Source: Porticoccus hydrocarbonoclasticus MCTG13d
GTDB lineage: Bacteria; Pseudomonadota; Gammaproteobacteria; Pseudomonadales; Porticoccaceae
Reading direction: 5' to 3'
NCBI RefSeq assembly: GCF_000744735.1
Contig: NZ_JQMM01000001.1
Span: 1,364,001 to 1,428,000, forward strand
DNA: 64,000 nucleotides
The notes below the pieces were generated by a model that saw only the letters and a list, made by a program, of their open reading frames with translations, was not told where the DNA came from and did not search any database. Below, in pieces: positions 1 through 64,000 of this stretch (positions are counted from its first letter, which is position 1; the number at the start of each line of letters is the position of its first letter). Position numbers and translations under genes: made by a program.

Positions 1-1
1 C

Positions 2-802
2 GTTGGACTGGGTGTCCGGATTGTGCCCCAGGGGAGCAAACATGTGGTTCAACGGCTGGGCAAGTTTCACAAAATACTGCCGCCGGGGCTGAATATCATT
101 ATTCCCTATATCGATACCGTGGCCCACCGGGTTTCCACCAAAGATATCGTACTGGATATTCCCTCGCAGGAGGTTATCACCAAGGATAATGTGGTTATCG
201 TTGCCAATGCCGTGGCCTATATCAATATCGTGGCACCGGAAAAGGCCGTCTACGGGGTCGAGGACTATGAACTGGCGATTCGCAACCTGGTTCAGACATC
301 ACTGCGTTCCATTGTCGGCGAGATGGATCTGGATGATGCTCTCTCCTCCAGAGACCAGATCAAGGCCAAGTTGAAAACCTCCATATCCGACGATATTTCC
401 GACTGGGGTATTGTAATGAAAACGGTGGAAATTCAGGATATCAATCCCTCCGGAACCATGCAGCAGGCCATGGAAGAGCAGGCAGCCGCCGAGCGCCAGC
501 GCCGTGCCACAGTGACCCGCGCCGACGGCGAGAAAACCGCGGCCATTCTCGAAGCCGAGGGCCGGCTGGAGGCGTCTCGACGGGATGCCGAGGCCAAGGT
601 CGTACTGGCAACAGCCACACAGGAAGCGATCGAGAAAGTGACCGCAGGTATTCAGGACAAGGAGCTACCAGCGGTTTATTTGCTGGGCGAAAAATACGTT
701 GAGGCGATGCGTGAGCTGGCCGTCTCAGAGAATGCCAAGCTGGTATTGTTGCCGGGTGATATTCCCGCTGCGGTCAGAGGACTGATGAGTACGACGAAAT
801 AG
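2..802 (+). CDS. SPFH/Band 7 (stomatin-like, QmcA-type) membrane protein, 5' end missing
   Basis: The reading frame is open to the first base, and the residues before the first internal start (VGLGVRIVPQGS) match the conserved stretch that follows the N-terminal membrane anchor of stomatin/QmcA proteins. The true start therefore lies upstream of the window, and the GTG at 23 is not the start. Visible are the SPFH domain with the LDIPSQEVITKDN motif, then an Ala/Glu-rich coiled coil (about residues 150-210) and a short C-terminal tail. Family knowledge: these proteins oligomerise on the inner membrane and scaffold membrane microdomains, often beside an NfeD partner; such a partner would lie upstream and is not visible. 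The gene stands alone in the window, 103 bases before a lipoprotein gene. Confidence 0.9.
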   Translation, partial: VGLGVRIVPQGSKHVVQRLGKFHKILPPGLNIIIPYIDTVAHRVSTKDIVLDIPSQEVITKDNVVIVANAVAYINIVAPEKAVYGVEDYELAIRNLVQTSLRSIVGEMDLDDALSSRDQIKAKLKTSISDDISDWGIVMKTVEIQDINPSGTMQQAMEEQAAAERQRRATVTRADGEKTAAILEAEGRLEASRRDAEAKVVLATATQEAIEKVTAGIQDKELPAVYLLGEKYVEAMRELAVSENAKLVLLPGDIPAAVRGLMSTTK

Positions 803-905
803 TCCCGTTGAGTTAATGGGAAACGGGTTTCTGTCAACCGATTCGGCGCAAAAACGTTTTGTACGGGTAAGGTTCAAACCTCTGCCATAGGCGCTGACGG
901 GAGAA

Positions 906-1313
906 ATGACTTTGGATAACAGGACATTGATGTTGCGACTACCACTCATTTTACTGTTGTCCATCATGGCAGCGGGTTGTAGCAGTCAGCGCCAATCCGG
1001 TTACGGTGCAACGGACGGTATTATTATCGATACTCAGGGCGTAGACATGTCCTATTACCACGCGGACCTTGCCGATTGCCAGCGCTATGCTGCCGAGGTG
1101 CCTGTGGCGGAGCGAACGGCAACCTCCGCAGCAGGTGGCGCGGTGGTTGGCGGTGTTGTCGGGGCCATCGTTGGTGATTCCGGCACAGCCAAGAAAGGGG
1201 CCGGTGTCGGGGCTGTCACCGGTGCTATCAAGGGTGTGTCATCCGGTAGCGCTGAACGCAAACGCGTGGTCAAGAACTGTCTGCGGGGCCGTGGTTACCG
1301 GGTACTGAATTAG
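906..1313 (+). CDS. glycine-zipper outer-membrane lipoprotein
   Basis: A 135-residue protein with a lipoprotein signal peptide ending in a lipobox AAGC (about residues 22-25; Cys25 would be lipidated). The mature part has an alternating Gly/Ala zipper (AAGGAVVGGVVGAIVG and GAGVGAVTGAIKG, about residues 76-110) flanked by two further cysteines, one in DCQRYA and one in NCLRGRGYRVLN at the C-terminus. That layout is typical of small glycine-zipper lipoproteins of unknown function in gammaproteobacteria; the two outer cysteines could form a disulfide (inference). The start at 906 has a GGGAGA stretch immediately before it; an alternative ATG at 930 would give a more compact signal peptide with less upstream sequence, so the start is uncertain. 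No operon partner. Confidence 0.8.
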   Translation: MTLDNRTLMLRLPLILLLSIMAAGCSSQRQSGYGATDGIIIDTQGVDMSYYHADLADCQRYAAEVPVAERTATSAAGGAVVGGVVGAIVGDSGTAKKGAGVGAVTGAIKGVSSGSAERKRVVKNCLRGRGYRVLN

Positions 1314-1343
1314 CTGCCAGGAATTATTGATGTGGCGAATCCA

Positions 1344-2102
1344 TCAGGCAATCAGCATCAAGGGGTAAGGCAGTAAATCGGGTAGGTCGGCCAACTCCGT
1401 GGCCGACAGCTGTTCGAAGTTCATTTTTGACATCATGATCAGTGATCCTGCCGGTAGCCGCAGGCACGGTAAATCTCCAGGATGAATGGATTCGACCCGT
1501 TGAAAGTGCACTCTAACGCCATCAACCGGCAGCTGGTCAGCAATCTCAGGTGGCAGTGCTGTTTCGCTCAACAGGGTGACATCCGATACCATTCCGTTGA
1601 CTGCTAACCGTCTCACCACCTCCAACGCCCGATGAAACTGTGGGGACGCGTCGTAAACCAGTACCAGTGGTTGGCTGGGTCGCGAGGATAGCCCTGGTGG
1701 GTGATGTCTGGTCGAAGTGCGGATTCGTCCCGGAAAATAAATATCGTACCCCTCGTGGGATAATGCACACGGCGCCAGCATCCCGCTCTCAATATGGAAG
1801 GTGCAGGCCACTTTCTGCTGTGAAGACAACTGCTCCAGTAGCTGCTGTGCTCTGGATGACGCCATTCGGCTGGATCTGATCATGGCCTCTCGCCCCAACA
1901 GCCGCTCTTCGCCCGAAAGGCTGGAAATTTCTCGGGCAAAGGGCAACCCCGCCACGGCCAGCAATCGACTGTCCTCTATATACAGGCCGGCAAGTGATGC
2001 GTTTAGCCATCTCGCCATGGTCACCAGTGACAACAGGCTGGCCTCGGTGATGCTCAGCGCATCCAGCGCGATTAAAATTCTGCGCTCAGCTTGCACTGTC
2101 AT
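1344..2102 (-). CDS. universal stress protein (UspA) family protein
   Basis: A 252-residue protein with a UspA-like first half (RILIALDAL near the N-terminus, GLYIED at the end of the second strand) and a more degenerate second half. No clean G-x2-G-x9-G-S/T nucleotide-binding motif is seen, so ATP binding is doubtful. I chose the ATG at 2102, preceded by AAGGGG and overlapping the end of the upstream LonB gene by 17 bases; the longer frame starting at 2156 would add 18 residues that do not resemble the family. The overlap implies translational coupling to the protease gene. Family knowledge: Usp proteins are soluble stress-survival factors. A specific role beside LonB is not known to me. Confidence 0.75.
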   Translation of the reverse strand: MTVQAERRILIALDALSITEASLLSLVTMARWLNASLAGLYIEDSRLLAVAGLPFAREISSLSGEERLLGREAMIRSSRMASSRAQQLLEQLSSQQKVACTFHIESGMLAPCALSHEGYDIYFPGRIRTSTRHHPPGLSSRPSQPLVLVYDASPQFHRALEVVRRLAVNGMVSDVTLLSETALPPEIADQLPVDGVRVHFQRVESIHPGDLPCLRLPAGSLIMMSKMNFEQLSATELADLPDLLPYPLMLIA

Positions 2103-4506
2103 CCCCTTGCGTATGATCGACCGAAAATTTTCGGGCGACTTGTATCCAAGCTTCAATCTTTGCCATCACCTTGCCGTTTACGGAGTCAGTCGGGTACTCA
2201 TCCTTATCATCGAGTTCACCCGCAGGCAGTCCCATGAGTAGCGTGAGGGCCTCATCAATCGTGGAAATGGCATAGATCTGAAACGCGCCCCGTTTGACGG
2301 CATCGATCACGCGCTCTTCCAGCATCAGGTGCTGGGTATTGGCGGCGGGCATCACCACCCCCTGGTCACCGGTCAGCCCGCGGGCATTGCAAATATCGTA
2401 AAAGCCCTCGATTTTCTGGTTGATACCGCCAATTGCCTGAACCTGTCCATGTTGGTTAATCGACCCGGTCACCGCGAGGGATTGTTTGATCGGGATGTCG
2501 GCTATTGCCGAGAGCAATACAGTGATTTCCGCCACAGAGGCGCTGTCGCCTTCAATCCCGCCATAGGATTGTTCAAAGACCAGACTGGCGGAGACCGGTA
2601 GCGGTCGGTCTCTGGCATAGCGATTGGCGATAAAGGCAGAGAGAATTAACACGGCTTTCGAGTGAATATTGCCGCCCAGTTTTACCTCGCGCTCGATATC
2701 CAGTACTTTGCCGTGTCCGAGCCGCGCCTGGGCAGTAATGCGGGTGGGACGGCCAAATGCGTACTCACCGAGCTGGTAGACAGAGAGCCCGTTGATCTGG
2801 GCCACGTGCTCGCCGCGGGTGTCCACTAACTGTATTTCCCTGAGGATGCTCTCGTGGACCCGCTCTCTGAATTGGTCCATCCGTCTGGAGGCTGCCTCTA
2901 TGGCAGCCTGAACGTGCACGATGCCAATCTTTTCTGCATTCGACTGACCGGCAAAATAGTCACTTTCACAGAGCAGGTCCGTGAGGAGGTTGAGATGCAG
3001 GGGTAGTTTCTGGGCGTCTTCAAGCAGACGGGAGCCCTGCTCAATTACCCGCGCCACGGCACTCTGATCGAGTGGCCGAATTCCCTTGCGATGTTGCAGT
3101 GAGGCGATCAATCGGGCGTAACCCAGCGTATTGGTATCGGTGCGGGGTAACTCCTCGGACAGGTCGGCTGGAACTTTAAAGAGCAGGTTGAAATCCGGAT
3201 CGTAGGCCTGCAGCAGGTAGTACACGGTTCTGTCACCCAGCAGGATAACCTTGATGTCCAGCGGTACCGGTTCCGGCTCGAGTGATTTGGTGCTCACCAG
3301 GCTGAGCAACTGGTCAATCGACTCGATCCGCGCTTCCCGGGACTGTAGTGCGCGTTTGAGCGCATCCCAGGCAAAGGGGTTGGTGAGGACCTTAACGGCA
3401 TCCAGTAGTAGATAGCCCCCGTTGGCGCGGTGTAGTGCACCGCCTTTTATCAGGGTGAAGTCGGTGGTCAGAGTGCCGTATTGCGCTTCGTGTTCGACCC
3501 GGCCCAGCAGGTTGCTCAGGGACGGGTTGTTTTCATAGACGATGGGCGCCGTGCAGGCCCCACCGTTATCCACCAATACATTGACTCTGTACATCGGGAA
3601 TTCGTGTATCCGGTTTTTCAGGTTTTCGGGGACGCTGGACCGTTCTTCCTCTTCACGGAATGCATCCACATTTTCAATCACATCCTGTTTCACCAGAGCG
3701 AGGAACTCGACCACATCGGGGTAATCGGCGTAGCGGTTTTGCAGTTCTCTGAATATCTGTCCCACCGCATTCTGGACGATGGACTGATTCAGTTTTTTGA
3801 ATTGCTCCCGGCTTGCCTTCACCCACATAGGCATTTTTTGCACAAGCCCTTTCAGTTCTTCCTTAAGCTCGTTAATTTTCTGCTCGATGGCAGTTTTTTC
3901 ATCGTCGCTCAGGGCTTCAAATTCTTCCGAGGTAATGATTTTGTCATTGACCAGCGGTGCGAGTGTGTAGCCAGAAGGTGTTTCGAGCATTGAGATATTT
4001 CTTGCTTTCGCTTTTTCTTTTAACTCTGAAAATGCCTGTCGTTCCTGATCGTTGAAGGCATCGCTAATGTCGTTAAGCCTTGCTTTGTATTCCGCACTTT
4101 GAAATACGCCGGGTATGGTGACCAGCAAATCTTCAATGCATTGCTCCATATCCTTGCGTAACTGTCGTGCCAGGCCACAGGGCAGCCTTAACACTTTTGG
4201 TTGATGGGGTGCACTAAAGTTATTGACGTAGCACCAGTCGCTCGGCTTCGGCCGGTCAAATGTCTGTTGGTGCAGAAAATCCTGCAACATCTCGTGTTTA
4301 CCCATGCCGGAAGAGCCCAGCACGTAGATGTTGTAACCTTCGTGGCGGATTCCCAGCCCGAAGCGCAGGGCGTCAAGGGCGCGATCCTGTCCATAGTAAT
4401 TGTCGAGGTGCTCGAGTTCAGTCGTATCACCGAAGGGCAGGGTGGCTGGATCACAATGCCGATAGAGACTATCGGCGGGTAAAGGCAGAGGCTGTTTGTT
4501 ATTCAC
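2086..4506 (-). CDS. LonB-type ATP-dependent protease (AAA+ / S16)
   Basis: An 806-residue Lon-family protease without the classical N-terminal Lon substrate domain. Walker A is GSSGMGKH (residues 64-71). A long helical insertion (about 170-290) follows, then the remainder of the AAA+ module and lid, and an S16 protease domain. The catalytic dyad is visible: Ser655 in EGDS and Lys698 in NQKIEGF, separated by 43 residues as in classical Lon. The region around the Ser and the following TGSINQHGQVQAIGG segment is canonical, so the enzyme should be active. It degrades misfolded or regulatory proteins in an ATP-dependent way, probably in the cytoplasm since no membrane segment is evident. First gene of a two-gene unit with the overlapping Usp gene. 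The 202-base upstream gap holds a possible -10 (GATAAT) on this strand but no convincing -35. Confidence 0.9.
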   Translation of the reverse strand: MNNKQPLPLPADSLYRHCDPATLPFGDTTELEHLDNYYGQDRALDALRFGLGIRHEGYNIYVLGSSGMGKHEMLQDFLHQQTFDRPKPSDWCYVNNFSAPHQPKVLRLPCGLARQLRKDMEQCIEDLLVTIPGVFQSAEYKARLNDISDAFNDQERQAFSELKEKAKARNISMLETPSGYTLAPLVNDKIITSEEFEALSDDEKTAIEQKINELKEELKGLVQKMPMWVKASREQFKKLNQSIVQNAVGQIFRELQNRYADYPDVVEFLALVKQDVIENVDAFREEEERSSVPENLKNRIHEFPMYRVNVLVDNGGACTAPIVYENNPSLSNLLGRVEHEAQYGTLTTDFTLIKGGALHRANGGYLLLDAVKVLTNPFAWDALKRALQSREARIESIDQLLSLVSTKSLEPEPVPLDIKVILLGDRTVYYLLQAYDPDFNLLFKVPADLSEELPRTDTNTLGYARLIASLQHRKGIRPLDQSAVARVIEQGSRLLEDAQKLPLHLNLLTDLLCESDYFAGQSNAEKIGIVHVQAAIEAASRRMDQFRERVHESILREIQLVDTRGEHVAQINGLSVYQLGEYAFGRPTRITAQARLGHGKVLDIEREVKLGGNIHSKAVLILSAFIANRYARDRPLPVSASLVFEQSYGGIEGDSASVAEITVLLSAIADIPIKQSLAVTGSINQHGQVQAIGGINQKIEGFYDICNARGLTGDQGVVMPAANTQHLMLEERVIDAVKRGAFQIYAISTIDEALTLLMGLPAGELDDKDEYPTDSVNGKVMAKIEAWIQVARKFSVDHTQGDDSAS

Positions 4507-4708
4507 TGATTACTCTCTGTTGCGTCAAATCAAATGTGAAAAAAGGTGGCTTCACCCTGGACGAGCCGGTTTTATTATCAGTTTAGTGTCCGAATAGACA
4601 GTTGACCATATTGCGGAGGCCTCGGCAGTGAAAACAGCTTTTACGGGCTATATTGGTTCAGGATTATGGATTGTGCCCAGATAGTCAAAGGCAGACGATA
4701 GAGAGTGG

Positions 4709-5251
4709 CTATTGTTTTACAGGCCGTTTTTGCAGTTTGCGCTGCAGGGTTCGACGGTGCATGCCCAGACGGCGAGCAGTGGCGGAAATATTGCCGTCAT
4801 TTTCTGCCAGAACCCGCTGGATATGTTCCCACTCAAGACGCTCCACCGAGGGCGGACCTTCGCTGATCCCGGTTGTCTCGGGGGTGGCATCGGTATCGAA
4901 CGTCGCGAGGATATCCTCCACGGAGGCGGGTTTGCAAAGATAGTTCAGGGCTCCCAGTTTGATGGCCTCCACCGCCGTGGAGATACTGGAATAGCCGGTG
5001 AGGATCAGCACCTCGAGTTTGGGGTTGATCCGGATCAGCTGTGGTAGCAGATGAAGTCCTGACTCGGATTCCAGTTTAAGGTCCACCACAGCCCGGCGGG
5101 GATTATGTTGCCGGCACAAGTCCAAGGCCTCGGAGGCATTGCCTGCGGTGAGTACCTGATAGCCGCGGCGGGTCATGGCACGCCCGAGAATGCGGGTGAA
5201 CGTGGCATCATCATCCACAATAAGCAGATAGTGGTTATCAGGCATGGACAT
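4709..5251 (-). CDS. regA: RegA/ActR/PrrA-family response regulator
   Basis: A 180-residue regulator with a receiver domain (Asp57 in VVDLKL as phospho-acceptor, Thr85 in LTGYSS, Lys107 in CKPAS) joined by a Pro/Thr-rich linker to a Fis-type helix-turn-helix (about residues 138-175, NISATARRLGMHRRTLQRKL). That short architecture, with no AAA+ domain, is the RegA/ActR/PrrA/RoxR family, which controls respiratory, redox and oxygen-responsive genes. The gene overlaps the end of the regB-like gene by 14 bases, so the pair is translationally coupled. It is the last gene of the minus-strand run that begins with czcC. Regulation of the adjacent metal genes by RegA is inference. An alternative in-frame ATG lies two codons downstream. 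Confidence 0.88.
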   Translation of the reverse strand: MSMPDNHYLLIVDDDATFTRILGRAMTRRGYQVLTAGNASEALDLCRQHNPRRAVVDLKLESESGLHLLPQLIRINPKLEVLILTGYSSISTAVEAIKLGALNYLCKPASVEDILATFDTDATPETTGISEGPPSVERLEWEHIQRVLAENDGNISATARRLGMHRRTLQRKLQKRPVKQ

Positions 5252-6503
5252 CCTGTATTGGCAGAATCACTTTGGCTTCACTGCCGGATTCCCGGCCGGG
5301 TTTGATGTCGACGGTGCCGCCGTAGCGTTGCAGTGTGGCCTGGGTCAGAAACAGCCCAAGCCCCATTCCCTCCGGTTTGCTGGAGGTAAAGGCGGTACCG
5401 AGTCTGCCCCGCAATTGTGGCACAACACCGTCACCATAATCCTTGATACAGAGTTCAATGTGTTGCCGATCCCAGCGTACCTGTATATCAACCCGATTCG
5501 GGCTGGCATCGGCCGCATTATTGAGCAGGCTGGTCAGTGACTGGGCGATGGTCGGGTGCAGGCGAGTGTGAATATCCGGCAGGTTATCCGGATAACGGAT
5601 GCTGGCCTGTACGCCGGGACGCATCAGCTGCCAGCGTTCGAATAACCTGTCAAAGTAATGGCGCAGGGCAATGTCTTCGCCGCCGTCGGCACTGCCTTCC
5701 GCAGTGGCCACCAGCTGTTTCAGGGTAAGCCGACATTGTTCAATCTGTTGCTGCAAGATATTCAGATCGTCGTTTGAACCGGACTGGTCTGCCACCATTT
5801 CGTCCACCAGAATTTTCATGGTGTTGAGTGGGGTCCCCAGTTCATGGGCAGTACCCGCAGCCAGTGAACCGATGGCCAGCAGCTGTTCATCCCGCAGCTG
5901 ATTTTCCCGTTGTATGGTCAGCTGTTCCTCCTGCTGTTTCAGGGTGCGGGCCATACGGGTCACAAAATAGGTAATCAGCCCCGCACTGACTGCGAAGTTA
6001 AGCCACATGCCAAGAATATGCAGATTGCTGACGCCGTCGTGATGATGGCCCGGTGCCAGGGCAGGAATGGGTAGGTAAAAGTTCAGCAGCCAGCTGTAGG
6101 CCGCCAGTGAAAGTATCGTGATGGCCCAAGTATAGCGCAGTGGCAATGTGGTTGCCGCAATGCTGATGGGCACCAGATAGTAGGAAATAAACGGGTTTGA
6201 TGCGCCGCCGCTGAAAAACAGCAGAGCAGTAAAAAACAGGATATCCACCAGCAGATGGCAGAAAAATTCCAGTTCGGTAATGACCGGGTAACGGAAGGTG
6301 CGCCACCAGGTAGTGGTAATGACAATGGCGTAGAGGGCGAGAATGGCTCCCAGCACCAGTATAGGTAAACCGATATCCCGTATCTGGCTGAAAAAAAGGA
6401 GGGCCAGAATCTGGCCCCCAAGAGCGATGTTGCGGATGACGCTCAGCTGGCGCAGGTTTTGCCGCGCTGCCGAGTTTATGAATGAATCAAGGGTGGGAGC
6501 CAT
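5238..6503 (-). CDS. regB: RegB/ActS/PrrB-family redox-sensing histidine kinase
   Basis: A 421-residue kinase with about six N-terminal membrane segments (residues 25-185). Three RegB hallmarks are visible: the quinone-associated heptapeptide GGASNPF (99-105), the H-box AAGTAHELGTPLN with His220, and a cysteine at 257 in EQCRLTLKQL, the place of the redox-active RegB cysteine. A HATPase domain with DYGDG and GMGLGLFL closes the protein. Family knowledge: RegB autophosphorylates when the quinone pool is reduced or oxygen is low, and passes phosphate to RegA; oxidation of the cysteine inactivates it. Only 26 bases separate its start from the end of the TonB receptor gene, so co-transcription with metal-uptake and efflux genes is likely, which is unusual for this family. 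Confidence 0.9.
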   Translation of the reverse strand: MAPTLDSFINSAARQNLRQLSVIRNIALGGQILALLFFSQIRDIGLPILVLGAILALYAIVITTTWWRTFRYPVITELEFFCHLLVDILFFTALLFFSGGASNPFISYYLVPISIAATTLPLRYTWAITILSLAAYSWLLNFYLPIPALAPGHHHDGVSNLHILGMWLNFAVSAGLITYFVTRMARTLKQQEEQLTIQRENQLRDEQLLAIGSLAAGTAHELGTPLNTMKILVDEMVADQSGSNDDLNILQQQIEQCRLTLKQLVATAEGSADGGEDIALRHYFDRLFERWQLMRPGVQASIRYPDNLPDIHTRLHPTIAQSLTSLLNNAADASPNRVDIQVRWDRQHIELCIKDYGDGVVPQLRGRLGTAFTSSKPEGMGLGLFLTQATLQRYGGTVDIKPGRESGSEAKVILPIQDVHA

Positions 6504-6529
6504 TACCGGATATTACCAGAATGGTCAGG

Positions 6530-8605
6530 TTACCAGTGCAGAGTTGCTGCCAGATAAATATTCCGGCCTGCCCCCGGTAACCGCTCTCCCAAAGCTATAT
6601 CGCTGTCGCCATTGCGGTTGTAGCCGGCGAGGTGATCCTCGTAGCGATTGTCGAACAGGTTTTCCACGCCGCCGGACAGAGTCAGTTGCGGTGTCAGCCG
6701 GTAGCTGCCGGACAGATTGAGGATCCCGTAGCCGGCGGTTTTTTCCTCCTGATTAAAGTCGGATACCTTGTTCTGGCTGGCGTAGAGGACCGATTCCAGA
6801 GCCAGCATGAGGGCGCGCTGTTCGTAAATCAGAGACAGGCGGTTGTTGAGAGGGGCCACCCGGTAGAGGTTGTCGTCCTCATCCCGGCGTTTGCCGCGGA
6901 CGTAGCTGAGGTTGCCCTCCAGGCGCAGGGTGGCGGAGATCATATAGCCGTAGCCCATATCAGCGCCGTACATTTTGGCGTCCACATTGTCGAACATCAG
7001 TGCCGTGTCACCGCTCATCATGGTACTGAGCATATTGGCGGTGGCATTGTCGGACGGCACGCCCTGGATATAGTCATCAATGCGGCGGTAGAACAGTTGT
7101 GGTGTTGCCCAGGCTTTGCCGGTTTGCCAGTCGATACCGACGGTGACCTCGTGGGCGGTTTCCTCGTCCAAGTCCAGATTGCCAATATAGTTGCGACCAT
7201 CCGCCAGGCCGCCGGTAGCCGCCAGGGGCAACCAGAGGTAGCGTTCCTGATAAGAGGGCGCGCGGTTTTTACGCCCCAATCCCAGGTTCAGGGTGGTACT
7301 GTCGGTGAGCGGGCGACTCAGGTTCAGGGCCAGGTCCAGGTAGGTGAAGTCCTCGTCGCGATCACCGTTGTTGAAGGCGCTCGCCAGCATATCGGCGTTC
7401 ATGGCCATCATGCCCATCATACCGCTGGCGCCGACGGACTCACTGTCCATTTTTACGCGGTTGACCCGCGCCCCGGTCTGTACATGCCATTCGCCGATCT
7501 CGCCCTCCCACTCGGTGAAAACACCGTAGGTGTCCCGTTCCGCATCGTTAAAATTGGCCACCTCGAACAGGGCACTGTTGGGGTTAGTGATGGTGGCGGT
7601 GTGGACCGTCTCATTGCCGTCAGTACCGACACTCAGGTAGCCACTCGCCACCGGCCAGCGTGCCTGCAGGGACCAGGCGGTGTTGTGGGCCGTGGCGTTG
7701 TTGATACGGTACCTGGCCAGCGAGTCGGGGGCGGTTCGCTGAGAATAATTGTCCATTTTGTGATCGACGTGGTTGTAGGAGAGATGTCCGCTGAGGATAA
7801 CCTCCCCGAGGGTGGTGCTGACATTGGTGCCCACGGTATCGCCGTCGATGTAGTTGATGTCCATGGGCAACGCGGGGGTGCCCGTGTCCCGGGTGTCGAG
7901 TTCTCCGGTATAGATTTCGATGCTGCTGTTGTCGTTGCGCCAGCCGTAGCTGAGGTCGTAACGACCGCGGCGGTATTGACTGCCGCCGATCTCGTCATCG
8001 TCGCCGACGCGGGTATCATCGCCTTCGTCATGGCTGAACAGTGCCGACAGTTTGTGCTGGTTGTTGGCCAGTGTGGACTTCAGGGCACTACTGGAGCCGT
8101 CGCTGACACCGTTGAAACGGCTGGAGAGGGAGCCGGATACATCGAAGTCCTCATCATCGCCGAACTCACCCCGGTCGAGGCTGGCGGTCATGTGTCCACC
8201 CAGACTTTCCTGGGCGGCGCTGACCGGCGCGATGCCGCGAATCACCACAAGGGACTTCAACAGCAGTGGCGGCGTGTAGGTGAGCGGCGCGTCCATGGCG
8301 TTGGGGCCGCCAGTGAGGGCTGGGGCATGGTCGATGTGGATACTAACCCGGTCACCGAAGAGGCCCCGGTATTGAGCAATTCCCGTCACCGGGCCGTTAC
8401 TGTTGACGTTGGCCCCGGGGAGCCGTTTCAGCAATGCCGAGGTGTCCACCAGCGGCAGCTCTCCGGGTTCGGTGTCCAGTGTCAGCCGGGTCGTGGGCTG
8501 TATACCGGTCACTTCGATTTCTTCGGGGGTGGCGTGATCCGCCAGCGTCGGGGCGGTTAGGGTGCTCAGCAATAGCGTGGCTACAACGGAAATGTCGCGC
8601 TTCAC
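6530..8605 (-). CDS. TonB-dependent outer-membrane receptor, OprC-like (copper)
   Basis: A 691-residue receptor with a signal peptide (about 1-22), a TonB-box-like EEIEVTG, a plug domain and a C-terminal beta-barrel ending in aromatic residues (LHW). The plug contains GGPNAMDAP (99-107) and an extracellular loop contains DHKMDN (His282, Met284). These correspond to the CxxxM and HxM copper ligands described for Pseudomonas OprC; here the Met (104) and HxM are kept but the cysteine position is Gly100. A Met-rich stretch SGMMGMMAMNADM (about 395-406) lies in another loop. Copper or another soft metal as ligand is inference. The gene lies 150 bases downstream of the DUF3240 gene and 26 bases upstream of regB on the same strand. 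Confidence 0.85.
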   Translation of the reverse strand: MKRDISVVATLLLSTLTAPTLADHATPEEIEVTGIQPTTRLTLDTEPGELPLVDTSALLKRLPGANVNSNGPVTGIAQYRGLFGDRVSIHIDHAPALTGGPNAMDAPLTYTPPLLLKSLVVIRGIAPVSAAQESLGGHMTASLDRGEFGDDEDFDVSGSLSSRFNGVSDGSSSALKSTLANNQHKLSALFSHDEGDDTRVGDDDEIGGSQYRRGRYDLSYGWRNDNSSIEIYTGELDTRDTGTPALPMDINYIDGDTVGTNVSTTLGEVILSGHLSYNHVDHKMDNYSQRTAPDSLARYRINNATAHNTAWSLQARWPVASGYLSVGTDGNETVHTATITNPNSALFEVANFNDAERDTYGVFTEWEGEIGEWHVQTGARVNRVKMDSESVGASGMMGMMAMNADMLASAFNNGDRDEDFTYLDLALNLSRPLTDSTTLNLGLGRKNRAPSYQERYLWLPLAATGGLADGRNYIGNLDLDEETAHEVTVGIDWQTGKAWATPQLFYRRIDDYIQGVPSDNATANMLSTMMSGDTALMFDNVDAKMYGADMGYGYMISATLRLEGNLSYVRGKRRDEDDNLYRVAPLNNRLSLIYEQRALMLALESVLYASQNKVSDFNQEEKTAGYGILNLSGSYRLTPQLTLSGGVENLFDNRYEDHLAGYNRNGDSDIALGERLPGAGRNIYLAATLHW

Positions 8606-8755
8606 GGGGCCGTTCTCCTAGGTTATATCGAGTGGCCAGCATCTTACTGTGGAAGCAACCCTTTGGGGATGTGACAAATTGTCGCACTTGCTGGCCCGTA
8701 GCCTTCAATGGCAGGGGTATTGAACCGGAAGTAATGGTCGATTGGAAATTCGCCA

Positions 8756-9046
8756 TTACAGGTGACCGCTGCAGGCCACAGGAAGCTGCCAGTAATGAAT
8801 GCCTTTGCCGACTTCTTCGGCCAGCCCGGCTATCAGGGCATCCACATACTCTTCCGGCAACAGGATTTCAAACTGCACCCGCTTCCGGCGTCCTCTCACC
8901 TGCTCGGCAATGGAGAGACGGCCCTGTTCGCCGTGGCCGTGTACCGGGTAGGAAGTAAAGCCGCCCACTTCTTCCAGCGAAATCAGGTAGTCCACTAGTT
9001 CCTCTTCCAGTTCGGGGGTGATATTGAGTACCAGCAGGACGTTCAT
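8756..9046 (-). CDS. DUF3240 family protein of heavy-metal RND loci
   Basis: A 96-residue soluble protein resembling the DUF3240 family, short proteins with a PII-like alpha/beta fold that commonly sit directly downstream of CzcA-type pumps. It starts with an ATGA overlap with the czcA-like stop codon, so it is translationally coupled to the pump. A His-containing turn (YPVHGHGEQGR, about residues 38-48) and a C-terminal CSGHL could bind metal (inference). The biochemical role of the family is not established; a regulatory or metal-sensing contact with the pump is a reasonable guess. Confidence 0.75.
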   Translation of the reverse strand: MNVLLVLNITPELEEELVDYLISLEEVGGFTSYPVHGHGEQGRLSIAEQVRGRRKRVQFEILLPEEYVDALIAGLAEEVGKGIHYWQLPVACSGHL

Positions 9047-12000
9047 ACAATGTCTCCTGACAGATTGTGGTCAGTGCTGTGAAAATAGCGATAGATCACC
9101 GGTAGCAGGAACAGGGTCAACAGGGTGGAGCTGATCAAACCACCGATCACCACAATGGCCAGGGGTTTCTGCAACTCAGAGCCGGGGCCGCTGGCTGCCA
9201 ATAGAGGCAACAGGCCAAAAGCGCAGGTGCTGGCGGTCATCATGACCGGACGCAGGCGCCGCAGTGCGCCCTGTTTCACCACATCGGCCATGGGCAGCCC
9301 CTTCGCTTGCAGGTAATTAAAGTGAGACATCATCACCACGCCGTTCATCACCGCGATACCGAGCAGGGCAATAAAACCCACCGAGGCGGGAACCGACAGG
9401 AATTCGCCGGTGAGCCACAGAGCCAACAGGCCGCCGGTGAGGGCGAAGGGGATGTTGGAGAGGATGATGGCGGTTTGTTTCAGGGAACCGAAAGTGATGA
9501 ACAGCAGCAGGGCGATCAGGCCCAGTGCGACCGGCACCACCAGCGTCAGCCGGGCAGCGGCTCGCTGCTGGTTCTCGAACTGGCCGCCCCAGGCCAGGGA
9601 GTAGCTCTGGGGCAGGTCGATATCTGCGGCGATGGCGGCCTTGGCCTCATGGACGAAGCCCACCAGATCGCGACCCTCCACATTGGTGCGCACCACTGCA
9701 AAGCGCTGACCGGACTCGCGGGAAACCCCAACCGGTCCTTCGATACGGCGGATATCTGCCAGCTCTGCAAGGGGAATGGTGCCGCCGTCAACCAGGTTGA
9801 TGCGGCTCCGTTGAAGTTGCATCACGCCGTCCCCTTGGGGTTTGTGATAGCGCAGCATCAATGGCACCCGGGCGGTGTGTTCAATAATGTTGCCCAGGGG
9901 CAGTCCCTCTATTTCCGCCCGCAGGCGATTCTGCAGGGCTTCCACGTCAATGCCCAGCATGCCGGCCCGCTGGCGGTTCACGCTCACCTGCAGGTACTGG
10001 GCTCCCTCGTTAATGGTGGCAGTGGTATCCACGGCGCCGTCGATGGTCTCTACCCGCGCGGAAATAGCCTGGGTCAATTGGTTTAAAGTGGCCAGATCCG
10101 GGCCGAACACCTTGATGGCGATGTCGCCCCGGGAGCCGGTGAGCATCTCCGATACGCGCATGTCGATGGGCTGGGTGAAGCCGTAGTTGATGCCGGGAAA
10201 ACGATCCAGTACGGTGCGCAGTTTCTGCTCGATTTCCGCCTTGCTGTCGGCCTGCCATTCCGCCACTGGTTTCAGTTGCAGGAACACGTCGGTCTCGTTG
10301 AGGCCCATGGGGTCCATGCCAATTTCATCGGAGCCGCTGCGGGAGACGATGCGCTGAATTTCCGGCACATTACTCAGCAGTTCCTTTTCCACCTGTTTGA
10401 CGATGCGGGTACTGTTTTCCAGGTTGATGGAGGGAATCGATTCCAACTGCACGATGATGTCGCCCTCGTCCATGGTGGGCATGAAGGTTTTGCCCACCAG
10501 TGGAAACACCAGCACCGAGATCACCAGCAGTGCCGCGGAACCGCCCACCAGCCAGCGCGGTTTGGCCAGGCTCTTGTCCAGCAGCGGTTCATAGGCGCGC
10601 AGCAACTGGCGGCTGAGCCAGGGTTCGCGTTCACCGCCCTTGTTGATCATGAAGGATGCCAGCACCGGGATGGCGGTGAGAGACAGCGCCAGGGATCCCA
10701 CCAGAGCGAATACGATGGTCAGGGTCACCGGGCCGAACAGTTTGCCCTCCAGCCCCTGCAGGGTCAGCAGTGGCAGAAACACGATGACGATGATGGCGAC
10801 ACCGGAGGTGACCGGCACCGCCACGTCCTTTACTGCCCGGAAAATGATGTGCAGGCGGGGCAGGGGCGTGCCGCCGTTTTTCTGTCGCGCCTGCTGTTGG
10901 CCCTCTTGTCGGGATAGTGCCGAGACAATGTTCTCGACAATAACGATGGCGGCGTCCACCAGCATGCCGATGGCAATCACCAGGCCGCCGAGGCTCATCA
11001 GGTTGGCGGACATGCCCATGCGGTCCATCATGAAAAAGGTGAACAGCGCTGACAGGGGCAGGATCATCGAGACGGTCACCGCGGCGCGCCAGTTGCCGAG
11101 GAACAGCACCAACAGAATCACCACCAGCACCACCGCTTCCAGCAGCGCCAGGCTCACTGTGCCCACCGCTCGCTCAATCAACACGCTGCGGTCGTAGAAC
11201 ACATTGATGGCAGTGCCTTCCGGCAGGCTGGCTTGCAGTTCTGCCAGTTTGTCCTGTACGCCGTCCACTACGTTTCTGGCGTTGGCCCCACTCAGGCCGA
11301 TTACGAGCCCCTGTACCACTTCTTCCTCGCCATTGGCGGTGACCGAGCCGTAGCGCTCCAGGCTGCCGAGGGAAATGTCGGCAATCTGGCTGAGGGGAAT
11401 GGACTGGCCGAGGGCGTTGTCGAGGCGAATGGCGGCCAGATCGTCCAGGGACGTGAGGGCGCCTGCTACCCGCACCAGGATGGCCTCCTCTCCCTGATCC
11501 AGTCGGCCAGCCCCGTCGTTGCGGTTGTTGGCCCGCAGGGCGGCGACGATATCGGCGTTGGTTACCTGCATTTGAGCCATCGCTGCCCGGCGCGGCGCCA
11601 CCTCATAGGTTTTGACAAAACCACCCAGCGCGTTCACATCCGCCACGCCGGGCACCGTGCGCAGAGCGGGGCGGATAGTCCAGTCCAGCAGGTAGCGACG
11701 CTGTTGCAGGGAGAGATTGTCGTTGTCCACGGTGAACATGAACATGTCACTGAGCGGTGTGCTCATGGGGGCCAGTCCCCCGCTGATATTGCCGGGCAGA
11801 TCGCTCCAGATATTGTTCAACCGCTCGGTAACCTGCTGGCGGGCCCAGTAGATGTCGGTTCCCTCGGCGAAGTCCAGGGTGATGGCGCTGAGGGCGTATT
11901 TGGAAATGGAGCGCAGCACTGTCTGGTCGGGGATGCCGAGCAGTTCCACTTCGATGGGCTGGGTGATCAGTGATTCCACTTCTTCCGGGGTCATGCCCGG

Positions 12001-12159
12001 CGATTTGATAATCAGTTTTACCTGGGTGGGAGAGATATCCGGAAAAGCATCGATGGGCAGGTTCAGCATGGCTCTGCTGCCGAAACCGATCAGCAACAGG
12101 GACAGCAGACTGATCAGCAGCCGCTGGCTGAGGGAAAACTGAATCAGGTGACTCAACAT
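9043..12159 (-). CDS. czcA: CzcA-type heavy-metal RND efflux pump, inner-membrane subunit
   Basis: A 1038-residue RND protein of the heavy-metal efflux group. It has twelve predicted membrane segments with two large periplasmic loops. The proton-relay motif GMLVDAAIVIVEN in TM4 carries the single Asp-Ala pair of CzcA/CusA pumps rather than the Asp-Asp of drug pumps. The second loop has FTQPIDMRVSEMLTG and IAIKVFGPD, closer to what I recall of CzcA (Zn/Co/Cd) than of CusA (Cu/Ag). Substrate is therefore uncertain: the pump resembles CzcA but the linked receptor resembles OprC. The start codon overlaps the stop of czcB by one base (TAATG). It forms the tripartite complex with the two upstream gene products. 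Confidence 0.92.
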   Translation of the reverse strand: MLSHLIQFSLSQRLLISLLSLLLIGFGSRAMLNLPIDAFPDISPTQVKLIIKSPGMTPEEVESLITQPIEVELLGIPDQTVLRSISKYALSAITLDFAEGTDIYWARQQVTERLNNIWSDLPGNISGGLAPMSTPLSDMFMFTVDNDNLSLQQRRYLLDWTIRPALRTVPGVADVNALGGFVKTYEVAPRRAAMAQMQVTNADIVAALRANNRNDGAGRLDQGEEAILVRVAGALTSLDDLAAIRLDNALGQSIPLSQIADISLGSLERYGSVTANGEEEVVQGLVIGLSGANARNVVDGVQDKLAELQASLPEGTAINVFYDRSVLIERAVGTVSLALLEAVVLVVILLVLFLGNWRAAVTVSMILPLSALFTFFMMDRMGMSANLMSLGGLVIAIGMLVDAAIVIVENIVSALSRQEGQQQARQKNGGTPLPRLHIIFRAVKDVAVPVTSGVAIIVIVFLPLLTLQGLEGKLFGPVTLTIVFALVGSLALSLTAIPVLASFMINKGGEREPWLSRQLLRAYEPLLDKSLAKPRWLVGGSAALLVISVLVFPLVGKTFMPTMDEGDIIVQLESIPSINLENSTRIVKQVEKELLSNVPEIQRIVSRSGSDEIGMDPMGLNETDVFLQLKPVAEWQADSKAEIEQKLRTVLDRFPGINYGFTQPIDMRVSEMLTGSRGDIAIKVFGPDLATLNQLTQAISARVETIDGAVDTTATINEGAQYLQVSVNRQRAGMLGIDVEALQNRLRAEIEGLPLGNIIEHTARVPLMLRYHKPQGDGVMQLQRSRINLVDGGTIPLAELADIRRIEGPVGVSRESGQRFAVVRTNVEGRDLVGFVHEAKAAIAADIDLPQSYSLAWGGQFENQQRAAARLTLVVPVALGLIALLLFITFGSLKQTAIILSNIPFALTGGLLALWLTGEFLSVPASVGFIALLGIAVMNGVVMMSHFNYLQAKGLPMADVVKQGALRRLRPVMMTASTCAFGLLPLLAASGPGSELQKPLAIVVIGGLISSTLLTLFLLPVIYRYFHSTDHNLSGDIV

Positions 12160-13292
12160 TATTCGGTGCCCCCGAGTCCCAGTTGGATACCTTTCAGCAG
12201 GGCGGCGCCCTCTACCACCAGTTCTTCGCCGGGGGAAATGCCTCCAGTGGCCAGGTAGTTATTGCCCATGGGTAACAGAGCGACAGCTCGGGCTTCAATG
12301 CCATTTTCACTGCGCACATAAATAGTGGTGGCATTGCCTGAATGGGTTACCGCTGCTGCGGGGACCAACACACCCCGGGCCAGGGGCGGCAGGGTCAGCA
12401 TCAGGGTCTGGCCCGGCAGTGCGGTCTGTGATTGCTCCAGGGCCGCCATGATATCTACCATCTGGGTGGTGGGGTTTACGGCGGCATTCTTGTATTTGAG
12501 GATCGCTGTTCCGTCTGTGTCAGTCAGTTGCAGACGGTCACCTATTTCCAGGCTTGCTGCCAGCACTGCGGGTACAGCGGCTTCGAGCCATAGCTCGGAG
12601 TCCGCCCGCAGAGTGGCGACAGGGGTGTCGGCAGGCACCGCCTGTCCGACGTTTAACAGGCGTTCAGTGAGTTTTCCTGCAGCCGGAGACTTGATCGGGT
12701 ATTCACCGGGTTGCCGTTTGCCGCTGGTCAGTTGGGCCAGTTCTGTGTCAGTAAAACCGGCCCTGGTGAGTTGTTGCAGGTGGGACGCCAGGGTGAATTC
12801 CACCTGCTGTAGACGGCGTCGGGTCTGTTGTAGCCGCTGCCTGGCGATGATGCCCTCCTTGAACAGTTCGTTATCACGGTCGAATTCATAGCGAGCCTGT
12901 TCCAGGTCGTGGTGGGCTTTTAGCCAGGATTCCTCCACGGCCATCAGGCCCGGACTGCTCAGGGTGGCGATGGGTTGTCCGGCGCTGACAGCATCCCCCG
13001 GAACCCGGTGCCAGCGAGTCAGGGTCCCGCTGTAGAGGGCAATGGCCTGGGCGCTGTGCTCGGGAGAATTGATGACCGTGGCGGGTACGCTGTTGCCGTC
13101 GCGTAGGTCGGCGCTACGGGCGGGTTGGAATACCAGCTTCATACGGATCACTTCATCCCGGCTCAGGGGGATGGCCTCTGCTTCCTCTGCGTTCATCTTG
13201 CCGCCGGTCATCAGTGCCAGGGACAGGGCCAGTGGCAGGGCGAAAGAGAACCGATTGGTGGTCAGTTCCGACGGTTCCTTGGGGGATTTCAT
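12159..13292 (-). CDS. czcB: CzcB/CusB-type periplasmic adaptor (membrane fusion protein)
   Basis: A 377-residue adaptor with an N-terminal membrane anchor or signal (about residues 15-32), a lipoyl half-domain (SGTLTRWHRVPGDAVSAGQ), a coiled-coil hairpin (about 130-190), the second lipoyl half and a beta-barrel (about 210-300). It links the RND pump to the outer-membrane channel. No His- or Met-rich N-terminal metal-binding extension is seen, unlike several CusB and CzcB members. It overlaps czcC by four bases (ATGA) and czcA by one base, giving a tightly coupled C-B-A cassette. Confidence 0.9.
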   Translation of the reverse strand: MKSPKEPSELTTNRFSFALPLALSLALMTGGKMNAEEAEAIPLSRDEVIRMKLVFQPARSADLRDGNSVPATVINSPEHSAQAIALYSGTLTRWHRVPGDAVSAGQPIATLSSPGLMAVEESWLKAHHDLEQARYEFDRDNELFKEGIIARQRLQQTRRRLQQVEFTLASHLQQLTRAGFTDTELAQLTSGKRQPGEYPIKSPAAGKLTERLLNVGQAVPADTPVATLRADSELWLEAAVPAVLAASLEIGDRLQLTDTDGTAILKYKNAAVNPTTQMVDIMAALEQSQTALPGQTLMLTLPPLARGVLVPAAAVTHSGNATTIYVRSENGIEARAVALLPMGNNYLATGGISPGEELVVEGAALLKGIQLGLGGTE

Positions 13293-14557
13293 GGCAGTAC
13301 TCCAACGGTTTGGTTGAATTCGGAGACCAGTCGCTGCTGATCCAGCTCGGTCAGTTGGTATCGCAGGCGACTCTCCCGGTACCGCTGCAGGGCTTGAATG
13401 GCGGGCAAAATGTCGGTTTCGCCCAGGGAGAAGGCTTTTTTTGCCATCTGCCAGTGCTGGCGATGCAGTGCCTGCTGCTCCCTGCCCAGCTCAAGGGAAC
13501 GGCGGGTGGATTCCAGCTGGTGCTCTACTTCGTGCAGTTGTTGTTGCAACTGTCGGTGGGCCTGTATGACACGGACTTCCGCTTCCGTGGCGGCAAGGCG
13601 CGCGGCACTGCTTTTTGCGGAAATATAGTTGCCACCGCCGAAAGGCATGGTGATGGCGATGCCGAGACTATCGATATCCTCCTCGCCACTGCTACCGCGC
13701 TCCCGGCGCATGCCCATGAACAGGGTGGGGTTGCCGGCGCTATCGTGTCGCGCCAGTTGCGCCTGCAGTTGTCGGCTTTTCGCCTGATCCTGCAGGAAGC
13801 CCAGCAGAGGGTGCCCGGAGTCGATGGCCTGTCGTTGACTGCGTTCTTCCGAGAAAGCCACTGACGGGCGCCGATGTAGGCCGGTGACTATCTGGTAATT
13901 GCGTTGGGCATCCACCAGCGCCGCCTCACTGTCCAGCAACCGCTGCTCAGCCTCCAGCACCAGTCCCCGGCTTTGCATCAGCGCGGATCTGGCGATGCTG
14001 CCAGTGTTGTGGAGAGTTTCGCTGATCCTGAGCAGTTCGCGGGTGTCATCCAGTGCCCGGTGAGCCTGGGCAAAGGCGATATCGGTACGACTGAGTTCGT
14101 GCAGGCTCTGGCGCACCAGTCCGGCGATTTTCAGCGCCAGGTAATTTCCCCAACTCTTGCTGGCCTGCCGGTACTGGTCTCCCAGGCTGGCATTGTCCCG
14201 GCGCTGTCCCCAGCGCCATAGATCCACTTCCACACCGGCCTCCATTTCCCGCATGCCCTGGTTGTCCGCCTGCTGGTCATCCCAGTAACTGGCGGTTGCC
14301 CTGGGGCGACTGGCTAGCCAATCGCCGGCAAAATTCTGTTGGGCAGCTGCCTGATCTCGGTAGGCGTCACCCAAGGGTAGTTCCGGAGTCCGCGCCATGG
14401 CGGCCCGAAACACCTCGCTGTAGTTGAGGGAGTCGCTGCTTTGCAGGATCGCGTGATCCGGCGATTCTGCTATCAGTCCGATGGGTAAGAGCAACACCGT
14501 CAGGCCGAGGTTCAGAGCCAGTTTGTTGCGGAAGGGATGTTGTTTGGAGCGTTTCAC
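13289..14557 (-). CDS. czcC: CzcC/CusC-type outer-membrane efflux channel
   Basis: A 422-residue TolC-superfamily protein with two long coiled-coil repeats (about 150-260 and 330-420). I place the start at the GTG at 14557, followed by KRSKQHPFRNK and a clear hydrophobic signal (LALNLGLTVLLLPIGLIAES), with AAGG upstream. The same frame is open a further 129 codons, but that stretch is Arg/Pro/Cys-rich, unlike the family, and runs into the divergent regulator gene. First gene of the minus-strand metal operon; its upstream region is shared with the divergent two-component system and carries a 10-bp inverted repeat at 14607-14645. Confidence 0.88.
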   Translation of the reverse strand: MKRSKQHPFRNKLALNLGLTVLLLPIGLIAESPDHAILQSSDSLNYSEVFRAAMARTPELPLGDAYRDQAAAQQNFAGDWLASRPRATASYWDDQQADNQGMREMEAGVEVDLWRWGQRRDNASLGDQYRQASKSWGNYLALKIAGLVRQSLHELSRTDIAFAQAHRALDDTRELLRISETLHNTGSIARSALMQSRGLVLEAEQRLLDSEAALVDAQRNYQIVTGLHRRPSVAFSEERSQRQAIDSGHPLLGFLQDQAKSRQLQAQLARHDSAGNPTLFMGMRRERGSSGEEDIDSLGIAITMPFGGGNYISAKSSAARLAATEAEVRVIQAHRQLQQQLHEVEHQLESTRRSLELGREQQALHRQHWQMAKKAFSLGETDILPAIQALQRYRESRLRYQLTELDQQRLVSEFNQTVGVLP

Positions 14558-14606
14558 GGCCTTGTTATTCCTGTCAGTGAATCTGCCGGGAATGTTAGAG
14601 GGACGC

Positions 14607-14645
14607 TTGTCAAAATTATGTCTATATGAGACCCGATTTTGACAA
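14607..14645. promoter_or_regulatory. perfect 10-bp inverted repeat between czcC and the divergent response regulator
   Basis: TTGTCAAAAT (14607-14616) and its exact reverse complement ATTTTGACAA (14636-14645) flank a 19-base spacer. The arms are 29 bp apart centre to centre, close to three helical turns, and lie 50 bases before the GTG of czcC and about 80 bases before the regulator ATG. The position suggests an operator for the adjacent OmpR-type regulator controlling both directions. The right arm also contains TTGACA, a good -35 for the plus strand. Confidence 0.55.
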
Positions 14646-14727
14646 CTTTTTGGCAAAGGGTGGTGGATACTGGCGAGGATAGCCAAACCCGCTATGATGG
14701 CGGGAATCGACCTGGGCTGGAGGAACG

Positions 14728-15399
14728 ATGAACATACTGGTGGTAGAAGACAACAGGGATATTGCAGAGAACATTGCCGATTACCTCGAACCCCGGGGGC
14801 ACAGTCTGGACTTCGCCGCCGACGGCAGACTCGGGCTGCAACTGGCCCTCGACCACGACTTCGATGTGATCGTGCTGGACCTGATGCTGCCGCGCATGGA
14901 CGGAATGACCGTTTGCCAGAAATTACGTGAGGCGCACCGGGCAACCCCGGTGCTGATGCTGACCGCCCGGGACCAACTCGATGACAAACTGGCGGGGTTT
15001 CAATCCGGTGCCGACGACTATCTGGTGAAACCCTTTTCCGTCAAGGAGTTGGAAGCACGGCTCCACGCGCTGATCAAGCGTGTTCACCACTTCGGTGATG
15101 GAGCGGTTCTGCAGGTGGCCGATCTGTCCTTCAATCAGCAGACTCTGCAGGCGAGTCGTGCCGGTATGCCGTTGGAGCTCAACCCCACCCAGCGCAAACT
15201 GCTGGAACTGCTGATGAAAAGCAGCCCGGCGGTGGTCAAGCGGGACCGGTTGGAGGAATTGATCTGGGGCGATCTGCCCCCAGACAACGACGTGTTGCGT
15301 ACCCATATCTACAGTCTGCGCAACATCATCGACAGGTCGTTCGAAAAAAAGCTGCTGCACACGGTCCACGGGGTCGGCTACCGCCTGTCGGACACCTGA
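14728..15399 (+). CDS. OmpR/CopR-family response regulator
   Basis: A 223-residue regulator with an N-terminal receiver domain (phospho-acceptor Asp51 in VLDLMLP, Lys in YLVKPF) and a C-terminal winged helix (about 125-220, with RTHIYSLRNIID and HTVHGVGYRL). It diverges from the czcCBA genes, and the sensor kinase gene follows 45 bases downstream, the usual arrangement for metal-responsive pairs such as CzcRS, CopRS or CusRS. It probably activates the efflux cassette via the inverted repeat at 14607-14645 (inference). ATG preceded by GGAGG at 14718-14722. Confidence 0.9.
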   Translation: MNILVVEDNRDIAENIADYLEPRGHSLDFAADGRLGLQLALDHDFDVIVLDLMLPRMDGMTVCQKLREAHRATPVLMLTARDQLDDKLAGFQSGADDYLVKPFSVKELEARLHALIKRVHHFGDGAVLQVADLSFNQQTLQASRAGMPLELNPTQRKLLELLMKSSPAVVKRDRLEELIWGDLPPDNDVLRTHIYSLRNIIDRSFEKKLLHTVHGVGYRLSDT

Positions 15400-15444
15400 C
15401 CGCTTCGCTTTTAATTTCACTCTTGTCGAGCAGGGTATCGTCAC

Positions 15445-16725
15445 ATGTACAGGAAAAGCCTCAAGCGCCGTATTATTTTTACCACCGTCATTATCGTCAC
15501 GGTGGTCAGTACCCTGTTTGCCGGATGCCTGCTGTTGATCAAGCAACGACTTGAGGAAACCACCTTTGGGCGGCTGGTGCACGAGCATCTGGAAATTCTG
15601 ATCAACGAACCGGCGTCGGCAGAAATATTGTCCCATGCACTGTTCAATGAATGGCGTTTCTACCGGGGTGAGGGTGTGGCCAGGTTACCGGAGTCCATAC
15701 AGCAACTGCCCCCGGGTTCCTATCACAGCATTAATATTGATGACCGTTTCTACCATCTGCAAATTGAGCAGATTCCCGAGGGGAAGGTCTACCTGACTTA
15801 CGATGTCACCGAATGGGAGCAGCAAGAGCATGCGTTACTGGCAACCCTGTTTTACGGCCTGGTGGTGGTATTGATCGTGGCTGTGCTGATGGCCAATCGT
15901 TCCTCACGGATTATTTTGTCGCCGGTGAAGGCACTGACCGCCCGCCTGACCAATATCGAACCGGGGGACCGAGGGGTGCGCATTGCCGGGGAGTTTCGGG
16001 GCAGCGAAATCGGCCAGATCGCCTCGGCATTTGACAACTATTCCGCACGTCTGGATCAGTTTGTGGAGCGGGAGCGATCTTTTACCGCTTCGGCCAGCCA
16101 CGAACTGCGCACGCCTCTGTCGGTGATGCTGGGGGCGGTGGACGTGCTCGACGCCAATGTGGATTCGCCGGTGGCGGAGCGCGCTCTGGGGCGTATCAGG
16201 CGCGCCTGCGGTGAGATGCAGGCCTTTATTGAAGCCACCCTGTTCCTGTCCCGGGAGGGGGGCAGCGGCATCAATCGGGGCGAGCCGGTCAACCTTCCGA
16301 GCCTGCTGCAGGAGGTTGTCGAGGACTACCGGGACAGAATTGCCGCAGCGACTATTGAGGTGCAGATCGAGGCACTTTCGCCGATGTTACTGGATGTGCC
16401 GGCAGGCATCGTCAAGATTACCCTCAATAATATCCTGCTCAATGCCATTGAGCACAGTGAAGGGGGACGCATTCAGGTGGCGCTGGAGGACAGCCGCCTG
16501 ACTATCGCCGATACCGGGGCGGGAATACCCGGCGATCAACTGCCCCACGTATTCGATCGCAGCTACACCACCAAGCCTTCGGGCACCGGTATGGGGCTGA
16601 ATCTGGTAAAGCGCATCTGCGATCGCTTTAACTGGCGGATCGAGATCGACAGCGAGCCGGGAAGGGGGACTACTGTTGTCGTGATTTTCCCCGATAACGA
16701 CGGTACCGACAGCAGCGTGGCTTGA
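15445..16725 (+). CDS. HAMP-containing sensor histidine kinase
   Basis: A 426-residue membrane kinase: TM1 about 10-32, a periplasmic domain of about 100 residues (33-130), TM2 about 131-152, HAMP about 153-205, a HisKA domain with SASHELRTPLSV (His219), and a HATPase domain with N-box NAIEHSEGG, ADTGAG and GTGMGLNL. It is the partner of the regulator 45 bases upstream. The ligand is unknown; the periplasmic domain has no His/Met/Cys cluster typical of CusS or CzcS, so direct metal sensing is not shown by the sequence. Confidence 0.9.
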   Translation: MYRKSLKRRIIFTTVIIVTVVSTLFAGCLLLIKQRLEETTFGRLVHEHLEILINEPASAEILSHALFNEWRFYRGEGVARLPESIQQLPPGSYHSINIDDRFYHLQIEQIPEGKVYLTYDVTEWEQQEHALLATLFYGLVVVLIVAVLMANRSSRIILSPVKALTARLTNIEPGDRGVRIAGEFRGSEIGQIASAFDNYSARLDQFVERERSFTASASHELRTPLSVMLGAVDVLDANVDSPVAERALGRIRRACGEMQAFIEATLFLSREGGSGINRGEPVNLPSLLQEVVEDYRDRIAAATIEVQIEALSPMLLDVPAGIVKITLNNILLNAIEHSEGGRIQVALEDSRLTIADTGAGIPGDQLPHVFDRSYTTKPSGTGMGLNLVKRICDRFNWRIEIDSEPGRGTTVVVIFPDNDGTDSSVA

Positions 16726-16733
16726 TCAATGGC

Positions 16734-17606
16734 TCAACGCAGCAACAACAGCGGAATTTTTGAATTGATCAACATCCGCTGGGTCACACTGCCAAACAGC
16801 AGTTCACGTATACGGCTCTGGCCGAAGGCGCCCATGACAATCAATTCGATGTTATTTTCCCGACAATATTGTTCGAGTTGTGGCTGAACATTGCCTTGCA
16901 GGCTAGTGGAAACCACGTCCAGTCCAGCATTTTTCAAGGTGGCTGCAGCTTCTTCCAATTGTGCCGAGGGAATATCTGCTGAATCGCTGACATGTACGAT
17001 ATGGCAGGTCAGTTCCCGGTAAAGGGGACTGAGGCTCACCATATCCAGTGCCCTGCGGGAGGCCTCGTTGCCGTTATAGGCGATCATGATGCGCTGTGGT
17101 GGCTGCTCGAACGGCCGGTTAACCACCAGTACGGGGCGGTGCATGGCTCGAATCAGGCTTTCCAGGTGCGCACCCAATTGTTTCTCCTGATGTTCGTGCT
17201 CCTCGCCGCGAACGCCAACCACCAGTACCCGGATTTCCTCTTCCATTTCCACCAAGGTTTCTTCCAGACTGCCGTGGCGCTGCAGGGTCTCCGGCGTGTT
17301 GCTGCTCATCGCCATTGCACGTTGGTGGGCACCTTGCAACATCAGCTTGCCCTGCTCCAGCAAAATCTTGCTGCGGCGTTCTTCCATGCTGGTGAGTTCT
17401 TCCAGCAATTCTTCTCGGCTGCCGAGACCTATACTTCCGCTGAGATCCATCAGAGGCGGGGTTTCACGGTGCTCGATATTGTGCAATAGCTTCAGTGGTG
17501 CGCAGAGCTTTTGGGCTACCCAGGTGGCGTAATCCGTGACAGATTCCTGATAAATGGAGCCATCGATACAGGCCAGAATGGTGCTTCTGTGATTATTGTT
17601 ATTCAT
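16734..17606 (-). CDS. tandem universal stress protein (two UspA domains)
   Basis: A 290-residue protein with two Usp domains (about 1-150 and 155-290). The second domain has an intact nucleotide-binding motif G-x2-G-x9-G-S (GAFGQSRIRELLFGSVT); the first has a degenerate version (GVRGEEHEHQEKQLGA). It starts within the SulP stop codon (TAATG, one-base overlap), so it is made together with the transporter. SulP-Usp pairs recur in proteobacteria; a regulatory link to the anion transporter is plausible but unproven. Its 3' end converges with the sensor-kinase gene, leaving 8 bases between stop codons. Confidence 0.88.
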   Translation of the reverse strand: MNNNNHRSTILACIDGSIYQESVTDYATWVAQKLCAPLKLLHNIEHRETPPLMDLSGSIGLGSREELLEELTSMEERRSKILLEQGKLMLQGAHQRAMAMSSNTPETLQRHGSLEETLVEMEEEIRVLVVGVRGEEHEHQEKQLGAHLESLIRAMHRPVLVVNRPFEQPPQRIMIAYNGNEASRRALDMVSLSPLYRELTCHIVHVSDSADIPSAQLEEAAATLKNAGLDVVSTSLQGNVQPQLEQYCRENNIELIVMGAFGQSRIRELLFGSVTQRMLINSKIPLLLLR

Positions 17607-19099
17607 TAATGTCCCCCGAGTACCTTGTCGATTTCTTCAGGCTTGTCAAACACACCAAAGCGGTCGACGATAGTGGATGTAGCGTCATTGAGGCCAATTA
17701 ACTGCACATCGGCACCATCGCGGCGAAACTTGATCACCACCTTGTCCAGTGCGGATACCGCTGAAATATCCCAGAAGTGGGCGCGGCTCAGGTCAATGAT
17801 GACCTTGTCCAGCGCTTCCCTGAAATCGAAACAGGCATTGAATTTATCGGCCGAATTGAAAAATACCTGACCCACCACCCGGTAGGTGCGAGTGCCGGTC
17901 TGGTCATCCGGTGCCGAGGTCACATACATAAAATGGCTGACTTTGTTGGCGAAAAATAGCGCTGCCAGCAATACCCCGACCAGCACACCATAGGCGAGAT
18001 TATGGGTGGCCACAACCACCACGACAGTAGCCACCATCACGATATTGGTGGAGATCGGATGTTTCTTCAGGTCGGTAATTGACTGCCAACTGAAAGTGCC
18101 GATAGACACCATAATCATCACGGCTACCAGTGCTGCCATGGGAATAAGGGACAGCCATGGGCCGAGAAATACCACCATGATAATCAGAAGCACCCCCGCA
18201 GTGAGTGTGGACAAACGGCCACGCCCGCCGGATTTTATATTGATTACCGACTGGCCAATCATTGCGCAGCCCGCCATGCCCCCCATCAGGCCCGCACCGA
18301 TATTGGCGATGCCCTGGCCCTTGCACTCGCGGTTTTTGTCGCTCGGGGTATCAGTGAGGTCGTCCACAATGGTGGCAGTCATCATCGATTCCAGCAGACC
18401 TACCACCGCCAGCGAAACAGCGTAGGGCAGGACGATCATCAGGGTGTCGAGATTGAGAGGGACATCCGGCCAGAGAAAGATCGGCAGCGTATCGGGTAGT
18501 TGGCCCATATCACCCACCGTGCGGATATCCAGACCAATCAGCAGGGCGACTCCCGTCAGCACCACAATGCAGATCAGGGGTGAGGGGATCGTCTTGCCGA
18601 TCACCGGCAGCAGCGGGAACAGGTAGATAATACCGAGACCGGCAGCGGTCATTGCATAAACGTGCCAGGTGACGTTGGTCAGCTCTGGTAATTGCGCCAT
18701 AAAAATCAAAATAGCCAGCGCATTCACGAATCCCGTCACTACCGAACGCGAGACAAAGCTCATCAGGTTGCCGAGTTTCAGGTAACCGGCTGCAATTTGC
18801 AGCACCCCGGTCAACAGCGTTGCCGCCAAAAGATATTGCAGGCCGTGTTCCTTCACCAGTGTCACCATCAGCAGCGCCATGGCCCCGGTGGCGGCTGAGA
18901 TCATACCGGGCCGACCGCCGACAATCGATATGATCACGGCGATACAGAACGAGGCGTAGAGACCCACCTTGGGATCAACCCCGGCAATAATGGAAAAGGC
19001 AATGGCTTCTGGAATCAGAGCCAGGGCAACAACAATCCCGGCCAGCAGATCAGCGCGGATGTTGCCCAGCCATTGTTGGCGGGTGGAATGAAATAACAT
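17606..19099 (-). CDS. SulP-family anion transporter with STAS domain
   Basis: A 497-residue transporter: an SLC26/SulP membrane domain with ten or more helices (about 10-390; [16 protein letters not shown]-type first helix, [25 protein letters not shown] motifs) and a C-terminal STAS domain (about 400-490, [15 protein letters not shown]). I use the ATG at 19099, preceded by AGGAA, instead of one 28 codons earlier that adds an Arg/Pro-rich stretch. Substrate could be sulfate, bicarbonate or another anion; the sequence does not decide. It heads a two-gene unit with the Usp gene and lies behind a long structured leader (19100-19384) with a near-consensus promoter at 19391-19418. Confidence 0.9.
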
Positions 19100-19384
19100 A
19101 ACAATAATTCCTGGTGTTTTGTTCGGGGTAGCTCTTTTTCGGGGATAGCTTTTTCCCGAGAGAGGCAAAATGGCTCTACCCACTATCCGGGATGAAAGTT
19201 TTCAATAAACAGAGGGGCGATAGTGGTTTACCAACCGCTTGAAAAGCGGAGTGCTCGTATTTCTCTGAGTGAAGTGGGCTAATGTCGCCCCGGGTATAGC
19301 GTGTATGGATGACTGATAAGCGCGTAATGTCAGGGTGGCGTGGGTATCTGATTAAAACGCATTGGCTGGCCTGGTTCGAAGCGG
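19100..19384 (-). other. predicted structured 5' leader of the SulP-Usp unit
   Basis: The stretch between the promoter at 19391-19418 and the SulP start would be transcribed as a leader of about 285 nucleotides. It contains, in transcript order: a 6-bp stem hairpin with three-base loop (19235-19249), an 8-bp inverted repeat with a 31-base loop (19219-19226 pairing with 19180-19187), and two 16-bp tandem imperfect repeats (19122-19137 and 19138-19154, plus-strand unit TTCGGGGTAGCTCTTT). No protein-coding frame in it is convincing. It could be a riboswitch, an attenuator or a protein-binding leader; I do not recognise a known class. Confidence 0.45.
19122..19154. repeat. two tandem 16-bp imperfect repeats before the SulP ribosome-binding site
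   Basis: TTCGGGGTAGCTCTTT at 19122-19137 is followed directly by TTCGGGGATAGCTTTT at 19138-19153. The units share TTCGGGG and a following AGCT-T core with one-base offset. They sit 23 bases upstream of the transporter start codon. Confidence 0.7.
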
Positions 19385-19390
19385 GCGCGC

Positions 19391-19418
19391 ATTATAGCTT
19401 TCTGTCAGGTATTGGCAA
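19391..19418 (-). promoter_or_regulatory. strong sigma70-type promoter facing the SulP gene
   Basis: On the minus strand TTGCCA (19418-19413, five of six matches to the -35 consensus) is followed by a 16-base spacer and a perfect TATAAT (19396-19391). The next bases, GCGCGCCCG, form a GC-rich discriminator as in growth-rate-controlled and stable-RNA promoters. Transcription would begin near 19384 and run through the structured leader into SulP. This is the best promoter match I found in the window. Confidence 0.65.
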
Positions 19419-19608
19419 TGTTTGTGTTACCTGCTTGCCAGACAGAAAGACGTTAACGGGATCGCCCGGTTTCACCCGGGACCTTGTCAGACAGTACCGG
19501 AAGCAGTGGGTCTTTAGGGCCGGAGGGTATGGTAGACCCTTCTTCGCGAAAGCCAATCATTCGCCAATTCAGGAAGGCGGTTGTCCACCATAGCCCCCGG
19601 CAGGTTTG
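19419..19608. other. intergenic remainder between the SulP promoter and nhaD
   Basis: Nothing coding is supported here. A short GC stem (CCCGG with CCGGG around 19469-19482) follows the nhaD stop region on the minus strand but lacks a T-run, so it is not a convincing terminator. An open frame on the plus strand (19309-19593) has no ribosome-binding site and no recognisable domain. Confidence 0.5.
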
Positions 19609-21060
19609 TCATCCCATCACATGAAAGCTGGCGGCATTCAGCCACATGTGGGTGGCAATGCTGGCAAAGTAGCCGAGCAGAATCACCGGTGCCCATTTCA
19701 GGTGGCCCATGAACGTATAGTAGCCTCTGGCCTGACCCATTAACGCCACTCCGGCTGCCGAGCCAATCGACAGAACACTGCCCCCGACGCCCGCGGTGAG
19801 CGTGATCAGCAGCCAGTGCCCATGACTCATTTCAGGTTCCATGGTCAGTACGGCAAACATCACTGGAATGTTGTCGATGACGGAGGAAGCTAGCCCGAGA
19901 AAGATGTTTGCATAGGTTGCACCCAAATCGGTATACAGGGTTGTGGATAGCATATGCAGGTAACCCATATAGCCGAGTCCACCGACACAGACCACGACGC
20001 CATAGAAAAACAGCAGTGTGTCCCACTCTGCACGGGCGACCCGGTTGAATACGTCAAACGGAACGATGCCGCCGAGGCGATTGAGTGCCTCCTCATCGCC
20101 TTTCTGCAGGGCTATTGCTCTCTTGCGTTCCAGGGACTTGGGCAGTGTGCGGCGCAGAAAATAACCAAAAAATTGTAGATAGCCCAAGCCGGTCATCATG
20201 CCCAGTACCGGCGGCAAATGCAGCAAACTGTGGCAGGCCACGGCGGAGGCTATGGTGAGGAGGAACAAAACGATAATGCGGCGTGCACCGCGCTTCATCT
20301 CCACTGCTTCATAGGCGGTCTCGGGTTTGTGCTGTTGCACAAAAAAACTCATGATGATTGCGGGAATCAGATAGTTCACCAAGGATGGGATTAGCAGGGT
20401 AAAGAACTCATTGAATTTGACAATGCCCGCCTGCCAGACCATCAGGGTGGTAATGTCCCCAAAGGGGCTAAAAGCTCCGCCGGCGTTGGCGGCAATCACG
20501 ATATTGATGCAGCACAAATTGATGAAGCGGCCGTGACCCTCGGCGACTTTCATGACCACCGCACACATCAGCAGGGCCGTTGTGAGGTTGTCGGCAATTG
20601 GAGAAATGACAAAAGCGAGGCCGCCGGTTATCCAGAACAGTGACCTGTAACTGAAGCCTTTGCGTACCAACCAGGCACGCAGTGCATCAAAGACGCGACG
20701 CTCCTCCAGGGCATTGATATAGGTCATCGCAACCAGCAGGAACAGCATCAGTTCACTGAATTCCAGCAGGGTATGACGAAATGCACCCTCGGCCTCATCT
20801 GGCATGCCGTTGGCAACATAGCTGATACCGATCAATACCCAGATAATGCCCGCGGCAACCAACACGGGTTTCGACTTGCGCAAATGCAGTTTTTCTTCAC
20901 CCATCACCAGAATGTAAGCCAGCGTAAACACCACCAGAGCCACCAGGCCGGTTGTTGTGCTGGTTAGGTCGATAGGGCCCGCGGCCGCAAAGGCGGCGGT
21001 GGGAAGGAAGAAGAGCAACAGGCTGAATAGCAGTGATTTGACGCAAGCGGTCCGTGTCAT
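19609..21060 (-). CDS. nhaD: NhaD-type sodium:proton antiporter
   Basis: A 483-residue inner-membrane antiporter of the ion-transporter superfamily, with a cleavable-looking signal (ending TAAFAAAG) and about twelve membrane helices. Motifs typical of NhaD are visible: FVISPIADNLTTALLM in one half and ASSVIDNIPVMFAVL in the other, each with an acidic residue beside Asn in a broken helix, and NAGGAFSPFGDITTLM. It exports Na+ or Li+ at alkaline pH and is common in marine and haloalkaliphilic bacteria, including chloroplast-like lineages. Monocistronic. It diverges from prfC across 446 bases; a TGGTAAAGT extended -10 lies at about 21170-21162 on this strand, giving a leader of about 95 bases. 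Confidence 0.93.
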   Translation of the reverse strand: MTRTACVKSLLFSLLLFFLPTAAFAAAGPIDLTSTTTGLVALVVFTLAYILVMGEEKLHLRKSKPVLVAAGIIWVLIGISYVANGMPDEAEGAFRHTLLEFSELMLFLLVAMTYINALEERRVFDALRAWLVRKGFSYRSLFWITGGLAFVISPIADNLTTALLMCAVVMKVAEGHGRFINLCCINIVIAANAGGAFSPFGDITTLMVWQAGIVKFNEFFTLLIPSLVNYLIPAIIMSFFVQQHKPETAYEAVEMKRGARRIIVLFLLTIASAVACHSLLHLPPVLGMMTGLGYLQFFGYFLRRTLPKSLERKRAIALQKGDEEALNRLGGIVPFDVFNRVARAEWDTLLFFYGVVVCVGGLGYMGYLHMLSTTLYTDLGATYANIFLGLASSVIDNIPVMFAVLTMEPEMSHGHWLLITLTAGVGGSVLSIGSAAGVALMGQARGYYTFMGHLKWAPVILLGYFASIATHMWLNAASFHVMG

Positions 21061-21506
21061 GTTCAGGAGTACCTCGGCATGTGTGGCAGTAATGGTTGGG
21101 GTCGTGAGGAGCTCTTCCAGGGTACGCCGCTGGCGCGTGCGATCCGGCGGGAAGGTGGGCGACTTTACCAGAAATGATCGATTGATTCATCGTCCGAAGC
21201 GGCGTTTTTTTTGCCAGCGGACCGACATCCGGCTTATTGACTGTGGTTGTTTAACAAACTTTTGATGCAGATCAGCCTGGTGCTGGATCTACTGGTAAAA
21301 AGTTGATGTCTTTTGTTGGTGTTTTGAGTTGTTCCGTGAATAGCAGGGTGCGAAGTGTTGATGTTGTTGTCTGAAAACCCTGTTATTCCGCTGCTCAATT
21401 TATCATCCCATTCGTTTATAGCGGAGGGGCATTCAGATACAATAGGGGGCTTTTTATTGTTTAGAAAACCTTTTAATTAACCGGTCACAGGCAGGAATCA
21501 AGCAGT
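21061..21506. other. divergent nhaD-prfC intergenic region
   Basis: The 446 bases between the nhaD and prfC start codons hold no convincing gene. On the prfC side a promoter is readable (21415-21443). On the nhaD side an extended -10 (TGGTAAAGT) lies near 21166 without a good -35. An imperfect hairpin GATCAGC-CTGGT-GCTGGATC at about 21272-21291, with a one-base bulge, lies in between. I do not recognise a cation-sensing RNA here, but the nhaD leader has not been tested against such models. Confidence 0.4.
21415..21443 (+). promoter_or_regulatory. predicted prfC promoter
   Basis: TTTATA (21415-21420, four of six matches to -35), a 17-base spacer and TACAAT (21438-21443, five of six matches to -10) lie about 60 bases before the prfC start codon. 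Confidence 0.5.
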
Positions 21507-23093
21507 ATGGGTGATAGCAGTTTATCCAATGAAATCAATAAGAGGCGCACGTTTGCTATCATATCGCACCCTGATGCCGGCAAAACTACTATCACCGAGA
21601 AGCTGCTTTTATTCGGCAACCTGATTCAGGTGGCGGGTACCGTGAAAGGTAAAAAAGGCGATCGCCAGGCGACTTCCGACTGGATGCAGATGGAGAAGGA
21701 GCGGGGGATTTCTGTCACTTCATCGGTGATGCAGTTTCCCTATCGGGATGCCATGGTCAATCTGCTGGATACCCCCGGCCACGAAGACTTCTCCGAGGAT
21801 ACCTATCGCACGCTCACGGCGGTGGATTCGGCACTGATGGTGATTGACGGGGCCAAGGGTGTTGAAGCCCGCACCATCAAATTGATGGATGTCTGCCGAC
21901 TGCGGGACACGCCCATCATTTCTTTTGTCAACAAAATGGACCGCGACATTCGCGACCCTGTCGATTTGCTGGATGAAATTGAAGCGGTCTTGAAAATTAC
22001 CGGCGCACCGATTAACTGGCCCATTGGTATGGGACCGGATTTCAAGGGGGTGTATAACCTCTATACCGACACGATCCACGTGTTTAGACCGGGGCAGGGG
22101 CATACCATTCCGGAGGACATTCAGATTGTCGGAATTGATTCCGATGAAGCCACAGAATTGTTGGGTTATTACGTGGATGATATCCGCGAGCAAATCGAGT
22201 TGGTGCGCGGTGCGACTCATCAGTTCGATCTCGATATGTTTCTCGCCGGGCAAATGACGCCGGTGTTCTTCGGTACCGCCCTGTCCAACTTCGGTGTCCG
22301 GGAAATGCTGGACCATTTCGTGCAGTGGGCGCCACCGCCGCAACCCCGCGGTGCGGTGGAGCGGGTGGTGGAACCCGATGAGCAGCAGTTCTCTGGCTTC
22401 GTGTTCAAAATTCAGGCGAACATGGACCCGAGGCACCGGGATCGCATCGCTTTCATGCGGCTCTGTTCCGGTAAATATACCCAGGGCATGAAGATGCGCC
22501 ACGTGCGGCTGGGCAAGGAAGTCCGCATTGCCGACGCGGTGGGCTTCAAGGCTGGCGAGCGAATTGCCGTGGAGGAGGCGGTGGCCGGGGATATTATCGG
22601 TCTGCACAATCACGGCACCATCCAGATCGGTGATACTTTCACCGCGGGCGAAGATCTTAAATTTACCGGCATCCCCCATTTTGCACCGGAACTGTTCCGG
22701 CGTATCCGCCTGCGCGATCCGATGAAGATGAAGCAGCTTCAGAAAGGCCTGCAACAGTTGTCGGAAGAGGGCAGCACCCAGGTATTCTTCCCGATCCAGA
22801 GTAACGATATCGTGGTTGGCGCGGTGGGCCAGTTACAGTTCGATGTGGTGACCTACCGTCTCAAGGACGAATACGGGGTGGAAGCGGTCTATGAACCGGT
22901 CAATGTATATACGGCGCGCTGGATTGAATCCGACGACAAGAAAAAAATTGACGAGCTGAAGCGCAAGGTGCCGGAGGGCATTGCAGTGGATGGTGGAGGC
23001 CATCTCACCTATCTGGCTTCCACCCGGGTCAATCTTTCACTGACCGTCGAGCGCTATCCCGAGATTGACTTCAGGGCAACCCGGGAGCTCTGA
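21507..23093 (+). CDS. prfC: peptide chain release factor 3 (RF3)
   Basis: A 528-residue translational GTPase, the usual length for RF3. The G domain shows G1 HPDAGKTT (21-28), G3 DTPGHED (88-94) and G4 NKMD (142-145), followed by domain 2 and the RF3 C-terminal domain. RF3 recycles RF1 and RF2 from ribosomes after peptide release and takes part in post-transfer quality control. The gene is alone, with the start ATG preceded by AGGAATCAAGC. No terminator with a clear T-tract follows. Confidence 0.97.
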
Positions 23094-23213
23094 CAGAGAG
23101 GCGTGATTTGGCGTCTTCGAGTGCCCGGGCGTCATTTTTGATCAACCCTTAGTCATTGCCCGCCATCACCGGTTGTAATAGTCTGAGTGCCATCGAACGG
23201 ATGGGGAAATGCC

Positions 23214-23708
23214 ATGGATAACCGCCGCAAAACGGTCGTCATCAATAGCCGGTTTCAGTACCAGTATGCGCTGCTCGCAGCCGCAGTTGCCGTCCTGTTG
23301 GTCAACCTGACCATTATCGCCCATGCCCTGCTTGCCGGCCCCCCGGGCCTGCTGCTCGGGGGTTGGAATATTCTGTTGGTGGCGGCGCTGGAAGTGCTGC
23401 TGATCGGCGGTGTCTGGTGGGGCAGTCTGGTGTCGAGTAATCGTATTGCCGGCCCCGTCTTTGTCCTGGTTCGGCAGGCAGAAGCACTGGCAAGCGGCGA
23501 TTTTACTGCCAGAATTCGTTTGCGTAAGCGGGATGTTTTTCAGCCCGAGGCAGAAGCAATCAACCGGAGCTTTGATATCCTGCAATTGCGCCTGCAAAGA
23601 CTGAAACACCTGGTCGGTGAGTTGGAAAAACTGCCTGCCGGTGAGTCGGTTGGCCCGGAAAAAATTGCCCAGCTAAAAGCTGAACTCGATCAATTCAAGA
23701 CAACCTGA
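23214..23708 (+). CDS. small two-TM protein with a cytoplasmic HAMP domain
   Basis: A 164-residue protein: two hydrophobic helices (about 18-40 and 47-68), then a HAMP-like segment (NRIAGPVFVLVRQAEALASGDFTARIRL) and a C-terminal coiled coil (about 115-160). No output domain (kinase, methyl-accepting or cyclase) follows, so it is a truncated chemoreceptor-like protein by design or a free signal adaptor. I use the ATG at 23214, with GGGGA seven bases upstream; a frame starting nine codons earlier lacks a ribosome-binding site. It precedes TauE, an unknown small protein and an AI-2E-family permease on the same strand. Function unknown. Confidence 0.7.
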   Translation: MDNRRKTVVINSRFQYQYALLAAAVAVLLVNLTIIAHALLAGPPGLLLGGWNILLVAALEVLLIGGVWWGSLVSSNRIAGPVFVLVRQAEALASGDFTARIRLRKRDVFQPEAEAINRSFDILQLRLQRLKHLVGELEKLPAGESVGPEKIAQLKAELDQFKTT

Positions 23709-23750
23709 TGCCATTATCCGCACGAATGCCAGTATCAATAACCCGAGGGC

Positions 23751-24533
23751 TTGCCGATTCCGATCCGGCAGGTAACTACCGCGTTGCCTGACCCGTCTGT
23801 TTTTCTATTGCTGACTGCCATCGCCTTTGCGGCCGGTTTTATTTCCTCCATGGCCGGTGCGGGTGGCATGCTGACTTTGCCGGCCCTGCTCTGGGCAGGG
23901 CTGCCGCCCATTGCTGCCCTGGCAACCAACAAGGTTCAGAGTACGCTGGGTACACTCTCCTCGGCCTGGAATTTTTTTCGCAAGGGGCATCTGGAACTGA
24001 AACCACTGTTGCCATCCTTTGTGACAGCGCTGCTGGGTGCCTGCCTGGGAACCTGGACAGCACTCAGTGTGGGCAACGAATTGCTGGCACTGTTACTGCC
24101 GGTATTGTTGATTGCCATTGGCCTGTATTTCCTGCTGGCACCGAAAATGACCGACGAAAACCGTCAGTCTCGCCTGTCCCCGGCACAGTTTGCCTGTACT
24201 GCTGCACCCTTAATGGGGTTCTATGGTGGTTTTTTTGGACCGGGGATGGGGTCAGTTTTCCCGTTTCTACTGGTTTGGCTGCTGGGTTATGGTTTGCGTA
24301 AAGCGACGGCTCAGACCAAGGCCATGGTCCTTTCGGTGAACGGTGTGTCGGCCGCGATCTTTATAGTCGGTGGCCATGTGGTCTGGTCCCTGGCGATTGC
24401 CATGTCCCTGGCACAGGTGGTTGGCGCGCGGCTGGGTTCCAATCTGGTGATCAGCCGGGGGGCAGCCCTGGTTCAGCCGGTGATTATCACGGTAACTCTG
24501 CTGGTGGCGTTCAAGCTGTTGGTGCTACCGTGA
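23751..24533 (+). CDS. TauE/SafE (TSUP) family membrane transporter
   Basis: A 260-residue inner-membrane protein with about eight helices and the two TSUP repeats: GFISSMAGAGGMLTLPALL in the first half and GFYGGFFGPGMGSVFPFLL in the second. Family members export sulfite, sulfoacetate or other organosulfur and C2 compounds; substrate unknown here. It begins at TTG 23751 after CCCGAGGGC; no ATG is available before the first helix. The stop overlaps the GTG start of the next gene (GTGA). Confidence 0.88.
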   Translation: MPIPIRQVTTALPDPSVFLLLTAIAFAAGFISSMAGAGGMLTLPALLWAGLPPIAALATNKVQSTLGTLSSAWNFFRKGHLELKPLLPSFVTALLGACLGTWTALSVGNELLALLLPVLLIAIGLYFLLAPKMTDENRQSRLSPAQFACTAAPLMGFYGGFFGPGMGSVFPFLLVWLLGYGLRKATAQTKAMVLSVNGVSAAIFIVGGHVVWSLAIAMSLAQVVGARLGSNLVISRGAALVQPVIITVTLLVAFKLLVLP

Positions 24534-24859
24534 GCCTGTTACTAACAACATTGCTGACGTTTGCCGTAGTGCTGGTAGCCCTGTTGGTTTTTGTGCGCTT
24601 TGGTACACCTTATTATCTCCTGAAAAAGGAAAATCTGGAAACCCTGCTCACTCTGATGGTGGAGGGGCGAGCCACCGATTCCGATTGGCAGGTATTTCTG
24701 GGCGTACCGATCCGACATAATGAGCGTCTCGAAATGATTCGTCAGCAATGTGTCGACATTGATCAGCGCGAGTATGTCGGCGGCACGGGATTTTTGTTGA
24801 CCAGACAGGGTATTGACGAAGTGAAGCAGTTGCTTGATGAACTCAAGGGAGAGCAATGA
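24530..24859 (+). CDS. uncharacterised small membrane-anchored protein
   Basis: A 109-residue protein with one N-terminal membrane helix (about 3-24) and a soluble, mixed-charge remainder (VFLGVPIRHNERLEMIRQQC, then a C-terminal helix EVKQLLDELKGEQ). It is not a family I recognise. GTG start overlaps the TauE stop, and its own stop overlaps the start of the AI-2E-family gene (ATGA), so all three are translationally coupled. It may assist one of the neighbouring permeases (inference). Confidence 0.7.
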   Translation: MSLLLTTLLTFAVVLVALLVFVRFGTPYYLLKKENLETLLTLMVEGRATDSDWQVFLGVPIRHNERLEMIRQQCVDIDQREYVGGTGFLLTRQGIDEVKQLLDELKGEQ

Positions 24860-25965
24860 TGAGTGGAGAATTATCACCCATGGCCAAGGGACTACTGATC
24901 GCTGCTGCCTTCGTGGTGGTCGTTGCCGGTCTCAAGGCAGCGGAAACCGTGTTGGTGCCGTTTCTGTTGTCGGTATTCATTGCACTGATTTTTTCGCCGC
25001 TGCTGGCCTGGCTCAAAGCGTGCCGGGTGCCCAATGTGGTGGCTATCTGCCTGATCATTGCCCTGGTGGTATTGATTGGCTGGCTGATTGGTATTCTGGT
25101 GGGTTCGTCCATCAGTGATTTCCGCAAAAATCTGCCAGCCTACCAGGCGGGACTGCAACAGCTGAGCGGTGGCGTTCTGACCTGGCTGGGGGAGCACGGG
25201 GTCAAGCTGGACATGGAACAGATGCGCAACAGCTTCGATCCCGGCAAGATCATGCAGTTGGCTGGCAACACCCTGAGTTCGCTCGGCAATGCCATGACCA
25301 ATGCCTTTCTGATTCTGCTGACAGTGATTTTTATCCTCGCGGAACAGGTGGGCTTCAGTGAAAAACTGCAGCTGGCCAGAAAGGACAACGGTGCCAGTCG
25401 TGACACCATGCAAAAGTTTACCGACAGCGTTAACAGCTATCTGGGTATCAAGTCGCTGTTGAGCCTGCTCACAGGGATACTGGTTATGATCTGGTTGTGG
25501 ATTCTCGGTCTGGATTACCCGGTGATGTGGGGATTGTTGGCATTTTTGCTCAACTTTGTGCCGAATATCGGCTCCATTATCGCGGCGGTACCACCGGTGC
25601 TGCTGGCACTGGTTCAACTGAATCCGCTGTTTGCGGGACTCACTGCCCTCGGCTTTCTCGTGGTGAATGTACTGGTGGGCAATTTTCTCGAGCCGAGAAT
25701 CATGGGCCGGGGGCTTAATCTGTCGCCCCTGGTGGTATTTCTTTCATTGGTCTTCTGGGGCTGGGTACTCGGCCCGGTGGGTATGTTGCTGTCCATTCCG
25801 CTGACCATCATGGTCAAGATTGCCCTGGAAAATGACCCCGATACCTACTGGATGGGCGTGATGCTCGGTTCCGGTGAGGGTGCCCCGGTATTGACGAAAG
25901 CGGAAGCGCAGCTATCGAAGGAAACAGATAACAAGGTGACGGATACGGAAGATAAGCAGGACTGA
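24856..25965 (+). CDS. AI-2E family transporter (PerM/YdiK type)
   Basis: A 369-residue inner-membrane protein with the family layout: two or three N-terminal helices, a periplasmic/amphipathic region (SDFRKNLPAYQAGLQQL, about 80-140), then about five C-terminal helices with the motif LLNFVPNIGSIIAAVPPVLLAL and the GNFLEPRIMGRGLNLSPL signature. Some members export autoinducer-2, others act as Na+/H+ or unknown transporters; function here is not decided. Two adjacent ATG codons (24856 and 24859) are available. A charged tail of about 30 residues ends the protein. Confidence 0.9.
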   Translation: MMSGELSPMAKGLLIAAAFVVVVAGLKAAETVLVPFLLSVFIALIFSPLLAWLKACRVPNVVAICLIIALVVLIGWLIGILVGSSISDFRKNLPAYQAGLQQLSGGVLTWLGEHGVKLDMEQMRNSFDPGKIMQLAGNTLSSLGNAMTNAFLILLTVIFILAEQVGFSEKLQLARKDNGASRDTMQKFTDSVNSYLGIKSLLSLLTGILVMIWLWILGLDYPVMWGLLAFLLNFVPNIGSIIAAVPPVLLALVQLNPLFAGLTALGFLVVNVLVGNFLEPRIMGRGLNLSPLVVFLSLVFWGWVLGPVGMLLSIPLTIMVKIALENDPDTYWMGVMLGSGEGAPVLTKAEAQLSKETDNKVTDTEDKQD

Positions 25966-26014
25966 GTATCCCGTTCCGGAAAAACGTTTCTTGCAATAAG
26001 GGGAGAGAGCGACG

Positions 26015-26677
26015 ATGTCCAATCAAACCATCAGTCTCACAGACGCACTTCATCAATACCTGCTGGATGCCTCCCTGCGGGAGTCAGATGTGCTGAAGGC
26101 ACTGCGCGAGGAAACGGCGACACTTTCAACCGCCAACATGCAGATTGCGCCGGAACAGGGACAGTTCATGGCGCTGCTGGTGCATCTCTGCGGTGCCCGA
26201 AACATCATTGAAGTGGGGGTCTACACCGGTTACAGCTCCCTGGCAATGGCGTTGGCTTTGCCCGAGAATGGCCGTTTGCTGGCCTGTGATGTCAGTGAAG
26301 AATATACCAATATTGCCCAGCGTTACTGGAGCGAGGCCGGTGTGAGCAGCAAAATAGACCTGCATCTGGCCCCGGCAATCGAGACCCTGCAAACCCTGCG
26401 CAAGGACGGTGCCGCCGGGCGTTTTGACATGGCGTTTATCGATGCCGATAAAGCGGGTTATGACGCCTATTACGAACACTGCCTGGCGCTGCTGCGCCAG
26501 GGCGGCCTGATTGCCGTGGACAATGTGCTGTGGGGCGGCTCGGTGATCGATCCCGACAAACAGGATGAGGATACTCTGGCCATTCGCGCCTTTAACCAGA
26601 AACTGCTCACCGATCAGCGGGTGGACATCAGCCTGGTACCGATTGGCGACGGACTGACATTGGCGAGAAAAAGATAA
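26015..26677 (+). CDS. SAM-dependent O-methyltransferase (caffeoyl-CoA OMT-like)
   Basis: A 220-residue class I methyltransferase. The SAM-binding loop is IIEVGVYTGYSS (64-75), the acidic residue of motif II is in LLACDVSE (89-96), and the metal/catalytic segment is FIDADKAGY (141-149) with DNVLW (169-173). These match the cation-dependent O-methyltransferase family, which acts on catechol-like substrates. Strong ribosome-binding site GGGGAGAGAG before the ATG. Followed 74 bases later by purT; no functional link is evident. Confidence 0.92.
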   Translation: MSNQTISLTDALHQYLLDASLRESDVLKALREETATLSTANMQIAPEQGQFMALLVHLCGARNIIEVGVYTGYSSLAMALALPENGRLLACDVSEEYTNIAQRYWSEAGVSSKIDLHLAPAIETLQTLRKDGAAGRFDMAFIDADKAGYDAYYEHCLALLRQGGLIAVDNVLWGGSVIDPDKQDEDTLAIRAFNQKLLTDQRVDISLVPIGDGLTLARKR

Positions 26678-26751
26678 CGTCCGGCGGATTTGATTGTGCA
26701 GCTTCTCGATCTGTCTCAGAGGATCGGCAGGCTCGCCGACAGGAGTGAAGC

Positions 26752-27933
26752 ATGACAACCATTGGTACACCGCTCGCACCCCATGCCACTCGGGTGATGT
26801 TTCTCGGCAGTGGTGAGCTCGGCAAAGAGGTGGCGATAGAGTTGATGCGCTACGGTTGCGAGGTGATTGCCGTGGATCGCTATGCCAATGCGCCGGCCAT
26901 GCAGGTGGCCCATCGCAGTCATGTGATCAATATGCTGGATGGCGAGGCGTTGCGCTGGTTGGTGGAGAATGAAAAGCCGCACCTGATTGTGCCGGAAATT
27001 GAGGCGATAGCCACTGCCGAGCTGGTCGCGCTCGAACAGGAGGGTTGGCTGGTGGTGCCCTCGGCGAGGGCGGTTCATCTGACCATGAACCGCGAGGGCA
27101 TCCGCCGACTTGCCGCCGAGGAACTGAGACTGGCTACCTCGCCTTACCGTTTTGCTGAAACCAGGGCTGAATATGATGCGGCTATCAGGACGGTCGGCCT
27201 GCCCTGTGTGGTGAAACCGATTATGTCTTCTTCGGGCAAAGGCCAGAGTACTGTCAAAACCGAAGAGCAGATTGATGCCGCCTGGGAGTACGCCCAATCC
27301 GGTGGTCGCAGCGGTCAGGGTAAGGTGATTGTCGAGGGGTTCGTGGAGTTTGATGAGGAAATCACCCTGCTTACGGTGCGTCATCGGGATGGCACCAGTT
27401 TCTGCGCGCCCATCGGCCATCGTCAGGAAAAAGGTGATTATCGCGAGTCCTGGCAGCCCCAGTTTATGGATGCCACTGTTCTCGAGGAAGCGCAACGGGT
27501 TGCCGCCGTCGTTACCGGTGCGCTGGGTGGTTATGGCCTGTTTGGTGTCGAGCTGTTTATCAAAGGCGATACCGTCTATTTCAGTGAGGTGTCGCCCCGG
27601 CCCCACGATACCGGTCTGGTGACGTTGATGTCGCAGAATCTGTCCGAATTTGCCCTGCACGCCCGGGCCATTCTCGGCTTGCCGATTCCAGTGATCCGAC
27701 AGCTTGGGCCCTGCGCTTCAGCCGTGCTGTTGGTAGCTGGCGAATCCAGTGACATGCGCTACGGCAATTTGTCTGCGGCGCTAGCCGAGCCGGACACGGA
27801 ATTGCGTCTGTTCGGTAAACCGACGGTGCAGGGTGAACGCCGCCTCGGGGTTGCGCTGGCCCGTGGAGGCAGCACTGCGGTGGCTGTTGCCAAGGCGCTA
27901 CGGGTGATTGAGCAGATCGAGGTAACCCTGTAG
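26752..27933 (+). CDS. purT: formate-dependent phosphoribosylglycinamide formyltransferase (GAR transformylase 2)
   Basis: A 393-residue ATP-grasp enzyme. The N-terminal nucleotide-like domain shows [16 protein letters not shown], the ATP-grasp core shows [15 protein letters not shown] and [14 protein letters not shown], and [12 protein letters not shown] supplies metal-binding residues. It makes formyl-GAR from GAR, formate and ATP in purine synthesis, a folate-independent alternative to PurN. The ATG follows AGGAG. Length and motifs are those of canonical PurT. Confidence 0.96.
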
Positions 27934-27957
27934 TGAATATTGTACAGGTCAGCGGTT

Positions 27958-27978
27958 GGGCTTGCCTCTGGCAAACCC
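27958..27978 (+). terminator. possible terminator after purT
   Basis: GGGCTTGCC-TCT-GGCAAACCC forms a stem of eight pairs with one C-A mismatch, followed by GGTTTGTTGTGTTT. The T-tract is interrupted, so strength is doubtful. It also argues against a start for the next gene upstream of 28028. Confidence 0.35.
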
Positions 27979-28027
27979 GGTTTGTTGTGTTTATTCAGCC
28001 CATCAAATGTTGATCTGGAGTATCCCT

Positions 28028-29929
28028 GTGAGTGGTGTAAACAGTGATCAATTAATTGTCTTTGCGGTGCTGGCCGCTACTTTGGGTATGTTCGTCTGGA
28101 ATCGCTGGCGCTACGATATCGTGGCACTGATGGCCCTGTTGGTCGTGGCGCTGGTGGGCATTGTACCGCCGGATCAGGTTTTTATGGGGCTTGGTCACCC
28201 CGCAGTGATTACGGTGGCGGCTGTGCTGGTGTTGAGTCGCGGGCTGCTCAATGCCGGGGTGGTGGACACCCTCTCAAAGCACCTGATGCGGGCGGGCAAT
28301 GCACCCTGGATTCAGGTGGCGGTGCTGACCGGTATCGTGGCCATCTGCTCCGGCTTTATGAACAATGTCGGTGCGCTGGCGCTGTTTATGCCAGTGGCGG
28401 TGTGGATGTCCCGCCAGAGCGGTTTTTCACCGTCGCTGCTGCTGATGCCCCTGGCGTTTGGTTCTCTGCTCGGGGGCATGCTGACCATGATCGGCACCCC
28501 ACCCAATATTATCATTGCGTCCTATCGGGCAGAGGCCAGTGGCACACCTTTTGGCATGTTTGATTTCATGCCGGTGGGGGCGCTGGTGACACTGATAGGG
28601 GTGGCCTTTATCGCGCTGGTCGGCTGGCGATTAACGCCCCGGCGTGAAGATCAGGATGACTCGGAGTCGCTGTTTGAAATCAGCGCCTATCTGACGGAAC
28701 TGCGGATTCCGGAAGGCTGCAAATACGCGGGACAAACCCTTCACGACCTGTTGTCCGTCGTGCAGGACGATTCCGATGTGATGGTGGTGGGCCTCTACCG
28801 TGGCGAGCAGCGTCAGGAAATGCCGTCCATCTACAAGGTATTGCGGGAGCAGGATATTCTGCTGGTGGAGGCGGACTCGGACAGCCTCAAGTCACTGATT
28901 GACGAGACCGGCCTCGAATTGGCAGAGGGGAGCAGCAAAGAAGAGAATCTGGCAAATTCATCCAAAAATGAAGATGATGAATTGCAGGTTTCTGTAGAAC
29001 ATGCGCAGGTCGGCAGGAACAGCGATGCCCCTGCCGAAGAAAAGACCGATGAGAAACCAAAGACCAAACCGGGCAAGCTGACGCTGGTGGAGGCCATTGT
29101 TACGCCTGGTTCGGTATTGGTGGGAACAACTGCCACCGGTGTCGATTTGCGCAAGCGTTTCAGCGTGAATGTGCTCGCTGTGGCCCGGCAGGGCCATCGG
29201 CTGCGACAACGGATTGGCAAAATCCGCTTTGTGGCGGGTGATATTTTGTTGCTCCAGGCCCACGAGGAAAACCTGTCGGCATCGCTTGCCAGTCTGGGTT
29301 GTCTGCCGCTGGCCTCCCGGGGGCTGGAGATGGCCCGGCCGCGCAAGGTATTTCTGGCCATTGCAATTTTTGCCCTGTCGTTGGTGGTGATAGCCCTGAA
29401 TCTGGTATCTGCCGCCACTGCGCTGGTGGGTGGTGCATTGGTGATGGTGCTGGTGAATCTGGTGCCGCCGGGTGAAATCTACAAAAGTATCGATATGCCG
29501 GTGATTGTGTTGCTGGCAGCCATGCTGCCGGTTGGTAATGCACTGGAAACGACCGGTGGCTCCCAATTGATTGCCGACGGACTATTGAATATTGCCGGCG
29601 CTGTGCCGCCGATGGCGACCCTGGCGATACTGATGACAGCGGTCATGCTGCTGTCCAATGTGGTCAACAATGCCGCCGCTGCGATTCTGGCTGCACCAGT
29701 AGCGATCAACCTTGCTCAGGGTATGCAGGTCTCGGCGGATCCCTTGCTGATGGCAGTGGCGATTGGTGCCTCCAGTGCCTTCCTGACACCTATCGGACAT
29801 CAATCCAATACCCTGGTGATGGAGCCGGGTGGTTACCAGTTCAGTGACTATTGGCGAATGGGTCTGCCCTTATCCATACTGATTGTTGCCTGTGCCACGC
29901 CCATGATCCTCTGGGTCTGGCCACTGTAA
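28028..29929 (+). CDS. SLC13/ArsB-type permease with two cytoplasmic TrkA-C (RCK-C) domains
   Basis: A 633-residue transporter: an N-terminal membrane half (helices about 5-205, with FMNNVGALALFMPV and TMIGTPPNIIIA motifs), a cytoplasmic insert with two TrkA-C domains (about 215-295 and 360-435), and a second membrane half (about 450-633, with LLSNVVNNAAAAILAAP and LTPIGHQSNTLVM). Between the two TrkA-C domains lies a charged, low-complexity linker of about 50 residues. Family members carry sulfate, dicarboxylates or other anions. I use GTG 28028, with GGAG nine bases upstream; earlier ATGs at 27956 and 28007 overlap the terminator-like hairpin or lack a ribosome-binding site. Confidence 0.88.
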   Translation: MSGVNSDQLIVFAVLAATLGMFVWNRWRYDIVALMALLVVALVGIVPPDQVFMGLGHPAVITVAAVLVLSRGLLNAGVVDTLSKHLMRAGNAPWIQVAVLTGIVAICSGFMNNVGALALFMPVAVWMSRQSGFSPSLLLMPLAFGSLLGGMLTMIGTPPNIIIASYRAEASGTPFGMFDFMPVGALVTLIGVAFIALVGWRLTPRREDQDDSESLFEISAYLTELRIPEGCKYAGQTLHDLLSVVQDDSDVMVVGLYRGEQRQEMPSIYKVLREQDILLVEADSDSLKSLIDETGLELAEGSSKEENLANSSKNEDDELQVSVEHAQVGRNSDAPAEEKTDEKPKTKPGKLTLVEAIVTPGSVLVGTTATGVDLRKRFSVNVLAVARQGHRLRQRIGKIRFVAGDILLLQAHEENLSASLASLGCLPLASRGLEMARPRKVFLAIAIFALSLVVIALNLVSAATALVGGALVMVLVNLVPPGEIYKSIDMPVIVLLAAMLPVGNALETTGGSQLIADGLLNIAGAVPPMATLAILMTAVMLLSNVVNNAAAAILAAPVAINLAQGMQVSADPLLMAVAIGASSAFLTPIGHQSNTLVMEPGGYQFSDYWRMGLPLSILIVACATPMILWVWPL

Positions 29930-29947
29930 AACAAGGACAGGAATATC

Positions 29948-30304
29948 ATGGCGCTTACCGAGATTATTTCCCTGGCGGGATACGCCATCGAAGCTGCCGG
30001 TGTGTTAGTGGTGATGATCGGCTCTGTTCTCTCCACTATCAATTTCCTGCGGGGTTATCGACATCAGTCGGAGGGCATTGCTTACCGGGTGTATCGCAGG
30101 CAGCTGGGACGCTCGATAATCCTGGGGCTGGAGTTCCTGATTGCCGGGGACATTATCCGCACAGTGATTGTAGAGACGTCGCTGGAGAATGTCGCCGTAC
30201 TTGGCCTGATTATTCTGATCCGAACCTTCCTCAGTCTGACCCTGCACCTTGAAATAGAGGGTCGGTGGCCCTGGCAGCCGGAGGACAAGGGGTCGGCAAA
30301 ATAG
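29948..30304 (+). CDS. DUF1622 family membrane protein
   Basis: A 118-residue inner-membrane protein with three hydrophobic helices (about 5-35, 55-75, 78-97), with the conserved RRQLGRSIILGLEFLIAGDIIRTV segment of DUF1622 proteins and a C-terminal LEIEGRWPW. Function is unknown for the family. It follows the SLC13-like permease by 18 bases with AGGA before the ATG, so it is probably in the same transcript. Confidence 0.85.
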   Translation: MALTEIISLAGYAIEAAGVLVVMIGSVLSTINFLRGYRHQSEGIAYRVYRRQLGRSIILGLEFLIAGDIIRTVIVETSLENVAVLGLIILIRTFLSLTLHLEIEGRWPWQPEDKGSAK

Positions 30305-30365
30305 GTCGATTAAACAAAATCTTGTTGAGTCATTGAGCGTTCGGATGGTTGGTTAAAAAAACCTG

Positions 30366-31838
30366 TCAGGAGGAACAGCTCACGCTCAGCTGTTGGCTCC
30401 AGGCCGGCGGGTGCCTGGCGTATTCCTCGCAGTCAGGGTGTTCATCAAAAGGCGTTTGTAGCAGCTTGAGCAATCGGTCAATTTCACGATAATCCCCATC
30501 ATCTTCAGCCTTGCGAATGGCGATTTCTGCCATGTAGTTGCGCAGAACATACTTTGGATTGGTTTTCAACATGGCCTGACGGCGTTCCGCTGCTGAGTGC
30601 TGCTCAGATTCCCGGAGGAGTCGCTGGCGATAGCGTTTTGCCCAGCCATCAAAAGCTGCCGGATCCAGAAACAGGTCACGGAGCGGGTCATTGGCCCTTT
30701 TTTCCTGAAAGGCGCAGAGCTTGCGAAAGAAGATAGTGTAGTCAACATTGTTGGCGGTCATGGCCGTCAGCAGATCGTCGATGAGTGACTGATCGTCCTT
30801 CTCTGCCGTGACCAGACCGAGCTTCTGCCGGTGCAGTTGAAGCAGGTTGTCAAAAAACAGCGGCTCGTACTCCTCCAGTACCTCGGTCAACGCTTCCACG
30901 CTGAGCAGGCTGGTCAGTGCATTGGCCAGGGCATTGCAGTTCCACAGGCCGATAATGGGCTGGCGTTTGAAGGCATAGCGCCCCCCATGATCGGAATGAT
31001 TGCAGATAAACTCCGGGTTGTAGCCGTCGAGAAAGCCGAACGGGCCGTAATCGAGAGTGTCGCCAATAATCGACATATTGTCGGTGTTCATCACGCCGTG
31101 GGCAAAGCCCACTGCCTGCCACTGGGCAATCAGCCGTGCCGTACTGTGAACAGCATGCCGGAACATACCCAGATAGCAGTCATTACAGCCAGCCAGTTCA
31201 GGCAGATGTTGTTCGATCACATGGTCAGCCAGGATCTGAACTTGTTCGGTTTCACCCCGGTGATGAAAATATTCAAAGGAGCCGAAGCGGACATGGCTGC
31301 GGGCCAGTCGAATCAGCATGGCGGCCTGCTCGGTGGTTTCCCGGTAGACCGGTTCGTTGCTGGCGGCGATGCTCAGTGCCCGGGTGGTGGCAATGCCCAG
31401 CCCGTGCAGGGTTTCACTGCACAGGTATTCACGGATGGAGGAGCGCAGTACGGCGCGACCATCACCGAAGCGGGAGTATGGCGTTTGTCCGGCCCCCTTG
31501 AGGTGGACGTCCCATTTGCCCCGTGGTCCATCCACTTCACCCAGTAACAGTCCGCGCCCGTCGCCCAATCGGGGTACGTAGGAACCGAACTGGTGACCGC
31601 TGTAGACCATCGCCCGGGGGGCACTGCCCGGCAGGGTGATATTGCCGCTACACCACCGCAAAAACCAGTCCTGTTGCAATTCTGCCGTATCGATACCCAG
31701 CAGTTCGGCAGCATCCTCGTTGACGCTGACCAGCCAGGGGTTTTCAATGCCACTGGGTGTAACCGGGGTGGAGAAGTCCCCACCCAATGCGGCAAAACTG
31801 TTCTTGAAGTGCAGTGTACTGATAATCTGTTCGTCCAT
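30366..31838 (-). CDS. selO: SelO/YdiU protein adenylyltransferase (AMPylator)
   Basis: A 490-residue SelO pseudokinase, the usual bacterial length. The family motifs QFGSYVPRLGDGRG (nucleotide site), HLKGAGQTPYSRFGDGRAV and VMNTDNMSIIGDTLDYGPFGFLD are all present. SelO transfers AMP from ATP to Ser, Thr or Tyr of target proteins and protects against oxidative stress. The protein ends in SCSS: the cysteine occupies the position that is selenocysteine in vertebrate SelO, and no Sec codon is used here. Monocistronic; its 3' end converges with the DUF1622 gene across 61 bases. Confidence 0.95.
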   Translation of the reverse strand: MDEQIISTLHFKNSFAALGGDFSTPVTPSGIENPWLVSVNEDAAELLGIDTAELQQDWFLRWCSGNITLPGSAPRAMVYSGHQFGSYVPRLGDGRGLLLGEVDGPRGKWDVHLKGAGQTPYSRFGDGRAVLRSSIREYLCSETLHGLGIATTRALSIAASNEPVYRETTEQAAMLIRLARSHVRFGSFEYFHHRGETEQVQILADHVIEQHLPELAGCNDCYLGMFRHAVHSTARLIAQWQAVGFAHGVMNTDNMSIIGDTLDYGPFGFLDGYNPEFICNHSDHGGRYAFKRQPIIGLWNCNALANALTSLLSVEALTEVLEEYEPLFFDNLLQLHRQKLGLVTAEKDDQSLIDDLLTAMTANNVDYTIFFRKLCAFQEKRANDPLRDLFLDPAAFDGWAKRYRQRLLRESEQHSAAERRQAMLKTNPKYVLRNYMAEIAIRKAEDDGDYREIDRLLKLLQTPFDEHPDCEEYARHPPAWSQQLSVSCSS

Positions 31839-32054
31839 TGCAGGTTAATAAAGTGTCTTGGCAAAAAGTGACGGGGCAGGTTTTGAGGCCGCTGCTTTAC
31901 GGTGTTTTCGTTGCCGGTTTGTCCCGGTTACTGTAACAGCTGTCTGCCGGTTGTATCACCCCGGTGACCTGTTACTGCGTTAAATACGCTTAAAAACTGG
32001 CTATCCGCCGCAAGGGGTATGATAATTTGCCCAGCAAACAGGGGAGCTCTATAG

Positions 32055-32717
32055 ATGCCTATGAACCCGGCATTGCAACTGACAGCAGAAGAGCTGGAAA
32101 AAAAGGTCGCTTCACTGCATTTTTTCAAGGAAGTCGGCCGTCACGATCCGGAGCAGCTGCAGATACTGATTCAGCAGTCCCACCTCTATTCGGTAGCACC
32201 TGGCGAGACGTTCCTCAAGGCCGGTGAGCAGGGCAGCTGGATGTACTTCCTGATGCGGGGAAAATTGCTGGTGTGCGATCCGCTTGATCACAGCAAAGTG
32301 ATCGGGGTTTTGATTCCGGGGGATGTGTTTGGCGAAATTGCCGTGATTACCGGTCATAAAAGAACACAGGATATCGTTGCTCCGGGCCTGATTCGTGAAG
32401 CCGTTGTGTTCGCAACGGACTTTGCCTGCCTGCATGCCAAGCCTGAGCACAATCCGTTGACGCTGCCGACGAAACTGATTGTCTATCGGCAGATTGTACA
32501 TATCCTCCGCTGGCGTATAGAGCTCTATCGCTCACGGTTTCCCGATCACCCGATGGTACGGGTACCGTTTAACCTTATCCACCGTTCTCCCGCTGGTGAT
32601 ACAGAAGAGGAATTGCAGGAGCAGCGAGACTACGCCCTGTTTCTGGCTGACCGCCTTCAGCAGCTCAATACAAAACTCGGGCCGATCAACAATGATGTTG
32701 GAGATGTCTTGAGTTGA
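32055..32717 (+). CDS. cyclic-nucleotide-binding domain protein
   Basis: A 220-residue protein with a CRP-like cyclic-nucleotide-binding domain (about 25-135). The phosphate-binding cassette is partly conserved: FGEIA is present, but the following Arg-Ser/Thr-Ala is RTQ, so ligand specificity may differ. There is no recognisable helix-turn-helix or GGDEF-type output; the C-terminal part (about 140-220) is helical and charged. It may be a stand-alone sensor subunit. ATG preceded by GGGGAG. It precedes the RND adaptor by 106 bases but may be separately transcribed. Confidence 0.82.
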   Translation: MPMNPALQLTAEELEKKVASLHFFKEVGRHDPEQLQILIQQSHLYSVAPGETFLKAGEQGSWMYFLMRGKLLVCDPLDHSKVIGVLIPGDVFGEIAVITGHKRTQDIVAPGLIREAVVFATDFACLHAKPEHNPLTLPTKLIVYRQIVHILRWRIELYRSRFPDHPMVRVPFNLIHRSPAGDTEEELQEQRDYALFLADRLQQLNTKLGPINNDVGDVLS

Positions 32718-32823
32718 AGCTCCCCGTGATTCGCGTTTCATCCTTTTACTCGCTCGGCTACCATGGCTGTTGCGGTGCAGAATGGTCTGCATGCGATTTG
32801 TGCTGCTCTGTGGGAGAACATAA

Positions 32824-33915
32824 TTGAATGCCAATGTGAAAATCGCACTGGTGATCCTGGTGTTAATCATCGTCTGGTTTGTCAGTGGATTGGTGACGGG
32901 TAATAGCGAGTCCACACCAGCGGACGATCCGGTGGTTACTAGTGAGCTGACCAAGGTCAGGGTTCGCTGGGTAGAGGCAGAGGACTATTCTCGCCAGATT
33001 TCCGCTCGGGGCAGAACGGTGCCCAATCGCCATGTGATTCTGCGGGCCGAGGTCAGCGGCAGGGTGGTAGCGGTTCCCGCTGATAAAGGGCAAGTAGTTC
33101 ATGAAGGGGATACTATCTGTGAGCTCGCCAAGGAAGACCGCGAACAGCGGGTTCTGGAAGCCCAGGCAATGGTCGCTCAGGCGGAAATCGACTATCGCGG
33201 TGCCTTGAAGCTGAAAGAAAAGGGCTATCAGTCTGATTCGGCCATTGCCCAGGCCAATGCGCGTCTGGAAAGCGCCAGAGCAGCACTTCGTCTGACGGAA
33301 ATTCATTTAGCCAATACCCGTATTGCGGCCCCTTTTGCCGGTTTTGTCGACGACCGGCCCGTAGAGGTGGGCGACTACATGGACCGCAACCATATCTGTG
33401 CCGAGATAGTGGAAATGAACCCGCTGAAAGTGGTTGCGCGCCTTTCGGAACGCGAAGTCGTTCGTGCGGAGGTCGGTGGTAAGGCCTCGGTCCGGCTGGC
33501 TACGGGGCAGTTGGTGACTGGTGAGGTGACCTATCTCAGCCATCTGGCCGAACCGCAAACCCGCACCTATGAAATGGAGATCACCCTGCCGAACCCTTCC
33601 TTTCAGCTTCGCGCCGGTGTGGCCAGTCAGGTGATGGTGGCTACTCAAGTATTTCAGGCCCACCGTGTGCCGGCATCTCTGCTGGCCCTGGGTGATGGTG
33701 GTGAACTTGGCTTGAAAGTCATTGATCGGGATGATCGGGTGGATTTTGTCCTGATTGATCTGATCGGTGATGACGGTGAGGGCGTGTGGGTTGCCGGGCT
33801 ACCGGAGCGCACCCGTGTCATTACCGTCGGGCAGGAATATGTCTCTGCGGGTGAACAGGTGGTGGCAGAAGAGGAAGAAGCACATCCTGTTGCAGAGGTT
33901 CAGTCTATCCAATGA
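32824..33915 (+). CDS. RND efflux periplasmic adaptor (HlyD/AcrA type)
   Basis: A 363-residue adaptor with one N-terminal membrane helix (about 5-23), lipoyl halves (SGRVVAVPADKGQVVHEGD and TRIAAPFAGFVDDRPVEVGD), a short coiled-coil hairpin (about 100-155), beta-barrel and membrane-proximal domain. It begins at TTG (GGGAGA upstream); no ATG occurs before the membrane helix. The stop overlaps the start of the RND pump (ATGA). No outer-membrane channel gene lies nearby, so the system probably uses a TolC encoded elsewhere. Confidence 0.9.
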   Translation: MNANVKIALVILVLIIVWFVSGLVTGNSESTPADDPVVTSELTKVRVRWVEAEDYSRQISARGRTVPNRHVILRAEVSGRVVAVPADKGQVVHEGDTICELAKEDREQRVLEAQAMVAQAEIDYRGALKLKEKGYQSDSAIAQANARLESARAALRLTEIHLANTRIAAPFAGFVDDRPVEVGDYMDRNHICAEIVEMNPLKVVARLSEREVVRAEVGGKASVRLATGQLVTGEVTYLSHLAEPQTRTYEMEITLPNPSFQLRAGVASQVMVATQVFQAHRVPASLLALGDGGELGLKVIDRDDRVDFVLIDLIGDDGEGVWVAGLPERTRVITVGQEYVSAGEQVVAEEEEAHPVAEVQSIQ

Positions 33916-36900
33916 AGCTTCTCGAGCAGGCTATCAGTCGCGCCAGAGCCACCGTATCCATTCTGCTGTTTGTATTGATTGCCGGCGTGGTCGCCCGTTA
34001 CCTGATCAGTGTTGACCTGAATCCCGATGTGACCGTGCCGGTGGTGATGGTGACGGTGACGCATCAGGGTATTTCGCCAGAAGACGCCAATCGCTTGCTG
34101 GTCAAGCCGATGGAAATCGAATTGAAATCACTGGACGGGGTGGAAGAGCTCACTACCCGTGCCCAGGAAGGCTCGGCTTTTGCAGTTGTGGAATTTGAGA
34201 TCGATATTGATATCAGTGCCGCACTGGCGGATGTGCGTGAGGCGGTGAACCGGGCCAAGGCGGAATTCCCCAATGATACGGATGAGCCGATCGTCAACGA
34301 GCTGTCGGCATCCCCCGAGCCGACCCTGGTGATTGCCTTTTCCGGCGAACAGCTCACCGAGCGCGAGTTGTTTCACATTGTCCGCAATTTGCGGCTGGAG
34401 ATAGAATCCCTGCCAGAAATTCTGCAGGCGAATCTGTCGGGTGATCGTGAGGAGGTGGTTGAAGTCCTGCTGAAACCCTCTGCACTTGAACACTACAACA
34501 TCACGGCTGATGAACTGTTGAAAACCGTGGCGGCCAATAACCTGCTGGTTCCGAGTGGTGAGTACGACACGGCCAGCGGTCGTTTTGGGGTCAAGGTGCC
34601 GGGTCTTATCGAGGGGAGAGAAGACCTGATGGGTCTGCCGGTGAAGTCCAACTCAGAGGGGGTCGTCACACTGGCAGATGTGGCTGATGTTCGCCGTACC
34701 TTTAAGGATCCCACCACCTTTAGTCATATCAATGGTCGGCAGGCCATGGCCATTGAGGTGTTTAAACGCAACCAGGCCAATGCCATCAAGTCTGTCGCCT
34801 CGGTCAAGGCTCTGGTAGAAGGTTCTGCCGACACCCTGCCCCGGGGCGTCCAGATCGACTATATTTTTGACGCGTCTGATTTCGCTCTGCAAATGGTCAA
34901 TGAGTTGCAGGGCAACATTCTCACTGCTGTTGCTCTGGTGATGGTAGTGGTGGTGGCCGCACTGGGTTTGCGCTCCGGGTTGCTGGTGAGTCTCGGTATT
35001 CCCTTTTCACTGTTTGGTGCAACGATTGTTGTCTACCTGCTCGGTTACAGTTTTAATTTCATGGTGATTTTCGGACTGTTGCTGGCGCTGGGGATGCTGA
35101 TTGATGGGGCCATTGTGGTGGTGGAATACGCTGATCAGAAAACCCTCTCGGGTATGTCGCTGCGTGATGCCTATGTGACAGCAGTGCGCCGTATGTTTAT
35201 GCCGGTGGTTGCTTCGACTGCAACGACGCTGGCCGTTTTTTTACCGCTTATGCTCTGGCCGGGGGTCGTAGGAGAATTCATGTCCTACCTGCCAGTGACG
35301 GTTTTTGCGGTGCTCAGTTGGTCTCTGTTGTACGCACTGTTATTTGTGCCGGTACTGGGGGTGCTGTTTGGCCGAAAAAAAGCTCAGCTGGCCCCGACAA
35401 CCGACGCCCCGATCAGGGGCAAGGCTTATCTTGGTAAGCTTGGCACTGCCTACGGCAAGTTTATTGGCTGGGCTCTGGCGCAGCCAGTATTGACGATAGT
35501 TTCGGTGCTGCTGCTGTTGGTGACGATTTTTGTGCTCTACGGCACGTTTGGTCGTGGGGTGGACTTTTTTGTGGAGACCGAAGACCGCTACGGGATTGTG
35601 TCTGTGCAGGCACAGGGCAATTTGACCATAGCCGATATGGCGCGATTGTCCCGGGAAGTCGAACTTCGGGTAATGGCGGTACCCCATGTAAAAACCGTGT
35701 ACGCGGCAAGCCGGGGCAGCAGCATTGGTGGCAACCTTGAGCGAGCCAAAGATCAGATCAGTAATATCCTGGTAGAGTTGGGGCGGGCCAGTGATCGCGA
35801 CCGCACCAGCCGCGAAGTCTATGCTGATGTTCGTCGTGCTGTGGCTGGTATGGCGGGTATTGATGTGACGGTTAATCCGGTTCAGGGTGGTCCGCCGGTG
35901 GGTAAGGACATCCAGTTGCAGCTTTCTTCCTCCAATCGGGGAATTATGCGGGAGGAAGCCCGCCGGATTCGCTATTACCTGGAAAATCAGATGACCGGTT
36001 TGCGGGATGTCGAGGACACCCTGCCTTTGCCTGGCATTGAGTGGGAGCTGGTGGTCGATCGCGCCGAAGCAGCTATGTTGGGCGTCGATACCCTGCAGGT
36101 GGGCAACATGGTGCAGTTGGTGACCAATGGCATCAAGATTGGTGAATTCCGGCCCGATGATGCGGAAGAGGAGGTGGAAATCCGGGTGCGGTATCCGGCG
36201 GCGGACCGCGGTCTGTTTGCTCTGGATGAACTGCGGGTTACAACGCCTTCCGGAGCCGTGCCAGTCAGTACTTTTGTTGAACGCAAACCCCGGCCACGGC
36301 TGGACAGCATCCAGCGGATCGACCGGAGTGATGTGTTGTTTGTGAAGGCCAATGCCGAAGATGGCGTGTTGCCGGATGACAAAGTGAAGGAAATCGCCGC
36401 CTGGCTGAAAACCGCTGACATTAATCCTGCGGTGAAAATTGCTTTTCGGGGCGCCAACGAGGAGCAGGAAGACTCTATTGCATTTCTCGGTGTGGCCTTT
36501 CTGATGGCGCTGTTTTTGATGCTGATCCTGATGGTCATGCAATTCAACAGCTTCTACCAGGCGTTCCTGATTCTGTCGGCCGTGGTGATGTCCACGGCTG
36601 GTGTATTATTAGGTTTGCTGGTGATGCAACAACCGCTGAGTGTCTTGATGTCGGGTATCGGCATCGTGGCGCTTGCCGGTATCGTGGTGAACAATAATAT
36701 TGTGCTGATTGATACCTACAATCATCTGCGCCGGGAGGATAGTCGTCTGAGCGCATTGGATGCTGCTGTCTCGTCCGCGATTACCCGGCTTCGTCCGGTA
36801 TTGTTGACCACGGTCACAACAGCGGTGGGATTGCTGCCATTGGCCTGTAGTGTCAGTCTGGACTTTATTCACCGACAGATCGAGGTAAACGGCGAACTTG

Positions 36901-37061
36901 CTTCATGGTGGCAGCAATTGGCCGCCGCGATCGTCAATGGCCTGCTGTTCTCGACGATTTTGACACTGGTGTTCACTCCGGCCATGCTGGTACTGCCCGA
37001 GTTTGTGCGTGCGCGTGTTATGCCCCGGCTGTCTGGTGTGCCAACTCAGCAGTCTGATTGA
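33912..37061 (+). CDS. RND efflux pump, inner-membrane subunit (hydrophobe/amphiphile group)
   Basis: A 1049-residue RND transporter with twelve membrane helices and two large periplasmic loops. TM4 reads LGMLIDGAIVVVE: the first Asp of the drug-pump Asp-Asp pair is kept, the second is Gly, a variant I associate with less studied RND branches. The later half has LMSGIGIVALAGIVVNNNIVLID, with the conserved Asn cluster of TM10. Substrate unknown. It is coupled to the upstream adaptor (ATGA) and the downstream membrane protein (TGATG), giving a three- or four-gene unit. Confidence 0.92.
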   Translation: MKLLEQAISRARATVSILLFVLIAGVVARYLISVDLNPDVTVPVVMVTVTHQGISPEDANRLLVKPMEIELKSLDGVEELTTRAQEGSAFAVVEFEIDIDISAALADVREAVNRAKAEFPNDTDEPIVNELSASPEPTLVIAFSGEQLTERELFHIVRNLRLEIESLPEILQANLSGDREEVVEVLLKPSALEHYNITADELLKTVAANNLLVPSGEYDTASGRFGVKVPGLIEGREDLMGLPVKSNSEGVVTLADVADVRRTFKDPTTFSHINGRQAMAIEVFKRNQANAIKSVASVKALVEGSADTLPRGVQIDYIFDASDFALQMVNELQGNILTAVALVMVVVVAALGLRSGLLVSLGIPFSLFGATIVVYLLGYSFNFMVIFGLLLALGMLIDGAIVVVEYADQKTLSGMSLRDAYVTAVRRMFMPVVASTATTLAVFLPLMLWPGVVGEFMSYLPVTVFAVLSWSLLYALLFVPVLGVLFGRKKAQLAPTTDAPIRGKAYLGKLGTAYGKFIGWALAQPVLTIVSVLLLLVTIFVLYGTFGRGVDFFVETEDRYGIVSVQAQGNLTIADMARLSREVELRVMAVPHVKTVYAASRGSSIGGNLERAKDQISNILVELGRASDRDRTSREVYADVRRAVAGMAGIDVTVNPVQGGPPVGKDIQLQLSSSNRGIMREEARRIRYYLENQMTGLRDVEDTLPLPGIEWELVVDRAEAAMLGVDTLQVGNMVQLVTNGIKIGEFRPDDAEEEVEIRVRYPAADRGLFALDELRVTTPSGAVPVSTFVERKPRPRLDSIQRIDRSDVLFVKANAEDGVLPDDKVKEIAAWLKTADINPAVKIAFRGANEEQEDSIAFLGVAFLMALFLMLILMVMQFNSFYQAFLILSAVVMSTAGVLLGLLVMQQPLSVLMSGIGIVALAGIVVNNNIVLIDTYNHLRREDSRLSALDAAVSSAITRLRPVLLTTVTTAVGLLPLACSVSLDFIHRQIEVNGELASWWQQLAAAIVNGLLFSTILTLVFTPAMLVLPEFVRARVMPRLSGVPTQQSD

Positions 37062-37417
37062 TGGTGGTCGGTCCTATGAAAAAACTTTTTTCCCTGTTTT
37101 TTTACAGTTGGAGCACGGTGGCTTTTCTGGTCTCTCTGGGGGCTCTTCCCGTCTACCGGGACCTCGTCTGGCTGGGGGTTTTACTGTCATCCGGGGCGCC
37201 TCTCCTGAATCGTATTCGCCCCTACGATGACGGCTATTCGATCAACCGAAAATTGCGCCAGCCTCTGGTATCCCTGTTCGTTATGTCGGGGGTGGCCTGG
37301 GTATTATTGACTGTTGCCGGGGGTGCATGGCCACTGTGGCTGGTGCTGGGCGTTTTGGGCGGTTTTCTGCTCAATACCTACTGGGCCAGTGTCGACGACC
37401 ATGATCTTCGGGATTGA
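37061..37417 (+). CDS. small uncharacterised membrane protein
   Basis: A 118-residue protein with three or four hydrophobic helices (about 10-32, 35-50, 70-90, 92-108) and a conserved-looking polar loop NRIRPYDDGYSINRKLRQP. Not a family I recognise. The ATG overlaps the RND pump stop codon (TGATG); an ATG five codons later (MKKLF) is an alternative. Its stop lies just before the GTG of the glycosylase-like gene. It may be an accessory of the pump, or simply packed between genes. Confidence 0.65.
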   Translation: MVVGPMKKLFSLFFYSWSTVAFLVSLGALPVYRDLVWLGVLLSSGAPLLNRIRPYDDGYSINRKLRQPLVSLFVMSGVAWVLLTVAGGAWPLWLVLGVLGGFLLNTYWASVDDHDLRD

Positions 37418-37420
37418 TCC

Positions 37421-38032
37421 GTGAGTCATATCGCCGGAGACGATACTGCCTTGATGCTTCGCAATCTGCTGGCCGAGGTGCGGTCCTGTACCCTGTGCAG
37501 GGATTTGCCGCTGGGGCCGAGGCCAGTGTTGCGTGCGGAGCCGACGGCTCAGGTTCTGGTGATTGGCCAGGCGCCGGGGACCCGGGTGCATGCCAGTGGT
37601 ATTCCCTGGGGTGATCCCAGTGGCGACCGGTTGCGCCAGTGGCTCGGGGTCAGCAAAACACAGTTTTACAACGCGGGCTTTTTTGCGATTATGCCGATGG
37701 GCTTTTGCTATCCGGGACGGGGAAAATCCGGTGATTTGCCACCCAGAGCAGAATGTGCGCCCACCTGGCACGAGGCGATACTGGCCCGGTTGCCGAGGAT
37801 ATCCCTGACCCTGTTGATCGGCCAATATGCCCAGCACTATTATCTCAAGGAGACACAACACCGGACGCTTACTGCACGGGTCCACCACTGGCGTGATTAC
37901 TTACCTGATACTATGCCTCTGGTCCATCCATCGCCTCGCAACCGATATTGGTTGGCCAAAAACCCGTGGTTTGAGGCTGAACTGGTACCCCGCTTGAAAC
38001 AAGAGATTGCAGTGAGACTTCAACATACGTAA
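37421..38032 (+). CDS. uracil-DNA glycosylase superfamily protein with four-cysteine iron-sulfur pattern
   Basis: A 203-residue protein of the uracil-DNA glycosylase fold. Motif A is GQAPGTRVHASG (49-60) and the C-terminal motif B is HPSPRN. Cysteines at 23, 26, 96 and 112 give C-x2-C and C-x15-C, the same spacing as the 4Fe-4S ligands of family 4 glycosylases. Motif A has Gln in place of the family 4 Glu, and motif B is more like family 1, so this is a related but distinct branch; activity on uracil is likely but not certain. Starts at GTG three bases after the preceding gene. Confidence 0.82.
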   Translation: MSHIAGDDTALMLRNLLAEVRSCTLCRDLPLGPRPVLRAEPTAQVLVIGQAPGTRVHASGIPWGDPSGDRLRQWLGVSKTQFYNAGFFAIMPMGFCYPGRGKSGDLPPRAECAPTWHEAILARLPRISLTLLIGQYAQHYYLKETQHRTLTARVHHWRDYLPDTMPLVHPSPRNRYWLAKNPWFEAELVPRLKQEIAVRLQHT

Positions 38033-38099
38033 AACGCTGTTTGCCGATTGAGCCATTTTTTAGTGGTTTGTTGAGCTACACCGATATCAGGGAATAGAC

Positions 38100-39464
38100 A
38101 TGAGTAACCAGTTTCTCGATCGATCAAATTTTATTCGTGTGCCGGTGAGCGGGTTGAAACTGGGCATGCTGGTGACTGAGTTGGATCGCCCGTGGCTGGA
38201 AACACCGTTTTTGTTACAGGGTTTTGTGATACGTCACCCCTCTGAAATTCGCAAACTGCAGGAATACTGTGATTACGTGTTTGTGGAAAAGGAGGGTCGC
38301 CTTTGGGGCGAAAAGAAAGATCCGTTCAGAGCCAGTTTCGGTCGTTCAAAGCGAAGCGCTGCCAGTCCAGGTGGTAATGCTCTGCACAAAAGAGCCCGCG
38401 TTGATAATGATAGCGGTTCGCTGATTCAGGCAATGAATACCCGGCCGGAATACCCGGCGCAGAACACGGTGGAGAATGAGCACCCCGTGGCACGCAGAGC
38501 CTATGAGGCGGCTCACAGCCAGGTGGAAGATCTGCTGGAGCAGGCCAGGCTCGGCAATGTTCTGGATACGCAGGGTGCCAAGGATGTGGTAGGCAATTGC
38601 ATTGACAGTATCCTGCGCAATCCCAGTGCGTTGTTATGGATGGTAAAAATCAAGCACATGGATTACTACACCATGGAGCATTGCCTGAATGTCTGTATCC
38701 TTGCCATCGCGTTTGGTCGTCATCTCCGGCTACCGGAAAATGAGTTGATTAATCTTGGGGTTGGTGGTCTGTTGCACGATGTGGGCAAGATGCAGATACC
38801 GGACAAGATTCTCAATAAGCCAGGCAAGCTGACTGAAGAGGAGTTTGTCATAATGAAGGCTCACCCCGAGGAAGGACGGAAACTGTTAATGAAGTCTCAG
38901 GGTAGTCTCAGTTCTGCTATTGATGTAGCCATCAATCACCACGAGCGAATGGATGGCAAGGGCTACCCTCGCGGACTGTTTGCCCACGAGTTGTCCAGTT
39001 ATGCCCGTATCATTGCCATTGTGGATGCTTTTGATGCCATGACAAGTGAGCGCTGTTATGACAAAGCCAGGTCTACTCTGGAGTCGCTGAAGGAAATTTA
39101 TCGGCATCGAGGAACTCATTTTGATGAGGCCCTGGCGCTGGAATTTATTCAGCTGATGGGGCCCTACCCACCGGGCACGATTGTGGAATTAGGCAATGGC
39201 TATGTCGGCATTGTGCTCTCTTCACAAATCAAAAAACGCCACTTGCCCAACGTCAAGCTGGTACTCGACAATAATAAACAGCCTGTTTTTGAGGAATTTA
39301 TAGATCTGCTGGATGTGGAGCGCGGTACGGTGCCCCGTGAATGGCTGATTCACCGGGTGTTAAAAGACGGTGAACATGGGGTATTCCTGAAAGATTATCC
39401 AGTAAAAACGGCTGAAGCCAGTCACGCTTCGGAAAATCCTGGGTTCCAGGGCGATCGGGATTGA
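38100..39464 (+). CDS. HD-GYP cyclic-di-GMP phosphodiesterase with DUF3391 domain
   Basis: A 454-residue protein: an N-terminal DUF3391 domain (about 8-130, IRVPVSGLKLGMLVTELDRPW), then an HD-GYP domain (about 150-370) with the metal ligands H226-D227 in LLHDVGK, HH at 280-281 and the GYP triad at 288-290 in DGKGYPRGL. It degrades c-di-GMP (to pGpG or GMP) and would promote motility over sessile growth. All catalytic residues are intact. Separate from the upstream glycosylase gene by 67 bases. Confidence 0.94.
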   Translation: MSNQFLDRSNFIRVPVSGLKLGMLVTELDRPWLETPFLLQGFVIRHPSEIRKLQEYCDYVFVEKEGRLWGEKKDPFRASFGRSKRSAASPGGNALHKRARVDNDSGSLIQAMNTRPEYPAQNTVENEHPVARRAYEAAHSQVEDLLEQARLGNVLDTQGAKDVVGNCIDSILRNPSALLWMVKIKHMDYYTMEHCLNVCILAIAFGRHLRLPENELINLGVGGLLHDVGKMQIPDKILNKPGKLTEEEFVIMKAHPEEGRKLLMKSQGSLSSAIDVAINHHERMDGKGYPRGLFAHELSSYARIIAIVDAFDAMTSERCYDKARSTLESLKEIYRHRGTHFDEALALEFIQLMGPYPPGTIVELGNGYVGIVLSSQIKKRHLPNVKLVLDNNKQPVFEEFIDLLDVERGTVPREWLIHRVLKDGEHGVFLKDYPVKTAEASHASENPGFQGDRD

Positions 39465-39517
39465 TCGCAACAGTTGGCGGATCAGGGAAATATTTCCAGA
39501 GGTATGGCCTGTGCCAA

Positions 39518-40051
39518 TCAATCCGCAGCCGGATTTTCCCGGTTGCTGGCGCGGGGTGTGTAACAGATTTCACTGATCAGCCACTGAGCCGTAGTGCCCT
39601 TGATGGCCAGAGATATCTCATCATCTAGGCGCTTGCCCAGGAGTTGTCGTCCCAGTGGTGAATCAATGCTGATTTTATGTTGTGCGGGATCGATTTCATC
39701 GGCGCCCACCAGTCTGAAGCAATGTTGGTTCCCATGCACATCTTCGAGGGTGACCCAGGCGCCGAAGTAAATCCTGTCACGGTCTTCGGGTTGTCGGTCC
39801 ACGACGGTGATTTCATCGAGCCGTTTGCTCAGATAGCGTACCCGACGATCAATTTCCCGAAGTCGTTTTTTGCCGTAAATGTAATCACCATTCTCCGAGC
39901 GGTCGCCATTTTTGGCGGCCTCATGGACTACGGCCGTGACCACAGGACGCTCGACTTTCCAAAGTTTGTGCAGCTCTTCCCGCAATGCCCGAGCGCCTTC
40001 CGGTGTGATATAGGGTGCGCTTCTGGTGACGGGTGGCCGGTATCTGCCCAT
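39518..40051 (-). CDS. greB: transcription elongation factor GreB
   Basis: A 177-residue Gre factor: N-terminal coiled coil with the acidic tip (NGDRSENGDYIYGKKRLREI) and the GreA/GreB C-terminal FKBP-like domain (VTLEDVHGNQHCFRLVGADE, ISIDSPLGRQLLG). RRVRYLSKRLD is the GreB-type helix. It reactivates backtracked RNA polymerase by stimulating transcript cleavage. It follows the S9 peptidase gene by 11 bases on the same strand. Confidence 0.95.
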   Translation of the reverse strand: MGRYRPPVTRSAPYITPEGARALREELHKLWKVERPVVTAVVHEAAKNGDRSENGDYIYGKKRLREIDRRVRYLSKRLDEITVVDRQPEDRDRIYFGAWVTLEDVHGNQHCFRLVGADEIDPAQHKISIDSPLGRQLLGKRLDDEISLAIKGTTAQWLISEICYTPRASNRENPAAD

Positions 40052-40062
40052 GGGTTAGCGGT

Positions 40063-42006
40063 CTATTCCTGAAGGTTGTCTATGGAAATGGCCGGCAGTT
40101 TATCCGCGGGGTTAAAGCCGAAAACTTTGCCGTAAAAATACAGCTCTGCCTCAAGTGCCTGGTGGATTGTCTCCGCCTTTCTGAAACCGTGGCCCTCTTC
40201 GGCAAAGGGCAGATAGGCCACGGGCAGGTGTTTTTCTTTCAGTGCGTTGACCATGGTCAACGCTTGCTCCGGTGGTACTACCCGGTCGTCCATCCCCTGG
40301 AAAAATATCACCGGGCAATGAAACTTCTCCGCGTGGTAAAGCGGGGAGCGGTCACGATAGACCGACTGTTTTTCCGGATAGGGACCCACCAGACGGTTGA
40401 GGTAGCGGGACTCGAATTTATGGGTATCGCGAGCCAGTGTTTCGAGGTCGCCAATACCGTACAGGCAGGCTCCCGCCTTGAACATATCCCGGAAACACAG
40501 TGCGGCCAGTACCGTATAGCCACCGGCACTGCTGCCCCGGATAGCAATTTTCTGTGGATCGACTTTCTGTTGTTCGATCAGATGGCGGGCACCTGCCGTC
40601 ACATCTTCCACATCGACGATGCCCCATTGGCCATGGAGTTGTTGGCGGTATTGACGTCCATAGCCAGTGCTGCCCCGGTAGTTCACATCCAGTACGGCAA
40701 AGCCCCGGCTGGTCCAGTACTGGATTTTCAGGTTGAGGGCGGAACTGGTTGCCCCGGTTGGACCGCCATGGCAGACGACGATGAGCGGTGGCAGGCTGTT
40801 TGCCGGACCATTGAATCCGGGGTTGGCCGGTGGGTAAAAGAATCCGTGGGCGATATTTCCCCCACCGGTTGGAAAGCTGACCGATTGAGGGTTGGACAGA
40901 TAACCCGATTGAATAGCCGGTGAACAGCTGCTGGCCAATACACGGAGAGTATCCCTCTCGCCGATATCCAATTGTGCCAGTTCTGCTCCCCGGGTGGCGG
41001 ATGCCCCCACCAGCCATACGCGATTGTCCTCACAATAGAGGTCAGAGATCTGGGTGTAGTCGGTTGAAACCGGTTGCAAGGCCTGGCCGGGCGCCAACAT
41101 GGCCAGTTGCCAACTCCCCTGCTGTGTATAACTGCAGACCAGTGTCCCGTCGTCGCAGAAACCATAGTTGGACATGCCCAATACCCAGAGAGGGGTGGCA
41201 AACTCAGCCTTCATCGGCAACAGGGCCGAGATCTGATCACTGCCGGGGTCCCAGCGGTACAGGTTCCACCAGTTGTTGCGGTCCGAAATAAAACACAGTT
41301 GGTTATCCGGTGACCAGCAGGGCTGCACAATCGATTCATGGCCACTACCGGCAAGCAGGCGTGGTGCCCCGGGGTTACCGTCGGTGTCCAGTTCTGCCAG
41401 CCAGAGCTGGGTGTTGTCCCAGGGTAAATCCGGATGATCCCAGCTGACCCAGCACAGCTGCTCATTGTGCTTGTCGAGCCGTGGATAAGCGTAAAAGTCC
41501 GCGCCTTCACAGAGCCGTTGAATGGCCATTGACTGATCCAGTGGTACCGAAACCAGAAGATTTTCTGGCTCCCCCGGTTGTGTATGGTTTTCTGCCACGC
41601 AAATCAGCCGCTGGCGTTTGCGATCCAGACAGAAATCGGCAAACCGGTAGTCACTTTCGGGGGTGAGTGGGCGCGGGATCGCATCGAGTACACTCAGGTC
41701 CTGAGCGTAGAGACGCTGATCGTCCTGAAGGCAGAAGTAAAGCGTATCGTCAGCTACCAGATAGGGAGTGCCACCGTATTCGTGTACCTTACTGCGGGCA
41801 CTGAGGGGTGCCTTCAGGACGTCCCTGACATTACCCTGCGGGTCTTTTTGTACAATGACTGATCGACCGTTTTCCCACGGGCGGGACTCCAGCCAATAAA
41901 GATTGCCGCGATCCACACGAGGCCAGGCGTACCCGGGCACAGCGCTGGTGAGCAACGTGGGGACGATGGGAGATGTCCAACTGCCGTATGGTGCGGTTAC
42001 CGACAT
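40063..42006 (-). CDS. S9-family serine peptidase (prolyl oligopeptidase / acylaminoacyl-peptidase type)
   Basis: A 647-residue peptidase: an N-terminal seven-bladed propeller (about 20-390) and a C-terminal alpha/beta-hydrolase domain (about 400-630). The catalytic triad is readable: Ser493 in GSSAGG, Asp573 or 574 in QGMDDRVVP and His606 in EEGHGF. No signal peptide, so it acts on short peptides in the cytoplasm. It starts three bases after the yciH stop, and greB follows by 11 bases, suggesting one transcript. Confidence 0.93.
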   Translation of the reverse strand: MSVTAPYGSWTSPIVPTLLTSAVPGYAWPRVDRGNLYWLESRPWENGRSVIVQKDPQGNVRDVLKAPLSARSKVHEYGGTPYLVADDTLYFCLQDDQRLYAQDLSVLDAIPRPLTPESDYRFADFCLDRKRQRLICVAENHTQPGEPENLLVSVPLDQSMAIQRLCEGADFYAYPRLDKHNEQLCWVSWDHPDLPWDNTQLWLAELDTDGNPGAPRLLAGSGHESIVQPCWSPDNQLCFISDRNNWWNLYRWDPGSDQISALLPMKAEFATPLWVLGMSNYGFCDDGTLVCSYTQQGSWQLAMLAPGQALQPVSTDYTQISDLYCEDNRVWLVGASATRGAELAQLDIGERDTLRVLASSCSPAIQSGYLSNPQSVSFPTGGGNIAHGFFYPPANPGFNGPANSLPPLIVVCHGGPTGATSSALNLKIQYWTSRGFAVLDVNYRGSTGYGRQYRQQLHGQWGIVDVEDVTAGARHLIEQQKVDPQKIAIRGSSAGGYTVLAALCFRDMFKAGACLYGIGDLETLARDTHKFESRYLNRLVGPYPEKQSVYRDRSPLYHAEKFHCPVIFFQGMDDRVVPPEQALTMVNALKEKHLPVAYLPFAEEGHGFRKAETIHQALEAELYFYGKVFGFNPADKLPAISIDNLQE

Positions 42007-42009
42007 CGG

Positions 42010-42333
42010 TCAGCCCCCGGCAAACTTGACGGCATGGCCCTGGCTGATCAGCGTGTCGCGAATCTTTTCCCGGTGGTCACCCTGAATTTCGATAATGCCG
42101 TTTTTGACACAACCCCCGGTACCGCAAAGTTCCTTGAGTTTTTTTGCCAAGGACTTCAGTTCGCTGTCGCTCATTTCGAGACCACTGATCGTGGTTACAC
42201 CCTTGCCCTTTCGGCCACTGGTTTCACGGCGGATCCGCACAATGCCATCACCGGCAGGTCTGGCCGGGGCAGCATTGCCGGATTTGATGCGCCCGCTCTC
42301 CGTGGAATATACAAGACGGGATTCTTTACTCAT
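42010..42333 (-). CDS. yciH: SUI1/eIF1-like translation factor YciH
   Basis: A 107-residue protein with an SUI1 domain (about 30-105: KGVTTISGLEMSDSELKSLAKKLKELCGTGG, shown here only as a region, ending IQGDHREKIRDTLISQG). Bacterial YciH resembles eIF1 and influences start-site fidelity in vitro and under stress. The ATG is preceded by AGGAAAAACC. It heads the yciH-S9 peptidase-greB group. Confidence 0.94.
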   Translation of the reverse strand: MSKESRLVYSTESGRIKSGNAAPARPAGDGIVRIRRETSGRKGKGVTTISGLEMSDSELKSLAKKLKELCGTGGCVKNGIIEIQGDHREKIRDTLISQGHAVKFAGG

Positions 42334-42363
42334 GATGGCAGGTTTTTCCTGGGTTTAGGACGG

Positions 42364-43362
42364 TTAGTCCAGTGTGAGTACAATTTTGCCAATATGCTCG
42401 CTACTTTCCATCAATTGATGGGCTTTGGCGGCCTGGGCCAGTGGGAAAGTCTCATTGATAACCGGTGCAATGGCACCATTTTCCAGCAATGGCCAGACCT
42501 TATCCAGCACAGACCTCGCTATCGCGGCTTTTTCCGATACAGGACGGGCCCGCAGCGTGGAGCCGGTCAGTACCAGTTGTTTCAGCATGACTGGCATTAG
42601 GTCCACTTCCACTCTGGAACCCTTGAGGAACGCGATTGACAGGATGCGTGCTCGAAATGCCGCAGCATGGATATTTCTGCCGACATAGTCTCCGCCCACC
42701 ATATCGAGTATCACGTTTGCACCCACGCCATCCGTGAGCACTTTCACTTCCTCGACAAAATCCTGTTTCCGGTAGTTGATCGCGGCCTCGGCACCGAGTT
42801 GCAGGCAATAGGCACATTTTTCGTCACTGCCCGCTGTGGTGAATACGCGATGATTCAGCATATTCGCCAGCTGGATTGCAGTGGTTCCAACACCACTGCT
42901 ACCGCCATGAACCAGAAGGGTTTCCCCTGGCTGCAGAGTATTTTGCTGGAACAGATTGCTCCAGACCGTAAAGAATGTCTCCGGAATGGCTGCGGCCTGA
43001 ATCAGGTTGAAGGGCGATGGTATCGGCAGGCAAAGGGTTTCATGGGCAATGGCATACTCGCTGTAACCACCGCCATTGAGGAGTGCACACACCGATTGTC
43101 CCACTTGCCAGTTCGCTTCATTCCTGCCGACGGAAACAATTTCCCCGGCGACTTCCAGACCCGGAATATCCGAGGCTCCCTTTGGCGGTGGGTACCGCCC
43201 CTGGCGTTGCAGTACATCAGGCCGGTTGACACCGGCAGCCCGCACACGAATCAGCACCTCATTATCACTAGGTATTGGCACAGGACGATGGGTTGCAGTG
43301 AGTACCTCTGCCGAACCGGGTTTACCGATTTCAATACATGCCATTTCCCGGGGTAATGTCAT
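42364..43362 (-). CDS. NAD(P)H:quinone oxidoreductase (zinc-independent MDR, PIG3-like)
   Basis: A 332-residue medium-chain reductase. Visible are NRPDVLQRQGRYPPPKGASDIPGLEVAG, the NADPH-binding loop VHGGSSGVGTTAIQLA and a C-terminal SSEHIGKIVLTL. There is no catalytic zinc ligand set. It reduces quinones or other carbonyls with NADPH. I use the ATG at 43362 because it overlaps the permease stop (ATGA); the frame continues upstream for 86 codons inside the permease gene, but that part shows no family similarity. Confidence 0.9.
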   Translation of the reverse strand: MTLPREMACIEIGKPGSAEVLTATHRPVPIPSDNEVLIRVRAAGVNRPDVLQRQGRYPPPKGASDIPGLEVAGEIVSVGRNEANWQVGQSVCALLNGGGYSEYAIAHETLCLPIPSPFNLIQAAAIPETFFTVWSNLFQQNTLQPGETLLVHGGSSGVGTTAIQLANMLNHRVFTTAGSDEKCAYCLQLGAEAAINYRKQDFVEEVKVLTDGVGANVILDMVGGDYVGRNIHAAAFRARILSIAFLKGSRVEVDLMPVMLKQLVLTGSTLRARPVSEKAAIARSVLDKVWPLLENGAIAPVINETFPLAQAAKAHQLMESSEHIGKIVLTLD

Positions 43363-44567
43363 GACCAGCTCCAGATTTGAATAACAAGAAAGCCAATACA
43401 GAGTAATGTGCCAGTCGCCGGCAAACCCAGCTGTAACGGACCCCGTTGTCGCTCTCGATAATGTAAGGATAACAGGGATAGATTGACGAAGGTAAACACG
43501 AGCAGTATCAGGCAGCTGGTGGCTCTGGCGAGGGTGGTGACGGGTAGCCAGATGGCAAAGGCGAGCACCAGGCTGCCAGCCAGCAGTGTTGCGGGGATAG
43601 GGGTTCTTGTTGCGGTGCACACTGAACTGAGCAGGGCCGGAGCCAGTTGTCGTTTCGCCATACCGTAAAGTACCCGGGAAACCATGATGATTTGCAAAAG
43701 TATGCCATTAACCATGGCGACGACCCCGATTGCTCCCATCAGTTGCAACGGGAGGTCACTGTTTCGTTCGACCAGAAGCACCATTGGTGCGGGCGAGCTG
43801 GCCAGACTCTCTAGCGGCACCGTTTGCAGAGCGACGATCGCAATGGTGGCATAGAGAAGTGTTGTCACCGTTACGGCGATGGCAATCCCGAGAGGGAGGT
43901 TCGTCTGTGGGTTTTTGACCTCTTCTGCCATATGGACCATATCTTCAAAGCCGATAAATGCGAAAAATGCCAAAAAAGCCCCGCTGGTGATGGCTGTAAA
44001 TTCTGTCGTGCTGAACTCGGGAATTAGTGATGACCAGTCAATTCCACGTTGTTTGATGTCATCGCCGCTGATGACGATGATCAATAGCAAACCGGCGAGT
44101 TCCAGCACGGTTGTCAGGATGGCGATAGTGACAGATTGTTTGACTCCCCAAAGAGCAATAGCGGTGAGAATGATGATCAGTGTTGTCATCATCGACCAAT
44201 CGGGTAGATGGGAAAAAACGCCCATATAACCGGTAAAGCCCCGGGTGATTGTGGCTGCGGAAATAATGGCCCCCAATACCAGTGCATACCCCACGAGGGC
44301 ACCCAAGTGTCTGGATCTGAGCGATTCCACGATATACACAGGCTCCCCTGCACTGTGGGGAAACCGTCGGGAGAGTTCCGCGTATGAGGCGGCACTGAAA
44401 CAGACAACCACCGCTGCCAGAAGGAAAGCCCATGGTGCCATCATGCCGCTTTCGCTGACAACCTTGCCCAGCAGCACGTAAATTCCTGCACCAACAATAG
44501 TCCCTATGCCATAAAAACTGATTTCCAGGAGTGAAAGGGAGCGAAGAAGCGGGGTTGGCTGATCCAT
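43359..44567 (-). CDS. APC-family amino-acid permease
   Basis: A 402-residue inner-membrane transporter with about eleven or twelve helices. The first helix has the APC substrate loop GIGTIVGAGIYVLLG, and a later one ends FIGFEDMVHMAEEVKNPQ, typical of the cationic/general amino-acid transporter group. Substrate unknown. It is upstream of and coupled to the quinone oxidoreductase gene. Confidence 0.9.
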   Translation of the reverse strand: MDQPTPLLRSLSLLEISFYGIGTIVGAGIYVLLGKVVSESGMMAPWAFLLAAVVVCFSAASYAELSRRFPHSAGEPVYIVESLRSRHLGALVGYALVLGAIISAATITRGFTGYMGVFSHLPDWSMMTTLIIILTAIALWGVKQSVTIAILTTVLELAGLLLIIVISGDDIKQRGIDWSSLIPEFSTTEFTAITSGAFLAFFAFIGFEDMVHMAEEVKNPQTNLPLGIAIAVTVTTLLYATIAIVALQTVPLESLASSPAPMVLLVERNSDLPLQLMGAIGVVAMVNGILLQIIMVSRVLYGMAKRQLAPALLSSVCTATRTPIPATLLAGSLVLAFAIWLPVTTLARATSCLILLVFTFVNLSLLSLHYRERQRGPLQLGLPATGTLLCIGFLVIQIWSWS

Positions 44568-44725
44568 GAGTCAAGTATAGGCCTTGATGGTGTGGACAGT
44601 AGTCTGATGGCCGGGTTTTCAGTGACGTGATTAACTACCCAAACCGGGCTGCAACCTTTAGGATTGGTCAAGCTGTCGGTATGGCGGTCAATCATCAAAT
44701 AATAAAGGGGCGTCGTTGACACACC

Positions 44726-45583
44726 ATGGACAAACAGCAATTGCGCGAACAACTTTACCGGATCATTTTTGGTACAGACACCAAAGCGGGGCAACGCTTT
44801 GATATATTTCTGATCTATGCCATTTTGATCAGTGTGCTGGCTGTCATACTAACCACGGTTGAATCTCTCAGTAGCCGTTACGCACTGTTGTTTTTTTCAG
44901 TGGAATGGTTTTTTACAGCGCTGTTTACCGTGGAATACGGCCTGCGTATTTTCTGCTCCCCCAATCGCCGCAAATACCTGTTCAGCTTTTATGGTCTGAT
45001 CGATCTGGTTTCGATTATCCCCTCCTATCTGGCCCTGTTTTTTACCGGTGCCCATTATTTGCTCATTATCCGCCTGTTGCGGGTATTGCGTGTCTTTCGG
45101 GTATTGAGGCTGGTTCGCTATCTATCTGAAGCCGATGTGCTGATGCGTTCCATCAATCAGGCCCGGCGGAAAATTTTTATCTTCTTTTTCTGTGTGTTGG
45201 TGTTGAGCACACTATTCGGTTGCCTGATGTACGTCGTGGAAGGCCCCGCAAATGGCTTTACCAGTATTCCCAAGAGTATTTATTGGACCATCGTGACCCT
45301 GACCACCGTGGGTTTTGGCGATATCACGCCCCACACGGTATCAGGGCAAATTATTGCCACGCTGGCGATGCTGACCGGTTATTCCATTATTGCCATTCCC
45401 ACGGGTATTATCACGGCTGAACTGGCCGGTGAAATGCAGCGGGAAAAATCCCTGTATCCCTGCCCCAACTGCGTCAAGGCCGGTCATGATCGGGATGCCA
45501 GTTTTTGCAAATGGTGTGGCGCGGGCCTCGCCACCAGTGATTCCAATCCCGATAGTTCACCTTCGACCAGCGGGGGAGGCTAA
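44726..45583 (+). CDS. voltage-gated-type potassium channel with C-terminal zinc ribbon
   Basis: A 285-residue six-helix channel. An S4-like segment with arginines every third or fourth residue (LLIIRLLRVLRVFRVLRLVR, 112-131) precedes the pore and the K+ selectivity filter TVGFGD (194-199). The cytoplasmic tail carries C246-P-N-C249 and C261-K-W-C264, a double CxxC zinc-ribbon motif, instead of the more usual RCK domain. K+ conduction is well supported; gating by metal or redox through the ribbon is speculation. Cardiolipin synthase follows three bases downstream, so the two are probably co-transcribed. Confidence 0.93.
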   Translation: MDKQQLREQLYRIIFGTDTKAGQRFDIFLIYAILISVLAVILTTVESLSSRYALLFFSVEWFFTALFTVEYGLRIFCSPNRRKYLFSFYGLIDLVSIIPSYLALFFTGAHYLLIIRLLRVLRVFRVLRLVRYLSEADVLMRSINQARRKIFIFFFCVLVLSTLFGCLMYVVEGPANGFTSIPKSIYWTIVTLTTVGFGDITPHTVSGQIIATLAMLTGYSIIAIPTGIITAELAGEMQREKSLYPCPNCVKAGHDRDASFCKWCGAGLATSDSNPDSSPSTSGGG

Positions 45584-45586
45584 CCA

Positions 45587-47062
45587 GTGGGTCATTGGCT
45601 CTGGCCACCCCTGGTGCTGATTGGTCAGGGGTGGCAGTGGATCGGTGAGTTCTGGCTGCCGGTCTATATTCTGACTGTGATATTGGGTACTGCGCTGGCA
45701 ATCGAAGCCATTTTCAAAGCTCGTACGACCCAGGGGGCCATAGCCTGGTCGCTGGGGTTGATTTTTTTACCGCCGTTGGTGGTACCTGTTTATCTCCTGT
45801 TTGGACAGCGGCGGTTCTACGGCTACGTGGAGGCGCGTCGCAAGGGCGATTTGGAAATACAGCGGATCGCCCAGAAGTTGTTGTCGGAAATGGCCCAGGA
45901 CTTCAGTCTGCCCGGCGATGCTCCCGCCGCTGTTCAGCTGCTTGAACAGTTGGCTCTGATGCCGTTCACACGTGGCAACCAGGTGTCATTGCTGATCAAT
46001 GGGGAGCAGATTTTCGAGCGTATCTTTGCGGCAATAGACCGTGCCGAAAACTACATACTGGTGCAGTTCTATATCGTTCGAGACGACCGTTTGGGCAACG
46101 AACTCTTACAGCGGCTGGCGGCAAAAGCCCGTCAGGGTGTCAGGGTTTATTTTCTCTTCGATGCCATTGGCAGTTTCAAATTGACGCGTCGTTATTTGCG
46201 GGCCTGCCGGGAAGCAGGGATAGCCATTGAGCCCTTTCGTACCTGGCGCTGGCGTAAGCGCCGGCGTTTTCAGATCAATTTCCGCAATCATCGCAAGGTG
46301 GTTGTCGTGGATGGACGGTGTGCTTTTGTTGGCGGGGCCAATCTGGGTGATGAGTATCGCCACCGCCATCCTCGTCTCAAACCCTGGCGGGATACCCATG
46401 TCCAACTGGAAGGCCCAGCAGTGAAGGGGACACAGGTTTCCTTCCTGGAAGACTGGTATTGGGCGACAGGTGAGGTCCCCGCCATGAACTGGCATCCGGA
46501 GACTATGCCGAATGATCAGCAGGTGCTGGTGCTGCCGAGCGGCCCGGCTGATCTGCTGGACTCCTGTCAGTTGATGTTCTTACATGCCATCAACAGTGCC
46601 AGGGAGCGCATCTGGATTGTCAGCCCCTATTTTGTTCCCGATGAGTCGATTAGTAATGCCCTGAAGCTGGCGGCTCTGCGTGGTGTTGAGGTACGACTTA
46701 TGTTACCGGGTATCACTGATAACCGGCTTGTTCAGTTATCTTCCTTTGCTGCGCTGATGGATATGCAGTATGCCGGTATTCAGGCTTTTCAGTATCAGCG
46801 CGGTTTTTTGCATCAGAAAGTTGTACTGGTGGACAACGACCGTGCATATGTGGGAACTGCCAATTTCGATAACCGCTCGTTTCACCTTAACTTCGAAATT
46901 ACTGTGATGGTCAGAGATTGGGCGTTTGCCCAAGAAGTGGAAGCGATGCTGCTGGATGATTTCAATGGCTGCCGGCCATTGACGGTTGAATCACTGGAAA
47001 AACGCAGTCTGATATTCCTTTCGCTGACGAAATTGGCAAGATTGTTCTCGCCAATCCAATAG
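45587..47062 (+). CDS. cls: cardiolipin synthase (phospholipase D family)
   Basis: A 491-residue enzyme with two N-terminal membrane helices (about 25-45 and 50-70) and two HKD motifs: NHRKVVVVDGRCAFVGG in the first half and HQKVVLVDNDRAYVGTANF in the second, each of the HxK(x)4D type. It condenses phosphatidylglycerol to cardiolipin in the inner membrane. Starts at GTG four bases after the channel stop codon, preceded by GGGGGAGG. Length matches ClsA. Confidence 0.94.
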   Translation: MGHWLWPPLVLIGQGWQWIGEFWLPVYILTVILGTALAIEAIFKARTTQGAIAWSLGLIFLPPLVVPVYLLFGQRRFYGYVEARRKGDLEIQRIAQKLLSEMAQDFSLPGDAPAAVQLLEQLALMPFTRGNQVSLLINGEQIFERIFAAIDRAENYILVQFYIVRDDRLGNELLQRLAAKARQGVRVYFLFDAIGSFKLTRRYLRACREAGIAIEPFRTWRWRKRRRFQINFRNHRKVVVVDGRCAFVGGANLGDEYRHRHPRLKPWRDTHVQLEGPAVKGTQVSFLEDWYWATGEVPAMNWHPETMPNDQQVLVLPSGPADLLDSCQLMFLHAINSARERIWIVSPYFVPDESISNALKLAALRGVEVRLMLPGITDNRLVQLSSFAALMDMQYAGIQAFQYQRGFLHQKVVLVDNDRAYVGTANFDNRSFHLNFEITVMVRDWAFAQEVEAMLLDDFNGCRPLTVESLEKRSLIFLSLTKLARLFSPIQ

Positions 47063-47116
47063 ATCGTTACAAAATAGGGTACGATAGCCCCCCATACATC
47101 GCTGTTGAGAAACATT

Positions 47117-47428
47117 ATGACGCTGACTGCCGAACTCCTGGGCGAAACGTCCCCCTATATCTATAACCTGGTTTACGATGTCGATGTGCGCCTGCTCTTT
47201 ATTGAGTGTCTCAACGACCCCTCAGATGAGGAACCGTCCCTGCGTATCGTCTTCCCCGAAGTTATCAGTTATGCCGAGAGCAATCAGCCAGATGCGCTGG
47301 ATGATGAGCTCATGGATGACCTGGTCAGTATGGACTGGAGCAATGAAAATCAGGTGACAATTCTGACCTGTAAAAAAGAGATTATTCTGGAGTTGACAGG
47401 CAAGCCGTTTACCGAACAAATCGGCTGA
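47117..47428 (+). CDS. uncharacterised small acidic protein
   Basis: A 103-residue cytoplasmic protein, acidic in its middle (NDPSDEEPSLR, DALDDELMDDL), with hydrophobic strands at the start (YIYNLVYDVDVRLLFIECL) and end (QVTILTCKKEIILELTG). No domain recognised. I use the ATG at 47117; a TTG four codons earlier is less likely. It lies 54 bases after cls and converges with the ribbon-helix-helix gene. Confidence 0.65.
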   Translation: MTLTAELLGETSPYIYNLVYDVDVRLLFIECLNDPSDEEPSLRIVFPEVISYAESNQPDALDDELMDDLVSMDWSNENQVTILTCKKEIILELTGKPFTEQIG

Positions 47429-47472
47429 TGAAGGCATCGTTTTCTGCTCGGGGGTGAGGGCCTGCAGAGCTG

Positions 47473-47664
47473 TTAGCCAGTTTTTTCTTCATCGCCAAAG
47501 ACCTCATTTCGCCAGTCAGGCCCCAGGTTGTCTTCGACATATTCCCTGATAAATTGGCGAATCTTTTGGGAAGGGGTGACATCTTCGTTGGCACACAGCC
47601 TTTCAAAGATGGCTTTCTTCTTTGGATCAATCAGTAGTGTCAATCTGGCAGTTCGATTTTCCAT
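47473..47664 (-). CDS. ribbon-helix-helix (CopG/MetJ/Arc-like) DNA-binding protein
   Basis: A 63-residue protein whose N-terminus reads as one beta strand (TARLTLLIDPKKK) followed by two helices (AIFERLCANEDVTPSQKIRQFIREYVEDNL, described in parts here), the ribbon-helix-helix pattern. Such dimers bind short direct or inverted repeats and usually repress their own gene. No toxin gene is adjacent on the same strand, so it is not an obvious antitoxin. Two copies of TGTTAATT with an 11-bp period lie 36-54 bases upstream of its start, in the region shared with the divergent SulP gene. Confidence 0.75.
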   Translation of the reverse strand: MENRTARLTLLIDPKKKAIFERLCANEDVTPSQKIRQFIREYVEDNLGPDWRNEVFGDEEKTG

Positions 47665-47699
47665 CTGGTGATTCTCGCTAGAGCGGTTTTCAGTTATTA

Positions 47700-47718
47700 T
47701 GTTAATTGAATGTTAATT
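47700..47718. promoter_or_regulatory. direct repeat TGTTAATT x2, 11-bp period
   Basis: TGTTAATT at 47700-47707 and again at 47711-47718, separated by GAA, so one helical turn apart. The site lies between the ribbon-helix-helix gene (start 47664, minus) and the SulP gene (start 47766, plus), where an operator for the small regulator would be expected. Assignment is inference. Confidence 0.45.
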
Positions 47719-47765
47719 TGTCTGATCCGTAAACTCAATAGTTTCTGCCGCTTCAGGTTTTCTCT

Positions 47766-49562
47766 ATGGCCCATCGCGCGCACCTTTTTTCACTAAAAAT
47801 TGCTCATGGCTTGCGTACGTCTCTGAGTGATACCCCCTACAACTCAAAGGTTTTTTTCAAGGATGCCATGGCTGGTATTGCCATTGGCATTATCGCCATT
47901 CCTCTTGCCATGGCGTTGGCAATCGCCAGTGGTGTTGCGCCACAGTATGGGCTTTACACCGCCATTATTGCCGGTTTTGTCATTCCGTTGACCGGCGGGT
48001 CGCGTTTCAGTGTTTCCGGCCCTACTGCTGCATTCGTCGTTATTCTCTACCCGGTTGTTCAGCAATATGGGCTGCCCGGGCTGCTGGTGGCGAGCATCCT
48101 GGCCGGTATCATACTGGTAGTGATGGCACTGTTGCGACTCGGACGTTATATCGAATACATCCCGGAGCCGGTTACCCTCGGCTTTACCGGGGGAATTGCC
48201 GTTGTGATTGCCGTTCTCCAGCTCAAAGACTTTCTGGGCCTGCATATTGCGGATATGCCCATTCATTTTACCGATAAGGTATTGGCACTGATCAGCGCTC
48301 TGCCCGATTTCTCAGTGTGGAGTCTGATCACAGGGCTGGCCACATTGTTGGTGATGCTGCTCTGGCCTCTGCTGAAAACCCCTGTTCCCGGACACCTGCC
48401 GGCGGTCATTGTCGGTAGTCTGGTGGCAGTAACTCTGAATCAACAGGGTGCGGGCATTGCCACAGTTGGATCCACCTTCAGTTTCGTCCTCCCCGATGGA
48501 ACGGTCGGGGCGGGTATTTCATCAGTATTACCGGATATTCAATGGCCCTGGCAAAGAACTCAGTCGGGCGAAGCACCGTTGGTATTCAGTTGGTCCGTCA
48601 CTCAGGATCTGCTGTCGGCGGCTTTTGCCATCGCGATGCTCGCGGCCATTGAGTCGCTGTTGTGTGCCGTGGTACTGGATCGCGCATCCGGTACCAAACA
48701 CAGCGCCAACAGTGAATTGCTGGGGCAGGGTATTGGCAATATTATTGCGCCCTTTTTCGGTGGTATTACAGCCACAGCTGCGATTGCCCGTTCGGCTGCC
48801 AATCTCAAGGCTGGTGCAGTGACACCCATCGCGCCAATGATTCACGCCCTGGTGGTGCTGGCTGCCGTGGTATGGCTTTCCTCGCTTTTATCATTTATGC
48901 CGATGGCCAGCATGGCGGCGCTATTGGTGGTCGTTGCCTGGAAAATGAGCGAGACATCCCGGATCGCGCACCTGCTGAAAACCGCTCCGCCGAGCGATGT
49001 GCTGGTGTTTGCGGTCTGCTTTTCCCTGACAATATTGTTTGACATGGTGATTGCGATTACTGCAGGTCTTGTTCTGGCATCTTTGCTGTTCATGAAAGAG
49101 ATTGCCGAAATGACAAAAATCAGCGATATCTCCCGCAATAAAAAAATGATCGATGGTGAAATTCCCGACGGCTGGCGTGTATTGAAAATAAATGGCCCAT
49201 TATTCTTTGCGGCGGCAGACCGTGTCTTTGGTGAGCTGGCGCAGTTAGGCAAAGGTCAAAAGGGGCTAGTGCTGTATCTGGATGGTGTATCAATTCTCGA
49301 TTCTGGCGGCGTGGCGGCGCTTTATAAGTTGCTTGATACTTGCCGAGCATCCGGTACGCGCCTGCTCCTGGCAGATTTTCAGTTCCAGCCACTGAAAACA
49401 CTATCGCGGGCCGGCTTTCGCCCGGATGGGACCAACTGCAAAATATTTTCCGAGCTATCCGGCGCTCTGGCCGCATTGAGGGATGAAGAAAAATCTGCTG
49501 CTGTCAGTCGGCCGTATGATGCGCCTGCCAATCCTGAGTTGCGGTCAGGTCAGAGCGAATAG
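47766..49562 (+). CDS. SulP-family anion transporter (DauA/YchM-like) with STAS domain
   Basis: A 598-residue transporter: SLC26/SulP membrane domain (about 30-435; IAIGIIAIPLAMALAIASG, SGPTAAFVVIL, GGITATAAIARSAANL) and C-terminal STAS domain (about 460-560; LYLDGVSILDSGGVAAL). It is distinct from the SulP protein at 17.6-19.1 kb and closer to DauA, which carries C4-dicarboxylates in E. coli; bicarbonate and sulfate are other possibilities. Diverges from the ribbon-helix-helix gene across about 100 bases holding the TGTTAATT repeats. Confidence 0.92.
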   Translation: MAHRAHLFSLKIAHGLRTSLSDTPYNSKVFFKDAMAGIAIGIIAIPLAMALAIASGVAPQYGLYTAIIAGFVIPLTGGSRFSVSGPTAAFVVILYPVVQQYGLPGLLVASILAGIILVVMALLRLGRYIEYIPEPVTLGFTGGIAVVIAVLQLKDFLGLHIADMPIHFTDKVLALISALPDFSVWSLITGLATLLVMLLWPLLKTPVPGHLPAVIVGSLVAVTLNQQGAGIATVGSTFSFVLPDGTVGAGISSVLPDIQWPWQRTQSGEAPLVFSWSVTQDLLSAAFAIAMLAAIESLLCAVVLDRASGTKHSANSELLGQGIGNIIAPFFGGITATAAIARSAANLKAGAVTPIAPMIHALVVLAAVVWLSSLLSFMPMASMAALLVVVAWKMSETSRIAHLLKTAPPSDVLVFAVCFSLTILFDMVIAITAGLVLASLLFMKEIAEMTKISDISRNKKMIDGEIPDGWRVLKINGPLFFAAADRVFGELAQLGKGQKGLVLYLDGVSILDSGGVAALYKLLDTCRASGTRLLLADFQFQPLKTLSRAGFRPDGTNCKIFSELSGALAALRDEEKSAAVSRPYDAPANPELRSGQSE

Positions 49563-49638
49563 AAGGCAATGATCATCCCGTCTGTTGGTCGGATTTCTGT
49601 CTGGTCTAAGGCGGTATCTGCCAGTCAGGCATAGCCGG

Positions 49639-49653
49639 TGGGCTGTCTGCCCA
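49639..49653 (+). terminator. weak terminator candidate after the second SulP gene
   Basis: TGGGC-TGTCT-GCCCA is a perfect 5-bp stem with a 5-base loop followed by GACTTTT. The stem is short and the T-run interrupted. Confidence 0.3.
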
Positions 49654-49786
49654 GACTTTTCTGCATTGCAAAATATTGTGTGCAAAAGTGATGCTTATTT
49701 GACATACTTTTTGACACTTTTAGCAAAGCTTTTTTTGGAAGAAGTGAGCAAGTACTCGGCAAATTACTATAACAATTAGGGACCTT

Positions 49787-50002
49787 ATGGTTACCGTGCT
49801 GAAACGAATGTCGAGACCGATTTTTGTCTCCATAATGTTATGGGGTCCGGTGGTGGCGAATGCTTGTGCTCTGGCCAAAATGGCGGGGCGGCAATTTCTT
49901 TCTTCCTGTCAATTCTGCGCAAACCCGATACACTTTTCTTCCCGGCCTGCTGATGTTGCAAGTGGTCTTGTGTTTGCTCAGGGGGAGCTTCCCATCAAAT
50001 GA
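49787..50002 (+). CDS. possible small secreted or membrane peptide (71 aa)
   Basis: A 71-codon frame with AGGGA seven bases before its ATG. The N-terminus (VLKRMSRPIFVSIMLWGPVVANA) could be a signal peptide, followed by a Cys-containing part (CALAKMAGRQFLSSCQFC). No family recognised. Its stop overlaps the start of a second short frame (ATGA), a pattern seen in coupled genes. It may equally be a chance frame in an intergenic region; included for completeness. Confidence 0.35.
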   Translation: MVTVLKRMSRPIFVSIMLWGPVVANACALAKMAGRQFLSSCQFCANPIHFSSRPADVASGLVFAQGELPIK

Positions 50003-50103
50003 CACTTGACGATCTCGCCACAAAAATTAATAGTGAGGCGGCTTTGGATAACAAAAAAATGCTTCAGCCCATGTGCGGTGTTGATAACGGCAGATCAGAA
50101 TGA
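49999..50103 (+). CDS. possible 34-residue small protein coupled to the preceding frame
   Basis: A 34-codon frame (begins MTLDDLATKINSEAALDNKK) with ATGA overlap to the preceding 71-codon frame and GGGGGAG 13 bases upstream. Hydrophilic, no recognised domain. Weak evidence on its own; the coupling is the only reason to list it. Confidence 0.25.
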   Translation: MTLDDLATKINSEAALDNKKMLQPMCGVDNGRSE

Positions 50104-50191
50104 CAAATATATTCTTGCCGTAGTGCTCGACAAGTCCTTCTCCAATAAATAGAGTATTGTCGGCATTTTAAAAAATTTATAAATATAACGA

Positions 50192-50203
50192 GGTATTAAT
50201 ACC
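50192..50203. promoter_or_regulatory. perfect 12-bp palindrome GGTATTAATACC before mrpE
   Basis: The palindrome lies immediately after the -10-like TATAAATATAAC stretch and 30 bases before the mrpE ATG, where a repressor would block initiation or early elongation of the antiporter operon. No matching regulator gene is adjacent. Confidence 0.4.
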
Positions 50204-50232
50204 CATCTCATGCGGATCATCGACGGACTATC

Positions 50233-50703
50233 ATGAAACACTGCCTGAGCCTTGCTTTTGTACTGATGGTGTTGTGGCTTGGAAATTCTGGCCACTATTC
50301 GCCGCTGTTATTGTCGCTCGGCGCTTTTTCCGTGGTATTTGCCGTCTGGGTTTCCCATCGTATGGATGTGGTCGACCATGAATCCCAGCCCCTTCATCTG
50401 AGCGGGCATATCTCATTTTTCTACTGTTGGCTGGTGGGTAAGATTATTCTCAGCAATATTGATGTGGTGAAGCGCATCTGGTTGGGCAATAAATCGATCA
50501 GTCCCTGTGTCGCCAGGCTGCCGTTGAGTCAGAAGACGGATATGGGAAAAGTCATCTACGCCAATTCGATAACCCTGACGCCGGGCACTGTGTCGATGGA
50601 TATCGAAGGCACTACAGTGTTGGTACACGCTCTGACGGCAGAGAATATAGCCGAACTGAAGGATGGTGAAATGAATCGGCGCGTTGCAGATCTGGAGCTT
50701 TAG
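50233..50703 (+). CDS. mrpE: Mrp-type Na+/H+ antiporter subunit E
   Basis: A 156-residue protein with two or three N-terminal membrane helices and a soluble C-terminal domain. The segment VIYANSITLTPGTVSMDIEGTTVLVHAL (given here as a region) is diagnostic of MrpE/MnhE. First gene of an eight- or nine-gene antiporter operon; mrpF starts immediately after its stop codon (TAGATG). MrpE is needed for assembly and full activity of the complex. Confidence 0.93.
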   Translation: MKHCLSLAFVLMVLWLGNSGHYSPLLLSLGAFSVVFAVWVSHRMDVVDHESQPLHLSGHISFFYCWLVGKIILSNIDVVKRIWLGNKSISPCVARLPLSQKTDMGKVIYANSITLTPGTVSMDIEGTTVLVHALTAENIAELKDGEMNRRVADLEL

Positions 50704-50976
50704 ATGCTGATTGCAAGTGCAGTGGCAATTCTGGTTGTGATGGTGATGGCGATTGTCCGTGCGTTGCTCGGACCCACAATTTATGACCGCATTCTGGCTG
50801 TTAATCTGTTTGGCACAAAAACCGTATTGCTGATCGCAGTAATAGGTTTTTTGTTCGGCCGGCCAGACTTTCTGGATATTGCACTGGTGTATGCATTAAT
50901 CAACTTCATCAGTATTGTTGGCGTGCTCAGGTATTTTGAATACAGCCGCAATGAAGAAGAGGGAGGATCCCTCTGA
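50704..50976 (+). CDS. mrpF: Mrp-type antiporter subunit F
   Basis: A 90-residue protein with three membrane helices; the motif RALLGPTIYDRILAVNLFGTK near the first loop and DIALVYALINFISIVGVLRYFE at the end are typical of MrpF. Abuts mrpE and overlaps mrpG by one base (TGATG). Confidence 0.93.
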   Translation: MLIASAVAILVVMVMAIVRALLGPTIYDRILAVNLFGTKTVLLIAVIGFLFGRPDFLDIALVYALINFISIVGVLRYFEYSRNEEEGGSL

Positions 50977-51296
50977 TGCTTGCCGGCATGGTGGCTATGT
51001 TGAGTTCTGCCTGTCTTTTACTGGGCGCTTTTCTGATTATTTCTGGTGCTGTCGGTGTACTGAGATTCCCCGATTTTTTCACCCGGATGCATGCTGCAGG
51101 TGTTACTGAAACGCTGGCTACTACACTGATCCTGCTCGGTCTTATACTGCTTGCGGGTTGGAGTATTTTGTCTTTCAAGTTGCTGTTGATTTTACTGTTT
51201 ATTCTGATCACGAGCCCGGTTGCTAGTCACGCACTGACAAAAGCGGCGCTCCATGGAAACCTTCAGCCGCTGGTCAATGAAAATAATGAACAATAG
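50976..51296 (+). CDS. mrpG: Mrp-type antiporter subunit G
   Basis: A 106-residue protein with three membrane helices. GAVGVLRFPDFFTRMHAAGVTETLAT is the MrpG/MbhC signature and ITSPVASHALTKAAL ends the helical part. Start overlaps the mrpF stop. A gap of about 100 bases, unusual for this operon, separates it from mrpB. Confidence 0.93.
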   Translation: MLAGMVAMLSSACLLLGAFLIISGAVGVLRFPDFFTRMHAAGVTETLATTLILLGLILLAGWSILSFKLLLILLFILITSPVASHALTKAALHGNLQPLVNENNEQ

Positions 51297-51357
51297 CTTT
51301 GGTACTCCAAACTGGGGGCGGGCGCAGAGCATTTCTCCCGTCAGATCCCTTGGTGGT

Positions 51358-51408
51358 ATGCATGAAGAAATGATGTTGATGACGAAGGGAGTGCCCCCAT
51401 CGAACTAG
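51358..51408 (+). CDS. possible 16-codon leader ORF overlapping the mrpB start
   Basis: ATG 51358 opens MHEEMMLMTKGVPPSN, ending at TAG 51406-51408. It reads across the proposed ATC start of mrpB (51399) in another frame, so ribosomes finishing it would stop within ten bases of that start. It could support initiation at the non-standard codon by coupling. There is no independent support that it is translated. Confidence 0.3.
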   Translation: MHEEMMLMTKGVPPSN

Positions 51409-52391
51409 TCCTGGATATTACGCTGTTGCTACTTCTGGTAGTCACCGCGCTGGCCATTGCCCGGCAGAGAGATCTGTTTGCCTGCGTGATGTTGGCGGGG
51501 ATCTATGGTCTGTTGTCAGCGAGTTTCTTTGTCTCCATGGATGCTGTGGATGTGGCCTTTACCGAGGCGGCTGTGGGCGCAGGGGTTTTCCCCTTGCTGA
51601 TGCTGACCGCACTGACCGTGGCCGGCCGTTATGAACAGACAGCCCACAGGCGACCGCGGGCAGCTTTTTTCCTGGTACTGGTGACCGGTGCTCTGCTGAT
51701 ATTGGGCACCTTGGACATGCCACCCTTCGGCTCGCCAGATGCCCCCGCACACACTCATGTCGCTGCGCGATATATTCAGGCATCTCCCACTGAAATCGGT
51801 ATTCCCAACATGGTGACATCGGTGTTGGCAGACTACCGTGCCTTTGACACCTTGGGGGAGGTGGTGGTGGTTTTCACGGCGGTGGTGGGTGTGCTGATTC
51901 TGCTGACGTCGGGGGGGAAGCGCCAACAGTCTTCCCCGGCAAATGCTGTTGAAACAATGCGCAGTCACATGATTCTGCGGGTGGTGAGCAAGATGCTGAT
52001 TCCCCTTATGTTGCTGTTTGCTCTCTATGTCCAGTTTCATGGTGAATATGGCCCCGGTGGTGGTTTCCAGGCCGGAGTCATTTTTGCGGCAGCGATTATT
52101 CTGTATGCAATGTTGTTTGGTCTGGTCAAGGCCCAGGCTGCGATCAAGCCGTCAATCCTGCGATGGTTGGCGGCATTCGGGGTTCTACTCTACGGTGGCG
52201 TGGGGGTTGTCAGTTTTTTGACAGGAGTGAATTACCTGGACTACAGCCGTCTTGCCGCCGATCCTGTTGCTGGCCGACACATCGGTATCCTCGTTATTGA
52301 GTTGGGAGTGGGCATCACAGTGGCCGCTGCGATGATTCTGATTTTTTACGCGTTTGCCGGTTATGCCACCGGTCGAGTTGAGGCCGAATAA
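51399..52391 (+). CDS. mrpB: Mrp-type antiporter subunit B fused to MrpA-C-terminal (DUF4040) domain; probable ATC start
   Basis: A membrane protein of about 330 residues. The N-terminal third is the DUF4040/MbhD-like module (LFACVMLAGIYGLLSASFFVSMDAVDVAFTEAAVGAGV region) that forms the C-terminal end of MrpA in classical systems; the C-terminal half is the MnhB domain (YVQFHGEYGPGGGFQAGVIFAAA region). Homologues begin M-E-L-hydrophobic-D. Here the matching residues I-E-L-V-L-D start with ATC at 51399, eight bases after AAGGGA; the frame has no ATG or GTG before 51426, where a TTG would cut off nine conserved residues. I therefore list 51399, with 51426 as the conservative alternative. Confidence 0.8.
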   Translation: MELVLDITLLLLLVVTALAIARQRDLFACVMLAGIYGLLSASFFVSMDAVDVAFTEAAVGAGVFPLLMLTALTVAGRYEQTAHRRPRAAFFLVLVTGALLILGTLDMPPFGSPDAPAHTHVAARYIQASPTEIGIPNMVTSVLADYRAFDTLGEVVVVFTAVVGVLILLTSGGKRQQSSPANAVETMRSHMILRVVSKMLIPLMLLFALYVQFHGEYGPGGGFQAGVIFAAAIILYAMLFGLVKAQAAIKPSILRWLAAFGVLLYGGVGVVSFLTGVNYLDYSRLAADPVAGRHIGILVIELGVGITVAAAMILIFYAFAGYATGRVEAE

Positions 52392-52741
52392 TGTTGCCGG
52401 AGCTATATAACTACTGGGTGGTAATCGTACTGATGATGATCGGTTTTTATATCGTCATCGTGCAGGGCAATCTGATCAAGAAACTGATTGGGCTGAATAT
52501 TTTCCAGACCTCTGTTTTTATCTTTTATATCAGTGTCGGAAAGGTGGCGGGGGGCAGTGCTCCGATCCTTGCCGAGGGCGTGAGTGTCTATTCCAATCCG
52601 TTACCCCATGTGCTGATTCTCACCGCCATTGTGGTGGGTATCGCCACTATGGCGTTGGCGTTGGCACTGGTGGTTCGCATCAAGAATGCCTATGGCACGG
52701 TTGAGGAAGAAGAGTTACAGGAAAGAGATTTGCGGTGCTGA
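52391..52741 (+). CDS. mrpC: Mrp-type antiporter subunit C
   Basis: A 116-residue NuoK-like protein with three helices; IKKLIGLNIFQTSVFIFYISVG and DPLPHVLILTAIVV-type (here SNPLPHVLILTAIVVGIATMAL) segments are diagnostic. Start overlaps the mrpB stop (TAATG); stop lies inside the start region of the following D-type gene. Confidence 0.93.
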   Translation: MLPELYNYWVVIVLMMIGFYIVIVQGNLIKKLIGLNIFQTSVFIFYISVGKVAGGSAPILAEGVSVYSNPLPHVLILTAIVVGIATMALALALVVRIKNAYGTVEEEELQERDLRC

Positions 52742-54207
52742 GCCATCTCCCTATTTTACAAGTGATTGTGCCCCTGCTGGCAGCACCAGCCTGTTTGTTG
52801 CTGGATAGGGCCCGTGCGGCCTGGCTGTTGGCCTGTATGGCCAGTCTCGTCTCAGTGGTAATCAGTGGCCTGCTGGTGTTCCAGGTTCATCAGTTCGGTA
52901 CGTTGAGCTATAGCCTGGGGGGGTGGGATGCACCCTGGGGTATCGAATATCGCATCGATTTGTTGTCGGCCTACGTGCTACTGATCGTCAGTGGTATTGG
53001 CGCATTGATGATGCTGGCTGCGAATACAGCTATCAGAATAGAAATTCCATCAGAAAGGCAGCCGCTGTTTTATGTGCTCTATATGCTCTGCCTGGCGGGT
53101 CTGCTCGGCATTGTCGCCACAGGCGACATCTTCAATGTGTTTGTGTTTCTGGAAATCTCTTCACTGGCAACCTATGCCCTGATTGCCCAGGGGCGGGACC
53201 GGCGTGCATTATGGGCCGCCTACCAGTATCTGATTGTCGGCACGATTGGCGCCACGTTCATCCTGATTGGTATCGGTTTTCTCTACAGTCTCACCGGCAC
53301 CCTGAATATGCAGGATCTCGCGAACCGGTTGCCGGCGCTGGAAAACTCTGCCACAGCCTTTACAGCATTTGCCTTTCTGATGGTGGGTGTCTGCCTGAAA
53401 CTGGCACTGTTCCCACTGCATTTGTGGTTACCCAATGCCTATGCCTACGCGCCGTCAATCGTGACCGCATTTTTGGCGGCTACGGCAACGAAAGTCGCGG
53501 TTTATCTGCTGATTCGTTTTCACTTTTCCGTGTTTGGGGTCGGTTTTGCCGCGTCCGTATTGCCGTTGCATAGCATATTTCTGGTGCTAGGCCTGGCGGG
53601 GGTGTTCGTGGCGTCTCTGGTGGCGATTCAGCAGCCCAATGTGAAACGTTTGTTCGCCTATTCCAGTGTGGCGCAGATCGGTTACATGATTATTGGTATC
53701 GGCATTGGTTCTGCTACCGGATTACAGGCAACCTTGCTTCACCTTTTCAATCATGCACTGATGAAGGGAGCGCTTTTTCTAGCATTGGCAGCAGTTGTGT
53801 TCCGTTTTGGCAGTGCCGATATACGACATTTCGAAGGGCTGGGCCAGCGCATGCCCTGGACCATGGCAATTATCGTGATTGGCGGTCTGAGTTTAATTGG
53901 TGTGCCCGGCACGGTTGGTTTCATCAGCAAGTGGTATCTGGTTCTGGCGGCCCTCGAACGCGACTGGTGGCCACTGGTTATTGCCGTGCTACTGGGTTCC
54001 CTGCTCGCTGTTATTTATATATGGCGACTGGTGGAAGTGGCTTACTTCAGGAAAGGTGAGAATGAAGTCTGCAGAGAGGCGCCGCTGTCGCTATTGATAC
54101 CAACTGCCATATTGGCACTGGCGAATATCTACTTTGGGATCGACACGCGCCTGCCGGTCTATCTATCGGATAGTGCGGCACAAATGCTGTTCGGAGGTGG
54201 CCCGTGA
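52735..54207 (+). CDS. mrpD: Mrp-type antiporter subunit D, first copy
   Basis: A 490-residue NuoL/M/N-like proton channel with about fourteen helices. The conserved ion-path residues are present: Glu140 in FVFLEISSLATYAL and Lys222 in LKLALFPLHLWLP. GTG start, overlapping the mrpC stop by seven bases; its stop overlaps the next D-type gene by four bases (GTGA). Confidence 0.92.
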   Translation: MLSHLPILQVIVPLLAAPACLLLDRARAAWLLACMASLVSVVISGLLVFQVHQFGTLSYSLGGWDAPWGIEYRIDLLSAYVLLIVSGIGALMMLAANTAIRIEIPSERQPLFYVLYMLCLAGLLGIVATGDIFNVFVFLEISSLATYALIAQGRDRRALWAAYQYLIVGTIGATFILIGIGFLYSLTGTLNMQDLANRLPALENSATAFTAFAFLMVGVCLKLALFPLHLWLPNAYAYAPSIVTAFLAATATKVAVYLLIRFHFSVFGVGFAASVLPLHSIFLVLGLAGVFVASLVAIQQPNVKRLFAYSSVAQIGYMIIGIGIGSATGLQATLLHLFNHALMKGALFLALAAVVFRFGSADIRHFEGLGQRMPWTMAIIVIGGLSLIGVPGTVGFISKWYLVLAALERDWWPLVIAVLLGSLLAVIYIWRLVEVAYFRKGENEVCREAPLSLLIPTAILALANIYFGIDTRLPVYLSDSAAQMLFGGGP

Positions 54208-55682
54208 CAGCACTTCTGGCCCTGCAACTTACTCTGGTCGTGCCACTTTGCGGGGCATTGCTGATCGCCCTGTGTGGCCGTTGGCCTAATTTCAGGGAAG
54301 CGATAACTCTGTCTACGGCGGGCCTGCTCTTCTATCTGGTGATACAGGTATTCGGTGCCGTTGAACGCGGTGGAGATGAGGCTACTGCACTTTATGTAGA
54401 GTTGTGGCAGATTTTGCCCGGCCTGCACATTGCCCTTCACTCGGAACCCCTGTCGATTCTTTTTGCGCTGGTGGCCAGTGGGCTGTGGATTGTCACTTCG
54501 GTTTATTCGATCGGCTATATGCGCGCCAATCAGGAAAAGCGCCAAACCCAGTTTTATGTGTGTTTTGCCGTCGCAATTTTTGGGGCTATGGGTGTGGCGT
54601 TTGCAGCCAACCTGCTGACCCTGTTTCTGTTCTATGAAATATTGACCCTGTCCACTTATCCGCTGGTTGCCCACAAGGGCGATGACAAGGCTCGCGCCGG
54701 AGCAAGAACGTATCTCGGTATTCTGCTGGCGACCTCCATTGGGTTGTTTTTACCGGCCATGATGTGGACCTATTTTGTTGCCGGCACCCTGGATTTTCGT
54801 CCCGGCGGTATACTTGAGGGCAATATCGGCGGCATCGGCGCCACAATCTTGCTGCTGATGTTCATGTTCGGGATCGGCAAGGCTGCGCTGATTCCGGTGC
54901 ATCGCTGGCTGCCAGCTGCGATGGTAGCGCCGACGCCCGTGTCTGCCTTGCTTCATGCTGTGGCTGTGGTGAAAGCCGGTGTGTTCACCATCGCTAAAGT
55001 GGTGATCTACATTTTCGGGCTCGACTTCCTGGTGGATGTGCCACACGAAGTGATTGCCGTCTATATCGCAGGGTTTACCATTGTGGTGGCCTCCATACTG
55101 GCCCTCCGGCAAACCAATATAAAACGTATGCTGGCCTATTCGACGGTCTCGCAGTTGTCTTACATCGTGCTGGCGGTTCTGGTGCTCACCCCCCTCTCTG
55201 AAATCGGAGCTATCGTGCATATCGTCGCCCACGCGGTGGCCAAGATCACACTGTTTTTTGCGGCGGGTGCGATCTATATCGCCAGCAAAAAAACTGAGAT
55301 TAACCAACTGGATGGCATCGGGTTTCGGATGCCGATTACCATGGGTGCGTTTGCGATAGCGGCATTCAGTATGATCGGTGTGCCGCCTACCGGTGGCTTT
55401 GTCTCGAAGTGGTACATGATTGCCGGCGCGTTTCAGATTGACAGTTATTTTGTGCTAATTGTGCTAACGCTTTCTACAGGTCTCAATGCGGCCTATTTTC
55501 TGCCGATTATTTTCAGGGCTTACTTTCGCAAGGAGTCAGTTGCGCCACCGAAACCCCATGGCGAGGCGCCCCTGCCCATGGTGGGGGCCATCTGTGTCAC
55601 GGCATTGCTGACGCTGTTGGTATTCTTTCTGAATGGTCCGTTGGTTGCCTTTGAAATGGCAGTGCTGGGGGTGCCCCGATGA
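54204..55682 (+). CDS. Mrp-type antiporter D-like subunit, second copy
   Basis: A 492-residue proton-channel subunit, divergent from the first copy. Glu145 in LFYEILTLSTYPLV and Lys226 in GIGKAALIPVHRWLP are kept, and the HAVAKITLFFAAGAIY helix has the later conserved Lys. In classical operons the second large channel is the N-terminal part of MrpA; here it is this stand-alone protein, without the MrpA C-terminal extension. GTG start overlaps the previous stop; stop overlaps the next start (ATGA). Confidence 0.9.
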   Translation: MTALLALQLTLVVPLCGALLIALCGRWPNFREAITLSTAGLLFYLVIQVFGAVERGGDEATALYVELWQILPGLHIALHSEPLSILFALVASGLWIVTSVYSIGYMRANQEKRQTQFYVCFAVAIFGAMGVAFAANLLTLFLFYEILTLSTYPLVAHKGDDKARAGARTYLGILLATSIGLFLPAMMWTYFVAGTLDFRPGGILEGNIGGIGATILLLMFMFGIGKAALIPVHRWLPAAMVAPTPVSALLHAVAVVKAGVFTIAKVVIYIFGLDFLVDVPHEVIAVYIAGFTIVVASILALRQTNIKRMLAYSTVSQLSYIVLAVLVLTPLSEIGAIVHIVAHAVAKITLFFAAGAIYIASKKTEINQLDGIGFRMPITMGAFAIAAFSMIGVPPTGGFVSKWYMIAGAFQIDSYFVLIVLTLSTGLNAAYFLPIIFRAYFRKESVAPPKPHGEAPLPMVGAICVTALLTLLVFFLNGPLVAFEMAVLGVPR

Positions 55683-55954
55683 CCAACCGTAAGAACGCAC
55701 CAAATGACGTTCAAAAAAGCTGGCTCTACCGGCCGGAAAATCATAAGAAACTCTGGTGGGGTTTTGGCCTGATACTGGCTGCGACGGTTGTCGTCCAGTT
55801 GTTTGCTTCGGTACACGGCCACTTCGGTTTTGACGGGTGGTTCGGTTTCAACGCCGCTTTTGGTTTTGTTTCATGTGCCCTGATGGTGGTATTCGCGAAA
55901 CTGCTCGGATACCTTTTGAAACGGCCCGATAATTATTACGATGACGATGCTTGA
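55679..55954 (+). CDS. small membrane protein embedded in the antiporter operon
   Basis: A 91-residue protein with two membrane helices (about 27-46 and 54-78) and charged ends (MTNRKNAPNDVQKSW, RPDNYYDDDA). A His/Gly/Phe-rich loop (HGHFGFDGWFGFNAAFGF) joins the helices. I do not recognise a named family. Overlaps both neighbours (ATGA upstream, 14 bases downstream), which makes it a committed member of the operon and probably an accessory subunit of the complex. Confidence 0.78.
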   Translation: MTNRKNAPNDVQKSWLYRPENHKKLWWGFGLILAATVVVQLFASVHGHFGFDGWFGFNAAFGFVSCALMVVFAKLLGYLLKRPDNYYDDDA

Positions 55955-57632
55955 ATTAATTTTTCCGCCTGCATTCATTCTCATTCTCGGCGCTTTTCTG
56001 ATCGGGCCGATAAGGGCTCCGTTGCGGCCGTTGGTTGTGCTGGGCGCACCGCTGTTGACACTCTATGCTATCTGGCAGATGGGCGACGGCATTCAACTGA
56101 CCGCACAGTTTCTCAATTACGAGATTCAGCTGATTGAGTCGAGCCCTCTGCGCCGCCTGTTTGCAACTATCTTTGCCATCATGGCGTTTGTCGGCGGGCT
56201 GTTTGCTTTTCGCCAGGCGAAGTGGTGGGAACTCGCCGCCGCCCAGGCCTACGCGGCGGGTGCTATCGGCGTTTCCTTTGCCGGGGATCTGATTACCATG
56301 TTCCTGTTCTGGGAACTGATGGCCATTTTTTCGACCGTCGTGGTGTGGTGTGGTGGCACCGAGGGAGCGCGGAAAGCGGGAATACGCTACGCCATCATGC
56401 ACTTGGTGGGTGGTGTACTGTTGAAAATCGGTATTGAGGGGGTGATGGTCCACACCGGATCCATCGAGATTCAGCCGATCCCGCTGACCAATATTGATGG
56501 CTGGCTGATCCTGATAGGTGTGCTGATTAACGCTGCGGCACCGCCATTATCCGCCTGGCTGGCGGATGCATACCCGGAATCCAGCCCCAGTGGCTCGGTT
56601 TTTTTGTCGGCCTTCACCACCAAAACCGCTGTGTTGGCACTGATACTGTTATTCCCGGGTCAGCAAATCCTGATCTGGATTGGTCTCTACATGATTTTCT
56701 ACGGGATCATCTATGCCCTGCTGGAAAACGATATGCGACGAATCCTGGCCTATTCCATCGTCAACCAGGTGGGATTCATGGTCTGTGGTATCGGCATCGG
56801 TACCGAAATGGCCATCAATGGTGCGTCGGCCCATGCCTTTGCCCATATTATCTACAAGGCACTGCTGCTGATGTCCGCGGGGTCTGTGTTGTATATGACC
56901 GGGCGTCGCAAGTGCAGTGAATTGGGCGGGCTCTACCATTCGATGCCGCTCACTGCACTGTGTGGCATTATCGGTGCCCTGGCGATATCGGCATTTCCGT
57001 TTACCTCGGGCTTTATCTCCAAGTCGATGATATCCCAATCCGCCGCTGACCAGCATATGATGATGGTCTGGCTATTGTTGCTGGCCGCATCCGCAGGTGT
57101 TTTTCTACACGCCGGTATCAAGTTTCCCTGGTTCGTGTTTTTTCAGAAGGACTCGGGGCTACGGCCCAAGGACCCGCCCTGGAATATGCGCGCAGCCATG
57201 GTTCTCTTGGCCGTCGCCTGTATTTTTCTGGGTGTTTTCCCGGAGTGGCTCTACCGCCTGCTTCCCTATCCCGTGGATTATGTGCCATATACCGCATCGC
57301 ATCTGGTGACCCAGCTGCAATTACTGCTGTTTTCCGGGCTGGCTTTCTTTGCCTTGTTGCCGTTGATGAAGCGCACCCTGACTATCAGTCTCGACTTTGA
57401 CTGGGTGTATCGTCGGCTTATCCTGTCTCTGATGAACCGATTAATCTGTCTGCTCAGCTGCCTCGATACGGCTTTGCGAAGCGCTTTTAGCCGGATATTC
57501 TCCATCATCTGGACCTATATAGGCCGACACCATGGCCCCGAAGGGATGTTGGCACGCACCTGGCCAACAGGCAGTGTCGTGACCTGGGTCGTGGTACTGC
57601 TTACTGTCTTCCTGCTGTTCAGTATCTATTGA
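55941..57632 (+). CDS. Mrp/Mbh-type D-like proton-channel subunit, third copy
   Basis: A 563-residue channel subunit, longer than the other two, with extra C-terminal helices (about 440-563). Glu125 in LFWELMAIFSTVVVW is present, but the position of the TM7 lysine is Asn197 (VLINAAAPPLSAWLADAYPESSPSGS region), so its proton path differs. The NAAAPPLSAWL signature places it with the Na+/H+ antiporter D subunits found in Mbh-like and other non-classical clusters. Last gene of the operon. Confidence 0.9.
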   Translation: MTMLELIFPPAFILILGAFLIGPIRAPLRPLVVLGAPLLTLYAIWQMGDGIQLTAQFLNYEIQLIESSPLRRLFATIFAIMAFVGGLFAFRQAKWWELAAAQAYAAGAIGVSFAGDLITMFLFWELMAIFSTVVVWCGGTEGARKAGIRYAIMHLVGGVLLKIGIEGVMVHTGSIEIQPIPLTNIDGWLILIGVLINAAAPPLSAWLADAYPESSPSGSVFLSAFTTKTAVLALILLFPGQQILIWIGLYMIFYGIIYALLENDMRRILAYSIVNQVGFMVCGIGIGTEMAINGASAHAFAHIIYKALLLMSAGSVLYMTGRRKCSELGGLYHSMPLTALCGIIGALAISAFPFTSGFISKSMISQSAADQHMMMVWLLLLAASAGVFLHAGIKFPWFVFFQKDSGLRPKDPPWNMRAAMVLLAVACIFLGVFPEWLYRLLPYPVDYVPYTASHLVTQLQLLLFSGLAFFALLPLMKRTLTISLDFDWVYRRLILSLMNRLICLLSCLDTALRSAFSRIFSIIWTYIGRHHGPEGMLARTWPTGSVVTWVVVLLTVFLLFSIY

Positions 57633-57719
57633 GTCCAACGGATAAAATTTTCCCTGTTTCCCGCGGGTTTTACATCCTTGAAACCAACTTATCTACTGGC
57701 AAATGTGCTATAAGGCACC

Positions 57720-58577
57720 ATGAAAATTCCGAAACGTTTACAGCCTCTGGTTGACGATGGTCTGGTAGATGAAGTTGTCCGTCAGATGATGAGTGGCAAA
57801 GAGGCAACCGTCTACATGGTGCGCAGTGGCGGGGAGCTCCGCTGCGCGAAAGTCTATAAGGAAGCGGATAAACGCAGCTTCAAAAAAGCAGTGCAGTATC
57901 AGGAAGGCCGGAAAGTGCGCAGTGGACGCCGTGCCAGAGCCATGGAAAAGGGCACTCGCTACGGTCGCGAGCAGCAGGAGGAGACCTGGCAGAATGCCGA
58001 GGTATCAGCCTTGTATCGGCTGGCTGCTGCCGGGGTACGGGTACCGGAACCTTTCGGCTGTGTCGACGGTGTGTTGCTGATGGAGTTGGTCACTGACGCT
58101 GACGGCGATGTGGCGCCGCGACTCAGTGAAATTACCATGCCCAGCCATCAGGCTATCACCGACCATGGTTTGCTGATGCGGGAGGTGGTGCGCATGCTCT
58201 GTGCCGGTCTGGTACACGGTGACCTCTCCGAGTTTAATGTGCTGCAGGATGCGTCTGGCCCTGTAATCATTGATTTGCCTCAGGCAGTCGATGCCTCTGC
58301 CAATAATCACGCTGAGTTTATGCTGGAGCGCGATGTTCAGAAAATTACCGAGTATTACGCGCAATTCGCTCCCGAATTGCTGGAGACCCGGTTTGGCAAG
58401 GAAATCTGGGCGCTATACGAGGCCGGTGACTTGCATCCCGATGTGCCGCTGTCCGGTTATTTTGCAGAAGATCTGCAAAAGGCCGATGTGGCAGAGGTTC
58501 TGGATGTGATCAGCTATGCCCTCAGTGAAGAGGAGGAGCGGCAACAGCGTCGTCGTGATGCAGAAGATAGTGATTAA
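57720..58577 (+). CDS. RIO1-type serine protein kinase
   Basis: A 285-residue atypical kinase. The flexible loop SGKEATVY (25-32), the ATP-site Lys44 in CAKVYK, the catalytic HGDLSEFN (166-173) and the metal-binding IIDLPQ (Asp185) are all intact. Bacterial RIO kinases are poorly characterised; eukaryotic and archaeal ones act in ribosome maturation. It starts 87 bases after the antiporter operon with AAGG before the ATG; shared transcription is possible but unproven. Confidence 0.94.
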   Translation: MKIPKRLQPLVDDGLVDEVVRQMMSGKEATVYMVRSGGELRCAKVYKEADKRSFKKAVQYQEGRKVRSGRRARAMEKGTRYGREQQEETWQNAEVSALYRLAAAGVRVPEPFGCVDGVLLMELVTDADGDVAPRLSEITMPSHQAITDHGLLMREVVRMLCAGLVHGDLSEFNVLQDASGPVIIDLPQAVDASANNHAEFMLERDVQKITEYYAQFAPELLETRFGKEIWALYEAGDLHPDVPLSGYFAEDLQKADVAEVLDVISYALSEEEERQQRRRDAEDSD

Positions 58578-58762
58578 CCCCGATTTACGGTAAGTTTGTT
58601 AGCAGTGTCTGTTCAGCCCGTTTGAGATGGCAGAGAACCATTAAACCTCATTGTTTTTTATAAATATTTTTGGCTACCCCTCGACGCATTGCCGACAACT
58701 GCGTATAGTCCGCAGCCTTCGTTAGACCACCTTTTTCGTTTTATCGCGCCCAGGATATTCCC

Positions 58763-60376
58763 TTGATCTCGACCGCAAACATCACCATGCAGTTTGGTGC
58801 CAAGCCGCTGTTTGAAAACATCTCCGTTAAATTTGGTGAAGGTAATCGCTATGGCCTGATCGGTGCCAATGGCTGTGGTAAATCCACCTTCATGAAGATT
58901 CTGGACGGCACTCTTACGCCCACCGCCGGCAACGTGTCCATCACACCGAATGAGCGGGTTGGTACGCTGCACCAGGATCAGTTTGCCTTCGAAAAATACC
59001 GGGTAATCGACACGGTCATCATGGGTCACGCGGAACTTTGGGAAGTGAAGCAGGAGCGCGACCGCATCTACGGCCTGACAGAAATGACCGATGCCGATGG
59101 CATGAGGGTGGCGGAACTGGAAGCGCGATTTGCCGAAATGGATGGTTATACCGCCGAGAGCAGAGCCGGCGATTTTCTGCTGGGCGCGGGTATTGCCGAG
59201 GCCCTGCATGAGGGTCCGATGAGTGATGTGCCCCCCGGCCTGAAGTTGCGGGTCCTGTTGGCCCAGGCATTATTTTCCGATCCGGATATCCTGTTGCTGG
59301 ATGAGCCCACCAACAACCTCGATATCAACACCATTCGCTGGTTGGAAGGTGTGCTCAACGAGCGCAAGAGCACCATGGTGATCATTTCCCACGACCGCCA
59401 TTTTCTGAACGCCATTTGTACGCATATGGCCGATATTGATTATGGCGAACTGCGTCTCTATCCCGGCAACTACGATGATTTCATGACGGCGTCGACCATG
59501 GCCAGAGAGCGCCTGCACTCTGAAAATGCCAAAAAATCTGCCCAGATTGCCGATTTGCAGCAATTCGTCAGCCGCTTCTCGGCTAACGCATCAAAGGCCA
59601 AGCAGGCGACATCCAGAGCCAAGCAGATCGAAAAAATCAAACTCGATGAAGTGAAGGCCTCCAGTCGGATGAGCCCCTATATTCGCTTCAAACAGGAGAA
59701 AAAGCTCCATCGCCAGTCACTGATTCTGGAGAATCTCGGTCATGGCTTCGATGGCGGACCGCTGTTTAGCAAGGGCAACCTGATTCTGGAGGCCGGCTCC
59801 AGACTGGCGATTATTGGTGAAAACGGTGCCGGTAAAACCACATTGTTGCGATGCCTGATGAACGAGCTGACTCCTGATCATGGCAAAATCAAGTGGTCCG
59901 AAAACGCAGCGCTCGGTTATTGTCCCCAGGACAGCACGGCGGATTTTGATTCTGATCTGACACTGTTTGACTGGATGAGCCAGTGGCGGAAACCCCGCCA
60001 CGATGATCAGATTGTCCGCGCCACGCTGGGCCGCCTGTTGTTCAGCGCCGATGATTTCAACAAGAAAGCCCGAGTCTGCTCCGGTGGAGAAAAAAACCGC
60101 CTGTTGTTCGGCAAGCTGATGATGACCGATGCCAATGTGCTGCTTCTTGATGAGCCCACCAACCACCTCGATATCGAGGCGATTGAAGCGCTCAATATGG
60201 CGCTGGAGCACTATGACGGCACGCTGATTTTTGTCAGCCACGACCGCGAGTTCGTCTCGTCCCTCGCGACCCGGGTGATTGAAATCAAGGACCATCGGCT
60301 GATCGATTTTCAGGGCACCTATGAGGAATACCTGGCCAGTCAGCAAGCTATGGATAAAGCGGTGGGCGCCCGCTGA
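58763..60376 (+). CDS. ybiT: ABC-F family ATPase YbiT
   Basis: A 537-residue soluble protein with two ABC domains. First Walker [10 protein letters not shown] (34-42), second GENGAGKTT; Walker [12 protein letters not shown] and [11 protein letters not shown]. The first signature is the degenerate PPGLKLRV of YbiT, the second is canonical CSGGEKNR. The sequence follows E. coli YbiT closely, including the inter-domain linker [24 protein letters not shown] proteins act on the ribosome E site. Starts at TTG 58763 with AGGA upstream. Confidence 0.93.
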
Positions 60377-60491
60377 TTTGGGATCAAACTTCCTCTTATG
60401 GGTTTTCTGCGTCCTGTTCGACCATAGGTGACGGCCTCTGATAGGTTTTTAGCTCGGCGCTTCTGACTCTGTTGTTTCCCGGCAGGTGCCT

Positions 60492-61028
60492 TTATTCAAA
60501 GCGTTTCATGGCAGTGAGAAGGTGTTTGGCAGAGGTGTTGTAATCGCTTGCTGAAACCAGCAGGCTTTGAATACGTTTCTTGAGTGAGGCAAAGCACTCG
60601 GTAAAAGCGCGTCTCGCGGCCACCGGATCATTGTGAATTGCCGCCGGGTCGGGTAGCCCCCAATGCACGTGTTCAATGGTGCCGTCAAGCAGTGGACAGT
60701 CTTCCGCTGCCGCGTTATTGCATACTGTCAATATCACATCAAAAGCCGGTGCCCCAGCGCCGATAAATTCATGCCAGCTCTTGCTGCGGTATGTCTTTGT
60801 GGCACTATCTGCCAGTGTCTGGATCTGCTCCAACGCCAGCGGGTTTACCCGCCCGGTGGGCTTGCTGCCTGCACTGTATGCCTGGAAAAGCGGGGAGCCG
60901 ATCGTATTAAACAGTGCTTCGGCCATGATACTCCGGGCGGAATTGCCGGTGCACAGCACCAGTATTCGCAACGGAGAAAGCAGGAGACTGCCGCTGTCAG
61001 CGCGTTGATTCAGACTATCTGTTGTCAT
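60492..61028 (-). CDS. arsC: arsenate reductase (LMW-phosphatase / thioredoxin-coupled ArsC family)
   Basis: A 178-residue enzyme. The P-loop CTGNSAR (Cys26-Arg32) matches the CX5R of low-molecular-weight phosphatases; the downstream pair Cys103 and Cys111 in TVCNNAAAEDCP is the redox pair of thioredoxin-coupled ArsC, and LPDP (Asp127) supplies the general acid. An N-terminal extension of about 20 residues precedes the domain. I use the ATG at 61028; an ATG five codons earlier is possible. It lies 47 bases downstream of the VTT-oxidoreductase fusion on the same strand. No ars repressor or arsenite pump is adjacent, so a broader role cannot be excluded. Confidence 0.85.
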   Translation of the reverse strand: MTTDSLNQRADSGSLLLSPLRILVLCTGNSARSIMAEALFNTIGSPLFQAYSAGSKPTGRVNPLALEQIQTLADSATKTYRSKSWHEFIGAGAPAFDVILTVCNNAAAEDCPLLDGTIEHVHWGLPDPAAIHNDPVAARRAFTECFASLKKRIQSLLVSASDYNTSAKHLLTAMKRFE

Positions 61029-61075
61029 TACACGTTGCCTCATTGCCGAAAAATCTGAGCTGTTGATTCCGATGC

Positions 61076-63226
61076 CTAGCGTTGACAGCGGTGGTAACGC
61101 TCCACCAGTTTTAACAATCCCTGCGGTGCATGGGCTTTTTTCCACTCACCGGCTGCAAACTTGTTGGCTTCCACCAGGGTGGGATAGATATGGATGGTGC
61201 CCAGAATTTTATTGAGTCCGAGTCCGTGTTTCATCGCCAGTACATACTCGGCGATCAGATCCCCCGCATGATTGCCGACAATTGTCACTCCCAGTATCCG
61301 GTCTGAGCCGGGTCGGGTCAGCACCTTGACGAAACCCTCGGCACAGCCGTCGGTAATGGCCCGATCCAGATCGTCGATGCTGTAGCGGGTCACCTCGAAT
61401 TCCACGCCCTGTTCAGTAGCATCCTGCTCGTTCAGTCCCACCCGTGCCACTTCCGGGCTGGTAAAGGTGGCCCAGGGAATCACCGAGTAATCCACTCTGA
61501 ATTTTTTAAAGCGGGAGAACAGTGCATTAACGGCAGCATACCAGGCCTGGTGGGCGGCGGTGTGGGTGAACTGGAAGGGTCCGGCCACATCGCCGACGGC
61601 ATAAATGTTGGGAAAGCGGGTCTGTAGAAAGTCGTTGAGGGCAATGGTGCCGTTTTTATGGATCGTTATGCCCAGTGCTTTCAGCCCAAGTCCGTCGGTA
61701 TTGGCTCTGCGGCCGATGGCGATCAGAATCTGGTCAAACACCAGGCGCACACTTTCACCCTGGTGTTGGGTATAGAGTATTTTGTCGCCACCTTCTACCG
61801 CGAAGCAATCCGCCTTGTGGCCTAGCAACAGTTCGACACCATCCTGGCGCAGAGCATCGGCCACCAGCTTGGCGGCATCGTCATCTTCCCGGGGTAAAAT
61901 ACGCGGCAGCATTTCCACTTGGGTGACAGAGGTGCCGAGGCGGGCAAAGGCTTGGGCCAGTTCACAGCCGATGGGGCCGCCACCGAGAATCAACAGGCGG
62001 CCCGGGTTGTCGCGGATTTTCCACAGGGTCTCGGTGGTCAGGTAATCAATCTGTTCCAGCCCTGGAAAGGGCGGCACCAATGGGGCAGCACCGGAGGCGA
62101 TAATAATATTGCGCGCGGTCAGGGTTTGTTTTCCTTCGTTGCTGGTAATTTCCACCGCCCAGGGGGAAACCAGTCGCGCGCTGCCCTCGCGGCAATCTAC
62201 CCCCAGCAGGCGGTAACGTTCAATCGAATCGTGGGGTTCGATGGCCTTGATCACCCTCTGAATACGATCCATTACCGCGCTGAAATCGGCTTCCGGTTGC
62301 AGCGGCATAAGGCCGTAGTCCCGGCTGTGGCTGGCTATTGAGGCCACCTGGGCACTTTTGATCAGGGCTTTGGACGGCACACAGCCGGTGTTAAGGCAGT
62401 CGCCGCCCATGCGATCTTTTTCCACCAGGGTGACGCTAGCCTTGACGGTGGCGGCGATATAAGCGCTCACAAGTCCACCGGAGCCGGCGCCGATAATAAT
62501 GAGATTGCGGTCAAAATGTTTTGGCTTTTTCCAGCCGCGATAGACCTTCGTGCGCTGTAGGGGTGCGAGTAGGGCGCGGGCAATCCAGGGGAACAGTCCA
62601 AGCAGAACAAAGGCACCGATCAGCCCGGGGGAGAGAATATCCCCGGCGCTTTGCAGTTGTGCCACCTGGGTGCCGGCGTTGATATAGACGGCGGTGCCCG
62701 CCAGCATTCCCACCTGACTGACCCAGTAGAATGTCCAGGTTTTCAGAGGCGTCAGCGCCATCACCAGGTTGATCAGAAAGAATGGAAAGACCGGCACCAG
62801 CCGCAGGGTAAACAAATAAAAGGCACCGTCTTTTTCTATGCCCTGGTTGATGGTTTTCAGGCGGTCGCCAAAACGCTGCTGCACCCAATCCCGCAACAGG
62901 TAACGGGCCACCAGAAAGGCCAGGGTGGCACCCATGGCCGAAGCGAAGGAGACAAGCAACAACCCGGTGACAAACCCGAAAATAGCACCGCCCGCCAACG
63001 TCATGACGGCAGCGCCGGGGATCGACAGCGCAGTCACGACCACATACACCACCAGAAAAATCAGCCAGCTCAACAGCCGGTTTTCCGCATAGAAGCTGTG
63101 AATGATGTCCAGTTGTTGTTGCAAGTAAGCCAGACTCAGATATCGCCCGAGATCGAGGAAGAAATACGCTGCCATCGCGATAACCACAGCGGCGACAATC
63201 ATCAGCTTCTTGGTGGTTCTATACAC
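61076..63226 (-). CDS. fusion of a TVP38/TMEM64 (VTT/DedA-like) membrane domain with an FAD-dependent disulfide oxidoreductase
   Basis: A 716-residue two-part protein. Residues 1-225 are an SNARE-associated/VTT membrane domain (GGAIFGFVTGLLLVSFASA and RLVPVFPFFLINLVMAL segments). Residues 238-716 are a mercuric-reductase-like flavoenzyme: FAD loop GAGSGG (246-251), redox pair C277-LNTG-C282, NAD loop LGGGPIGCELA, and a C-terminal dimerisation domain (HIYPTLVEANKFA). No C-terminal vicinal Cys pair or N-terminal metal-binding domain of true MerA is present. This fusion is a known architecture whose substrate is not established. Upstream of arsC. Confidence 0.92.
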   Translation of the reverse strand: MYRTTKKLMIVAAVVIAMAAYFFLDLGRYLSLAYLQQQLDIIHSFYAENRLLSWLIFLVVYVVVTALSIPGAAVMTLAGGAIFGFVTGLLLVSFASAMGATLAFLVARYLLRDWVQQRFGDRLKTINQGIEKDGAFYLFTLRLVPVFPFFLINLVMALTPLKTWTFYWVSQVGMLAGTAVYINAGTQVAQLQSAGDILSPGLIGAFVLLGLFPWIARALLAPLQRTKVYRGWKKPKHFDRNLIIIGAGSGGLVSAYIAATVKASVTLVEKDRMGGDCLNTGCVPSKALIKSAQVASIASHSRDYGLMPLQPEADFSAVMDRIQRVIKAIEPHDSIERYRLLGVDCREGSARLVSPWAVEITSNEGKQTLTARNIIIASGAAPLVPPFPGLEQIDYLTTETLWKIRDNPGRLLILGGGPIGCELAQAFARLGTSVTQVEMLPRILPREDDDAAKLVADALRQDGVELLLGHKADCFAVEGGDKILYTQHQGESVRLVFDQILIAIGRRANTDGLGLKALGITIHKNGTIALNDFLQTRFPNIYAVGDVAGPFQFTHTAAHQAWYAAVNALFSRFKKFRVDYSVIPWATFTSPEVARVGLNEQDATEQGVEFEVTRYSIDDLDRAITDGCAEGFVKVLTRPGSDRILGVTIVGNHAGDLIAEYVLAMKHGLGLNKILGTIHIYPTLVEANKFAAGEWKKAHAPQGLLKLVERYHRCQR

Positions 63227-63423
63227 AGGGCATTCCTTTCAGTGTTTGAGTTCAGGCTAGTTTGAGGCCAGTCGCTGGACTGCCACAAACTTGTGATTCA
63301 GCAATATCAATAAGATGGGCAATGAAGGGTTTTGTTACAAGCAATTTTGACGATTGCTGTTAACTTTGGAAAATAACAAGGGAGTATTACAGACACTTTT
63401 TTGGCTGAGACAGGAAAAAGGTA

Positions 63424-63450
63424 GAGCAGGGGTGCCTGGCACCCCTGCTC
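63424..63450 (-). terminator. strong rho-independent terminator after the 36-residue protein gene
   Basis: GAGCAGGGGTGCC (63424-63436) and its exact complement GGCACCCCTGCTC (63438-63450) form a 13-bp stem around one central base (effective loop of three to five). On the minus strand it begins eight bases after the stop codon and is followed by TACCTTTTTCC, giving the T-run. Perfect pairing makes this the clearest terminator in the window. Confidence 0.75.
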
Positions 63451-63458
63451 GCTACCAG

Positions 63459-63569
63459 TTAAATACTTGAGATGGTTTTCTTTTCTTTACGTTTTTCTTT
63501 AATCGTTTTTAGGGGCGGTTTTTTGCTGCCCGCTTGAATTTTGCTCTTACTCACTTTGTTCTTACTCAT
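63459..63569 (-). CDS. 36-residue lysine-rich small protein
   Basis: A short frame opening MSKNKVSKSKIQAGSKKPP and ending EKKTISSI, with about 14 lysines and no acidic cluster. The ATG at 63569 has GGAG six bases upstream, and a perfect terminator follows eight bases after the stop, so it is an independent gene unit. Such small basic proteins may bind nucleic acid or ribosomes; function unknown. Too short for normal gene callers. Confidence 0.65.
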   Translation of the reverse strand: MSKNKVSKSKIQAGSKKPPLKTIKEKRKEKKTISSI

Positions 63570-63726
63570 GTCAGTCTCCATTGTTCTGTTGATCGAATAT
63601 AAGCAAAAAGTGACTGCCGCATAGGGCGATAGAGGAAAATAAAAACTTAGCTTGGCTGTTTATTCTCAACTATGAGCGGCATGTAAAAGACTGCATGATT
63701 ATTTCCCTCCAGATCTGTGAAAATTT

Positions 63727-64000
63727 TTACGCTACAGCCAAAATTTGAAAACGATTCATACGGTTTCCGACGAAGAAGGTTATGGTTTCGCCGTGTTTTT
63801 TACCTAGTAGGGCAGAGCCCAAAGGGGAAAGAACGGAGATTTTTCCTTGCGATGGATCGCTATCACCAGGCAGCACAACGGTGATAGTCGTTTTACTGCC
63901 ATCGAGCATATCGATGAGGTTGATGCTTGATTCTATTGCGATGATGTTGCCATCGCGGGGTGTGTTGGGAGGTGAGTCATAGATGCCCTCCAATTTATCA
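63727..64000 (-). CDS. GreA/GreB C-terminal-domain (Rnk-like) protein, 5' end beyond the window
   Basis: At least 91 residues are visible. The stretch TVVLPGDSDPSQGKISVLSPLGSALLGKKHGE and the end FFVGNRMNRFQILAV are the Gre C-terminal FKBP-like fold, as in Rnk and related proteins. The frame is open to the window edge (in-frame codons AAA, GAT before TTG 63991), so the start lies outside and the TTG is not assumed to be it. Whether a Gre coiled coil precedes the domain cannot be seen. Confidence 0.75.
   Translation of the reverse strand, partial: DKLEGIYDSPPNTPRDGNIIAIESSINLIDMLDGSKTTITVVLPGDSDPSQGKISVLSPLGSALLGKKHGETITFFVGNRMNRFQILAVA

Follow-up and report, generated by a model that had tools for sequence, protein, structure and literature searches.

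The nine genes at positions 50233–57632 of the window (the whole 64,000-nucleotide stretch of DNA that was analysed) probably encode a group 3 Mrp-type cation/proton antiporter, in which the antiporter-like subunit D3 would be placed outermost with an altered coupling site and the small protein X would be bound to it. Based on the sequence, a probability of about 0.7 is given to this reading. Its most likely activity is Na+/H+ antiport driven by the PMF, with two of the proton channels canonical and the third, a distal one, altered.

Organization of the cluster and absence of MrpA

All nine reading frames were found, in the order E-F-G-B-C-D1-D2-X-D3; ORF positions together with Pfam and NCBIfam assignments bear out the order claimed in an earlier note on this DNA.

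50233–50703, + strand: MrpE/MnhE (PF01899, E 7e-26)
50704–50976, + strand: MrpF (PF04066, E 1e-18), with an Asp-Arg pair (DRILAVN) that aligns with classical MrpF
50976–51296, + strand: MrpG (PF03334, MnhG; TIGR01300 above cut-off)
51399–52391, + strand: B, MrpB with the MrpA C-terminal module, MbhD+MbhE+MnhB (PF13244, PF20501, PF04039; PRK12507 above cut-off)
52391–52741, + strand: MrpC, NuoK-like, Oxidored_q2 (PF00420, E 3e-22)
52735–54207, + strand: D1, MrpD-type antiporter-like subunit with the full residue set (PF00361)
54204–55682, + strand: D2, second antiporter-like subunit, in a clade of its own, with the full residue set (PF00361)
55679–55954, + strand: X, 91 residues, predicted to form two helices, not covered by any family model; constant neighbour of D3
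55941–57632, + strand: D3 (PRK12668), distal-type antiporter-like subunit with a C-terminal lateral helix and a last TM (PF00361)

The subunits E, F, G, B and C are thus all present in one cluster according to Pfam and NCBIfam. In the latter, B passes PRK12507 (420 bits against a cut-off of 272) and D3 passes PRK12668 (694 against 564), and D1 and D2 each match a subunit-D model best, with scores under the cut-offs of these models. Six of the eight junctions overlap, E and F abut, and G and B are separated by 102 nt. The likely start of B has no ATG, GTG or TTG, and the listed ORF begins with the TTG at 51426; the best candidate, and the likely start codon, is an ATC at 51399, behind GAAGGGAG. 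A promoter scan returned 9 matches against 7.9 expected, and a terminator scan 18 weak matches against 10.9.

The earlier note had proposed that MrpA is missing, with its channel replaced by stand-alone D-like proteins and its C-terminal module fused to MrpB, and each of these points stands. D1–D3 are the only PF00361 proteins of the single-contig, 99% complete genome; a full-length MrpA was looked for throughout this genome and not found, nor was a second MbhD domain. D-like proteins occupy the place of the MrpA channel, and MbhD, MbhE and MnhB are recognized by Pfam in one chain. The joining of the MrpA channel and C-terminal module in a single chain, which marks groups 1 and 2, is therefore not observed here. 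Group 3 Mrp is described as lacking mrpA and having one or several mrpD (PMC8415708), and the genome, with no mrpA and at least one mrpD, falls into this group. What the earlier note calls non-classical is thus an already known kind, and its gene order is widespread. A PRK12668-type D protein above the cut-off occurs in 49 of the 274 genomes of the class sample. Gene order was surveyed in the best 80 loci, 15 of which are interrupted by a contig end. Every one of the other 65 contains all nine gene types, and 56 keep the strict order of ORF starts, B being encoded by one ORF or by two; the nine that deviate in order or by split ORFs are put down to overlapping stop-to-stop ORFs.

The Asp-Arg pair of MrpF, the second Glu of the MrpA C-terminal module (FDTLGE) and the PGGGF motif of MrpB align with classical Mrp. 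In 58 of the 58 loci in which the motif was recognized, the first Glu of the module precedes the MrpA position by one helix turn (TEAAVGAG versus TQLVIETV), as it does in MbhD. The cation site is therefore not identical to that of groups 1 and 2.

NqrA is present in the genome, which makes a Na+ economy plausible in the host. The flanking genes include a RIO kinase, a double-ATPase ABC protein, a SulP protein and an ion channel. The SulP gene (DauA model) lies 670 nt upstream of the cluster, as in three of five close-relative loci (L035, L036 and L038), the remaining two of which (L034 and L037) end before the site. Beyond these, a SulP was seen in just three loci (L082, L090 and L095), so that a functional link was rejected and its presence is probably incidental.

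The locus might instead constitute the ion-pumping half of an MBH- or complex I-like redox complex with its catalytic genes elsewhere, as the MbhD/E type of B and the occurrence of D2-X-D3 within complex I operons would allow. This explanation is highly improbable, given that no NuoH-type protein (PF00146) was detected in the whole genome and no redox-module family among the nine flanking genes scanned. With neither MrpA, nor a NuoH-type protein, nor a second MbhD domain, the genome has nothing that could serve as a complex I-type partner.

Key residues of the three antiporter-like subunits

D1, D2 and D3 form three old, separate clades in the maximum-likelihood tree and are not recent duplicates of one another, a possibility that the earlier note had raised as an objection. 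Neither D2 nor D3 joins the NuoL+MrpA clade in this tree; in the AU test, a placement of D2 with this clade was not rejected (p 0.12) and that of D3 was rejected (p 0.011). The predicted model of D3 consists of the antiporter core, a lateral helix of 47 residues (485–531) and a last TM. It aligns with E. coli NuoL over residues 5 to 563 (Z 44.1; 535 residues; rmsd 6.7). The best sequence matches among solved structures are the MBS chain 6u8y_X for D3 (E 4e-33) and 6u8y_H for D1.

The canonical residues are invariant in D1 (E140, K222, K253 and K399; 72 of 72 rows) and in D2 (E145, K226, K257 and K402; 73 of 73 rows), the only channels of the window with the complete set. Of the other antiporter-like rows, 66 of 67 carry a lysine at the TM7 site; the window D3 has N197 there, and His154 in TM6. 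All 124 D3 read retain the TM5 Glu, the TM8 Lys and the TM12 Lys; the TM6 His/TM7 Asn pair occurs in 93, and the other 31 have the TM7 Lys, which in one D3 clade goes together with Gln at TM6. The altered TM7 state is thus not needed by all members. From the class sample, this count takes in the 30 of 52 D3 genes with fetched loci, the window's own once, and it leaves out a fragment (L169) and the D3-like L167, which follows a classical Mrp cluster and has lost most key residues.

Invariance of N197 (81 of 81 rows, the window and the best 80 loci) was rejected as a selection effect in view of the 31 of 124 lysines in the wider survey. It constitutes weak evidence because these rows are much alike, with a mean column identity of 72% in 31 of them. 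N197 is also uniform in 34 rows that include two haloarchaea and Sinorhizobium. A mutual-information ranking over D3 did not pick out TM6, because the two D3 clades differ at many sites. The TM7 residue switches once on the D3 tree, and its pairing with TM6 is therefore no more than suggestive. The direction of the switch is unsure: rooting with distant antiporters nests the Lys clade inside, on long branches. No account of the TM7 Asn was found in the accessible parts of the published work searched, which included PMC9568556, PMC12361115, PMC8879329 and PMC5419562 besides the papers cited here; Chadwick 2018 and Degli Esposti 2016 may discuss these residues.

These residues bear on two further explanations. 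D3 could conduct protons fully, as a third working channel; about three H+ would then enter per cation, and Na+ could be extruded at a lower membrane potential. The residues kept in 124 of 124 D3, the 31 TM7 lysines and the description of the complex I version as adding an ion-pumping subunit (PMC9040806) argue for this. The window D3, however, lacks the TM7 Lys, and alanine at this site of MrpA or MrpD is reported to abolish antiport (PMC5703873), which makes a full third channel unlikely. The earlier note expected an altered stoichiometry from the presence of three channels, a conclusion that is not warranted, as the full residue set is confined to D1 and D2. Conversely, D3 and X could form a structural cap in which the lateral helix of D3 holds D1 and D2 without ion transport. 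The absence of the TM7 Lys from 93 of 124 D3, and the loss of the TM5, TM8 and TM12 residues as well in L167, are consistent with such a role. A scaffold would nonetheless have no need of the three residues that all 124 retain, and in one D3 clade the TM7 Lys is present; a pure cap is equally doubtful.

Protein X and the proposed mechanism

D3 above the cut-off is accompanied by X in 49 of 49 genomes of the class sample and 21 of 21 of the phylum sample, a tie that the earlier note does not mention. Of the 52 class-sample D3 genes, 51 are immediately preceded by X, and the sole miss is at a contig edge. X was not detected in two haloarchaeal clusters, nor beside the sub-cut-off D3-like matches of the class sample (G251, G215, G140 and G195). 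A scan of 34 members assigned X to no family (weak matches over unrelated families, with lowest E values of 7e-4 for Pfam and 0.002 for NCBIfam). No match to solved structures was obtained by sequence or by fold, with a modest model (pLDDT 73, pTM 0.40). The published work searched, as far as accessible, yielded no study of X.

In the preferred reading, a group 3 antiporter with an altered D3, the cation module would be formed by E, F, G, B and C, with D1 beside it in an MrpD-like position. D2 and D3 would jointly substitute for the missing MrpA channel, D3 being outermost with its lateral helix extending back along D2 and D1. X may clamp onto D3 with its two helices, probably where D2 and D3 meet. 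Protons would flow inward down the membrane potential by way of D1 and D2, both of which retain the complete Glu5-Lys7-Lys8-Lys12 set, and drive Na+, the ion suggested by homology, out via the cation module. In that half of the D3 family to which the window's protein belongs, the coupling point would be altered by the Asn at TM7 and the His on TM6, to which a part in coupling is tentatively assigned; the proton contribution of D3 is uncertain.

Neither for Mrp nor for complex I is it settled how one antiporter-like subunit passes charge to the next. One published model places the hand-over at the TM5 Glu/TM7 Lys pair and the TM12 Lys of the neighbour (PMC7419157). A second MrpA-less type has a third channel without the TM5 Glu and with a TM6 Glu in 18 of 18 cases (12 of 13 strong matches read, the 13th being without a locus), and in three of its six clusters D2 is fused to this channel. 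Homology between it and D3 is neither rejected nor established (AU p 0.27). It is possible, albeit tentative, that the outer channel of MrpA-less systems has been rewired at the coupling pair in two ways, by TM7 Asn/TM6 His in D3 and by a TM6 Glu one turn away from the lost TM5 Glu in the second type, with X as the subunit that accommodates the altered channel. Since this channel and X also occur in 'green' complex I, the latter would not have to pump the extra proton suggested by its subunit count. If so, the D3 clade with TM7 Lys and TM6 Gln would be a natural double switch. A natural channel family with two solutions at the TM5/TM7 pair, in an antiporter and in complex I, would make the model testable; it would bear on the proton counts of complexes with extra subunits and enlarge a well-studied machine by one small, conserved protein.

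Comparison with known systems

The stand-alone Mrp of Pyrococcus furiosus, mrpEFGBB'CD, is assigned to group 3 (PMC8415708). Like the window cluster, it has no mrpA, follows the E-F-G-B-C-D order and contains the MrpA C-terminal module as a B-type protein; by contrast, it has one D, whereas the window has three together with X, and the two B parts fused. In the group 3 Mrp described for Ca. Nitrospira alkalitolerans, as in the window, two further NuoM/NuoL-like genes follow mrpD and a BicA-kind bicarbonate transporter is near; the text lists mrpA-G, unlike the window, and the comparison is by description only (PMC7784846).

Classical group 1/2 Mrp (Bacillus, Dietzia) shares E, F, G, C, the MrpD-type D1 and the MrpA C-terminal and MrpB modules. 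Its single MrpA carries a NuoL-type channel, in contrast to the D2 and D3 of the window. Pyrococcus MBS/MBH has the MbhD/MbhE domains and the chain closest to D3 among solved structures, but differs by the redox module, which was not found beside the window cluster.

The rhizobial 'green' complex I contains two MrpD-like subunits that replace NuoL (Degli Esposti 2016, via PMC9040806), and the D2-X-D3 block takes the place of NuoL in these operons, a correspondence that the earlier note missed. The cluster profiles match the rhizobial proteins with 598 bits for D2, 590 bits for D3 and E 1e-14 for X. The lateral-helix span is 80–81 residues there, as opposed to mostly about 62. The rhizobial block is, unlike that of the window, set in a complex I operon, and its D3 has the same TM6 His and TM7 Asn as the D3 of the window.

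Layout of the cluster and its host genome

The window contains a nine-gene MrpA-less (group 3 Mrp) cluster in the order E-F-G-B-C-D1-D2-X-D3; all frames and the gene order described in the earlier note were confirmed. The features are:

50233-57632, + strand: nine-gene cluster
51399-52391, + strand: B, a fusion of MbhD, MbhE and MnhB in one protein (Pfam/NCBIfam)
55679-55954, + strand: X, a 91-residue protein in the D2/D3 interval
61076-63226, - strand: 716-residue protein with a VTT domain fused to a pyridine nucleotide-disulphide oxidoreductase

E, F, G, the fused B, C and the three Proton_antipo_M (PF00361) proteins D1, D2 and D3 (PRK12668) are recognised by Pfam and NCBIfam, in which X has no match. 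Six of the eight junctions overlap, E and F abut, and G and B are spaced by 102 nt. The start of B is most likely the rare codon ATC at 51399, behind GAAGGGAG, because the frame offers no ATG, GTG or TTG further upstream, and because in all three aligned close relatives (L035, L036 and L038; L034 was left out as no alignment was obtained) the TTG at 51426 is replaced by CTG and the ATC is kept. In B the first MrpA-C glutamate is shifted by one turn towards the N-terminus relative to classical MrpA (TEAAVGAG), matching MbhD; this holds in 58/58 loci in which the motif was located.

The genome, a single contig of 2.47 Mb (99.27% complete), shows PF00361 matches in D1, D2 and D3 only, an MbhD match in B only, and no NuoH-type protein (control genomes were positive in 11 of 14 cases). 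It thus contains no MrpA elsewhere, in agreement with the earlier note, and no sign of complex I; NqrA was found. Three of 12 named genomes (Haliea salexigens, Halioglobus pacificus and one Shewanella) likewise have exactly three PF00361 matches, and the remaining nine have 4 to 12 each.

In the class sample, 49 of 274 genomes have a D3 that scores over the cut-off, and in the phylum sample 21 of 398 do, with the window's genome counted in both. Its spread is patchy, since none of the three other class-sample genomes of the window's taxonomic order, and no other phylum-sample genome of that order, has D3 over the cut-off. A scan of genome contigs (E up to 1e-3) gave at least 569 matches, from which the best 80 were taken; five MAGs under the titles Porticoccus or Cellvibrionales come nearest among the cluster relatives listed, with D3 97-98% identical. 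Among the best 80 loci, 15 end at a contig edge and all 65 others contain the nine gene types, B being counted as one ORF or two. Two further MAG records with the cluster, L039 and L040, bear the titles Xanthomonas sp. and Klebsiella pneumoniae, which may be mislabelled.

Relationships and key residues of the antiporter-like subunits

In a tree of 79 antiporter-like proteins, each of D1, D2 and D3 is a single starred group. D1 groups with MrpD and NuoN (90/95, not starred), and D2 and D3 fall outside a starred group of NuoL, MrpA and HyfD. Haloarchaeal D2 and D3 join their cluster counterparts with starred support, and haloarchaeal D1 does so with 94/92. An AU test rejected the constraint of D3 with NuoL and MrpA (p 0.011) and did not reject that of D2 (p 0.12), which may be distantly related to the MrpA channel. 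The separate starred groups and the AU tests indicate that the three subunits are old paralogues and not recent duplicates, an alternative raised in the earlier note.

All 72 D1 and all 73 D2 rows retain Glu in TM5 and Lys in TM7, TM8 and TM12. The window's D3 has E125, K228 and K361, but its TM7 site is occupied by Asn and its TM6 carries His154. In a comparison with 67 further antiporter-like rows, Lys occupies the TM7 site in 66 and Glu in the remaining one, and His is absent from the TM6 column. All 124 D3 of a wider set carry Glu in TM5 and Lys in TM8 and TM12, and their TM6/TM7 pair is His/Asn (93), Gln/Lys (29), Lys/Lys (1) or His/Lys (1). In a tree of 70 of these, built without the TM6 and TM7 columns, the His/Asn proteins constitute one side of a single branch (100% SH-aLRT), a side that contains the D3 of the window, of the haloarchaea and of complex I operons. 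Mutation of the TM7 Lys to Ala in MrpA or MrpD abolishes antiport, according to a section of PMC5703873. In L167, the D3-like gene (10513-12426) that follows a classical-looking Mrp cluster has lost the TM5, TM8 and TM12 residues.

We propose that the complex is a group 3 Mrp antiporter in which D1 and D2 would act as canonical proton channels, and D3, together with X, as a distal channel with an altered coupling point. In the scheme described in part of PMC7419157, each channel's TM5 Glu/TM7 Lys pair communicates with TM12 Lys in its neighbour; a Glu/His pair could substitute for Glu/Lys in D3, where the partner of the Glu would have a lower pKa. The suggestion that three channels change the stoichiometry does not follow as stated: because the coupling point of D3 is altered (TM7 Asn, TM6 His), the number of channels alone would not raise the H+/Na+ ratio.

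The predicted D3 structure (pLDDT 83.7, pTM 0.80; pLDDT below 50 at residues 1-4, 477-487 and 540-542) consists of an antiporter core, a 47-residue helix (485-531) and a last TM. It aligns with Escherichia coli NuoL over 5..563 (Z 44.1, 535 residues, rmsd 6.7) and with chain 6u8y_X of MBS (Z 43.3, 493 residues, rmsd 6.1). The span between the DW motif and the last TM measures 57-70 residues in 81 D3, of which 42 have 62, and two complex-I D3 have 80-81; the comparable span in two NuoL, with similar though not identical anchors, is 51 and 56. The modelled helix and last TM, the likeness to NuoL and the longer complex-I span fit a position of D3 at the outer end of the complex, its helix being lengthened in cases where it has to reach across four channels. 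Part of PMC9040806 makes a longer-lateral-helix argument for a related insertion.

Association of X with D3

X comprises about 90 residues with a charged N-terminus, two helices (19-42 and 50-80 in a predicted model, pLDDT 73) and a KR..YY end. By profile it occurs in 50 of the 274 class genomes, namely all 49 with D3 over the cut-off and G038, whose X is followed by a D3 fragment of 124 residues that runs into a contig end (L168). It lies directly upstream of 51 of 52 D3 genes in this sample, the sole exception being at a contig edge, and in the phylum sample the 21 genomes with X are the 21 with D3 over the cut-off. X thus belongs with D3, and some clusters and genomes that lack it speak against a strict rule: X was not found in two haloarchaeal plasmid clusters, nor in four class genomes with D3-like matches below the cut-off (G251, G215, G140 and G195; partial matches in G215 and G195). 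In G251 (L166), unrelated ORFs separate D2 from a divergent D3. A phylum-sample genome with D3 below the cut-off (G608) has a 63-residue X-like frame (22.8 bits). Contig C244 of G116 (L211) has two X-D3 pairs, neighboured by two-component-system genes and an NRPS gene; the 12 kb examined yielded no D2, Mrp or Nuo genes.

A second MrpA-less type and the block in complex I

Six clusters from five of the 12 named genomes (L144, L145 and L147-L150) represent a second MrpA-less type with the order E-F-G-B-C-D1-D2-third channel; F was undetected in L147 and C in L150. D2 and the third channel share one frame of ~1075-1100 residues in three of the six. Third-channel rows were compared for these six clusters and for 12 matches of a class search (L170-L181). 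In all 18, the TM5 Glu is replaced by Ser, Thr or Ala and the TM7 and TM12 Lys are kept; the TM8 Lys is kept in 15. TM6 carries Glu in 18/18, and that column has no Glu in 16 other rows (one Asp). With TM6 His and TM7 Asn in D3, and the TM5 Glu lost and a TM6 Glu in the second type, the aligned sequences indicate that the third channel of both MrpA-less types has a changed charged pair and a different residue on TM6. A Magnetovibrio cluster (L146, 5013-8180) encodes two antiporter-like domains in one 1056-residue frame, with the TM7 Lys of the first half replaced by Glu.

The D2-X-D3 module is common to the MrpA-less Mrp cluster and complex I operons. The annotated nuo operon on a Sinorhizobium meliloti plasmid reads J-K-[D2]-[hypothetical]-[D3]-M-N-A-B-C-D-E-F-G, and its proteins match those of the cluster (D2 598 bits, X E 1e-14, D3 590 bits), with D2 and D3 placed as sisters to cluster D2 (98/94) and D3 (100/98). 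The module follows NuoJ-NuoK in G525 (L201) and NuoH-I-J-K in G211 (L212), and X of the complex-I kind is carried by 99 plasmid records. D2-X-D3 also occurs in a 1.3 Mb genome (L200, 7449-10828) adjoining an ankyrin-repeat gene, with no Mrp or Nuo neighbours by profile search within 14 kb. The excerpted account of the rhizobial 'green' complex I in PMC9040806, in which X is unmentioned, describes NuoL as replaced by two MrpD-like subunits.
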